From an uncultured Spiribacter sp. (GTDB lineage Bacteria > Pseudomonadota > Gammaproteobacteria > Nitrococcales > Nitrococcaceae), in NCBI GenBank assembly GCA_913056145.1, contig CAJXMI010000013.1, positions 1-35,204 of the forward strand: a stretch of 35,204 nucleotides of DNA, in the 5' to 3' direction. A model generated the notes under the pieces. That model worked only from the letters and a program-made list of their open reading frames with translations. It made no database searches and was not told where the DNA came from. Position numbers and translations under genes: made by a program. Below are positions 1 to 35,204 of this stretch, one piece after another. Position 1 is the first letter of the stretch, and every line of letters starts with the position of its first letter.

Positions 1-231
1 AATCTCGTGGGCCGGAAGACGGGTGATGTCTTCGCCATCCAGCAGGATGCGCCCGGTCTGCGCCCGCACGATGCCCGAGATGCTCTTGAGTGTCGTGGTC
101 TTGCCGGCACCGTTGCTGCCCAGCACGGCGATGATCTGGCCGGGCGCCACCTCGAGGTTGATGCCCCGCAGCGCCTGGATCTTGCCGTAGAAGGACTCGA
201 CCTGCTCCACACGAAGGACTGGCTCAGTCAC
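1..231 (-). CDS. livF: Branched-chain-type ABC transporter ATPase, LivF-like (partial)
   Basis: This is the N-terminal part of the second ATPase of a Liv-type (HAAT) ABC importer; the rest lies beyond the left edge. Translation from a GTG at 231 gives VTEPVLRVEQVESFYGK, then a Walker A motif GSNGAGKTT and a segment ending near TRLPAHEI, which is typical of LivF. The GTG overlaps the livG stop in a four-base GTGA, so the two genes are probably translationally coupled. The ATPase acts on the cytoplasmic face with LivG to power the LivH/LivM channel. The hydroxyproline genes in the same strand run suggest the cargo is hydroxyproline or a related imino acid rather than leucine; that is inference. 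Confidence 0.93.
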   Translation of the reverse strand, partial: MTEPVLRVEQVESFYGKIQALRGINLEVAPGQIIAVLGSNGAGKTTTLKSISGIVRAQTGRILLDGEDITRLPAHEI

Positions 232-1004
232 AGGACCATCTCCTCGTCTTCCTGCCCCAGATAGGCCTCGATCACCTTGGGGTTGTTCTTGACGGCTTCA
301 GCAGTGCCCTTGGCGATGATGCGGCCGTAGTCGAGCACATGAATATGCTCGGAGACCTGCATGACAAGGCCCATGTCATGCTCGATCAGCAAAACCGCGA
401 CATCCCGCTCGTCACGGATCCGCCGAATCAGCTCGATCAGCGCCGCCTTCTCGGTCCCGTTCAGGCCGGCCGCCGGCTCATCCAGCAGAATGAGCCTTGG
501 CTGGGTGGCCAGCGCCCGGGCGATCTCGACCAGCCGCTGATAGCCATAGGCCAGGTTGGTGGCCAGCCGGTCGGCGTATTGATCGATGCCCACAAAGCGC
601 ATGCACTCATGCGCCACCTCGGCAATGTAGCGCTCCTCGGCACGCTGGCCCGGCGTGCGCAGGACCGCTCCGAAGGCCCCGGCCTTCGTGCGGCAGTGCA
701 TGCCGGCCATGACGTTTTCCATCACCGACATCTCGCGAAAGAGGCGCACGTTCTGAAAGGTCCGCGCGACGCCCATCTGGGTGACCTTGTGCGGCTTGCG
801 GCGCAGGATCCGCTCGCCATTGAAGTCGATGCGCCCCTCCTGCGGGCGATAGAAGCCGGTAATGGAATTGAATAGCGAGGTCTTGCCAGCGCCGTTGGGG
901 CCGATGAGGCTGGCAAGCGAGCCCGCCTCGACACCAAAATCCACCTTGTCGAGCACGGTGTTGCCCGCAAAGCGCAAAGAGACCTGTTCCAGTTCGAGCA
1001 GCAT
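228..1004 (-). CDS. livG: Branched-chain-type ABC transporter ATPase, LivG-like
   Basis: Cytoplasmic ATPase subunit of the Liv-type importer, 258 residues, the usual LivG length. Visible motifs are Walker A GPNGAGKTS, the LivG-type degenerate signature around LAYGYQRLVEIARAL, Walker B LILLDEPAAGLN and the H-loop LLIEHDMG. A GTG at 1013 is also open, but the ribosome site CGGAGGA sits one base from it and about ten bases from the ATG at 1004, so the ATG is preferred. It follows livM closely and overlaps livF by four bases, in the order binding protein, H, M, G, F. The family is clear; the substrate is inferred from neighbours. Confidence 0.95.
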   Translation of the reverse strand: MLLELEQVSLRFAGNTVLDKVDFGVEAGSLASLIGPNGAGKTSLFNSITGFYRPQEGRIDFNGERILRRKPHKVTQMGVARTFQNVRLFREMSVMENVMAGMHCRTKAGAFGAVLRTPGQRAEERYIAEVAHECMRFVGIDQYADRLATNLAYGYQRLVEIARALATQPRLILLDEPAAGLNGTEKAALIELIRRIRDERDVAVLLIEHDMGLVMQVSEHIHVLDYGRIIAKGTAEAVKNNPKVIEAYLGQEDEEMVL

Positions 1005-1022
1005 AGTGTTCACTCCTCCGGC

Positions 1023-1994
1023 CTAGTGGCGCCGTTCCGGCCAGATGCCACTGGGGCGCATGAGCATGATGAGCAGCATGATCACCGCAAAAAGGAGCAG
1101 GCGCAGCTCGCCCAGCTCGCGCAGCAGCTCCGGGCCCAGGATGATGATGAAGGCCCCCAGGATCACGCCGTGGATCTTGCCCATGCCGCCCAGGATGACC
1201 GCCATCAAAATCAGCACCGACTGCTCAAAGCTGAAGCTCTCGGGCGAGATCGCGCCAAGGTTGACCGAAAAGAAAATGCCACCGATGGCCCCGAACACCG
1301 ACCCGGTCACGTACGCGGCGAGCTTGACCCGCACGCGGTTGATGCCCATCGCCTCGGCGGCATCCTCATCGTGGCGCACATAAAGCCACGCCCGCCCAAG
1401 CCGCGAGTGATAGAGGCGGTGACTGGCAATGACTGCCAGGACGGCCAGCAGCAAAAAGACGTAGTAGAAATCGACGTAGCTGTTGATGACATAGCCAAAG
1501 AGGTTGGGCTCGGGGATGTTGGAAAGCCCGCTTGCCCGCCCGGTGATCTCGAGGTTGCGGGCGCCAAAGCGCACGATCTCGCCAAACCCCAGCGTCACGA
1601 TGGCCAGATAGTCGCTGCGCAATCGCAGCGTTGGCCCGCCGATGATCACCCCGGCCATGCAGGCCGCGATCAGCGCGGGTGGAATGGCCAGCCAGAAGTT
1701 CCAGTCGAACTGCACGGTCAGGATGCCGATGCTGTAGGCCCCCACCGCAAAAAACGCCGCATAGCCCAGATCAAGCAGGCCGGCGTAGCCGACCACGATG
1801 TTCAGGCCCAGCGCCAGCACCACATAGAGCAGTGCATTGGTCATGATGGTGGTGGTGTAGCGGCCCATGAACAGCGGCATGATCGCCAGGACCAGCACGA
1901 TCCCCACCAGCAACAGCATCTGGCGCCGGGGGCTGTCGAAATAAGCATACAGGCGGTCGATCAGGTTGGACGGTCTGTCTGTTGAGGTCGTCAT
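1023..1994 (-). CDS. livM: Branched-chain-type ABC transporter permease, LivM-like
   Basis: Inner-membrane permease of 323 residues. After a short cytoplasmic N-terminus it has many hydrophobic segments (for example LLLVGIVLVLAIMPLFM and ALLYVVLALGLNIVVGYAGLLDLG), the latter being the characteristic LivM signature. The EAA-like cytoplasmic loop is seen in AEAMGINRVRVKLAAYVTGSVFGAIGG. The frame stays open upstream to 2090, but that would overlap livH by about 90 bases, while the ATG at 1994 begins two bases after the livH stop, so 1994 is chosen. LivM pairs with LivH to form the translocation path. Confidence 0.95.
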   Translation of the reverse strand: MTTSTDRPSNLIDRLYAYFDSPRRQMLLLVGIVLVLAIMPLFMGRYTTTIMTNALLYVVLALGLNIVVGYAGLLDLGYAAFFAVGAYSIGILTVQFDWNFWLAIPPALIAACMAGVIIGGPTLRLRSDYLAIVTLGFGEIVRFGARNLEITGRASGLSNIPEPNLFGYVINSYVDFYYVFLLLAVLAVIASHRLYHSRLGRAWLYVRHDEDAAEAMGINRVRVKLAAYVTGSVFGAIGGIFFSVNLGAISPESFSFEQSVLILMAVILGGMGKIHGVILGAFIIILGPELLRELGELRLLLFAVIMLLIMLMRPSGIWPERRH

Positions 1995-1996
1995 TG

Positions 1997-2911
1997 CTAC
2001 ATGCGCTCCACTTCCGACTTGCCCAGCAGACCGGTCGGCTTGAATACCAGCACCAGGATCAGAATGGCGAAGGTAAAGACATCCTTCCATTCACTGCCAA
2101 TGAACGGGATCTGGGTGCCGAACGACTCGAGCAGCCCCAGAATAAGCCCGCCCAGCATGGCACCGGTGATGCTGCCAATGCCGCCGATCACTGCAGCCGT
2201 AAAGGCCTTCAGCCCGATCAGAAAGCCCATGAAATACCAGATGCTGCCGTAATAGGCACCGGCCATGGTGCCGGCCGCCGCTGCCAGGCCCGAGCCGATC
2301 AGAAAGGTAATGGCCACCACCCGATTGACGTTGATGCCAAGTAACCGACACATGTCCTTGTCGATCGACACCGCGCGCATCGCCCGGCCGTACATGGTGC
2401 GGCTCACGAAAAACTCGAGCGCAATCATGAGGACCGCGGCAGTTGCCACCAGCACAATCGCCTGATGACTGATGAACAGCCGCCCGAACTCGAAGCCGCC
2501 AAACCCCAGGTCGGTCCGGAAGGCCTTGTAGGAGCCCTCGGTCAGGCTGAGTGCGCCGTTCTGGAGGACCAGCGAGACCGCCAGCGCCGTAATCAGGATG
2601 GAGAGCCGCGGGGCCGAGAGCATGGGCTGGTAGGCAACCCGTTGAATGACTACGCCCAGAAAACCCACCGCAATCATTGAGATCAGCACGGCGATGGCAA
2701 GCCCGGTCCAACCGGCACCGACGACGCCCGAGACCAGCGACAGTGCGCCGAACCCCACAAAGGCGCCGACCATGTAGACATCACCATGGGCGAAGTTGAG
2801 CAGTTTGATCACACCAAAGATCATGGTGTAACCAAGCGCGATGAGCGCGTAGAACGACCCTAGCACCAGGCCGTTCACGATGGCCTGGAGGAAGGTTTCC
2901 AAGGCTGGCAT
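1997..2911 (-). CDS. livH: Branched-chain-type ABC transporter permease, LivH-like
   Basis: Inner-membrane permease of 304 residues beginning MPALETFLQAIVNGLVLGS, the standard LivH N-terminus; the motif YALIALGYTMIFGVIKLLNFAHGD is nearly diagnostic, and a conserved GLKAFTAAVIGGIGSITGA block appears near the C-terminus. An upstream in-frame start exists at 2974 but adds a non-family extension; the ATG at 2911 has a G-rich ribosome site a few bases before it. It lies 75 bases after the binding-protein gene and two bases before livM, so it belongs to the same transcription unit. Confidence 0.95.
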   Translation of the reverse strand: MPALETFLQAIVNGLVLGSFYALIALGYTMIFGVIKLLNFAHGDVYMVGAFVGFGALSLVSGVVGAGWTGLAIAVLISMIAVGFLGVVIQRVAYQPMLSAPRLSILITALAVSLVLQNGALSLTEGSYKAFRTDLGFGGFEFGRLFISHQAIVLVATAAVLMIALEFFVSRTMYGRAMRAVSIDKDMCRLLGINVNRVVAITFLIGSGLAAAAGTMAGAYYGSIWYFMGFLIGLKAFTAAVIGGIGSITGAMLGGLILGLLESFGTQIPFIGSEWKDVFTFAILILVLVFKPTGLLGKSEVERM

Positions 2912-2986
2912 GCCGAGCCCCCCGTTACCGGCGTTTAACCTGGCCGGTGCCGACGTGCACACGCACGCCGACACCGGCTCTCGGCA

Positions 2987-4108
2987 TTACTGGTTGTCGT
3001 AATAGCTCCAGGCGCCGTCCTCACCCTCGAGGATGATGAAGTTGCTGCGCGCCAGGGTATTCTCGTCGGTGAATCTGATCGGGCCGGTGAGCCACGACTC
3101 GCCATCCGCCGTTGCCAGGGCATCGACAACAGCTGCCGAATCGGTGGTACCCGCCTTTTCCATCGCCCAGGCCAGCAGCTTCATGCCGTCATAGTTGAGC
3201 GGAGCATAGGGGCCCGGATCCTGACCGTACTCGGCCTGGTAGTCTTCGATGAAGTCGGCCGCAGCCGGCAGGAAGTCGGCGGTCGGGTTCGAGAAGGCAA
3301 ACACGCCCTCAGCGGCGCCACCCGCGATCTCGAAGAGCTGCGGCGAGTTCGAGCCGTCACCCACGGCAATCGTGCCGCGATAGCCACCCTGGCGGAGCTG
3401 ACGGATCAGCAGGCCACCATCGGCGTAGTACGCCGTCCAGAACACCGCATCGGCATCGCTCGAGCGCACATTGCTGACCACGGCCGAGAAGTCCTGCTCA
3501 CCCTTGTTCACGGTCTCGCGCCGCACGACCTCGTTGCCCATCGACTCCCAGCGCTCGGCGGTAAGGTCGGCCAGGTCCTGCGAGTAGGAATCACCCTGAT
3601 CGATGATGACCAGCCGCTCGACCCCCTGGGCCTCGAAGAAATCGGCCGCCTTCTTCGACTGATCAGCACCGGTTGAGTTGATCATGAAGGCATTACCGGG
3701 GTTGGCCGGAATGAGCTGGGTGGAATTGGACGCCGTGATCACAAACGGCAGGCCCTCATCCCCGTAGGTCTTGAGCGTCGGCATGGTGGCACCGGAGCAG
3801 TAGCCGCCAACGATACCCAGCACATCACGCGAGACCAGGTTGCTTGCCGCATTGACCGACTGCTGCGGGTCGCAGGCCGAATCGCCGTTGATGAGTCGCA
3901 GCTCGCGGCCGAGCACGCCGCCCTCGGCATTGATCTCTTCAGCGGCCAGCTCGGCGGCGTTGAACATATCCTGGCCGTAGGTCGCTTCCGATCCGGTTGT
4001 CGGGACCTGAATGCCGATCAGGATTTCATGGTCGTCGGCCTGTGCCGTACCGGCGAGGCCAATGCCCAGCGCGGCCGCGGTGGCCAGGGTAGTCATTCTG
4101 ATAGTCAT
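2987..4108 (-). CDS. Periplasmic amino-acid/imino-acid-binding protein, LivK-type
   Basis: Solute-binding protein of 373 residues (type I periplasmic fold, Peripla_BP_6 type). It starts with a signal peptide MTIRMTTLATAAALGIGLAG with a likely cleavage after AQA, then the mature protein DDHEILIGIQVPTTGSEA. The start at 4108 is supported by GGGAGG nine bases upstream; longer in-frame starts would hide the signal peptide. It delivers substrate to the LivHMGF complex. It lies 71 bases downstream of the hydroxyproline dehydratase gene, and a TTGTATA motif shared with the island's divergent promoter region sits just upstream. Hydroxyproline or a related imino acid is therefore the likely ligand; the sequence itself only shows the family. 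Confidence 0.92.
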   Translation of the reverse strand: MTIRMTTLATAAALGIGLAGTAQADDHEILIGIQVPTTGSEATYGQDMFNAAELAAEEINAEGGVLGRELRLINGDSACDPQQSVNAASNLVSRDVLGIVGGYCSGATMPTLKTYGDEGLPFVITASNSTQLIPANPGNAFMINSTGADQSKKAADFFEAQGVERLVIIDQGDSYSQDLADLTAERWESMGNEVVRRETVNKGEQDFSAVVSNVRSSDADAVFWTAYYADGGLLIRQLRQGGYRGTIAVGDGSNSPQLFEIAGGAAEGVFAFSNPTADFLPAAADFIEDYQAEYGQDPGPYAPLNYDGMKLLAWAMEKAGTTDSAAVVDALATADGESWLTGPIRFTDENTLARSNFIILEGEDGAWSYYDNQ

Positions 4109-4125
4109 CACGATTCGCCTCCCAG

Positions 4126-4135
4126 ATTGTATAAA
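4126..4135 (-). promoter_or_regulatory. Putative GntR operator before the binding-protein gene
   Basis: Reading the minus strand, TTTATACAAT lies four bases before the GGGAGG ribosome site of the binding-protein gene. The identical ten bases occur at 6011-6020 in the divergent promoter region of the same island. Its closeness to the start codon leaves little room for a promoter using it as a -10 element, so it is more likely a repressor site or internal control point. The assignment to the neighbouring GntR/FCD protein is inference. Confidence 0.5.
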
Positions 4136-4179
4136 CTTTGACAGGTGTAGACGATCCTGCCGTCGGGCGCAAGAAGACG

Positions 4180-5286
4180 CTACGTTGCAGTGCGCCATAC
4201 GGGGGCGCCCAGCACCCCGTAATCCAGTGTCACTCCCAGCCCCGGAGCATCCGGCGCAACCAGTCGGCCATTCTCGCGGCGCGGGGCGCCGGGCGCGAAT
4301 GCCGTTGTGACATAACTGTTGAAATCGGTTACCGAAAATCGCATCGGCTCGGGCGTTGAGTGCGCCAGATGCGCGATCGCGGCGGTGGCCACATCGCCGC
4401 CCCAGGTGTCTTCAAGCGTCATCGCGATGCCCGCCTCCACGCACACATCACGCATACGATGCGCGCGGGTGAGCCCGCCGACCTTGGCGATCTTTATATT
4501 CACCACATCCATGGCACTGTCGGCCAACCCCTGGAGCAGGGGCGCCATGCCGTCCATTGACTCATCGAGCACAAACGGCCGTGCGGTGGAGCGGCGCACC
4601 TGCAGACACCCGGCATACTCCGCACAGGGCTGCTCGATGTAGACATCCCGATCGCTGACGGCGGCCGCCACACGCATCGCGGCATGGCGCGTCCAGCCGG
4701 TGTTGGCATCCGCCACCAGCACATCACCCGGGCGCATGACATCGGCGCAGGCGTGAATACGCTCGATATCGGTATCCGGGTCACCCCCCACCTTGAGCTG
4801 AAAGCGGCTATAGCCCTCCGACTGATACTCCCGACAACGCGCCGCCATTGCCTCCGGGCTTTCCTGCGAGATGGCCCGGTAGAGGACGATATCCTTGCCA
4901 TAGCGACCGCCAAGCAGATCGCAGACGGGCAGCCCCGCCACCTTGCCCAGGATGTCCCAGCAGGCCACATCGAGGGGCGATTTCACGTAGTTGTGGCCGC
5001 GCATGGCCGCGTCCATGAAGTAGCTGACCTGCATGGGCCGGGCCGGATCCAGGCCCAGTAACCGGGGCGCCAGCTCACGAATACCGGTGCGCGCACCCTC
5101 GGCAAAGGCCGGCAGATAGGCGGGCCCCAGCGGGCAGACCTCACCGACGCCGGTTATGCCGGCGTCGGTTTCGATCTCGACCACGGTGCTGTCGAATACG
5201 TCCACACTGTTGCCGCCCGACCAGGCATAGCGGCCCTCCTGCAGGGGCAGGTCGATCTGATAGACGTTAATGGCGGTGATTTTCAT
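4180..5286 (-). CDS. cis-3-hydroxy-L-proline dehydratase (enolase superfamily)
   Basis: Mandelate racemase/muconate lactonizing subgroup of the enolase superfamily, 368 residues, usual length. Likely reaction: cis-3-hydroxy-L-proline loses water to give pyrroline-2-carboxylate. Candidate acid/base lysines are K165 (FQLKVGG) and K265 (VVNIKIAK); metal ligands are D193 (VADAN), E218 (YIEQPC) and D241 (VLDES). Stretches such as [23 protein letters not shown] and TDFNSY agree with my recollection of the characterised cis-3-hydroxyproline dehydratase. The related hydroxyproline-betaine 2-epimerase (HpbD) is the main alternative. The ATG overlaps the regulator's stop in ATGA. The product would be reduced by the reductase at 7971-8900. 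Confidence 0.8.
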
Positions 5287-5978
5287 GCATGTTCTCCGGG
5301 GCCGCCGCGGCGAGCGGCAAGGAAGTCAACAAGATCGTCGCGCGCGGCCAGTATGTGCTCGTTGAGCAGCCGGCTGGCCTCGGGATAATCGCGCTCCTCG
5401 CACAGCGCAATAAGCCGGGCGTGCTCCTCGCGGGCACGACTGCTGGTGTGATCGGAGAGGTTGAGCTGCAGGCGCAGATAGCGGTCGGCATTGCGATGCA
5501 GTTTGCGCAGAATGTCCATGCTGCGGCTGCGCCGCGCCGGGGCGTAGAGCGTGGAATGCAGCTCCCAGTTGAACATCCCCCAGGTCGCCTGGCCGTTGGA
5601 GGCCCGCAGCGAGGCGTCAAAACGCTCCAGGACGTCACGGGCCGCCGAGATCACGGCCGAGGTAATATGTGGCAGCGCGCGCTGCAGCAGATCAACCTCG
5701 ATCAGGGCGCGCAGATCAAAGATCTCGCGAATCTCTTCAAGCGAGAGCACGCTGACCGCATAGCCCTTGTGTGCGGTCTGGGTGACCAGGCCCTCGCCCT
5801 CAAGCTGCAGCAGCGCCTCGCGCAGCGGTATGCGACTCACGCCAAACTGCGCCGCCAGCATATCCTGGCGCAGCGCCACGCCTTCGGGGAAATCGAGATT
5901 GAGGATGCGCTCGCGCAGCTCATGCACCAGCATGCCTGCTACCGTTTGCCGCGCTGCTCCCTCCGCGCCTGTCCGCAT
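5283..5978 (-). CDS. GntR-family regulator with FCD domain
   Basis: Transcription factor of 231 residues. The N-terminal winged helix (about residues 15-80) carries the GntR signature [22 protein letters not shown], and the C-terminal FCD domain (about 85-220) has its conserved helices with [11 protein letters not shown] and [14 protein letters not shown], likely sensing a carboxylate effector. The ATG at 5978 faces the divergent deaminase gene across 89 bases. It overlaps the dehydratase start by four bases, so it is co-transcribed with the minus-strand genes. It most likely controls both arms of the hydroxyproline island by binding the TTGTATA motifs; the effector is unknown but probably a hydroxyproline or a pathway intermediate. 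Confidence 0.9.
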
Positions 5979-6010
5979 GGCGATTGACCGCTCCTGTGGC
6001 TGATGCTTAT

Positions 6011-6027
6011 TTTATACAATATACAAC
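6011..6027. promoter_or_regulatory. Tandem TTGTATA operator in the divergent hydroxyproline promoter region
   Basis: The 89-base gap between the GntR gene and the divergent deaminase gene holds an AT-rich patch. On the minus strand it reads as two back-to-back TTGTATA heptamers (6014-6020 and 6021-6027). It resembles the TTGTATAC-like sites known for FCD-type GntR proteins. It lies 33 bases before the GntR start and about 40 before the deaminase start, a good position for dual control. A -35-like TTGACC is at 5984-5989. The binding protein is inferred from position. Confidence 0.55.
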
Positions 6028-6067
6028 CACCGGGCGAAAGCATCGCCCAATCACCAGGAGCAAAACA

Positions 6068-6964
6068 ATGACACCCGACTGGCGTGGCATCTATCCAGCC
6101 GTTACCACCCAATTCAAAAGCGATCTCTCGCTTGATATCGACAACACGGGCCGCGTAGTCGAAAACCTGGTCAACGACGGCGTGCACGGCCTTGTCATGC
6201 TCGGCACCTGCGGCGAGAACACCTCGCTCAGTCCCAAGGAAAAGCTTGATGTGCTGCGCGCCGCGCGCGAGGCAAGCAATGGCCGCGTCCCGGTGGTGAG
6301 CGGTGTTGCCGAGTTCACTACCGCAACAGCCTGTCAGTTTGCGCGTGATGCCGAGGCCATCGGCATCGACGGGCTCATGATCCTGCCCGCGATGGTGTAC
6401 AAGGGCGACCGCCGCGAGGTCGTCGCTCATATCGATGCCGTTGCCCGGGCCTGCAGCCTGCCTTCGATGATCTACAACAACCCGGCCTCGTACGGCATCG
6501 ACATCGACCCCGAGACGCTGGTCGAGCTCTCGCGCACCCCCAACATCGTGGCCGTCAAGGAGTCCTCCGAGGACCCGCGCCGCATTACCGACCTGATCAA
6601 CCTGGACGCCGATGCGCTGGCCATCATGTCGGGCGTGGACGATGTGGCGCTCGAGTGCATGGTGGTGGGTGCCATCGGCTGGGTCTCGGGATTTGCCAAC
6701 GTCTATCCGCGCGAGAGCGTGGCGATTTATGATTGCCTGCAGGACGGCCGGATCGACCAGGCGGTCAAGATCTATCGCTGGATGATGGACTCGCTGCACA
6801 TGGACACCCACCCCAAGCTGGTACAGATGATCAAGCTCGCCGAGCAGATCGCCGGGCGCGGCAGCGAGACGGTGCGCCCGCCACGCCTGCCGCTCGAGGG
6901 CGAGGAGCGGGCCGCCTGCACCGCCATCATCGAAAAGGCGCTTGCCAACCGCCCGGCTGTCTAG
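6068..6964 (+). CDS. lhpC: Pyrroline-4-hydroxy-2-carboxylate deaminase (DapA/DHDPS family)
   Basis: Class I Schiff-base aldolase-family enzyme, 298 residues. It likely converts 1-pyrroline-4-hydroxy-2-carboxylate to 2-oxoglutarate semialdehyde plus ammonia. The Schiff-base lysine is K164 (NIVAVKES) and the partner tyrosine Y136 (MIYNNP); GTCGEN matches the family GTTGE loop. AGGAG at 6056-6060 fixes the ATG at 6068. It is first in a five-gene plus-strand operon and is followed after two bases by the epimerase gene. A true dihydrodipicolinate synthase is unlikely because every neighbour belongs to hydroxyproline breakdown. Confidence 0.87.
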   Translation: MTPDWRGIYPAVTTQFKSDLSLDIDNTGRVVENLVNDGVHGLVMLGTCGENTSLSPKEKLDVLRAAREASNGRVPVVSGVAEFTTATACQFARDAEAIGIDGLMILPAMVYKGDRREVVAHIDAVARACSLPSMIYNNPASYGIDIDPETLVELSRTPNIVAVKESSEDPRRITDLINLDADALAIMSGVDDVALECMVVGAIGWVSGFANVYPRESVAIYDCLQDGRIDQAVKIYRWMMDSLHMDTHPKLVQMIKLAEQIAGRGSETVRPPRLPLEGEERAACTAIIEKALANRPAV

Positions 6965-6966
6965 GC

Positions 6967-7968
6967 ATGGCGCGCCACACCTTCCTCTGCGTGGACGGCC
7001 ACACCTGCGGCAACCCGGTGCGGGTTGTAGCAGGCGGCGGCCCGCGACTCGCCGGGCGCAGCATGAGCGAGTACCGCCAGCACTTTCTGGCAGAGTACGA
7101 CTGGATCCGCCGCGGGCTCATGTTCGAGCCCCGCGGCCACGACATGATGTCGGGCTCGATCCTGTACGACCCGCTGCGCGACGACTGCGACCTTGGCATT
7201 CTCTTTATCGAGACCTCGGGGTGCCTGCCGATGTGCGGGCACGGCACCATCGGCACGGTCACAACGGCGCTCGAGGAAGGATTTGTCACCCCGCGTGAGG
7301 AAGGCCGGCTCAACCTTGACACCCCGGCAGGGCTGGTGGGGGTGACCTATCGGCGTGATGGCCGCTGGATTGAATCGGTTACGCTGCGCAATGTCCCCGC
7401 CTGGCTCGAGGCTACCGATGTGGCTGTCGATGTGCCGGGACTGGGTGAGCTGCGCTGCGACATCGCCTATGGCGGCAACTTCTACGCCATCTTCGAGCCG
7501 CAACCGGGGTTCGAGGGCCTCGATTCGCTGTCGGTGGACGACATTCTGCGGCTCTCGCCAGAAATAAGGCGACGCCTGAATGCCATCATCACTCCGCAGC
7601 ATCCGGACGACGCCACCATTCAGGGCGTGTCGCACGTGATGTGGACCGGGCCGGCGCATGCCGCCGAGGCGGATGCGCGCAACGCGGTGTTCTATGGCGA
7701 CCGCGCAATCGACCGCTCACCCTGCGGCACCGGCACCTCGGCGCGTATGGCGCAGCTCCATGGCCGCGGCCGTCTGACCGTGGGCGATCGGTTTGTCCAC
7801 GAGAGCATCATCGGCAGCCTCTTTACCGGCCGGGTGGCCGGCGAGGAGGTCATCGGCCCGCACCGCGGCATTCGCCCGGAGATTACCGGCTGGGCGCGGG
7901 TTACCGGCTACAACACGATCTTTATCGATGACCGCGATCCCTTTGCTCACGGCTTTTCGGTGACCTGA
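6967..7968 (+). CDS. lhpA: 4-hydroxyproline 2-epimerase (proline racemase family, Cys/Cys)
   Basis: Proline racemase-fold enzyme of 333 residues. It inverts C2 of trans-4-hydroxy-L-proline to give cis-4-hydroxy-D-proline. Both catalytic cysteines are present: C90 in LPMCGHGTIG and C253 in DRSPCGTGTS. The Cys/Cys pair is the mark of racemases and epimerases, in contrast to the Cys/Thr paralogue at 10494-11534. It starts two bases after the deaminase stop and ends two bases before the reductase start. The next pathway step, a D-hydroxyproline dehydrogenase or oxidase, is not encoded in the window. Confidence 0.9.
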   Translation: MARHTFLCVDGHTCGNPVRVVAGGGPRLAGRSMSEYRQHFLAEYDWIRRGLMFEPRGHDMMSGSILYDPLRDDCDLGILFIETSGCLPMCGHGTIGTVTTALEEGFVTPREEGRLNLDTPAGLVGVTYRRDGRWIESVTLRNVPAWLEATDVAVDVPGLGELRCDIAYGGNFYAIFEPQPGFEGLDSLSVDDILRLSPEIRRRLNAIITPQHPDDATIQGVSHVMWTGPAHAAEADARNAVFYGDRAIDRSPCGTGTSARMAQLHGRGRLTVGDRFVHESIIGSLFTGRVAGEEVIGPHRGIRPEITGWARVTGYNTIFIDDRDPFAHGFSVT

Positions 7969-7970
7969 GC

Positions 7971-8900
7971 ATGCAGTGGCTCGATCGCGAACAGACTCAG
8001 GCCCGGCTCGACTATCAGGCCGTGGCTGACGCCTGCGCCGAGGTGCTCAAGCTGGCCGCCGCGGGCCGCACCGCCTGTCCGCCGCGCGGCGTACTGCCCC
8101 TTGCCGAGGACGGCACGCTGCTGCTGATGCCAGCCACCGATGGCGAGATCGCCATTACCAAGCTGGTTACCGTTCATCCACGCAACAGTCGGCAGGCACG
8201 GCCTACCATTCAGGGCGAAATGGTGGTGCTGGATGCCGCCACCGGCGAGCGGCTGCTGCTGGTTGACGGCGGCGCCGTCTCGGCCCGGCGCACGGCGGCC
8301 GTGTCGCTGCTTGCCGCCCAGCGCCTTGCCCCGCGCACCGACACGCCAGTCCTGGTCTACGGAGCCGGCACTCAGGCCCGCGTGCACCTCGAGGCCTTTC
8401 AGGAAGGACTTGGCATCAACCAGGCCTATCTGTACTCGCGCACCCGTTCGCGTGCCGAGCAGCTTGCGCAACGGATGCATGAGCGTGGCCTGCAGGTGAA
8501 CGTTATTGACAACCCCGACGACGCGCTCGAGCAGGTCCGGCTGATTGTCACCACCACCACCGCCACCACGCCCGTCCTGCCCGAGGCATTGCCCAACGAC
8601 TGTTTCGTGGCAGCTGTCGGCGCATTCCGGGCCCATATGGCCGAGGCCCCGCCCGCCCTTATCGCCCGCTCACGCGTCGTGATCGACACCGAGGAAGGCG
8701 CCCGCGACGAGGCCGGTGATCTGATCCAGGCCCAGGCGCAGGGTGTTTTCCAGTGGTCCGATGCGCTCACGCTGGATGCCGTGATCCGCGAGCAACGGAC
8801 ACCAAAAGGCAACGGCCCCGTGCTCTTCAAGAGCGTGGGCCAGTCGCTCTGGGATCTGGCCGCTGGCCGGGTCCTTGCCGCCACTCTGAACAACGGATGA
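7971..8900 (+). CDS. lhpI: 1-pyrroline-2-carboxylate reductase (ornithine cyclodeaminase/mu-crystallin family)
   Basis: NAD(P)H-dependent reductase of 309 residues. The N-terminal substrate domain contains AITKLVTVHPRNS, and the Rossmann fold begins near residue 123 with VLVYGAGTQARVH. In hydroxyproline clusters this family reduces pyrroline-2-carboxylate, made by the two 3-hydroxyproline dehydratases, to L-proline. Ornithine cyclodeaminase is the family's usual automatic name but fits the context poorly. It lies two bases after the epimerase and seven before the aldehyde dehydrogenase. A short threonine run (residues about 191-197) comes from repeated ACC codons and has no evident meaning. 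Confidence 0.85.
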   Translation: MQWLDREQTQARLDYQAVADACAEVLKLAAAGRTACPPRGVLPLAEDGTLLLMPATDGEIAITKLVTVHPRNSRQARPTIQGEMVVLDAATGERLLLVDGGAVSARRTAAVSLLAAQRLAPRTDTPVLVYGAGTQARVHLEAFQEGLGINQAYLYSRTRSRAEQLAQRMHERGLQVNVIDNPDDALEQVRLIVTTTTATTPVLPEALPNDCFVAAVGAFRAHMAEAPPALIARSRVVIDTEEGARDEAGDLIQAQAQGVFQWSDALTLDAVIREQRTPKGNGPVLFKSVGQSLWDLAAGRVLAATLNNG

Positions 8901-8907
8901 TGCAACC

Positions 8908-10497
8908 ATGAGCAGTTTACCCACCGGACATTTCATTGCCGGCCAGCAAAGTCATGCCGGCACACAGACCTTTCAGGCCGAGCAGGCCGAGAGCGGCGAG
9001 CCACTCGCACCCGCCTTTGCCGAGGCCACAACGGCCGAAGTGGAGATGGCCTGCCAGGCGGCGGCCGCGGTGGCAGACGAGTTTGCCGACTTGCCACTTG
9101 CGCGACGGGCCGGGCTACTCGAGGCCATTGCCGATGCGCTTGATGCGCGTGCCGATGCCTTTGTGGCCCGCACCGGCCTCGAGACCGGTCTGCCCGAGCC
9201 GCGCCTGCGCGGTGAGCTGGCACGCACCAGCGGGCAGCTCCGGCTGTTCGCCAGCGTTGTCAGACGCGGCGACTTCCTTGGCGTGCGTATCGACCATGGC
9301 GACCCTGATCGCGAGCCCGCCCCAAAACCCGATATCCGCCAGTATCAGATCCCCCTGGGGCCCGTGGCTGTCTTTGGCGCCAGCAACTTCCCGCTTGCCT
9401 TCTCGGTGTGCGGTGGCGACACCGCTTCGGCGCTGGCGGCAGGCTGCCCCGTCGTCGTCAAGGGCCATCCGGCCCATCCCGGTACATCGGCGATCGCGGC
9501 CGAGGCCGTCACTGAGGCCCTGCAACAACTGAAACTGCCAGCCGGGATCTTCTCGCTGCTGCAGGGCGAGCGCCATGAGCTGGGCACCGCCCTGGTGCAG
9601 CATCCCGCTATCCAGGCGGTCGGGTTCACCGGCTCGCAGCGCGGTGGTCTCGCGCTTCAGTCCCTCGCCGCGCAGCGCCCGACACCCATTCCGGTGTATG
9701 CCGAGATGGGCAGCGTCAATCCGCTCTTCATACTGCCGGATGCGCTGGCCGAGCGCGCCGAGGCCATCGCAACCGGCCTGGCCGCCTCGTTCACCCTGGG
9801 TTGCGGGCAGTTCTGCACCAAACCCGGGCTGGTCTTTCTGCCCCGTGGCGAGCGGGCCGAGGCCTTCAAGGAAGCCCTTTGCAGCCATGTCGAGGCCATG
9901 CCCGCCGCCGCCATGCTGCATCGGGGCATCCTGTCGGCATTCGAGACAGGCTGCGAGCGCCTTGCCGACATGCCCGGTGTCACCCGCCTTGCCGCCGGGC
10001 AGACGGCCCCGGGCCTCGCAACGGCCCAGGTCTACGCCACCGATCTGGCCACCTTCCGGGGTACACCGGGCATCGCCGAGGAGGTCTTCGGGCCGGTCAC
10101 CGTCATTGTCGAGCTGGATGATGTCGATCGGATGCACGACGTGGCCCAGGGCCTGGAGGGGCAGTTGACGGCCGGGCTGCATGGCACCGACGCGGAACTG
10201 GCTGCATCCCGGGCCCTCATCACGCTACTCGGCCAGCGCGCCGGCCGGGTGCTGTGCAATGGCTTTCCGACCGGCGTCGAGGTGGGTGAGGCAATGGTGC
10301 ACGGTGGCCCCTGGCCGGCTACTACTAACAGCCGCACCACCTCGGTAGGCACGCGGGCCATCGAGCGTTTCTTGCGCCCGGTCAGTTTGCAGGACATGCC
10401 CGAGGCGGCATTGCCCGCCGCGCTGCAAAGCGCCAACCCCCTGGGGCTGCCGCGCCTGGTCGACGGCGCCTTCGAGGCGGGCAGCGCAGGCACATGA
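8908..10497 (+). CDS. 2-oxoglutarate semialdehyde (2,5-dioxovalerate) dehydrogenase
   Basis: Aldehyde dehydrogenase of 529 residues. It resembles the long 2,5-dioxovalerate dehydrogenase subgroup, with the N-terminus TGHFIAGQQSHAG. It oxidises 2-oxoglutarate semialdehyde, the product of the deaminase, to 2-oxoglutarate. The catalytic cysteine is C303 in GCGQFCTKPG and the general base E266 in YAEMGSVNP; the cofactor loop is FTGSQRGG. It has short spacing from the reductase and overlaps the next gene in ATGA, so it is inside the operon. The C-terminus (MVHGGPWPATTNSRTTSVGT) is typical of this subgroup. Confidence 0.88.
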   Translation: MSSLPTGHFIAGQQSHAGTQTFQAEQAESGEPLAPAFAEATTAEVEMACQAAAAVADEFADLPLARRAGLLEAIADALDARADAFVARTGLETGLPEPRLRGELARTSGQLRLFASVVRRGDFLGVRIDHGDPDREPAPKPDIRQYQIPLGPVAVFGASNFPLAFSVCGGDTASALAAGCPVVVKGHPAHPGTSAIAAEAVTEALQQLKLPAGIFSLLQGERHELGTALVQHPAIQAVGFTGSQRGGLALQSLAAQRPTPIPVYAEMGSVNPLFILPDALAERAEAIATGLAASFTLGCGQFCTKPGLVFLPRGERAEAFKEALCSHVEAMPAAAMLHRGILSAFETGCERLADMPGVTRLAAGQTAPGLATAQVYATDLATFRGTPGIAEEVFGPVTVIVELDDVDRMHDVAQGLEGQLTAGLHGTDAELAASRALITLLGQRAGRVLCNGFPTGVEVGEAMVHGGPWPATTNSRTTSVGTRAIERFLRPVSLQDMPEAALPAALQSANPLGLPRLVDGAFEAGSAGT

Positions 10498-11534
10498 GCG
10501 GCAAGGCCATTACCTATCAGGTGACTGACCTGCATGCCGCGGGCGAACCGGTGCGCATCATCACCGGCGGAGCCCCGACGCTGCGCGGCACAACGCTGCT
10601 CGAAAAACGCCGTGATGCCATGGCCAATCACGACGCGGTGCGCCGGCATCTGATGCTGGAGCCCCGCGGGCATGCCGATATGTACGGCGTATGGCCGGTC
10701 GAGCCGGATCATCCCGATTGCGCGCTGGCCGTGCTCTTTTTGCACAATGAGGGCTACAGCACGATGTGCGGGCATGCCACCATCGCACTGGGCCGCTGGG
10801 TGATCGATACGGGGCTTGTGGCGGCCCAGGCGCCAGTGACCCGTTTCCGGCTACAGTGCCCCTGCGGGCCGGTGGCGGTGGCCGTCGAAGTAGACGCATC
10901 CGGGCGCCCCGGGCAGGTGAGCTTTGAGAGTGTGCCGGCATTTGCCGGACAGCTGGATGCCCAGCTCGAATTGCCGGGGCAAGACCCAGTCGAGGTCGAT
11001 GTGGCCTATGGCGGGGCGTATTACGCCATCCTTCCCGCGAGCCGCCTGGGTCTGGATCTGTTTGCGACCCCCTATGACACCCTTGTCCGTACTGCGCGGC
11101 AGATCACCACCGCGGGTCGCGAGCAACTCACCATCGACCACCCCGGCGATCCGGATCTTGGGTTTCTCTATGGCTGCATCCTGACCGACGACGCCGGCCC
11201 GCCCGCGCGGGAGTGCTCACGCAACCTCTGCATCTTTGGCGGCGGCCAGGTGGACCGCAGCGCCACCGGCTCAGGTATCACGGCCCGGCTCGCGCTCGCG
11301 CACGCCCGCGGGTTGATCCAGCCCGGGGAGGTTCATGAATTTGCGGGATTGAGCGGGGTGCCGTTCTCGGGTTCAATTAATGCCCTGACGGATGACGGCG
11401 TTATTGTGACGGTGGCCGGAAGGGGCCATTACAGCGGCAGGGCAACCCTGCGGGTCGAGGCCGATGACCCACTCAGCGCAGGATTCGAGGTGCCGGCGCG
11501 CCTGGCGGATCAGAGCGGGCGCAGCACCACCTGA
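10494..11534 (+). CDS. lhpH: trans-3-hydroxy-L-proline dehydratase (proline racemase family, Cys/Thr)
   Basis: Second proline racemase-fold protein, 346 residues. It keeps the first catalytic cysteine (C92 in STMCGHATIA), but the second is threonine (T258 in VDRSATGSG). In this family Cys/Thr marks trans-3-hydroxy-L-proline dehydratases, which eliminate water instead of racemising. The product, pyrroline-2-carboxylate, would be used by the reductase three genes upstream. It is the last gene of the operon, overlaps the dehydrogenase by four bases, and its 3' end overlaps a small convergent ORF by 25 bases. I rely on the residue rule known for the family. Confidence 0.88.
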   Translation: MSGKAITYQVTDLHAAGEPVRIITGGAPTLRGTTLLEKRRDAMANHDAVRRHLMLEPRGHADMYGVWPVEPDHPDCALAVLFLHNEGYSTMCGHATIALGRWVIDTGLVAAQAPVTRFRLQCPCGPVAVAVEVDASGRPGQVSFESVPAFAGQLDAQLELPGQDPVEVDVAYGGAYYAILPASRLGLDLFATPYDTLVRTARQITTAGREQLTIDHPGDPDLGFLYGCILTDDAGPPARECSRNLCIFGGGQVDRSATGSGITARLALAHARGLIQPGEVHEFAGLSGVPFSGSINALTDDGVIVTVAGRGHYSGRATLRVEADDPLSAGFEVPARLADQSGRSTT

Positions 11535-11692
11535 TCAGACTCGGCACTGGCCAGCCGATAGGGCACCGCGCTGCAGGCAAAACGCTGAATGATCCGCTGG
11601 GCCTCTTCGCGTGCCTCGCGACCCGGCCCGTGAATCACAATCTCCCTGCCCCGGTATTCAACGCGACAATTGTGGCGCATGGTTGCAGCCAT
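11510..11692 (-). CDS. Small protein of unknown function
   Basis: A 60-codon frame with a plausible alpha/beta pattern (RVEYRGREIVIHGPGREARE, then a helix with EEAQRIIQRF). GGGGG lies about eight bases before the ATG at 11692; a second ATG at 11680 lacks one. It converges with the trans-3-hydroxyproline dehydratase and overlaps its last 25 bases. I do not recognise a family. The heptad-like charged helix and absence of long low-complexity runs favour a real gene, but chance in GC-rich DNA is possible. Confidence 0.4.
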   Translation of the reverse strand: MAATMRHNCRVEYRGREIVIHGPGREAREEAQRIIQRFACSAVPYRLASAESDQVVLRPL

Positions 11693-11762
11693 GGACCGGC
11701 CCCCATTCCAGTTTGGTGCACTGCGAAAACGCGGATTGTGACGCCCGGATGACGGGGAGTAA

Positions 11763-11782
11763 AGGGATCTGCTTTGATCCCT
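11763..11782 (-). terminator. Putative terminator of the mod operon
   Basis: Just past the modC stop, a perfect seven-base stem AGGGATC/GATCCCT with a six-base loop is followed on the minus strand by TTTACT. The T tract is short, so this is a weak intrinsic terminator candidate. Confidence 0.45.
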
Positions 11783-11783
11783 G

Positions 11784-12863
11784 TCAATCGTTCAAGCCCA
11801 AAACCTGAGGCCGTATCAATGCCTGCAGATGGCGGCCGGGTTCCAGGCGCAGTGAAGCCGCGGATTGGCGATGCACACTGGCCCAAAGCGTGGCCCGCGA
11901 CCCCGCCTGCAGCTCAACATGCAACCGCCCGCCGCCGGGGCAGTCTATCCGCCTGACCATGACCGGGAGCGCGTTAAGCGCGCCACTGGCCGCAGGCGGC
12001 TCGTCGACCAGCAGCACATCGCGGGCCGCAATGCGCAGACGAACCTGCTCACCGCGCGGCGCCTTCAGTCCCTCCAGCCGCAGCCGCCCACCATCGGTAG
12101 CAAGTGTGGTCAGCCCCCAGTCATTGTCACGTGCCACGACCCGGCCCTCCCAGATCACCATAGGGTCGATATCGCCCAAGGCCGGCCACCACGCGGGTGT
12201 CGAGAAAATGGCGGCCACGTTGTCATGCGCCGCGATCCGGCCGTTGGCCATCAGCATGACGCGATCCGCCAGATCGAGCACCTCATAACGGGCATGGGTG
12301 ACATAGAGAAGCGGAATGCCGAAGCGCTCGGGTATAGCGCGAATAAGCGGCATGATCCGCCGCCGGCGGCCATAGTCGAGTGCTGCCAGGGGCTCATCCA
12401 GGAGCAGCACCCGCGGCCCGCCGAGCAGAGCCCGCCCCAGCGCCACGCGCTGCGCCTCGCCGCCCGACAGGGCCGCCGGCAGACGATCGAGCAGCGGCGC
12501 CAGGCCAAGCACGCTGATGACCTCGTCGCGATCCGGGCCGCCACGGGGCCGGCGCCGCTCTGCATAGGCCAGGTTCTGGCGCACGCTGAGGTGGGCAAAC
12601 AAACGCGTGTCCTGAAACACCAAACCAGCCCGGCGCCGATGCACCGGCAGCCATTGCGTTGATGACTGCCAGACACCGCTGCAGTGGCGCACCATGCCCG
12701 TTGCATTGCGCTCCAGCCCCGCCAGGCAGCGCAGCAAGGTGGTCTTGCCACAGCCCGACTGGCCAAACAACGCCGTAATACCGGCCTGCAACTCACCCGC
12801 CGCGGCCAGCTCAAAGCCTCGCCGCGCCAGCCCCAGATCAAACTCGAGGACCGCCTCGCTCAT
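11784..12863 (-). CDS. modC: Molybdate ABC transporter ATPase ModC
   Basis: ATPase of 359 residues. The N-terminal half has Walker A GQSGCGKTT, signature LSGGEAQR, Walker B VLLLDEPLAALD and switch VTHARYE. The C-terminal third (about 280-355) looks like the molybdate-binding MOP/TOBE domain of ModC. It powers high-affinity molybdate uptake. Its ATG overlaps the modB stop in ATGA, giving the order modA-modB-modC with every junction coupled. No ModE regulator is present nearby. Confidence 0.94.
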   Translation of the reverse strand: MSEAVLEFDLGLARRGFELAAAGELQAGITALFGQSGCGKTTLLRCLAGLERNATGMVRHCSGVWQSSTQWLPVHRRRAGLVFQDTRLFAHLSVRQNLAYAERRRPRGGPDRDEVISVLGLAPLLDRLPAALSGGEAQRVALGRALLGGPRVLLLDEPLAALDYGRRRRIMPLIRAIPERFGIPLLYVTHARYEVLDLADRVMLMANGRIAAHDNVAAIFSTPAWWPALGDIDPMVIWEGRVVARDNDWGLTTLATDGGRLRLEGLKAPRGEQVRLRIAARDVLLVDEPPAASGALNALPVMVRRIDCPGGGRLHVELQAGSRATLWASVHRQSAASLRLEPGRHLQALIRPQVLGLND

Positions 12864-13531
12864 CCAGTCACCCCCGGTCGGCTACGGCGATTGAGGGCAT
12901 ACACCACAAACAGCACCAGGAACGAAAACACCAGGAGGCCGGCGGACAGGGTATGGGCCGCGCCGTACTCAAGTGTCTCGACATGCTCGTAAATCGCGAT
13001 GGCGACCACCCGGGTCTCACCGGGGATACTGCCTCCCACCATCAGCACCGCCCCGAACTCCCCCAGGGTGTGAGCAAAACCCAGCACCACCGCTGTCAAA
13101 AACCCCCGCCCCGCCAGCGGGCAGGCCACCGTAAAAAAGGCATCCAACGGCCTCGCGCCCAGAGTGGCGGCGGCCTCCATCGGGCCTTCCCCCACGGCGC
13201 GAAAAGCGTCACGCAACGGCTGCACCACAAACGGCAATGAATAGATGACCGAGGCAATGACAAGCCCCGAGAAACTAAAGGTTAGCGTCTGTCCGGTCAC
13301 CTTGAACCAGGGCCCGCCGATGGGCCCCTGCGGGCCGAGCAGCGTAAGCAGATAAAACCCGAGCACGGTGGGCGGCAGCACCAGGGGCAGGGCAACAAGG
13401 GCATCAATGGGCACACGCCAGCGACTTCGGGTTACCGCAAGCCACCAGGCGAGCGGCGTCCCCAGGGCCAGCAGGACCACAACAGTGACCGTTGCAAGCT
13501 GGATGCTGATCCACACCGGCGTCAGGTTCAT
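12860..13531 (-). CDS. modB: Molybdate ABC transporter permease ModB
   Basis: Inner-membrane permease of 223 residues with about five hydrophobic segments. Family marks are LPLVLPPTVLGFYLL near residues 49-63 and the EAA loop EAAATLGARPLDAFFTVACPLA followed by GFAHTLGEFGAVLMVGG. It overlaps modA at its start and modC at its end by four bases each. Confidence 0.95.
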   Translation of the reverse strand: MNLTPVWISIQLATVTVVVLLALGTPLAWWLAVTRSRWRVPIDALVALPLVLPPTVLGFYLLTLLGPQGPIGGPWFKVTGQTLTFSFSGLVIASVIYSLPFVVQPLRDAFRAVGEGPMEAAATLGARPLDAFFTVACPLAGRGFLTAVVLGFAHTLGEFGAVLMVGGSIPGETRVVAIAIYEHVETLEYGAAHTLSAGLLVFSFLVLFVVYALNRRSRPGVTG

Positions 13532-14286
13532 TCGCGTTTGCCCGGTGGTGTGTAGCCAAACCCCGCCATGACAGCCGCGGCACGATCACTTTGCAGAAAT
13601 CGCAAAAAAGCGGCGGCACCCGTGGGGTTTGGCGCATTCACCAATTGCACGGCATCCTGCCGAATCGGCTCATGGAGATCAGCGGGGACGGCGAGGAGCG
13701 GCCCGGCCGGGCGGCCGTCCATGTGGACATACGAAGCGGCCACCAGAGCGTGGCTGGCATTGCCGGTGGCCAGGTACTGCAGCGTCTGCCCCACACTCTG
13801 CCCCTGCACCACCCGGGGCACCAGCGCCTCCCACTGGCCCGTGGCCTGCAGCGCTTGCTGCGCGGCCAGGCCATAGGGCGCAAGACGCGGGTTGGCAATG
13901 GCCAGGCGCCGCACCCCGTGCCGCGCCAATCCATTAAACCCGGACTCGGGCAGACCGGCCTCGGGCCGGCCCCACAACACCAACCCACCCTCGGCATAGG
14001 TAAAGCGACTGCCGACAACGGCGAGGCCCTCCTGCACCAGCCGTTGCGGACGCACCTGATCCGCTGCCAGGAAGACATCGAACGGCGCGCCGCTCACAAT
14101 CTGGGCATAGTGATGCCCGGTAGCGCCGGTACTAATGCGCAGCGCGGGCCCGCCCTGGCCCTCAAAAACCTGGGCCAGCTCCTGCAGGGGCGCCAGAAAA
14201 TTGGCTGCCACCGCGACCCGCACCTCGGCACTCGACGCCGGGGCAATCACCATCCACAAGGCCAGTCCAACCAGCCAGCGCCGCAT
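13528..14286 (-). CDS. modA: Molybdate-binding periplasmic protein ModA
   Basis: Solute-binding protein of 252 residues that captures molybdate or tungstate in the periplasm. It has a short signal peptide (MRRWLVGLALWMVIAPASSA) and then the ModA opening EVRVAVAANFLAPLQELA and STGATGHHYAQI, with FLAADQ and an ALVAASYV segment. A GTG at 14295 is in frame, but GGAG lies eight bases before the ATG at 14286 and overlaps the region of the GTG, so the ATG is preferred. It is first in modABC. Confidence 0.93.
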   Translation of the reverse strand: MRRWLVGLALWMVIAPASSAEVRVAVAANFLAPLQELAQVFEGQGGPALRISTGATGHHYAQIVSGAPFDVFLAADQVRPQRLVQEGLAVVGSRFTYAEGGLVLWGRPEAGLPESGFNGLARHGVRRLAIANPRLAPYGLAAQQALQATGQWEALVPRVVQGQSVGQTLQYLATGNASHALVAASYVHMDGRPAGPLLAVPADLHEPIRQDAVQLVNAPNPTGAAAFLRFLQSDRAAAVMAGFGYTPPGKRE

Positions 14287-14364
14287 GCCCGTCACTCCAC
14301 AGAAGATTGAACGGTATGCTCCACCGGGGCCGCGCGGGCGTCAATCGGGGTTTTCCGCCGACCG

Positions 14365-14841
14365 CTATCCCCCGGGCGCCCGGCGTGCCGGCACCAGTCT
14401 GGCCTCGGCCAATCGGGCCTGCAGGTCACGCGCCGAGAGACTTGTGTAGTCGTGCGCCACCTCGGCAACATCCGGGCCGCCCGCCGCGGCAAGGGCCTCG
14501 CGCATGAACCCGAGCATCCGCGAGTCGGCGCAAAGCACGTTGTGGCGGGTGCCCTGCACACGCATGGCCTCGGCAATGTCCCGGGCAAAGCGCTTTTCGA
14601 CCTCATCATCATGGGCATCCCGATGCTCGTCATAGTCATGCCCGCCAGTGGTCGGGCGCCGATTGCGGCCGGTGATCTGGTCGGTGTAAACCGCGCGGTC
14701 GCGGGCCGCATGCTCCGGCGATGCCAGGGTTTGCACCTCGACCAGATCCGGCCCGCTTTCGAACTCGGGCTGTGCCGGGTGCTCCAATGCATAGATCCGT
14801 GCGCGTGCGCCATTGGCCACGACGATGCAGTAATCGGTCAT
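14365..14841 (-). CDS. Host attachment-family protein (PF10116-like)
   Basis: Protein of 158 residues beginning MTDYCIVVANGARARIYAL, the typical opening of proteins described as required for attachment to host cells in Agrobacterium; a similar fold occurs in the bacterial/archaeal eRF1-like (baeRF) group. It has a charged, histidine/aspartate-rich middle (HDYDEHRDAHDDEVEKRFAR) and a C-terminal helix. AGGAG before 14841 fixes the start. It is transcribed away from asmA and lies 78 bases from modA. The molecular function is unproven in most bacteria; a role in stress or translation is only a guess. Confidence 0.8.
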   Translation of the reverse strand: MTDYCIVVANGARARIYALEHPAQPEFESGPDLVEVQTLASPEHAARDRAVYTDQITGRNRRPTTGGHDYDEHRDAHDDEVEKRFARDIAEAMRVQGTRHNVLCADSRMLGFMREALAAAGGPDVAEVAHDYTSLSARDLQARLAEARLVPARRAPGG

Positions 14842-14906
14842 TCGTGTTCTCCTTGTATTGGGCACACACCTTGACTGCGGGCCTCACAAAGGAAGGGACA
14901 GACGGA

Positions 14907-16391
14907 ATGCGGCGCTTGTTCATTGTCATCGGTGTTGTCATCGCTCTGCTGGTCGCGCTTGTGGCCGGTTTCATCGTATTTTTTGATCCCAACGCATGGC
15001 GCGAGGAGATCGCAACCGCCGTCGAGGAAGAGACCGGCCGTTCGTTCGTGATCGAAGGCGAGATCAGCTGGAGCCTGTTCCCGCGCCTCGGTATTGAACT
15101 GGGTGCCTGGCAGATCGGGAGCGGTAACGGCTTCGGCGACACACCCTTCGCGAGCGCTGAAGGCCTGCGCGCGGGCATGCAGGTCATGCCGCTGCTGCGC
15201 GGCGAACTGGTGCTCGAGACGCTGGAGCTGCGCGGCCCCACTGTCAATCTGATCCGCAATGCCAAGGGCCGGGCCAACTGGGAGGGCTTTGGCGGCGGCA
15301 CCGGCGCCGGCTCGGCCAGCACCGGGGGGGCCGGCACGGGCACGCTGCCCGACTGGCTTGCCGGCCTCAGCCTGGGCGGCATCGAACTGAGCGACGGGGT
15401 CATCCGGTTTGATGACCGCACCACCGGCGAGCAGCTGGCGGTCGACCCGCTGACCATTTCACTGGGGGCATTCCAACCCGGGCAGCCCGCGTCGTTCGAC
15501 ATCACCGCGCTACTCACAGGCGATGGCGAGCCCCTCGACACCCGACTTGCCGGCGAGCTGATCGTGCGCACCGACGGCAGCGCTTCACTCCGCAACACCA
15601 ATCTCGAGGCCAATGACCTGCGCATCACGCAGATCTCGGCCGATGCCGCGCCGTCAGCTGATGGCTGGCGGTTACATCCGCTGAGCGCCCGCTTCTATGA
15701 GGGCGACTATGCGGGTGATCTGCAAATCGGTACCGGCCGGCCAGCAATGCCGCTGCAGTTTGATGAGTCGCTGAGCGGGGTGGCGATGGGACCGCTTATC
15801 GCGAGCTTTGCCGACTTTGAGCGTCTCACCGGCGAGGCGGCGATCAGCGCCAATGGCGGATTGTCGCTCGCGGCAGGCGCAGCGCCGCTGGCCACACTCA
15901 ATGCTGATACCGAGTTCGCCATTCGTGATGGCGCCATTCGCGGCATCAATGTGGCACGCACCATCCGCAACGCCCTGGCTCGCCTCGAAGGCCGCCCCCT
16001 CGAGGACAGTGCCGAGACGCCGCAGACCGACTTCACCAGCCTCACCGGCACCGTGGCCGTTCGCGATGGCGTGGCCCGCAGCGATGACATTGCCCTCGAC
16101 TCGCCCCTGCTTCGGCTGCGCGGCACGGGCAGCAGCGATCTGGTTGATCAGGTGCTGGACCTGACCCTGACCGTCAACCTGGTCGGCAGCCTCGAAGGCC
16201 AGGGGGGTGCGGCGCTCGAATCGCTGCAGGGCGTCCCGATCCCGCTGCGCATCACCGGCAGCTGGGACTCCCCGGAGGTTGCCGTTGATATTGAACAGGT
16301 CCTGCGTGACAGCCAGGAGCAGCAATTGCGCGAGCGGGTTGAAGAGGAAGTCGACGAGCTGCGTGACCGCCTGCGGGGCCTCTTTGAGTAA
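14907..16391 (+). CDS. asmA: AsmA-family envelope protein
   Basis: Protein of 494 residues anchored by an N-terminal membrane helix ([20 protein letters not shown]), followed by the AsmA domain with [20 protein letters not shown] and [14 protein letters not shown]. The C-terminal part (from about 330) has the AsmA repeat [15 protein letters not shown] glycine/alanine/serine-rich linker lies near residues 130-147. It is shorter than E. coli AsmA (about 617). The family is linked to outer-membrane assembly or lipid transfer across the periplasm. GGAAGG lies ten bases upstream of the ATG. The last bases overlap the likely mutY start. Confidence 0.88.
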
Positions 16392-17448
16392 CGGTTTGCA
16401 AGGCCACGGGGCCGATTTGCGCGATAGGGTGCTCGACTGGTTCGACCGCCACGGACGCCACGACCTGCCCTGGCAGCATCCTGCGACCCCCTATCGGGTG
16501 TGGATCTCGGAGGTGATGCTGCAGCAGACTCAGGTGGCTACCGTCATCCCGTATTTCGAGCGCTTCATGGCGCGATTTCCCGATGTCGAGACCCTCGCCG
16601 CCGCCGAGCTCGACGAGGTGCTGGCACTGTGGGCAGGCCTTGGCTATTACGCCCGGGCCCGCAACCTGCATCGCTGCGCACAACAATTGGTTGCCGAGCA
16701 TGCTGGCGACTTCCCCGATCACATCGATCAGGTCGAGGCCCTGCCGGGAATCGGCCGCTCGACGGCTGGGGCCATCCTGTCGCTGTCGCGCGATGCGCCT
16801 CACCCCATCCTCGACGGCAACGTCAAACGGGTGCTGGCACGCTACTTCGCAGTGCCCGGCTGGCCTGGGCGATCCGCTACCAGCCGCGAGCTATGGCGCC
16901 TGAGCGAGTCAGTCACGCCGGCCGGCCGCGCGGGCGACTTCAACCAGGCGATGATGGACCTGGGGGCCACGGTATGTACCCGCCGGCCCGACTGCGCGCG
17001 CTGCCCGCTACACAATGGGTGTCAGGCCCGGGCCGAGGGCAACCCACAGGCCTATCCGGGGCGCAAACCGCACCGCGAGAAACCGCTGCGCAGCACCCGA
17101 ATGCTGATCATCCGGCGCAGTGATTCGGCCGCGCTGCTGGTCCGCCGGCCGCCCCAGGGCATCTGGGGCGGGCTGCTGACACTGCCGGAATGCCCCGTCG
17201 ATGCCGACCCCGCGCCCTGGGCCGAGACCACCCTGGGCGCATCGATCGCCATCGAGGCGCATGGCAACCCACTGCGCCACGAGTTCACCCACTACAGCCT
17301 GGTAATTCACCCCTGCCATGCGCGGCTGACACGGACTGTCGCCGTGCAGGACGGCGAGCACGTCTGGTATAAAGCCGGGCACGACGTGCCGGGCGGCCTG
17401 CCCGCCCCGGTCCGCAGACTGCTCGATCAAAAGGAGCCCGCAACATGA
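16384..17448 (+). CDS. mutY: Adenine DNA glycosylase MutY
   Basis: Removes adenine mispaired with 8-oxoguanine. Domains: HhH-GPD fold with [22 protein letters not shown], the hairpin [12 protein letters not shown] and the catalytic aspartate in [13 protein letters not shown]; an iron-sulphur cluster motif; then a C-terminal NUDIX-like domain (from about residue 235). No ATG fits, so I chose TTG at 16384, inside the end of asmA, giving 354 residues starting [18 protein letters not shown] at 16396 or 16417 and GTG at 16432 are alternatives. The cluster cysteines are spaced C-x5-C-x2-C-x5-C, one short of the usual first x6. Confidence 0.93.
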
Positions 17449-17717
17449 GCAGCGATACCGTCAATTGTGTCAAGGCCGGCCGCGAAGGGCCGCGCCTGAA
17501 GCGCGTTCCCTACACCGGCGAGCTTGGCCAGCGCATCTACGACAACGTCAGCCAGGAGGGCTGGCAGATGTGGCTGGGTCATCAGACCATGCTGATCAAC
17601 GAATACCGCCTCTCGCCGATGGACCCGAAGGCGCGACAGTTCCTTGAACAGGAAATGGAAAAGTTCTTCTTTGGCGAAGGCTCGGCCCCACCCCCCGACT
17701 TTCAGCCGGAGCAGTGA
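17445..17717 (+). CDS. yggX: Probable Fe(2+)-trafficking / oxidative damage protection protein YggX
   Basis: Small cytosolic protein of 90 residues with the conserved N-terminal cysteine (VNCVKAG), [20 protein letters not shown] and [12 protein letters not shown] blocks of YggX. It protects iron-sulphur proteins from oxidation. The ATG overlaps the mutY stop in ATGA. The mutY-yggX pairing is common in gammaproteobacteria and fits a shared oxidative stress and iron-sulphur theme. Confidence 0.95.
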
Positions 17718-17739
17718 CCCGGCGGCCCGCGGCGAGCGC

Positions 17740-17768
17740 TTGACCCGACGGGCCTCATCGGGTTGAAT
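17740..17768 (+). promoter_or_regulatory. Putative promoter of tRNA-Phe with GC-rich discriminator
   Basis: TTGACC (17740-17745) and TTGAAT (17763-17768) are separated by 17 bases, and the following AGCGCGCTCGG is GC-rich. That discriminator is typical of stringently controlled stable RNA promoters. It sits just upstream of the tRNA. A CCCGA/TCGGG inverted repeat lies within the spacer and could instead be part of a yggX terminator. Confidence 0.45.
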
Positions 17769-17780
17769 AGCGCGCTCGGC

Positions 17781-17856
17781 GGCCAGGTAGCTCAGTTGGT
17801 AGAGCAGACGACTGAAAATCGTCGTGTCGGGAGTTCGATTCTCTCCCTGGCCACCA
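17781..17856 (+). tRNA. tRNA-Phe (GAA)
   Basis: A complete cloverleaf of 76 bases can be drawn. The acceptor stem is GGCCAGG with CCTGGCC, the D arm is GCTC/GAGC, and the anticodon stem GACGA/TCGTC encloses the loop CTGAAAA with anticodon GAA. The T arm is GGGAG/CTCTC (one G-U pair) with loop TTCGATT. Discriminator A and the 3' CCA are encoded. It follows yggX. The accessory islet begins right after it, suggesting this tRNA has served as an integration site. Confidence 0.96.
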
Positions 17857-18028
17857 TCTTTCAAGCATTTGCAGCGTTTTCAGCCCCTCCAAACGCCGTA
17901 GCACACCTCCCCGTCAATATTCGTGGCGTCAAAAACACTGCAACTCAGGTCAAGCAGCGTATACAGCCTATCGGAGCGAGGCGATCGCGCATTGCCGCAG
18001 CCGATTCGGCTGCGCTAAGCGATTTTAC

Positions 18029-18058
18029 TTGACAAATAAGCAAGAGCCGCACCAGGAT
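18029..18058 (+). promoter_or_regulatory. Putative promoter of the HTH-nucleotidyltransferase-phosphatase operon
   Basis: A consensus -35 TTGACA at 18029-18034 is followed after 18 bases by CAGGAT at 18053-18058 as a weak -10. Transcription would start near 18065, inside the palindrome described separately. Confidence 0.45.
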
Positions 18059-18083
18059 GTCCCATGTCCTAGGACTGAGGACA
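18058..18083. promoter_or_regulatory. Operator-like palindrome before the islet operon
   Basis: A 26-base imperfect inverted repeat centred between 18070 and 18071. The inner ten bases GTCCTAGGAC are a perfect palindrome; after three mismatches on each side the outer arms TGTCC and GGACA match again, so ten of thirteen pairs agree. It overlaps the predicted transcription start and lies 17 bases before the HTH gene. It is a likely autoregulatory site for the encoded HTH protein; binding is inferred. Confidence 0.6.
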
Positions 18084-18100
18084 ACCTCAAGAGATAAACC

Positions 18101-18754
18101 ATGAAAAGTCAAGACATTGGCCTGCTTCTTAAGCTGGTCGCCTTGCGAAGCATAGAGGGCCATGACCCCGACACTCACCCAGGCAAAGGGGCTCGGGTGC
18201 TTCGCGATGACTGGCGGGACTGGGCGCTGGATGACGCCGACATCGACTTGCCCGAGGAAAGCCTGCCGGTGCTCCACCAGGATCCGATGCTGGCTCGCTA
18301 TAGCGTCCGGGCCTTGGCCAAGGAAACCGGGATCAGCAAAAGCCAGGTGAGTCTGGCCCTTCAACGTTGTATGCAGGTTGGTCTGGCTCGCAAGGATCGC
18401 AGGATCAACGTGCCGCGTGCGAATCTACGGGCGCTTTTCAACTTCATTGCGCATGGGGTGCGCTATGTATTCCCGGCCAAGCCCGGCGAAATCACCCGCG
18501 GCATCGCGACTACCTTTGCCGCACCGGTACTGGAGGGACAGCTCTACAGTGCGGGAGAGCTACCGATGGTGTGGCCGGATGCCCGGGGTAACAGCAAGGG
18601 CCAAGCCATCGACCCTCTGTTCAAGAGTGTGCCCTATGCGGTCCGTCGCGATCGGGACCTGTACGCCATGCTGGCGCTAGTGGATGCCATTCGAGTGGGC
18701 CATCCTCGCGAGAGCAAGCTCGCTGCTGAACGGCTCGCCGCCTATTTGGAGTAA
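18101..18754 (+). CDS. Helix-turn-helix protein, putative antitoxin/regulator of an AbiE-like module
   Basis: Protein of 217 residues. Residues 67-97 (YSVRALAKETGISKSQVSLA) form a clear winged-helix-type HTH. The second half has a conserved-looking block (LFNFIAHGVRYVFPAKPGEI, then MVWPD, KSVPYAV and LYAMLALVDAIRVGHPRE) that I recall beside nucleotidyltransferase genes, without a firm family name. Three bases separate it from the nucleotidyltransferase gene, whose ribosome site GGAG is in its last codons. The context and operator suggest it represses the operon and may neutralise the enzyme, as AbiEi does for AbiEii. Wobble positions look less GC-rich than in neighbouring genes, hinting at transfer. 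Confidence 0.75.
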   Translation: MKSQDIGLLLKLVALRSIEGHDPDTHPGKGARVLRDDWRDWALDDADIDLPEESLPVLHQDPMLARYSVRALAKETGISKSQVSLALQRCMQVGLARKDRRINVPRANLRALFNFIAHGVRYVFPAKPGEITRGIATTFAAPVLEGQLYSAGELPMVWPDARGNSKGQAIDPLFKSVPYAVRRDRDLYAMLALVDAIRVGHPRESKLAAERLAAYLE

Positions 18755-18757
18755 CGG

Positions 18758-19462
18758 ATGAGTCTATTCGACGATCAACTTTTCATGATGCGCCAGGTGG
18801 CCGAGGCCCTTGGGGCCGAGCTTCGCGATCAAGTGGCCTTCGTCGGGGGCTGCACAACAGGGCTGCTGCTGACCGACCCTTTCACCCGCGAGCAGGTGCG
18901 CAGCACCGACGACGTGGATCTGATTGTTAGCGTTATGGGCTATCTCGATCTGCACCGCTTCAAGGAAGAGCTTAAGTTGAAGGGTTTCAAGGAGCCCCGC
19001 CATATGGACGAAGACATGCCCATCTGCGCGATGAGGCTGGGGGAGCTGCGCGTCGACTTGATGCCAGACCACGACGAGGTGCTCGGCTTCAGCAATCAGT
19101 GGTATCCCTTGGCGCTGGAAACCGCCGAGCTCGTCCCTTTAAGGGAGAATCTGGCCATTCGCATAGTCACCCCACCGCTATTTATCGCCACCAAGCTGGA
19201 GGCCTATAAGGGACGCGGCAAGAATGACCCATTGTCGAGCCATGACATTGAGGACATTCTTAACCTGGTGGATGGCCGGCCCGAGCTGCTCGATGAGGTG
19301 CGAGCCGCCGACAGGGCAGTCCAAACTTACATCGCTGCTGAGCTTGGCAAACTCCTTGATAATGATGGTTTCGGCAATGCCGTGCAGAGTCAGGCAGGTA
19401 ATGAGGACCGGGAAGCAAGACTCTACGAGCACTTGGAAATACTGGCAGGGCAGCTAGACTGA
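18758..19462 (+). CDS. Nucleotidyltransferase, AbiEii/AbiGii toxin-like
   Basis: Protein of 234 residues with a minimal nucleotidyltransferase fold. The catalytic pattern is GG at 30-31 (FVGGCTTG), DVD at 52-54 (STDDVDLIV) and a third aspartate D100 (LRVDLMPD). The AbiEii-type helix follows: K146 in IATKLEAY, then RGKNDPLSSHDIEDILNL. All key residues are present, so it should be active. Known relatives include AbiEii and the MenT toxins, which transfer nucleotides to tRNA or protein and block growth. The target here is unknown. Its stop overlaps the phosphatase start in TGATG, so the two are translationally coupled. A non-defence nucleotidyltransferase is possible. Confidence 0.82.
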   Translation: MSLFDDQLFMMRQVAEALGAELRDQVAFVGGCTTGLLLTDPFTREQVRSTDDVDLIVSVMGYLDLHRFKEELKLKGFKEPRHMDEDMPICAMRLGELRVDLMPDHDEVLGFSNQWYPLALETAELVPLRENLAIRIVTPPLFIATKLEAYKGRGKNDPLSSHDIEDILNLVDGRPELLDEVRAADRAVQTYIAAELGKLLDNDGFGNAVQSQAGNEDREARLYEHLEILAGQLD

Positions 19463-20160
19463 TGCGACCCAGCTGGTTCAGCCAGAAAGGCCGCAAGCGC
19501 GACCGCAACTGTGATGCTGTTGCCGTGGGCAAGAAAGGCCACCGCCTCCTCGCAGCGCTGGTTGACGGCGCAGAGAAAGGACCTCATGGCGCAGAGCTTG
19601 CCCGACACTGGGCTGATACCGTCTTGCATACGCTGGCGGCGGCTGCTTGTTGTTCATCGACGGACGTTCATACTCGCCTTAAAAAGGAACAAGCCCAGCT
19701 TCGCCATGACTTCCCCCTAGATATCGCTAGCTACTGCATGGTCGCCCTCGATCTGGAAACGCTTTCGACCCAGGTCTGGCACTGTGGCGACTGCCGGGTA
19801 GGCCTACGACAGCAGACCGAGACGCGCTGGCTGACAACGCCCCATATCCTGGCGTACCAGCATGGCTTGCCTTCTTCACCCTCACCTGAAGATCAGAACC
19901 GTCAAACGCAGCAGCTGACCCGCTGCCTGAACGCCAAACGTTTCAGATTACCCGAATATGGGGTTTTCTCGCTGCAGCCAGATCAAATATTGCTGCTTGG
20001 CACAGACGGCTATTGGCAGGAGCACCTTGAGGCAGGTACGCCTTGGAATCGCCTCAAAGACGATGCCAGTCTTCTCACTTTGCCGGTTGCGCCCCGACCC
20101 CTACCTCGCATAGAGCAGACGTCAGATGCCAATAATCTAAGGCATATTTCGCACGGATGA
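19462..20160 (+). CDS. PP2C-type (PPM) serine/threonine phosphatase
   Basis: Protein of 232 residues with the PP2C motif order: RDRNCDA (14-19, usually N-E-D), VDGAEKGPHGAELA with metal-binding D35, HCGDCRVG (108-114, usually GDSR), LLLGTDGYWQ with D182, and DDASLL (200-205). The metal aspartates are kept, so activity is plausible. Cysteines replace the common Glu in NED and Ser in GDSR. It is the last gene of the islet operon, overlapping the nucleotidyltransferase by one base. The function is unknown: it could reverse a modification, sense a signal, or be an effector. Its stop abuts the stop of the convergent hydrolase gene with no bases between. Confidence 0.8.
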   Translation: MRPSWFSQKGRKRDRNCDAVAVGKKGHRLLAALVDGAEKGPHGAELARHWADTVLHTLAAAACCSSTDVHTRLKKEQAQLRHDFPLDIASYCMVALDLETLSTQVWHCGDCRVGLRQQTETRWLTTPHILAYQHGLPSSPSPEDQNRQTQQLTRCLNAKRFRLPEYGVFSLQPDQILLLGTDGYWQEHLEAGTPWNRLKDDASLLTLPVAPRPLPRIEQTSDANNLRHISHG

Positions 20161-21036
20161 TCACAGCGCCCCCCGCTGCGACCCAAGCCCCTCCAGAAAC
20201 CCTGCCAGCCGTGGCCACTGTTCGGTCAGTTCCGCGCTGAGGTCATGGCCACCCTGCAGCCAGACCAGTTGCGTGGACGCCGGATCACCCGCCTGCGCCA
20301 GAGCTTCGGCATCAGCCGGCGGAATCACGCGATCGCGGCGGCCGTGGGCGATAAGGACGGGGGCCCGAATTCGTCGGATCACGTTGACCGGCGCGATGGC
20401 GTTGAAGCGATGACCAATCACCCACTCCACGTAGCGCAGCACCAGCCAGCCGATGGGCATAAAGGGGATATTTCTGGCCGCCAGCCAGCGCCGCATCATC
20501 CGCTCGGGATGCACGAAGCCGGATAGGCTGATCACGCCATCGACATCATCCCGTTGCGAGGCCGCCAGGAGCGTCGCGGCCGCGCCGACCGAATGGCCGG
20601 CCAGCACCAGCGGGCCTTCATGGCCATCACCATCGGGCCGCAGCCACTTGACCGCGGCATCGATATCTTCGGCAAACCGCGGCATCGACGAGAAATTGTC
20701 GGCATCGCTGTTGCCGTGATTGCGCACGTCGAAGACCAGCACCTGCCAGCCCGCTGCCTGAAGCGGCCTGGCAAGCGCCAGCATGAACACCCGATTGACG
20801 CCCCAGCCGTGGCAGATTACGACCTGGCCACGGCGCGGATCGCCATCCAGCAACCAGCCTGCCAGGCGCCGCCCGCGGGCGGTCGGTATGACAACCTCAC
20901 GGCCTGCAACGCCATAATCGGCGGGCGTACCCGTGACTGGCCGCCGCGGCGCCGCCAGGCTCCGATGCAGCCAGTAGCGACTGCCCCATAGCAGCAGCGC
21001 GAGCAGGACCGCTGCTAAAAGTATCCAGATCATCAT
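20161..21036 (-). CDS. Membrane-anchored alpha/beta hydrolase
   Basis: Serine hydrolase of 291 residues. The N-terminal helix (IWILLAAVLLALLLWG) probably anchors it in the membrane. The catalytic triad is visible: nucleophile Ser in AGHSVGAA, Asp in HGRRDRVIPP and His in LQGGHDLS; the oxyanion region is HGWGVNR. The substrate is unknown. It lies seven bases after the LacI gene on the same strand, so the two may be co-transcribed; whether it serves the sugar-acid pathway (for instance opening a lactone or ester) is speculative. Two adjacent ATGs (21036, 21033) leave the exact start open. Confidence 0.82.
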   Translation of the reverse strand: MMIWILLAAVLLALLLWGSRYWLHRSLAAPRRPVTGTPADYGVAGREVVIPTARGRRLAGWLLDGDPRRGQVVICHGWGVNRVFMLALARPLQAAGWQVLVFDVRNHGNSDADNFSSMPRFAEDIDAAVKWLRPDGDGHEGPLVLAGHSVGAAATLLAASQRDDVDGVISLSGFVHPERMMRRWLAARNIPFMPIGWLVLRYVEWVIGHRFNAIAPVNVIRRIRAPVLIAHGRRDRVIPPADAEALAQAGDPASTQLVWLQGGHDLSAELTEQWPRLAGFLEGLGSQRGAL

Positions 21037-21043
21037 TCAGGCG

Positions 21044-22111
21044 TTAAGTGCTTTCCTGCACCAGTAACCGAAAGCCGATATCACGGGTCTTCTGTGCTGG
21101 GGCCTCTCCTCGAATGCGTGCAAGCAACATTTCGGCGGCTCGCCGACCCATTCGAAGCCGGGGTGAAACAATGGTTGTAAGGCGTGGCGTCACGTGGTTC
21201 CCAATGCTAAGGCCGTTAAAGCCAGCAACGGCCACGTCATCCGGGATGCGGATTCCAGCCCGCTGCGCCCCCAGGATGGCACCGACCGCCAGGTCGTCGT
21301 TAGCAAAGAAAACGGCTTCAGTCCGCGGGTGCTCGGCCACCACATCGCAAATGGCCTGTCCGCCAAGCGCCACATCGGACATGACGTCGTATCGTTTTAC
21401 AAACTCAAGCCCGACACCGGCCTGCTCCAGCGCCGCTTTAAAGCCTTCCAGGCGTTGCCCTGCGCGATAGTCCATCTCTATCCGTGTTCCGACAAACCCC
21501 ACCCGCCGATAGCCACGGCTGAGAAAATGGCGGGCCATCACATTGCCCACGGCCTCATGCGACAACCCCACGGCCATGTCGATGTTGGGCTCGCCGTACT
21601 CCATGATCTCAACGCAAGGACCACCCCAGCGCCGAAGCATATTGACCGTGCCCTCGCTGTGGCGAAGTCCGGCAATGATAGTGCCCACCGGCGACCAGCC
21701 AAGCAGCGTTTGCATCAGGTTTTGTTCGCGAGCGATATCGTAATTGGTGTTACCGAGCAGCAGCTCGCAACCCCCTTCCTCCAGGACGGCCTGGGCCCCG
21801 CGAATCACCTCCAGGAATACCGCGTTCGATAGCGACGGGACGATCAGAGGCACCATGGAGCTGGTTGCCGACGCGAGACTACCGGCATGGCGGTTGGGTA
21901 CATAGCCAAGTTGACTGACCGCCGCGTCAATGCGGCCACGCAGATCCGGCGAGACCGTGCCCGGGTCATTCAAAGCGCGGGACACGGTAATACGGGCAAC
22001 GCCGGCGCGCCGGGCGACATCCGTGATAGTGGCCCGCCCCGAGTTACGTCTGCGGCGCGTTACAGCCTGCCCCTTGCTGTCGTCGACGGTCTCGTTCGCC
22101 ATGATTTGCAT
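21044..22111 (-). CDS. LacI-family regulator of the four-carbon sugar-acid operon
   Basis: Repressor of 355 residues with an N-terminal LacI HTH (TITDVARRAGVARITVSRALNDPGT, about 28-52) and a hinge and periplasmic-binding-like effector domain from about residue 85. It resembles the gluconate-type GntR branch of LacI. A second ATG at 22102 is possible, and neither has a strong ribosome site. It is divergent from ltnD and most likely binds the two operators at 22125-22162. The effector is probably a four-carbon acid such as threonate or erythronate, or a phosphorylated intermediate; this is inferred from neighbours. Confidence 0.9.
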   Translation of the reverse strand: MQIMANETVDDSKGQAVTRRRRNSGRATITDVARRAGVARITVSRALNDPGTVSPDLRGRIDAAVSQLGYVPNRHAGSLASATSSMVPLIVPSLSNAVFLEVIRGAQAVLEEGGCELLLGNTNYDIAREQNLMQTLLGWSPVGTIIAGLRHSEGTVNMLRRWGGPCVEIMEYGEPNIDMAVGLSHEAVGNVMARHFLSRGYRRVGFVGTRIEMDYRAGQRLEGFKAALEQAGVGLEFVKRYDVMSDVALGGQAICDVVAEHPRTEAVFFANDDLAVGAILGAQRAGIRIPDDVAVAGFNGLSIGNHVTPRLTTIVSPRLRMGRRAAEMLLARIRGEAPAQKTRDIGFRLLVQEST

Positions 22112-22124
22112 TATTGCCGATCGG

Positions 22125-22138
22125 TGGTACCGTTACCA
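22125..22138. promoter_or_regulatory. LacI-type operator 1
   Basis: TGGTACCGTTACCA, a near-palindrome centred on CG, lies 14 bases before the LacI gene start. It shares its half-site with the perfect site at 22147-22162, and their centres are about one helical turn times two apart (22.5 bases). Confidence 0.6.
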
Positions 22139-22146
22139 CTAACACG

Positions 22147-22162
22147 ATGGTACCGGTACCAT
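22147..22162. promoter_or_regulatory. LacI-type operator 2 (perfect palindrome)
   Basis: ATGGTACCGGTACCAT is a perfect 16-base palindrome with a central CG step, the hallmark of LacI/GalR-family sites and close to gluconate-repressor sites. It lies 49 bases before the ltnD start in the divergent promoter region. Confidence 0.75.
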
Positions 22163-22211
22163 TCTGGTATTGGACATGTGGATGCGCCAAAAATCTGACC
22201 GGAGGAGAGGG

Positions 22212-23240
22212 ATGACAGACCCATTGCGTCATCAAGGGCAGTCAGGAGATGTCGGCCATAAAGAAGCGCGCGCATCGCGCACGCCGACTCCTTCCATTGC
22301 CGTGATCGGTCTGGGCGCGATGGGAATGGGCACGGCTCGCGCACTCCTGGACGCCGGATTCGCCGTAACGGGCTGCGATATCAACCCCAAGGCCCTCAGA
22401 GAATTTGCCGCTGCTGGCGGCAAAACGGCAGCAAGCCCGGCTGAAGCCGCACGCGATGCCAGTGTCATTCTCCTCATTGTTGTGAACGCCGATCAGGTCG
22501 AATCCGTACTGTTTGGTGAGGCGGGCGTGCTCAATGCATCGGACTCGGATACCCCGTCAGGCAGGCTTGGTCCAAAACCGGTAATCCTGCAAAACGCAAC
22601 GGTACCGCCCGCCTATGCCGAGGCCCTGGCAGGGCGTATGCCCGACGGCGTGGAAATACTCGACGCACCCATCAGCGGCGGCGCACTCAAAGCCCGGGCC
22701 GGCGAGCTCTCGGTGATGGCTTCGGGCACTGCGAACGCCTTTGATCGCGCCCAATCAGTGCTCGATACCATGGCCGCGACCGTCCATAACCTGGGCAACC
22801 GCTGCGGGCCCGGCTCCAGCATGAAACTGGTCAACCAGCTCCTGGCGGGAGTTCATATTTCAGCGGCGGCAGAGGCAATGGCGCTGGGGCTTCGGATGGG
22901 GATTGATGCCAGGACAATTTACAACGTCATCACGGCCTCGGCCGGCAACTCCTGGATGTTCGAAAACCGCATGGCCCATGTTCTCGATGGCGATTATACG
23001 CCGCGCTCGGCAATCGAGATCTTTGTAAAGGACCTGGGCATCGTCACCCAGACCGGTCGCGACCTCCGCTTCCCGGTACCCCTCTCCGCCGCCGCGCAAC
23101 AGCAATTTACGGCAGCCGCCGCAGCAGGGCTTGGCCGTGAGGATGATGCGGCGGTCATAAAAGTGTTTGAGCGACTGGCCGGCATCCAGCTGCCGAGCGC
23201 GGCCAATGACAGCAACGCCAGCAGCGGAGCAAGCCACTGA
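22212..23240 (+). CDS. ltnD: L-threonate dehydrogenase LtnD
   Basis: NAD-dependent beta-hydroxyacid dehydrogenase of 342 residues. It oxidises L-threonate to 2-oxo-tetronate. The Rossmann motif is GLGAMGMGTARALL, the substrate loop DAPISGG, and the catalytic lysine lies in GSSMKLVNQLLAG. GGAGGAG at 22201-22207 fixes the ATG at 22212, giving a 28-residue N-terminal extension of low complexity before the Rossmann fold. Identity as LtnD rather than tartronate semialdehyde reductase rests on the otnK-otnC-otnI genes downstream. It overlaps otnK by one base (TGATG). Confidence 0.87.
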   Translation: MTDPLRHQGQSGDVGHKEARASRTPTPSIAVIGLGAMGMGTARALLDAGFAVTGCDINPKALREFAAAGGKTAASPAEAARDASVILLIVVNADQVESVLFGEAGVLNASDSDTPSGRLGPKPVILQNATVPPAYAEALAGRMPDGVEILDAPISGGALKARAGELSVMASGTANAFDRAQSVLDTMAATVHNLGNRCGPGSSMKLVNQLLAGVHISAAAEAMALGLRMGIDARTIYNVITASAGNSWMFENRMAHVLDGDYTPRSAIEIFVKDLGIVTQTGRDLRFPVPLSAAAQQQFTAAAAAGLGREDDAAVIKVFERLAGIQLPSAANDSNASSGASH

Positions 23241-24520
23241 TGGCGCTGCTGGGCTGCATCGCCGATGATTTTACCGGCGCAACGGACCTGGCGAACAACC
23301 TGGTTCGCAATGGCATGCGCACCGTGCAGGTAATCGGCGTACCGGCCGGTCCAGCCGCAGACTCCGTTGTGGACCCGACGACAGTCGACGCCATCGTTAT
23401 TGCACTCAAATCCCGCACCACACCCGTGGCCGATGCCGTTGCCGAGTCCCGCGCCGCACTGGGCTGGCTGCGCGAGAGCGGCTGTGAGCGCTTCTTCTTC
23501 AAGTACTGCTCGACCTTTGACTCCACACACGAGGGCAATATAGGGCCGGTAGCCGATGCGCTTCTGGCCGATCTGGGCGCCGACCTGGCGGTGGCGGCAC
23601 CAGCGTTCCCGGCAACGGGCCGCACGGTGTATCAGGGGCACCTGTTTGTAAATGGAGTGCCCTTGAACGAGTCCGGCATGCAGGATCACCCCCTCACGCC
23701 AATGACCGATGCCAATCTGGTGCGCTGGCTTGAGGCGCAGTCTGCCGGCAGCGTAGGCCTGATCCCTTATGAGACGATCGAGGCGGGCCCCGGCGCAGTA
23801 CGTAAATCCCTTGATGCCCTTCGTCGTGACCGTAAGCGCCTGGCCATCGTTGACACACTTGATAGGCCGCATCTATTCACGCTCGGTACCGCTCTCGTGG
23901 ACGCAGCGCTTGTCACCGGTGGCTCGGGCATTGCCATTGGACTGCCGGCCGCCTATCGCGCGGAGGGACTGCTCGAAGCACGGGACAATGCGGCGGCATT
24001 GCATGCCCTGGGGGGCTACAGTGCAATCGTCTCGGGCAGTTGCTCAACGCGCACGCGGGAACAAGTGGCGGAGTTTGCGCAACATCGGCCAGCTCTTCAG
24101 CTGGATCCGGTGGCCGTTGCCAATGATGTCGACCACGAAGTCCAGGCCGCCCTCGACTGGGCCGCACCCCAGCTCGATGAAGGCCCGGTGCTGATCTACT
24201 CAACTGCAGAGCCTGCGGCGGTGGCAACGACCCAGGCTAACCTGGGCCAGGCGGAGGCCGGCGCGCTGCTCGAAACGGCGCTTGCCCGCATTAGTCAGGG
24301 TCTGGTTGCCCACGGGGTCAACCGCCTGGTTGTTGCAGGCGGCGAGACATCGGGCGCGGTTGTCCGCGAACTTGGCGTAACCACCCTTCGCATTGGCTCG
24401 CAGATCGATCCGGGCGTGCCGTGGACTGCCAGCGATCACCTGGGACTCGGACTGGCGCTCAAGTCAGGTAATTTTGGCGGCGTGGATTTCTTCACACGCG
24501 CCTTCGAGGTGTGTCCATGA
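23240..24520 (+). CDS. otnK: 3-oxo-tetronate kinase OtnK (DUF1537 family)
   Basis: Four-carbon acid sugar kinase of 426 residues that phosphorylates 3-oxo-tetronate at C4 with ATP. The N-terminal substrate domain opens with the diagnostic CIADDFTGATDLANNLVRNG, and FFKYCSTFDST follows. The C-terminal nucleotide domain has IVSGSCSTRT and VAGGETSGAVV. It overlaps ltnD by one base and otnC by four, so it is tightly coupled. Confidence 0.92.
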   Translation: MALLGCIADDFTGATDLANNLVRNGMRTVQVIGVPAGPAADSVVDPTTVDAIVIALKSRTTPVADAVAESRAALGWLRESGCERFFFKYCSTFDSTHEGNIGPVADALLADLGADLAVAAPAFPATGRTVYQGHLFVNGVPLNESGMQDHPLTPMTDANLVRWLEAQSAGSVGLIPYETIEAGPGAVRKSLDALRRDRKRLAIVDTLDRPHLFTLGTALVDAALVTGGSGIAIGLPAAYRAEGLLEARDNAAALHALGGYSAIVSGSCSTRTREQVAEFAQHRPALQLDPVAVANDVDHEVQAALDWAAPQLDEGPVLIYSTAEPAAVATTQANLGQAEAGALLETALARISQGLVAHGVNRLVVAGGETSGAVVRELGVTTLRIGSQIDPGVPWTASDHLGLGLALKSGNFGGVDFFTRAFEVCP

Positions 24521-25155
24521 GTGCAGAATCCGCATTGCGCGAGCAGATCTGCCTGCTTGGCAAGTCGCTTTTTGACCGTGGGCTCACCATGGGATCAAGC
24601 GGCAACATCTCGGTGCGCCTCGACACGGGCTGGCTGATGACGCCCACCAATGCCTGCCTCGGCCGGCTCGACCCGGCGCGCCTCACCCGCCTTGATGCGG
24701 CTGGCCGCCATATCGATGGCGATGCCCCGACCAAGGAGCAGTTCCTGCACACGGCCATGTACGAGGAGCGCCCGCAGTCCGGGGCTATCGTGCATCTGCA
24801 CTCCACGCACTCTGTCGCCGTGTCCTGCCTGCCCGACGTTGACCCGGACAATTGCATTCCGCCGCTTACGGCCTACTACGTCATGCGTGTGGGCAAGCTG
24901 CCACTGGTGCCCTATCACATGCCCGGTGATCCGGCGGTAGGAGATGCCGTCCGCGGGCTGGCGGGCCGACACTCAGCGGTGCTGTTGGCCAACCATGGCC
25001 CCATTGTTGCCGGTAAAACACTGGAAGCGGCCGTATATGCAACGGAGGAGCTGGAGGAAACCGCCCGGCTTCACCTTCTGTTGCACGGTCACAACCCACG
25101 CACGCTGACCCCCGAGCAGATCGCCGAGCTCGAAGCACGCTGGGGGAGGCCGTAA
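24517..25155 (+). CDS. otnC: 3-oxo-tetronate 4-phosphate decarboxylase OtnC (class II aldolase family)
   Basis: Metal-dependent class II aldolase-fold enzyme of 212 residues. It decarboxylates 3-oxo-tetronate 4-phosphate to dihydroxyacetone phosphate. Features are GSSGNISVR near the N-terminus, the catalytic acid in TKEQFLHTAMY, zinc histidines in VHLHSTHS and LLANHGPIVAG. A GTG at 24511 is in frame, but ATG at 24517 forms the ATGA overlap with otnK and matches family length. Confidence 0.9.
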   Translation: MSAESALREQICLLGKSLFDRGLTMGSSGNISVRLDTGWLMTPTNACLGRLDPARLTRLDAAGRHIDGDAPTKEQFLHTAMYEERPQSGAIVHLHSTHSVAVSCLPDVDPDNCIPPLTAYYVMRVGKLPLVPYHMPGDPAVGDAVRGLAGRHSAVLLANHGPIVAGKTLEAAVYATEELEETARLHLLLHGHNPRTLTPEQIAELEARWGRP

Positions 25156-25985
25156 TGCCAAAGCTCGCCGCCAACCTCTCCATGATGTTTACCGAGCGCC
25201 CGTTCCTGGAGCGCTTTGGCGCTGCGGCCGCCGCCGGATTCCGAGCGGTGGAGTATCTCTTTCCATATGACTACGCGCCCGCGGAGGTGGCGAAAGCGCT
25301 GGACGATCACCAGCTGAGCCAGGCGCTGTTCAACCTCCCCCCGGGAGACTGGGCTGCCGGTGAGCGGGGACTGGCCTGCCTGCCCGGACGCGGGATGGAC
25401 TTCCGCACCGGCGTCGCCAAAGCCCTGGTTTATGCCGAGGCCCTGGGTTGCCCGCGCCTGCACATGATGGCGGGGCTCACCCCTCGCGATGTCAGCCCTG
25501 AACAGGCCGAGCAGGCCTATCTTGACAACCTGATCCACGCGGCGATCGAGCTTGAAAAAGCGGGCCGGACTCTGCTTATCGAGCCGATTAACCCCATCGA
25601 CATGCCCGGGTATTTTCTGCAAACCCCCGCTCAGGCGCGGGCGCTGATCAGTCGGGCACGTCAACAGTCGGGGAAACCCCTGAGCAACGTTGCCATTCAG
25701 CTCGATCTCTACCACCGGCAAATGCTGGAAGGCCGCCTCGCCGACGCCATCGACGAGTTCATCGCCGAGAGTGGCCATGTGCAGATTGCCGGGGTCCCCG
25801 GCCGGCACGAGCCCGATGGCGATGGCGAGGTGAACTGGAACTGGGTGCTCGCGCGGCTGGACGCAGCAGGCTTCGAAGGCTACGTCGGCTGCGAATACCG
25901 TCCGGCAGGCCTCACCGAACGTGGTCTTGGCTGGGCGACGCGCTGGCTCGAGGGCGATTCAGGTGCTGAGGGGGCCAGGCCATGA
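25155..25985 (+). CDS. otnI: 2-oxo-tetronate isomerase OtnI (hydroxypyruvate isomerase family)
   Basis: TIM-barrel isomerase of 276 residues, interconverting 2-oxo- and 3-oxo-tetronate. Family marks: MPKLAANLSMMFTE, FNLPPGDW, the catalytic glutamate in LIEPINPIDMPGYFL, QLDLYH, HVQIAGVPGRHEP and the C-terminal glutamate in GCEYRP. Stop and start overlap with otnC (TAATG) and with denD by four bases. It links LtnD or DenD products to OtnK. Confidence 0.92.
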   Translation: MPKLAANLSMMFTERPFLERFGAAAAAGFRAVEYLFPYDYAPAEVAKALDDHQLSQALFNLPPGDWAAGERGLACLPGRGMDFRTGVAKALVYAEALGCPRLHMMAGLTPRDVSPEQAEQAYLDNLIHAAIELEKAGRTLLIEPINPIDMPGYFLQTPAQARALISRARQQSGKPLSNVAIQLDLYHRQMLEGRLADAIDEFIAESGHVQIAGVPGRHEPDGDGEVNWNWVLARLDAAGFEGYVGCEYRPAGLTERGLGWATRWLEGDSGAEGARP

Positions 25986-26971
25986 AAATTGCCATTACCG
26001 GCGCGGCCGGTTTTATCGGCCAGAAGCTGATAAAGCATTTCCTGGATAACCCGGTGATTGCCACGCCAACAGGTGCCCAGGCCATTACCGAACTGCGGCT
26101 TTTTGACGTGATCGCGCCGCCGGTTCCGGCCCCGGGCAATGCCGCCATTGCGATCGATACCCGGGTGGGCGATATCACCGACCTCGACGCTCTCGGCCAG
26201 CTGATTGACGGCGGTGTGGATGCAATCATCCACCTGGCCGCGGTGGTCAGCTCGGCCGCCGAGGCCGATCTGGACCTGGGCCTTCGGGTAAACCTGGAGG
26301 GCACCCGCGCCGTACTGGAAGCCTGTCGCACGCTGCCGTCGCCCCCTCTCTTGCTGTTTGCCAGCTCCGTGGCTGTCTACGGCGGTGATCTGCCCGCGGT
26401 TGTGCGCGATGACACCGCGCTCACCCCCCAGAGCAGCTATGGCGCACAGAAAGTCATGGGCGAGCAGCTGATCAACGATTTCTCGCGCCGCGGCATTATC
26501 GATGGCCGTGTGCTGCGTCTGCCCACCATTGCGGTCCGCCCGGGCAAGCCCAATGCCGCCGCCTCGAGTTTTGCCAGCAGCATCATTCGCGAGCCGCTAC
26601 AAGGCGACACCGCCATCCTGCCCGTGCCCGAAGACCTCTCGGTGTATCTGCTTTCTCCGCGTGGCGTCGTCCGCAATCTGGTTCATGCGCTGGGCATTTC
26701 CGCAGAGCACTTCGGTGGCTCGCGCAGCCTGATGCTGCCCGGGGTCACGGTGACCATGGCCCAGATGCTGGCCGCGCTCGAGCGCGCCGGTGGGCCGGAG
26801 AGCCGAGCCCGGGTTAAAACCGAACCCGACCCGCGGATCGAAGCGATCGTTGGCAGCTGGCCGGCCGTCTTCGAAACCACCAAAGCGGACAGTCTTGGAT
26901 TTACTGCCGACCGCGACATGGACGCCATCGTCGCGGCGTTTGTCGAGGATGACCGCCTTATCAACGAATAG
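25982..26971 (+). CDS. denD: D-erythronate dehydrogenase DenD (extended SDR)
   Basis: NAD-dependent epimerase/dehydratase-family enzyme of 329 residues. It starts MKIAITGAAGFIGQKL (GxxGxxG nucleotide site), has HLAAVVSSAAEADLD, the serine FASSVAVYGG and the catalytic YxxxK in SSYGAQKVMGE. In known clusters DenD oxidises D-erythronate to 2-oxo-tetronate, feeding OtnI. Its presence with LtnD in one operon means both epimeric acids may enter the pathway. A 90-base gap follows before the transporter. Confidence 0.88.
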   Translation: MKIAITGAAGFIGQKLIKHFLDNPVIATPTGAQAITELRLFDVIAPPVPAPGNAAIAIDTRVGDITDLDALGQLIDGGVDAIIHLAAVVSSAAEADLDLGLRVNLEGTRAVLEACRTLPSPPLLLFASSVAVYGGDLPAVVRDDTALTPQSSYGAQKVMGEQLINDFSRRGIIDGRVLRLPTIAVRPGKPNAAASSFASSIIREPLQGDTAILPVPEDLSVYLLSPRGVVRNLVHALGISAEHFGGSRSLMLPGVTVTMAQMLAALERAGGPESRARVKTEPDPRIEAIVGSWPAVFETTKADSLGFTADRDMDAIVAAFVEDDRLINE

Positions 26972-26990
26972 GGCAAAAAAGAGCATTGGA

Positions 26991-27011
26991 GAGTCGCCCT
27001 AGGGGCGGCTC
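26991..27011. other. Hairpin between denD and dctP
   Basis: A nine-base stem (one G-T pair) with a three-base loop TAG, starting GAGTCGCCC. There is no T tract, so simple termination is unlikely; it may protect or process the mRNA between the enzyme and transporter parts. Confidence 0.4.
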
Positions 27012-27061
27012 ACAACGCGGCGCCACAAATGTGGCCAAAAAGTAACCTTCTGGAGGAGACC

Positions 27062-28033
27062 ATGAAGTTCAAAAATCTGACAGCTGCAGCCTGCGGGCTG
27101 CTAGTTCTGGGCGGTGTCGTCGAGGCCCGCGAAATTCAGCTCGGTCATACGCTATCGGATGACTCTCACTACAGCGTAGGCGCCGATGCGTTCAAGGAAA
27201 CCCTGGAGCGTGTCAGCGGTGGCGAGTTCACCGTGCGTGAGCATGTTGCGGGCTCGCTTGGTGGCGAGCGTGACATGATCGAGGGCCTGCAGATCGGAAC
27301 GGTGGATGTGGTAATCACCTCAACCGGGCCGCTCGGCAACTTTGTCCCCGATACCTACGTGCTCGATCTGCCCTTCCTGTTCACCGACTATGACCATGCT
27401 CGCTCCGTGCTTGATAGCGACATCGGTCAGGATCTGCTCGATGACATGGAGCCCCACGGCATCATCGGTCTTGCCTGGTCGGAGAATGGCTTCCGCCACA
27501 TGACCAACTCCCGCAACGAGGTTCACGAGCCAGCCGACGTGGAAGGCATCAAGATCCGCACCATGGAAAACCAGGTGCATATGAATGCCTTCCGCGAACT
27601 GGGCGCAAGCCCCACGCCGATGGCCTTCCCGGAGCTTTTCACGGCCCTGCAGCAGGGCACCGTGGATGCCCAGGAAAACCCGGTGACGGTGATTGTGGCC
27701 ACCAAGTTCTGGGAAGTGCAGGACCATGTCTCGCTCACCGGCCACGTCTACTCGCCGGCGGCCGTGCTGGGCTCCTCGGTGCTCTGGGGTGAGCTGAGCG
27801 AGCAGGAGAAAGGGTGGTTCCATGAGGCCGCGCAGGCATCGGCCGAGGCCACTCGCGACGAGGTACTACGCCTCGAGACCGAGGGACTTGATCTCCTGCG
27901 AGAGAACGGCATGACCGTTATTGAGGAAGTGGACAAAGCACCCTTCCAGAGCCAGATCCAGCCTGTCTACGAAGCCTTCCAGGACGAGTATGGCAGCGAG
28001 ATGCTGGAGCGCATCCAGAGCTTTGAGGGTTAA
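27062..28033 (+). CDS. dctP: TRAP transporter substrate-binding protein DctP
   Basis: Periplasmic receptor of 323 residues with a signal peptide (MKFKNLTAAACGLLVLGGVV, cleavage likely after VEA) and the DctP domain: REIQLGHTLSDDSHY, GSLGGERDMIEGLQIG, the carboxylate-binding arginine in GIKIRTME, and the QGTVDAQENP block. GGAGGAG just before fixes the ATG at 27062. With DctQ and DctM it imports an organic acid; threonate or erythronate is the natural guess from the adjacent enzymes. Confidence 0.93.
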   Translation: MKFKNLTAAACGLLVLGGVVEAREIQLGHTLSDDSHYSVGADAFKETLERVSGGEFTVREHVAGSLGGERDMIEGLQIGTVDVVITSTGPLGNFVPDTYVLDLPFLFTDYDHARSVLDSDIGQDLLDDMEPHGIIGLAWSENGFRHMTNSRNEVHEPADVEGIKIRTMENQVHMNAFRELGASPTPMAFPELFTALQQGTVDAQENPVTVIVATKFWEVQDHVSLTGHVYSPAAVLGSSVLWGELSEQEKGWFHEAAQASAEATRDEVLRLETEGLDLLRENGMTVIEEVDKAPFQSQIQPVYEAFQDEYGSEMLERIQSFEG

Positions 28034-28049
28034 GACCCCTGCAGCAGAC

Positions 28050-28079
28050 GGCTCTCGGGGGCAACATGCCCCCGGAGCC
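28050..28079 (+). other. Stable hairpin between dctP and dctQ
   Basis: GGCTC, one bulged T, then CGGGGGCA pairs with TGCCCCCG and GAGCC around an ACA loop. It follows the dctP stop by 14 bases. Such stems commonly protect the 3' end of the binding-protein mRNA or attenuate read-through, giving more receptor than permease. Only a short CCTTT follows. Confidence 0.5.
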
Positions 28080-28107
28080 TTTCCGGGTTGTCGAACGGGA
28101 GTACGGC

Positions 28108-28695
28108 ATGACCCCTCAATGGCTTGAGAAGATTCGCAACGCCATCATGGCAACAGAGCGGATCACCACTCGAACGGCGCTCATTCTCTCGGTGACGTGC
28201 CTGATGCTCGCCAGTTTGCTGGCCTTCTACCAGGTGGTCACACGGTTTGTATTCAATGAACCCTCTGCATGGTCTGAAGTGGCCTCCCGTTCGCTGATTA
28301 TCTGGTGTGTCTTTCTGGGTGCGGCGCATGTTTTTCGGCAAAACGAAATGATGCGCGTCGAGGTGATCTTTGCTGTCTTACCCAAGCGTGCACATATTGC
28401 CCTGGAATACTTCGTGGCAGGCCTGTGTCTGCTCTTTTTTATCCTATTGGCCTATTACAGCTACCAAATGGGCCTGCGCGTACGCTCGCAGCGCCTTGCC
28501 GGCATGGACATCTCCATCGCCTGGGCCTACAGCGCGTTACCGGTCGGCTCGGTTTTTGCTGTGATCGCATTGCTGGGCCGCCTGCTGGATCCGGCGATGC
28601 GCGAGCGCGACGAGGCCCAACCATCTGGCGGCTCCGAACTGCGCACGGGCGATGACGCTAGCTCAATCCCTGCTGAACGGGAGGGGGCGTCATGA
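28108..28695 (+). CDS. dctQ: TRAP transporter small permease DctQ
   Basis: Membrane protein of 195 residues with four hydrophobic helices (for example LILSVTCLMLASLLAFYQVV and LEYFVAGLCLLFFILLAYYS). Family signature: TRFVFNEPSAWSEVASRSLIIW and WAYSALPVG. GGGAG lies six bases before the ATG at 28108; the earlier ATG at 28066 falls within the hairpin. The C-terminal 30 residues form a hydrophilic tail. It overlaps dctM by four bases. Confidence 0.92.
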   Translation: MTPQWLEKIRNAIMATERITTRTALILSVTCLMLASLLAFYQVVTRFVFNEPSAWSEVASRSLIIWCVFLGAAHVFRQNEMMRVEVIFAVLPKRAHIALEYFVAGLCLLFFILLAYYSYQMGLRVRSQRLAGMDISIAWAYSALPVGSVFAVIALLGRLLDPAMRERDEAQPSGGSELRTGDDASSIPAEREGAS

Positions 28696-29969
28696 ACGCC
28701 GCGATCGCGATTTCGCTCATTGTATTCTTCGTACTCGGCGTACCGATTGCCGTATCGATTGCGCTTGCCTCAATGTTTGGCGTGCACTTCTTCTCGCCAC
28801 TACCACTTATTGTCTCGGCCCAGCGGCTTTTCGTGAGCATCGATCACTACCCGTTGATGGCCATCCCGTTTTTCATCCTGGCGGGTAATTTGATGTCGGG
28901 CGGTGGCATCTCACGCCGTCTGGTCGATCTGGCGAAGGCACTGATCGGCGGCATTCAGGGCGGGCTTGCATGCTCATGCGTGCTCACCTGCATGTTCTTT
29001 GCCTCGGTGTCGGGCTCAAGCGTGGCAACCACCTACGCCATCGGCGCCATTCTTATCCCCGCGATGGTCCGGCATCAGTACCCCAAACCGCTGGCGGCCT
29101 CCATCCAGGCCTCATCAGCCGAGCTGGGCGTACTGCTACCGCCGTCCATACCGCTGATCCTTTACGGCGTCAGTACTGACACCTCGATTGGCCAGCTGTT
29201 TATCGCCGGCATCGGCCCGGGCATCCTGTTTGCCGCTGCCATGATTGGCTTTATCTACGCCCTCTGCAAAGTAAAGGGTCTGGGCAAAAACGACGGCGAC
29301 GAGCGCGAGCCCCTCCTGCGCGCCATTCGCGGGGCATGGGCGGCATTGCTGATGCCGGTAGTGGTCATCGGCGGGATCTACGGGGGGGTGTTTACACCCA
29401 CCGAGGCCGCAGCGGTGGCCGTGATCTATGCACTGATCGTCGGGATGTTCGTCTATCGCGAATTAAAATGGCGCGACCTCTGGCCAGTCTTTGTAAAAAG
29501 CGTCAAGGGCACGGTCGCGATCATGCTGATCATCTCGGCGGCCGGACTTTTCAGCTTTTTGATCAGCCGCTCGGGGCTGCCAGCGGATGTCGGCGAGTGG
29601 ATTAACGCCAACTTCGATTCCATTTGGACCTTCCTCCTGGCGGTCAACATCCTGCTGCTTTTCGTTGGGATGTTCATAGAGACCTCGGCAGCCATCCTTG
29701 TGCTGGCGCCCATTTTGGCCCCCGTAGCCATCACCTTTGGAGTGGATCCGGTGCATTTCGGCCTGATCATGGTAGTCAACCTGGCGATCGGCATGTTCAC
29801 CCCGCCCCTGGGCGTCAACCTCTTCGCTGCCTGCGCCATTGCCAACCTCTCGCTTGAGAGGATGATCCCGTGGCTGATCCAGTTTGTCCTGGTCGCCATT
29901 GGCTGTCTGCTTCTTGTGACGTACTTCCCGGTCATTAGCCTGGGATTGGTGGATTTGATGTATCGATGA
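28692..29969 (+). CDS. dctM: TRAP transporter large permease DctM
   Basis: Ion-coupled permease of 425 residues with about a dozen membrane segments. Family marks: PLMAIPFFILAGNLMSGGGI, SCVLTCMFFASVSGSSVATTYA, LGVLLPPSIPLILYG, GGVFTPTEAAAVAVIYA and FTPPLGVNLFAACAIA. It starts in an ATGA overlap with dctQ and ends in one with the aldehyde dehydrogenase. It forms the transport channel driven by a sodium or proton gradient. Confidence 0.95.
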   Translation: MNAAIAISLIVFFVLGVPIAVSIALASMFGVHFFSPLPLIVSAQRLFVSIDHYPLMAIPFFILAGNLMSGGGISRRLVDLAKALIGGIQGGLACSCVLTCMFFASVSGSSVATTYAIGAILIPAMVRHQYPKPLAASIQASSAELGVLLPPSIPLILYGVSTDTSIGQLFIAGIGPGILFAAAMIGFIYALCKVKGLGKNDGDEREPLLRAIRGAWAALLMPVVVIGGIYGGVFTPTEAAAVAVIYALIVGMFVYRELKWRDLWPVFVKSVKGTVAIMLIISAAGLFSFLISRSGLPADVGEWINANFDSIWTFLLAVNILLLFVGMFIETSAAILVLAPILAPVAITFGVDPVHFGLIMVVNLAIGMFTPPLGVNLFAACAIANLSLERMIPWLIQFVLVAIGCLLLVTYFPVISLGLVDLMYR

Positions 29970-31399
29970 GTGGTCAAGGCTGTTTTATCAATGGCAAGTG
30001 GGTAGCCGCCGAGAGCGGGACTCTCGAAGCGCTCGATCCGGCCACCGGGGCCGTAATTACCGAGATCGCCCGCGGTGGCCCCAAAGAGGTGGAGGCGGCG
30101 GTCTCGGCTGCTCGCGAGGCCATGAGCGGTGACTGGGCGCAATGGCCCGCGGTGGAGCGAGGCCGGGTATTAAGCCGCCTGGGCGCACTGATTGCCGATC
30201 AGCACGAGGCCATTGCCAAAATAGAGTGTCGCGACACCGGTAAACCGCTGTCGCAGGCGCGGAACGACATCACCGCGACTGCCCGGTACTTCGAGTACTA
30301 CGGCGGGGCGGCCGACAAACTGCATGGCGAGGTGATTCCGTATCAGGACGGCACCACCGTCATGGTTCAGCGCGAGCCCTACGGCGTCTGTGGCGTCATC
30401 ACCCCCTGGAATTACCCGGCGCAGGTCTTCGGCCGCACGGTGGGCGGTGCCCTGTCGGCAGGCAACAGCGTAGTACTCAAGCCGGCCGAAGAAGCCTGCC
30501 TGAGTGTCCTGACACTGGCCGAGCTGGCTGCCGATGCCGGCCTGCCGGCCGGCGCCCTGAACGTCGTCCCGGGGCTGGGGGTCGAGGCGGGTGCAGCGCT
30601 TGCGAGCCATCCCGGGATCGACCATTTGTCCTTTACCGGCTCGCCGGCAACCGGCACGGCGGTTGCACGGTCAGCGTCAGAGCGGCATGTCCCGTTAACC
30701 ATGGAGTTGGGCGGGAAGTCGGCGCAGATTGTTTTTGCCGATGCCGATCTGGATAGGGCCGCCGAGACTGCGGTGCGCGCGATTGTTCAAAACGCCGGCC
30801 AGACCTGCTCTGCCGGCAGCCGGTTGTTGGTGGAGCGCGCGGCAAGCGATGCGATGGTTTCACGCCTTGCCGAGCGGTTTTCCGCGCTGATCTGTGGGCC
30901 CGGGCTGGAGGACCTCGACTGCGGGCCATTGATCAACGGCGCGCAGAAGGCGCGGCTGGAGAGCATGCTCGAGCGCGGACGCGCGGCCGGAATGCAAATC
31001 CTGGCGGTGGGTCGGGTTGCAGAGGATGCGCCGGCTGCGGGGCACTTTGTGCCGCCGATGCTGATCTCAGGTATCCCGGCCGACCACGAAGTCGCCCAGG
31101 AAGAGCTATTCGGCCCGGTCCTCACGGTTTTTGAATTTGATGATGCAGACGAGGCCGTCGCGCTCGCGAATGGCACCGAATTCGGTCTGGTGACTGGCCT
31201 GTGGACCCGTGACGCCAGCCGGGCCCTGGCGCTACCGCGACGACTGCAAAGCGGCCAGGTCTTTGTCAACAACTACGGCGCCGGCGGTGGCGTGGAGCTA
31301 CCATTCGGCGGTGTGAAGCGCTCGGGTTACGGGCGTGAGAAGGGTTTTGAGGGCATGAAGAGTTTCACCACCATGAAGACGGTGGTGCTCAGGCATTGA
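29966..31399 (+). CDS. Aldehyde dehydrogenase (betaine-aldehyde-dehydrogenase-like)
   Basis: NAD(P)-dependent aldehyde dehydrogenase of 477 residues. The catalytic cysteine is C281 (NAGQTCSAG), the base E247 (MELGGKSAQ), with the PWNYP loop and FTGSPATGT. It overlaps dctM by four bases, so it belongs to the TRAP operon. The substrate is not evident: a four-carbon aldose or its derivative is possible given the upstream threonate/erythronate genes, perhaps oxidised after the SDR acts. The ALDH-SDR pair may equally extend the operon's range to related polyols. Confidence 0.83.
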   Translation: MSGQGCFINGKWVAAESGTLEALDPATGAVITEIARGGPKEVEAAVSAAREAMSGDWAQWPAVERGRVLSRLGALIADQHEAIAKIECRDTGKPLSQARNDITATARYFEYYGGAADKLHGEVIPYQDGTTVMVQREPYGVCGVITPWNYPAQVFGRTVGGALSAGNSVVLKPAEEACLSVLTLAELAADAGLPAGALNVVPGLGVEAGAALASHPGIDHLSFTGSPATGTAVARSASERHVPLTMELGGKSAQIVFADADLDRAAETAVRAIVQNAGQTCSAGSRLLVERAASDAMVSRLAERFSALICGPGLEDLDCGPLINGAQKARLESMLERGRAAGMQILAVGRVAEDAPAAGHFVPPMLISGIPADHEVAQEELFGPVLTVFEFDDADEAVALANGTEFGLVTGLWTRDASRALALPRRLQSGQVFVNNYGAGGGVELPFGGVKRSGYGREKGFEGMKSFTTMKTVVLRH

Positions 31400-31415
31400 G
31401 TGGAGGGCATTGATT

Positions 31416-32162
31416 ATGCGTTTGACCGGAAAAGTGGCGATCGTCACGGGTGCAAGCTCGGGTTTCGGTGAGGCGATTGCGCGTTTGTACGCCGAGGGGG
31501 GCGCATACGTGGTGCTCGCCGATTTGAATGACACCGCGGGGGAACAGGTCACCGAAAGCATTCGCGCGGGCGGTGGTGATGCCGTCTACGTGCATGCCGA
31601 TGTATCCGACGCCAACTCGGTACAGAGCCTCGTCGATCACGCCATGGAGCACTATGGTGATCTGGACATTATCGTGAACAATGCCGGCATCACTCACCGC
31701 AACGGCCCCATGCTGGACGTTGACGAAGCCATGTTCGATCGCATCTATGCAGTGAACGTCAAATCGCTGTTTCACACCGCCAAGGCCGCTGTTCCGCTCT
31801 TTCGCAAACGGGGTGGGGGGTGCTTCGTGAACGTGGCCTCAACTGCCGGTGTAAGACCGCGTCCCGGCCTCACCTGGTACAACGGCAGCAAGGGTGCGGC
31901 CATTGTCACCGGCAAATCCATGGCCGTGGAGCTGGCGCCCGACAACATCCGCGTCAATACAATCAACCCGGTCATGGGTGAGACCGGGCTGATTGACGAG
32001 TTCCTCGGTGATAACAGCCGCGCCAACATTATCGCCGGCATTCCCATGGGGCGGCTCAGCCAGCCAATGGATATCGCGAATGCAGCACTATTCCTGGCAA
32101 GCGACGAGGCTGCCTTTATAACGGGCGCCTGCCTCGAAGTTGACGGGGGACGTTGCGTCTAG
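31416..32162 (+). CDS. Short-chain dehydrogenase/reductase
   Basis: Classical SDR of 248 residues. TGASSGFGEAIA is the nucleotide motif, NNAG the core, VNVASTAG carries the catalytic serine, and WYNGSKG holds the YxxxK pair. The acidic residue at the end of strand two (VVLADLND) suggests NAD preference. GGAGGG eight bases upstream supports ATG at 31416 over the TTG at 31410. It is last in the operon. FabG-like names are common for this family, but catabolic polyol or hydroxy-acid oxidation fits better here. Confidence 0.85.
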   Translation: MRLTGKVAIVTGASSGFGEAIARLYAEGGAYVVLADLNDTAGEQVTESIRAGGGDAVYVHADVSDANSVQSLVDHAMEHYGDLDIIVNNAGITHRNGPMLDVDEAMFDRIYAVNVKSLFHTAKAAVPLFRKRGGGCFVNVASTAGVRPRPGLTWYNGSKGAAIVTGKSMAVELAPDNIRVNTINPVMGETGLIDEFLGDNSRANIIAGIPMGRLSQPMDIANAALFLASDEAAFITGACLEVDGGRCV

Positions 32163-32224
32163 GCAACCCTGCAAGGGGCCGCCACTGGCTGTGCCACCCC
32201 TGAAGTGACAGAATCGTGCGCCCT

Positions 32225-32935
32225 ATGCAAACCGTTTTGCCGCTGCTCGGCATTTTTGCCGTATTTTCACCGGCCCTGATGCTGCCGGGCCCCGACTTTG
32301 TGGCCGTGGTGCGCAATACCATTGCCCGGGGTCGCTGGGCGGGTGTCATGACGGCGCTCGGGGTGAGCCTCGGGATCACCCTCTACGCGGGCATCAGCGC
32401 AGCAGGGCTGGCCACGCTGCTGGCCCGCATCCAGTGGTTCGAGCTGATCGTACGCCTGGGCGGCGCGGCCTTTCTGGGCTATCTGGGCCTGCGGCTGCTC
32501 ACGGCCCGCAAGACACCCCGCCCTATCAACGGCGCAGTGCCCGCTGAGCCGGACAGGCCGCGCGAGGCACGCCCCAAAGCGGGGGATCCCGGCGGGAAAA
32601 CCGCATCGGCCAAGCCCGATTCCCGGTCAGGCGGGCCCGACAACCCCCTGCTGATGGGGCTGCTGGTCAACCTCACCAACCCCAAAGCGATTGTGTTCTT
32701 TGCCAGCATCTTTGGTACCGCCATCAAACCCGGCACGCCGCCCTGGATCCTTGCCGCCGTGGTCGCCGTGGTGGGCATTTGCGGACTGGCCTGGTTCTCC
32801 GCGGTCAGCCTGCTCACCGCCTCCACCGGGTTTCTGGTCAGCCTCGAGGATCATCAGCACTGGATCGAGCGCCTGGCGGGGGTAGCCTTCCTCGGGTTTG
32901 CGGCCAAGCTCGTCTTCGACGTTATTACCCGCTAG
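32225..32935 (+). CDS. LysE/RhtB-family amino-acid exporter
   Basis: Inner-membrane exporter of 236 residues with six hydrophobic segments. The family opening is FSPALMLPGPDFVAVVRNTIARG, and GLLVNLTNPKAIVFFASIFG begins the second half. A long hydrophilic loop rich in Pro, Arg, Asp and Gly (about residues 93-140) separates the third and fourth segments. A GTG at 32216 is a possible longer start. It lies 62 bases after the SDR and converges on the Lrp gene. The substrate is unknown; amino acids such as threonine or homoserine lactone are usual for the family. Confidence 0.85.
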   Translation: MQTVLPLLGIFAVFSPALMLPGPDFVAVVRNTIARGRWAGVMTALGVSLGITLYAGISAAGLATLLARIQWFELIVRLGGAAFLGYLGLRLLTARKTPRPINGAVPAEPDRPREARPKAGDPGGKTASAKPDSRSGGPDNPLLMGLLVNLTNPKAIVFFASIFGTAIKPGTPPWILAAVVAVVGICGLAWFSAVSLLTASTGFLVSLEDHQHWIERLAGVAFLGFAAKLVFDVITR

Positions 32936-32966
32936 GGAACGCTTGATCGAACGGGGCATCCCAGCC

Positions 32967-33440
32967 CTATGGCCCCAGCTCCTTGACCGCCTCCATGGCC
33001 ACATAGGTACTGGTGGAGGCCACATGCGGGAGGCTCGAGATGCTCTCGGCCAGCACCCGGCGGTAGGTGGCAATGCCGGGCGTGCGCACCTTGAGCAGAT
33101 AATCGAAGCCGCCGGCAATAAGGTGGCATTCCTCGATCTCGGGGACATCCCGTGCGGCCTCGTTGAAGTTGCGCAGCGCCGCCTCGCGCGTGTCTGACAG
33201 CTTTACCTCGACAAAGGCCACATGGGCTGCACCAATCCCGATGGGATCAAGAATTGCTCGGTAGCCCCGAATGACATGGGCCTCTTCCAGGCGGCGCAGC
33301 CGCGCTTGGGTGGGCGACTTGGAGCGCCCGATGCGACGGGCCAGTTCGGCCACGCTGATGCGACCGTCCACCGATAATACCCGGAGAATGGCGCGGTCCA
33401 GTCGGTCGAGGCCTGCGCCCGGCCCAAGGTCATTTGTCAT
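32967..33440 (-). CDS. putR: Lrp/AsnC-family regulator, probable PutR
   Basis: Transcription factor of 157 residues: an N-terminal HTH (SVAELARRIGRSKSPTQARL, residues about 30-50) and a C-terminal RAM effector domain (HVAFVEVKLSD and HLIAGGFDYLLKVRT). AGGTGGG before the ATG at 33440 sets the start. Its divergent arrangement with putA matches the known proline-responsive activator PutR/PruR/BkdR-type regulators; proline is the likely effector. Confidence 0.88.
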   Translation of the reverse strand: MTNDLGPGAGLDRLDRAILRVLSVDGRISVAELARRIGRSKSPTQARLRRLEEAHVIRGYRAILDPIGIGAAHVAFVEVKLSDTREAALRNFNEAARDVPEIEECHLIAGGFDYLLKVRTPGIATYRRVLAESISSLPHVASTSTYVAMEAVKELGP

Positions 33441-33527
33441 GTTTTGCCCACCTAAAAAAGTCGATTGTTCTTTGAAATAACCAATTTTGGGCCAACTTAC
33501 CACTTTTGCTCGTTTATCGTGGATCAC
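33441..33527. promoter_or_regulatory. Divergent putR-putA promoter region
   Basis: 87 bases, markedly AT-rich compared with the flanking coding DNA, with runs such as CTAAAAAAG, GTTCTTTGAAAT and CCAATTTTGG. Lrp-type proteins favour such loosely palindromic AT-rich sites. The GGGCC after CCAATTTT leaves imperfect dyads; exact operators are not resolvable by eye. Confidence 0.5.
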
Positions 33528-35204
33528 ATGGATACACGAGTCAGTCTCATCAACCACGAACAGCCCGTTGGCCTACCGGCGGGGATCACTCATGGCATGC
33601 GCCGCTCCGAGATCAGCGCCCTGCAGGATCTGGTCGACGTCGCCGATCTGGACCCGGCCCGCCGTGCCCAAATCGTTGCCGATGCCGCGGATCTGGTCAG
33701 GGAGATTCGTGCCAGTGCCCGGCCTGGTCTGATGGAGGTCTTCCTGTCGGAATACGGGCTGTCCACCGATGAGGGCATTGCGCTCATGTGCCTTGCCGAG
33801 GCGTTGTTGCGTGTCCCTGACGCACCCAGCATTGACGCCCTGATCGAAGACAAGATCCGTCCCGCCGACTGGGGCCAGCACATGGGGCACTCCGCCTCGA
33901 GCCTGGTCAACGCCTCGACCTGGGCGCTTATGCTGACCGGTCGAATCCTGGATGACGAGGGCAGCGGCATGGTCCGCAACCTCCGTGGCGCGGTTAAACG
34001 GCTGGGTGAGCCCGTCATCCGGACCGCGGTCGGGCGCGCCATGCGCGAAATGGGCCGACAGTTCGTCCTCGGCGAGTCGATCGAGGCCGCCATGAAACGC
34101 GCCCGTGGACTCGAGAAGAAGGGCTACACCTACTCCTACGACATGCTGGGCGAGGCAGCCCGCACAGGGGCTGATGCCGAGCAGTATTTCGAGGCCTACC
34201 GCAACGCCATACAGGCCATCGCTGGCGCCGCGCACGGCAGCGACAGTCGCGCCAACCCGGGCATCTCGGTCAAGCTCTCGGCGCTACACCCGCGCTACGA
34301 GCTGGCCCAGCGCGACCGTGTAATGAAGGAACTGGTGCCGCGTCTGGCAGCGCTTGTGCACCTGGCTGCCGAGCATGATCTGGGGCTTAACATCGATGCC
34401 GAGGAGGCCGATCGACTCGCGATTTCGCTGGAAGTCATCGAGGCCGTGCTCGCCGACCCGGCGTTGGCCGGCTGGAACGGCTTTGGCGTTGTGGTCCAGG
34501 CCTATGGGCAGCGTGCGGCCGAGGTGGTGGACTGGATCCATGCACTGGCCGAGCGGCTGGATCGACGCATGACACTGCGCCTCGTCAAGGGAGCATACTG
34601 GGATACCGAGGTTAAGCGCGCCCAGGTGCTGGGCGTGGATGGCTTCCCGGTGTTCACGCGCAAGGCGGCCAGTGACGTCAGCTACATCGCGGTGTCACGC
34701 AAGCTGCTGGCCATGACCGATCGGATCTACCCGCAGTTCGCCACCCACAACGCCCACACCGTGGCGGCGGTGCTGGCGATGGCCGATGAAATGGGGGTCG
34801 CCAGCGATCGCTACGAGTTCCAGCGCCTGCACGGCATGGGCGAGCGCCTGCATGAAATCGTGATCAAGCGCCATGCCACCCGCTGCCGCATCTACGCCCC
34901 GGTGGGCGAGCATCGTGATCTGCTGGCCTATCTGGTGCGGCGGCTGCTTGAGAACGGCGCCAATTCATCCTTCGTCAATCAGATCGTTGATGAGAATGTT
35001 GCGCCGGAAGAAGTGGTGGCCTGCCCCTTTGATGCCCTCGATGACATGGTCCAGCCGGTCAACCCGGACCTCGCCCGCGGCCCGGAGGTCTTCCTGCCGG
35101 TGCGGCGCAACGCCCGGGGCTTTGATCTGGGCGATCTGGCGGATCTTGACTGTATTGAAGGTGCGCGCCGGCCGTACCGCGACCGCCCTTTCCGCGCCGA
35201 GCCG
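33528..35204 (+). CDS. putA: Bifunctional proline dehydrogenase / P5C dehydrogenase PutA (partial, 5' part)
   Basis: First 559 codons of PutA, cut at the window edge. It begins MDTRVSLINHEQPVGLPAG and enters the PutA arm and FAD-binding proline dehydrogenase barrel: MEVFLSEYGLSTDEGIALMC, GISVKLSALHPRYE, LRLVKGAYWD, FATHNAHTVAA, HGMGERLHE and LLENGANSSFVN. There is no N-terminal ribbon-helix-helix DNA-binding domain, so it is not self-repressing like E. coli PutA; the Lrp gene across the divergent promoter should control it. It oxidises proline, including proline made from 3-hydroxyproline isomers, to glutamate. The P5C dehydrogenase half lies beyond the window. Confidence 0.95.
   Translation, partial: MDTRVSLINHEQPVGLPAGITHGMRRSEISALQDLVDVADLDPARRAQIVADAADLVREIRASARPGLMEVFLSEYGLSTDEGIALMCLAEALLRVPDAPSIDALIEDKIRPADWGQHMGHSASSLVNASTWALMLTGRILDDEGSGMVRNLRGAVKRLGEPVIRTAVGRAMREMGRQFVLGESIEAAMKRARGLEKKGYTYSYDMLGEAARTGADAEQYFEAYRNAIQAIAGAAHGSDSRANPGISVKLSALHPRYELAQRDRVMKELVPRLAALVHLAAEHDLGLNIDAEEADRLAISLEVIEAVLADPALAGWNGFGVVVQAYGQRAAEVVDWIHALAERLDRRMTLRLVKGAYWDTEVKRAQVLGVDGFPVFTRKAASDVSYIAVSRKLLAMTDRIYPQFATHNAHTVAAVLAMADEMGVASDRYEFQRLHGMGERLHEIVIKRHATRCRIYAPVGEHRDLLAYLVRRLLENGANSSFVNQIVDENVAPEEVVACPFDALDDMVQPVNPDLARGPEVFLPVRRNARGFDLGDLADLDCIEGARRPYRDRPFRAEP

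What the first reader, a model, noticed from the sequence alone, without database searches (positions are those of the whole stretch)
18058..18083. Palindrome at the transcription start of the islet operon
Seen: 26-base imperfect inverted repeat with a perfect GTCCTAGGAC core and outer TGTCC/GGACA arms, overlapping the start predicted from TTGACA-18-CAGGAT. Inference: autorepression by the first gene product, the usual control for toxin-antitoxin operons.
Basis: partly seen in the sequence, partly recalled or inferred. Interest (0 to 1): 0.5.

Follow-up and report, generated by a model that had tools for sequence, protein, structure and literature searches.

The report
Self-repression operator of defence-like operon
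The palindrome is very probably the DNA switch to which the operon's first protein binds to turn its own genes down; the same four-part switch sits before related operons in many bacteria, and its letters change together with the protein's DNA-reading helix.

Summary
The dyad is real. Window 18058-18083 holds a four-half-site operator, GTCC-N3-GTCC-N2-GGAC-N3-GGAC (18059-18082), starting on the last base of the -10-like hexamer of the A-B-C operon (18101-20160; PADLOC candidate PDC-M21: winged-helix protein, AbiEii-like nucleotidyltransferase, PP2C-like phosphatase). The same grammar lies before gene A in 84 of 107 loci at a score reached by 1 of 2140 shuffles, and in 20 of 20 later loci at 19.2 or more. 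In the window's order the site occurs in exactly the 6 of 54 genomes that hold gene A. Half-sites read GTCC or RTTC-like; residue 80, first of the predicted recognition helix, is Lys in 40 of 40 GTCC loci and 0 of 60 others, though few independent switches back this. It works like AbiE autoregulation, but A matched no AbiEi family. Most novel open reading: B keeps R-x-T-x-D-x-D (86 of 88), the motif whose Ser/Thr is phosphorylated in MenT toxins, and C may be the missing phosphatase that re-arms it.

The parts
18058..18083 (.). Operator dyad (26 nt); half-sites GTCC 18059-18062, GTCC 18066-18069, GGAC 18072-18075, GGAC 18079-18082
18029..18034 (+). -35 element TTGACA
   Evidence: 30 of 40 GTCC-type loci have a -35 with at least 5 of 6 matches in the range searched, 29 of them 28-32 nt before the first half-site
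18053..18058 (+). -10-like hexamer CAGGAT (3 of 6 matches to TATAAT); its last base is the first base of the dyad
   Evidence: promoter inferred
18101..18754 (+). Gene A: winged-helix protein, 217 aa, PDC-M21A; proposed autorepressor and antitoxin
   Evidence: PADLOC E=1.6e-78; MarR_2 E=0.0008, below cut-off; AF2 model with wHTH elements, mean pLDDT 52
18338..18376 (+). Codons of A residues 80-92, predicted recognition helix; K80 is the proposed specificity residue
18758..19462 (+). Gene B: AbiEii/MenT-like nucleotidyltransferase, 234 aa, PDC-M21B; proposed toxin
   Evidence: PADLOC E=1.7e-90; profile of 19 relatives to PDB 5uvd 1.3e-5 and 8an4 0.0026; PF08843 at E<=0.1 in 12 of 19 members, not in the window's own B
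18899..18919 (+). Codons of B motif R48-x-T50-x-D52-x-D54
   Evidence: invariant in 19 of 19; present in 86 of 88 with the N-terminal part
19462..20160 (+). Gene C: PP2C-like phosphatase, 232 aa, PDC-M21C
   Evidence: PADLOC E=8.9e-47; PP2C_2 E=1.9e-4, 21.5 bits, cut-off 24; D35, D110, D182 invariant and D18, D200, D201 nearly so in 12 sequences
17781..17856 (+). tRNA-Phe just upstream of the islet

Best explanation
The dyad is the operator of the A-B-C operon. The product of gene A, a winged-helix protein, binds the four GTCC/GGAC half-sites (perhaps as two dimers on overlapping inverted pairs) across the end of the -10 element and the transcription start, excluding RNA polymerase and so repressing A, B and C. 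When A is titrated or lost (by analogy with toxin-antitoxin operons) transcription rises. Shown: the dyad, its conservation, its exclusive link with gene A in the genomes searched, and the base-to-residue correlation. Inferred: binding, repression, stoichiometry, start site, and that A is the antitoxin of the NTase B.
For: All 8 loci of the first search carry the dyad below TTGACA. Grammar score >=20 in 84 of 107 loci versus 1 of 2140 shuffles and 0 of 321 stretches inside A; 20 of 20 later loci at >=19.2. In 54 genomes of the order, 8 sites (up to 1 mismatch allowed, all exact) fall in exactly the 6 genomes with A, next to A or a decayed A, none in 48 others; the reversed control pattern gave 12 sites. 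Exact pattern in 369 genomes of the class: only G000 and G104, both with A. Own genome with up to 3 mismatches: 1 exact site and 5 at 3 mismatches, fewer than the 14 of the reversed control. Residue 80 is K in 40 of 40 GTCC-type and 0 of 60 other typed loci; it is the most informative of the columns scored in the first set (1.00 bit) and the first residue of the predicted recognition helix 80-92. Within 37 GTCC loci, Q82 goes with C after the outer GTCC in 33 of 40 arms, E82 in 1 of 34; later loci 10 of 10 and 1 of 30. -35 at a near-constant distance in GTCC-type loci.
Against: No binding or expression data. The -10 is poor (3 of 6). The grammar was written after seeing the loci, and many loci are related. 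Operator type changes only about 3 times on the tree, one of them resting on a long branch (L117, L122, L125 beside L057) that may be misplaced; 2 contrasts on well-supported branches, both agreeing with K80, cannot reach significance. Residue 82 changes once on the tree, so its correlation is close to a single event. 12 of 107 loci score below 18, and L121, L123, L126 show no convincing operator. The 20 later loci are all GTCC-type, from one family, some nearly identical to loci already seen. Foldseek found no match of the A model in the PDB at E<=0.001.
Confidence: 0.88

Rival explanations
1. The dyad is bound by another regulator of the host, not by A.
For: Not directly excluded; no binding data.
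Against: In 54 plus 369 genomes searched the exact site was found only beside gene A or its remnants; the architecture goes with A on plasmids of Pseudomonadota, Cyanobacteriota, Deinococcota and Bacteroidota and its letters correlate with A's helix.
Confidence: 0.05
2. It acts in RNA: a 5' leader hairpin (attenuator, stability element or protein-binding stem).
For: An inverted repeat near a transcription start can be transcribed.
Against: The start expected from the promoter lies inside the left arm, so the stem would not be transcribed whole; RNA from there folds no better than shuffles (z -0.62); in RTTC-type loci with a -35 12 or 23 nt before the first half-site the dyad begins on or above the expected -10.
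Confidence: 0.03
3. The protein bound at the dyad activates, or represses only together with B (conditional co-repression; this second form overlaps with the best explanation).
For: Many antitoxins repress better with their toxin (recalled); the -10 is weak, as in some activated promoters.
Against: Distance from -35 to operator differs among loci (main values 30, 23, 12), unlike activators; AbiEi represses without the toxin (PMC3985639, passages).
Confidence: 0.1
4. It is a recombination or insertion-site relic (islet boundary), not a regulatory site.
For: The islet lies next to a tRNA gene.
Against: Similar distance to gene A and the same promoter setting on different replicons; no copy of the dyad among the repeats found in 17700-20400.
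Confidence: 0.01

Closest known systems
AbiE type IV toxin-antitoxin system (AbiEi-AbiEii)
   Same: HTH gene first, DUF1814-type NTase second; the regulator represses its own promoter through inverted repeats over -35, -10 and +1 (PMC3985639, passages; PMC7319586, abstract and section 14)
   Different: A matched no AbiEi model; one 24-bp four-half-site operator instead of two 23-bp repeats spaced by 3 bp; a third, PP2C-like gene
MenAT1/MenAT3 (nucleotidyltransferase toxins silenced by phosphorylation)
   Same: B keeps R-x-[S/T]-x-D-x-D, whose Ser/Thr is the phospho-acceptor in MenT1 (T39) and MenT3/TglT (S78) (PMC11375011 and PMC7205606, passages)
   Different: A shows no match to their antitoxin families here; phosphorylation of B untested; a phosphatase-like gene in the operon
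PADLOC candidate system PDC-M21
   Same: All three genes match M21A, M21B, M21C
   Different: No paper in the held library uses the name (0 papers); I saw no description of its function or operator
DtxR/IdeR operators (two dimers on overlapping palindromes; recalled, not tested)
   Same: Nested half-sites that suggest two dimers on one short operator
   Different: Different letters; A's structural match to an IdeR is not significant (E 0.83)

Membership tests
PADLOC PDC-M21 | adjacent genes matching M21A, M21B, M21C | tested here: met
   E 1.6e-78, 1.7e-90, 8.9e-47
AbiE type IV toxin-antitoxin | antitoxin of an AbiEi family | tested here: not met
   No AbiEi model among the 7 Pfam hits of window A at E<=1; none among the 25 shown of 37 families hit by 36 relatives at E<=0.1 (12 families not shown)
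AbiE type IV toxin-antitoxin | toxin of family PF08843 (AbiEii/DUF1814) | tested here: inconclusive
   Window B: no hit at E<=1; 12 of 19 members hit PF08843, best 5.3e-6; profile hits 8an4 at 0.0026
AbiE type IV toxin-antitoxin | two 23-bp inverted repeats spaced by 3 bp | tested here: not met
   One 4-3-4-2-4-3-4 operator
AbiE type IV toxin-antitoxin | toxicity neutralised without toxin-antitoxin contact | not testable with these tools
   needs bench work
MenT nucleotidyltransferase toxins | phospho-acceptor motif R-x-[S/T]-x-D-x-D | tested here: met
   19 of 19; 86 of 88 with the N-terminal part, the other two end before it; 5 further B lack the N-terminal part
COG4861 antitoxins (PF09952) | match to PF09952 | tested here: not met
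   No hit of A at E<=1; that PF09952 is in this Pfam copy was not checked; PF09952=COG4861 from a passage of PMC7251935
MarR family regulators | match above Pfam cut-off | tested here: not met
   MarR_2 20 bits, cut-off 27
Autoregulated toxin-antitoxin operon | first gene product represses its own promoter via the dyad | not testable with these tools
   comparative evidence only

The most novel reading that the evidence does not exclude
The operator controls a three-part NTase toxin module in which A holds B off by driving phosphorylation of T50 in R-x-T-x-D-x-D, and C is a dedicated PP2C phosphatase that removes the phosphate and re-arms the toxin: the unidentified phosphatase that PMC7205606 (passages) postulates for such systems. 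In addition, the operator family forms a readable protein-DNA code (K80 reads GTCC, other residues read RTTC; residue 82 tunes the next base).
Probability: 0.2. Interest if true: 0.8.

Novelty: new variant of a known kind. Interest (0 to 1): 0.55.

Why it matters
It gives a candidate defence family for which I found no paper (PDC-M21) a clear control element that goes with it across replicons and phyla, a proposed specificity residue that can be tested by mutation, and a sequence signature for finding further members. The phosphatase-like gene beside an NTase with the conserved phospho-acceptor motif makes a stated open question testable: what reverses phosphorylation of MenT-type toxins (PMC7205606, passages).

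Tried and rejected
RNA hairpin: rejected (and the promoter registers). Recombination site: no copy of the dyad or clear end repeats in 17700-20400. Regulon beyond the operon: pattern unique in own genome. AbiEi/COG4861 membership of A: not met. Structure of B from a single sequence: useless, mean pLDDT 36.6. Foldseek of the A model against the PDB: no match at E<=0.001. Viral contigs: 2 loci with a 20-residue local match only, not used. Phage records: no match. Which half-sites share a dimer: degenerate half-sites (L018, L051, L063, L067 and others) do not settle it. Search with centre G420: only 1 genome.

Papers. Searches without a useful hit: PDC-M21 (0 papers), GTCCTAGGAC (unrelated by title), AbiEii+PP2C+toxin-antitoxin, PP2C+nucleotidyltransferase toxin+antitoxin, ATTCGCGAAT (13 found, 12 listed, none on such an operator by title), PADLOC+phage defence candidate (not read). 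Listings used to choose papers: 15; 6; 6; 2. PMC13373217 (a kinase-repressor pair before immune operons): abstract and outline only; PMC3968373: passages.

Rows dropped before counts: L001, L013 (the window itself), L014, L015 (copies of L007, L008), L016, L017, L062, L070 (gene fragments or start not found), L038 (frame broken), L047, L048 (no gene A found). still held L014, L015 and L038. Not fetched: 96 of the 122 plasmid records and four genome matches (G237, G402, G531, G565).

Full report
What was checked. The dyad is at the stated place: 18058-18083, TGTCCCATGTCCTAGGACTGAGGACA, 10 of 13 pairs. TTGACA lies at 18029-18034 and CAGGAT at 18053-18058, so the dyad starts on the last base of the -10-like hexamer and covers the expected start. 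In the window a 26-mer with this pairing (5 outer, 5 inner) occurs once; 20 shuffles give 0.05 on average, and 2000 shuffles of the local 300 nt give none. A looser count (5 against 2.3) is not striking, so the palindrome alone would be a modest finding. A plain longest-palindrome score even prefers another palindrome, 17996-18014.

What lies downstream. Gene A (18101-18754), B (18758-19462) and C (19462-20160) match the PADLOC candidate system PDC-M21 A, B and C (E 1.6e-78, 1.7e-90, 8.9e-47). A has winged-helix hits below cut-off, best MarR_2. A model from 8 sequences (mean pLDDT 52) shows helices 69-76 and 80-92 and two short strands at 96-98 and 105-107; blocks 81-110 are its best part at about 70. 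B lies near the AbiEii/MenT nucleotidyltransferases: window B itself has no Pfam hit, but 12 of 19 members of its alignment hit PF08843, and their profile finds PDB 5uvd (1.3e-5) and 8an4 (0.0026). C is PP2C-like, below the Pfam cut-off; D35, D110 and D182 are invariant, D18, D200 and D201 nearly so, in 12 sequences. In the window's genus 2 of 14 genomes hold A.

Conservation. A genome scan with A found 8 related loci, five of them Halomonas or Vreelandella; all 8 have the dyad below a TTGACA, with one half-site degenerate in L006. Adding plasmids (122 records with a match; 26 stretches fetched) and whole genomes gave 107 usable loci. Their upstream regions share one grammar, half-sites at 4-3-4-2-4-3-4 spacing. 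Scores of at least 20 occur in 84 of 107 loci and of at least 18 in 95, against 1 and 17 of 2140 shuffles and 0 and 1 of 321 stretches inside A. The grammar was written after looking at the loci, so a later set was taken: 20 new loci scanned with the same score gave at least 19.2 in 20 of 20, all with GTCC in both outer half-sites. These are all from one bacterial family, some nearly identical to loci already seen, none RTTC-type, and in five of them (L153-L157) both inner half-sites are degenerate.

Exclusivity. In 54 genomes of the window's order the GTCC pattern (up to 1 mismatch) gave 8 sites, all exact, in exactly the 6 genomes in which one search found gene A; 48 genomes had none, while the reversed control pattern hit 12 sites. 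One genome, G006, has three sites, one with an intact A and two with broken or deleted A. In 369 genomes of the class only G000 and G104 have exact sites, both with A; G129 and G397 also have GTCC-type A but imperfect half-sites (L018, L019) and are missed. In the window's genome, with up to 3 mismatches, the other 5 sites all have 3, and the reversed control has 14 sites. So the site is dedicated to this operon as far as searched; the RTTC pattern was not scanned genome-wide.

Co-variation. Half-sites read GTCC in 40 loci and RTTC-like (TTTC and GTTT included) in 60; 7 were left unclassified (one search used a stricter rule on 92 loci: 40, 47, 5). Residue 80 of A is Lys in 40 of 40 GTCC loci and in none of the 60 others (A 30, P 12, S 6, V 5, others 7). 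Of the columns scored it carries the most information on operator type (1.00 bit), and it is the first residue of the predicted recognition helix. On a tree built without the helix, operator type changes 3 times and K80 3 times; one change rests on a long, perhaps misplaced branch (L117, L122, L125). On well-supported branches there are 2 independent contrasts and both agree, too few for significance; much of the correlation is ancestry. Within 37 GTCC loci, Gln82 goes with C after the outer GTCC in 33 of 40 arms and Glu82 in 1 of 34, but residue 82 changes once on the tree; in the later loci the counts are 10 of 10 and 1 of 30.

Promoter position. Of 40 GTCC-type loci, 30 have a -35 with at least 5 of 6 matches in the range searched, 29 of them 28-32 nt before the first half-site (16 at exactly 30). 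In RTTC-like loci (39 of 59 with such a -35) the main distances are 12 (11 loci), 23 (6) and 30 (6), and the other 16 are scattered; no chance control was run for these. In the three main registers the operator sits on or between promoter elements. A shifting register fits steric repression better than activation, and a dyad above the start does not fit a leader hairpin; RNA from the expected start in the window has no notable fold.

Context. The operon is often carried on plasmids, for example beside repB and repC genes, on an 8-kb Acinetobacter plasmid, and near other toxin-antitoxin genes. By profile search gene C was found in 31 of 40 GTCC-type and 2 of 60 RTTC-like loci (L065, L066), gene B in 39 of 40 and 49 of 60; some misses are short or broken loci. 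In L036, L039 and L043 A runs on into a nucleotidyltransferase-like domain with a short second gene behind it; Pfam, run for L036 only, gives NTP_transf_2 (9e-12) and HepT-like (4.4e-25), and a gene downstream of A in L085 is HepT-like too. So A and its operator seem to serve more than one kind of toxin-antitoxin pair.

Mechanism. Best reading: A binds the four half-sites across -10/+1 and represses the operon. Four nested half-sites suggest two dimers; in L067 a long palindrome is centred on GTCC-N9-GGAC, which hints at that pair as the unit for one dimer. This last step is inference.

Known relatives. AbiEi represses abiE through two 23-bp repeats covering -35, -10 and +1 (PMC3985639, passages; PMC7319586, abstract and section 14). 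A would work like that, but it matched no AbiEi model in the hits seen and the operator design differs, so it is not filed as AbiE. MenT toxins are silenced by phosphorylation of a Ser/Thr that in TglT/MenT3 lies in R76-x-S78-x-D80-x-D82 (PMC7205606, passages) and in MenT1 is T39, two before D41 (PMC11375011, passages). B keeps R48, T50, D52, D54 in 19 of 19, and the motif, always with Thr, is present in 86 of 88 B proteins with the N-terminal part; the other two end before it and 5 more lack that part. The correspondence is by motif spacing, not by an alignment to MenT. PMC7205606 postulates an unidentified phosphatase to reverse the silencing. Gene C is phosphatase-like and in the same operon. 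That link is my proposal, untested, and loci that lack C show that it cannot be essential to the whole family.

Verdict. Observation confirmed; interpretation supported by the comparative tests run, with the limits told above; biochemical proof is missing. The operator is a new variant of a known kind of control.

Noticed in passing
17996-18014: A GC-rich palindrome CGCAGCCGATTCGGCTGCG between tRNA-Phe and the operon, with a short T run further on; possibly a terminator.
   Followed up: no
L036, L039, L043; L085: A homologue running on into a nucleotidyltransferase-like domain with a second, short gene behind it, still with an ATTC-type operator; L085 has a HepT-like gene downstream of A (Pfam run on L036 and L085 only).
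   Followed up: partly
18899-18919 and 19462-20160: B keeps the MenT phospho-acceptor motif and C is a PP2C-like gene in the same operon: a candidate re-arming enzyme.
   Followed up: partly
L020 and L022: Two operators in tandem upstream of gene A (in L022 of a divergent ATCC type).
   Followed up: no
most of L081-L096: RTTC-type loci with TTGACATTC just upstream of the first half-site, which adds a fifth half-site overlapping the -35 element.
   Followed up: no
L016/L112 and L017/L113 (genome G006): Two decayed copies of gene A that keep an exact operator, beside one intact copy elsewhere in the genome.
   Followed up: partly
L117, L122, L125: A third operator flavour, GTTTCC-like halves meeting with no central gap, with Ala80 proteins.
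   Followed up: no
control genomes: The PDC-M21A model also rings in Corynebacterium glutamicum and Methanocaldococcus jannaschii.
   Followed up: no
17445-17860 in the genus: The stretch before tRNA-Phe and the tRNA part of the query match at separate places about 1-6 kb apart in several relatives; the islet's boundaries were not resolved.
   Followed up: no
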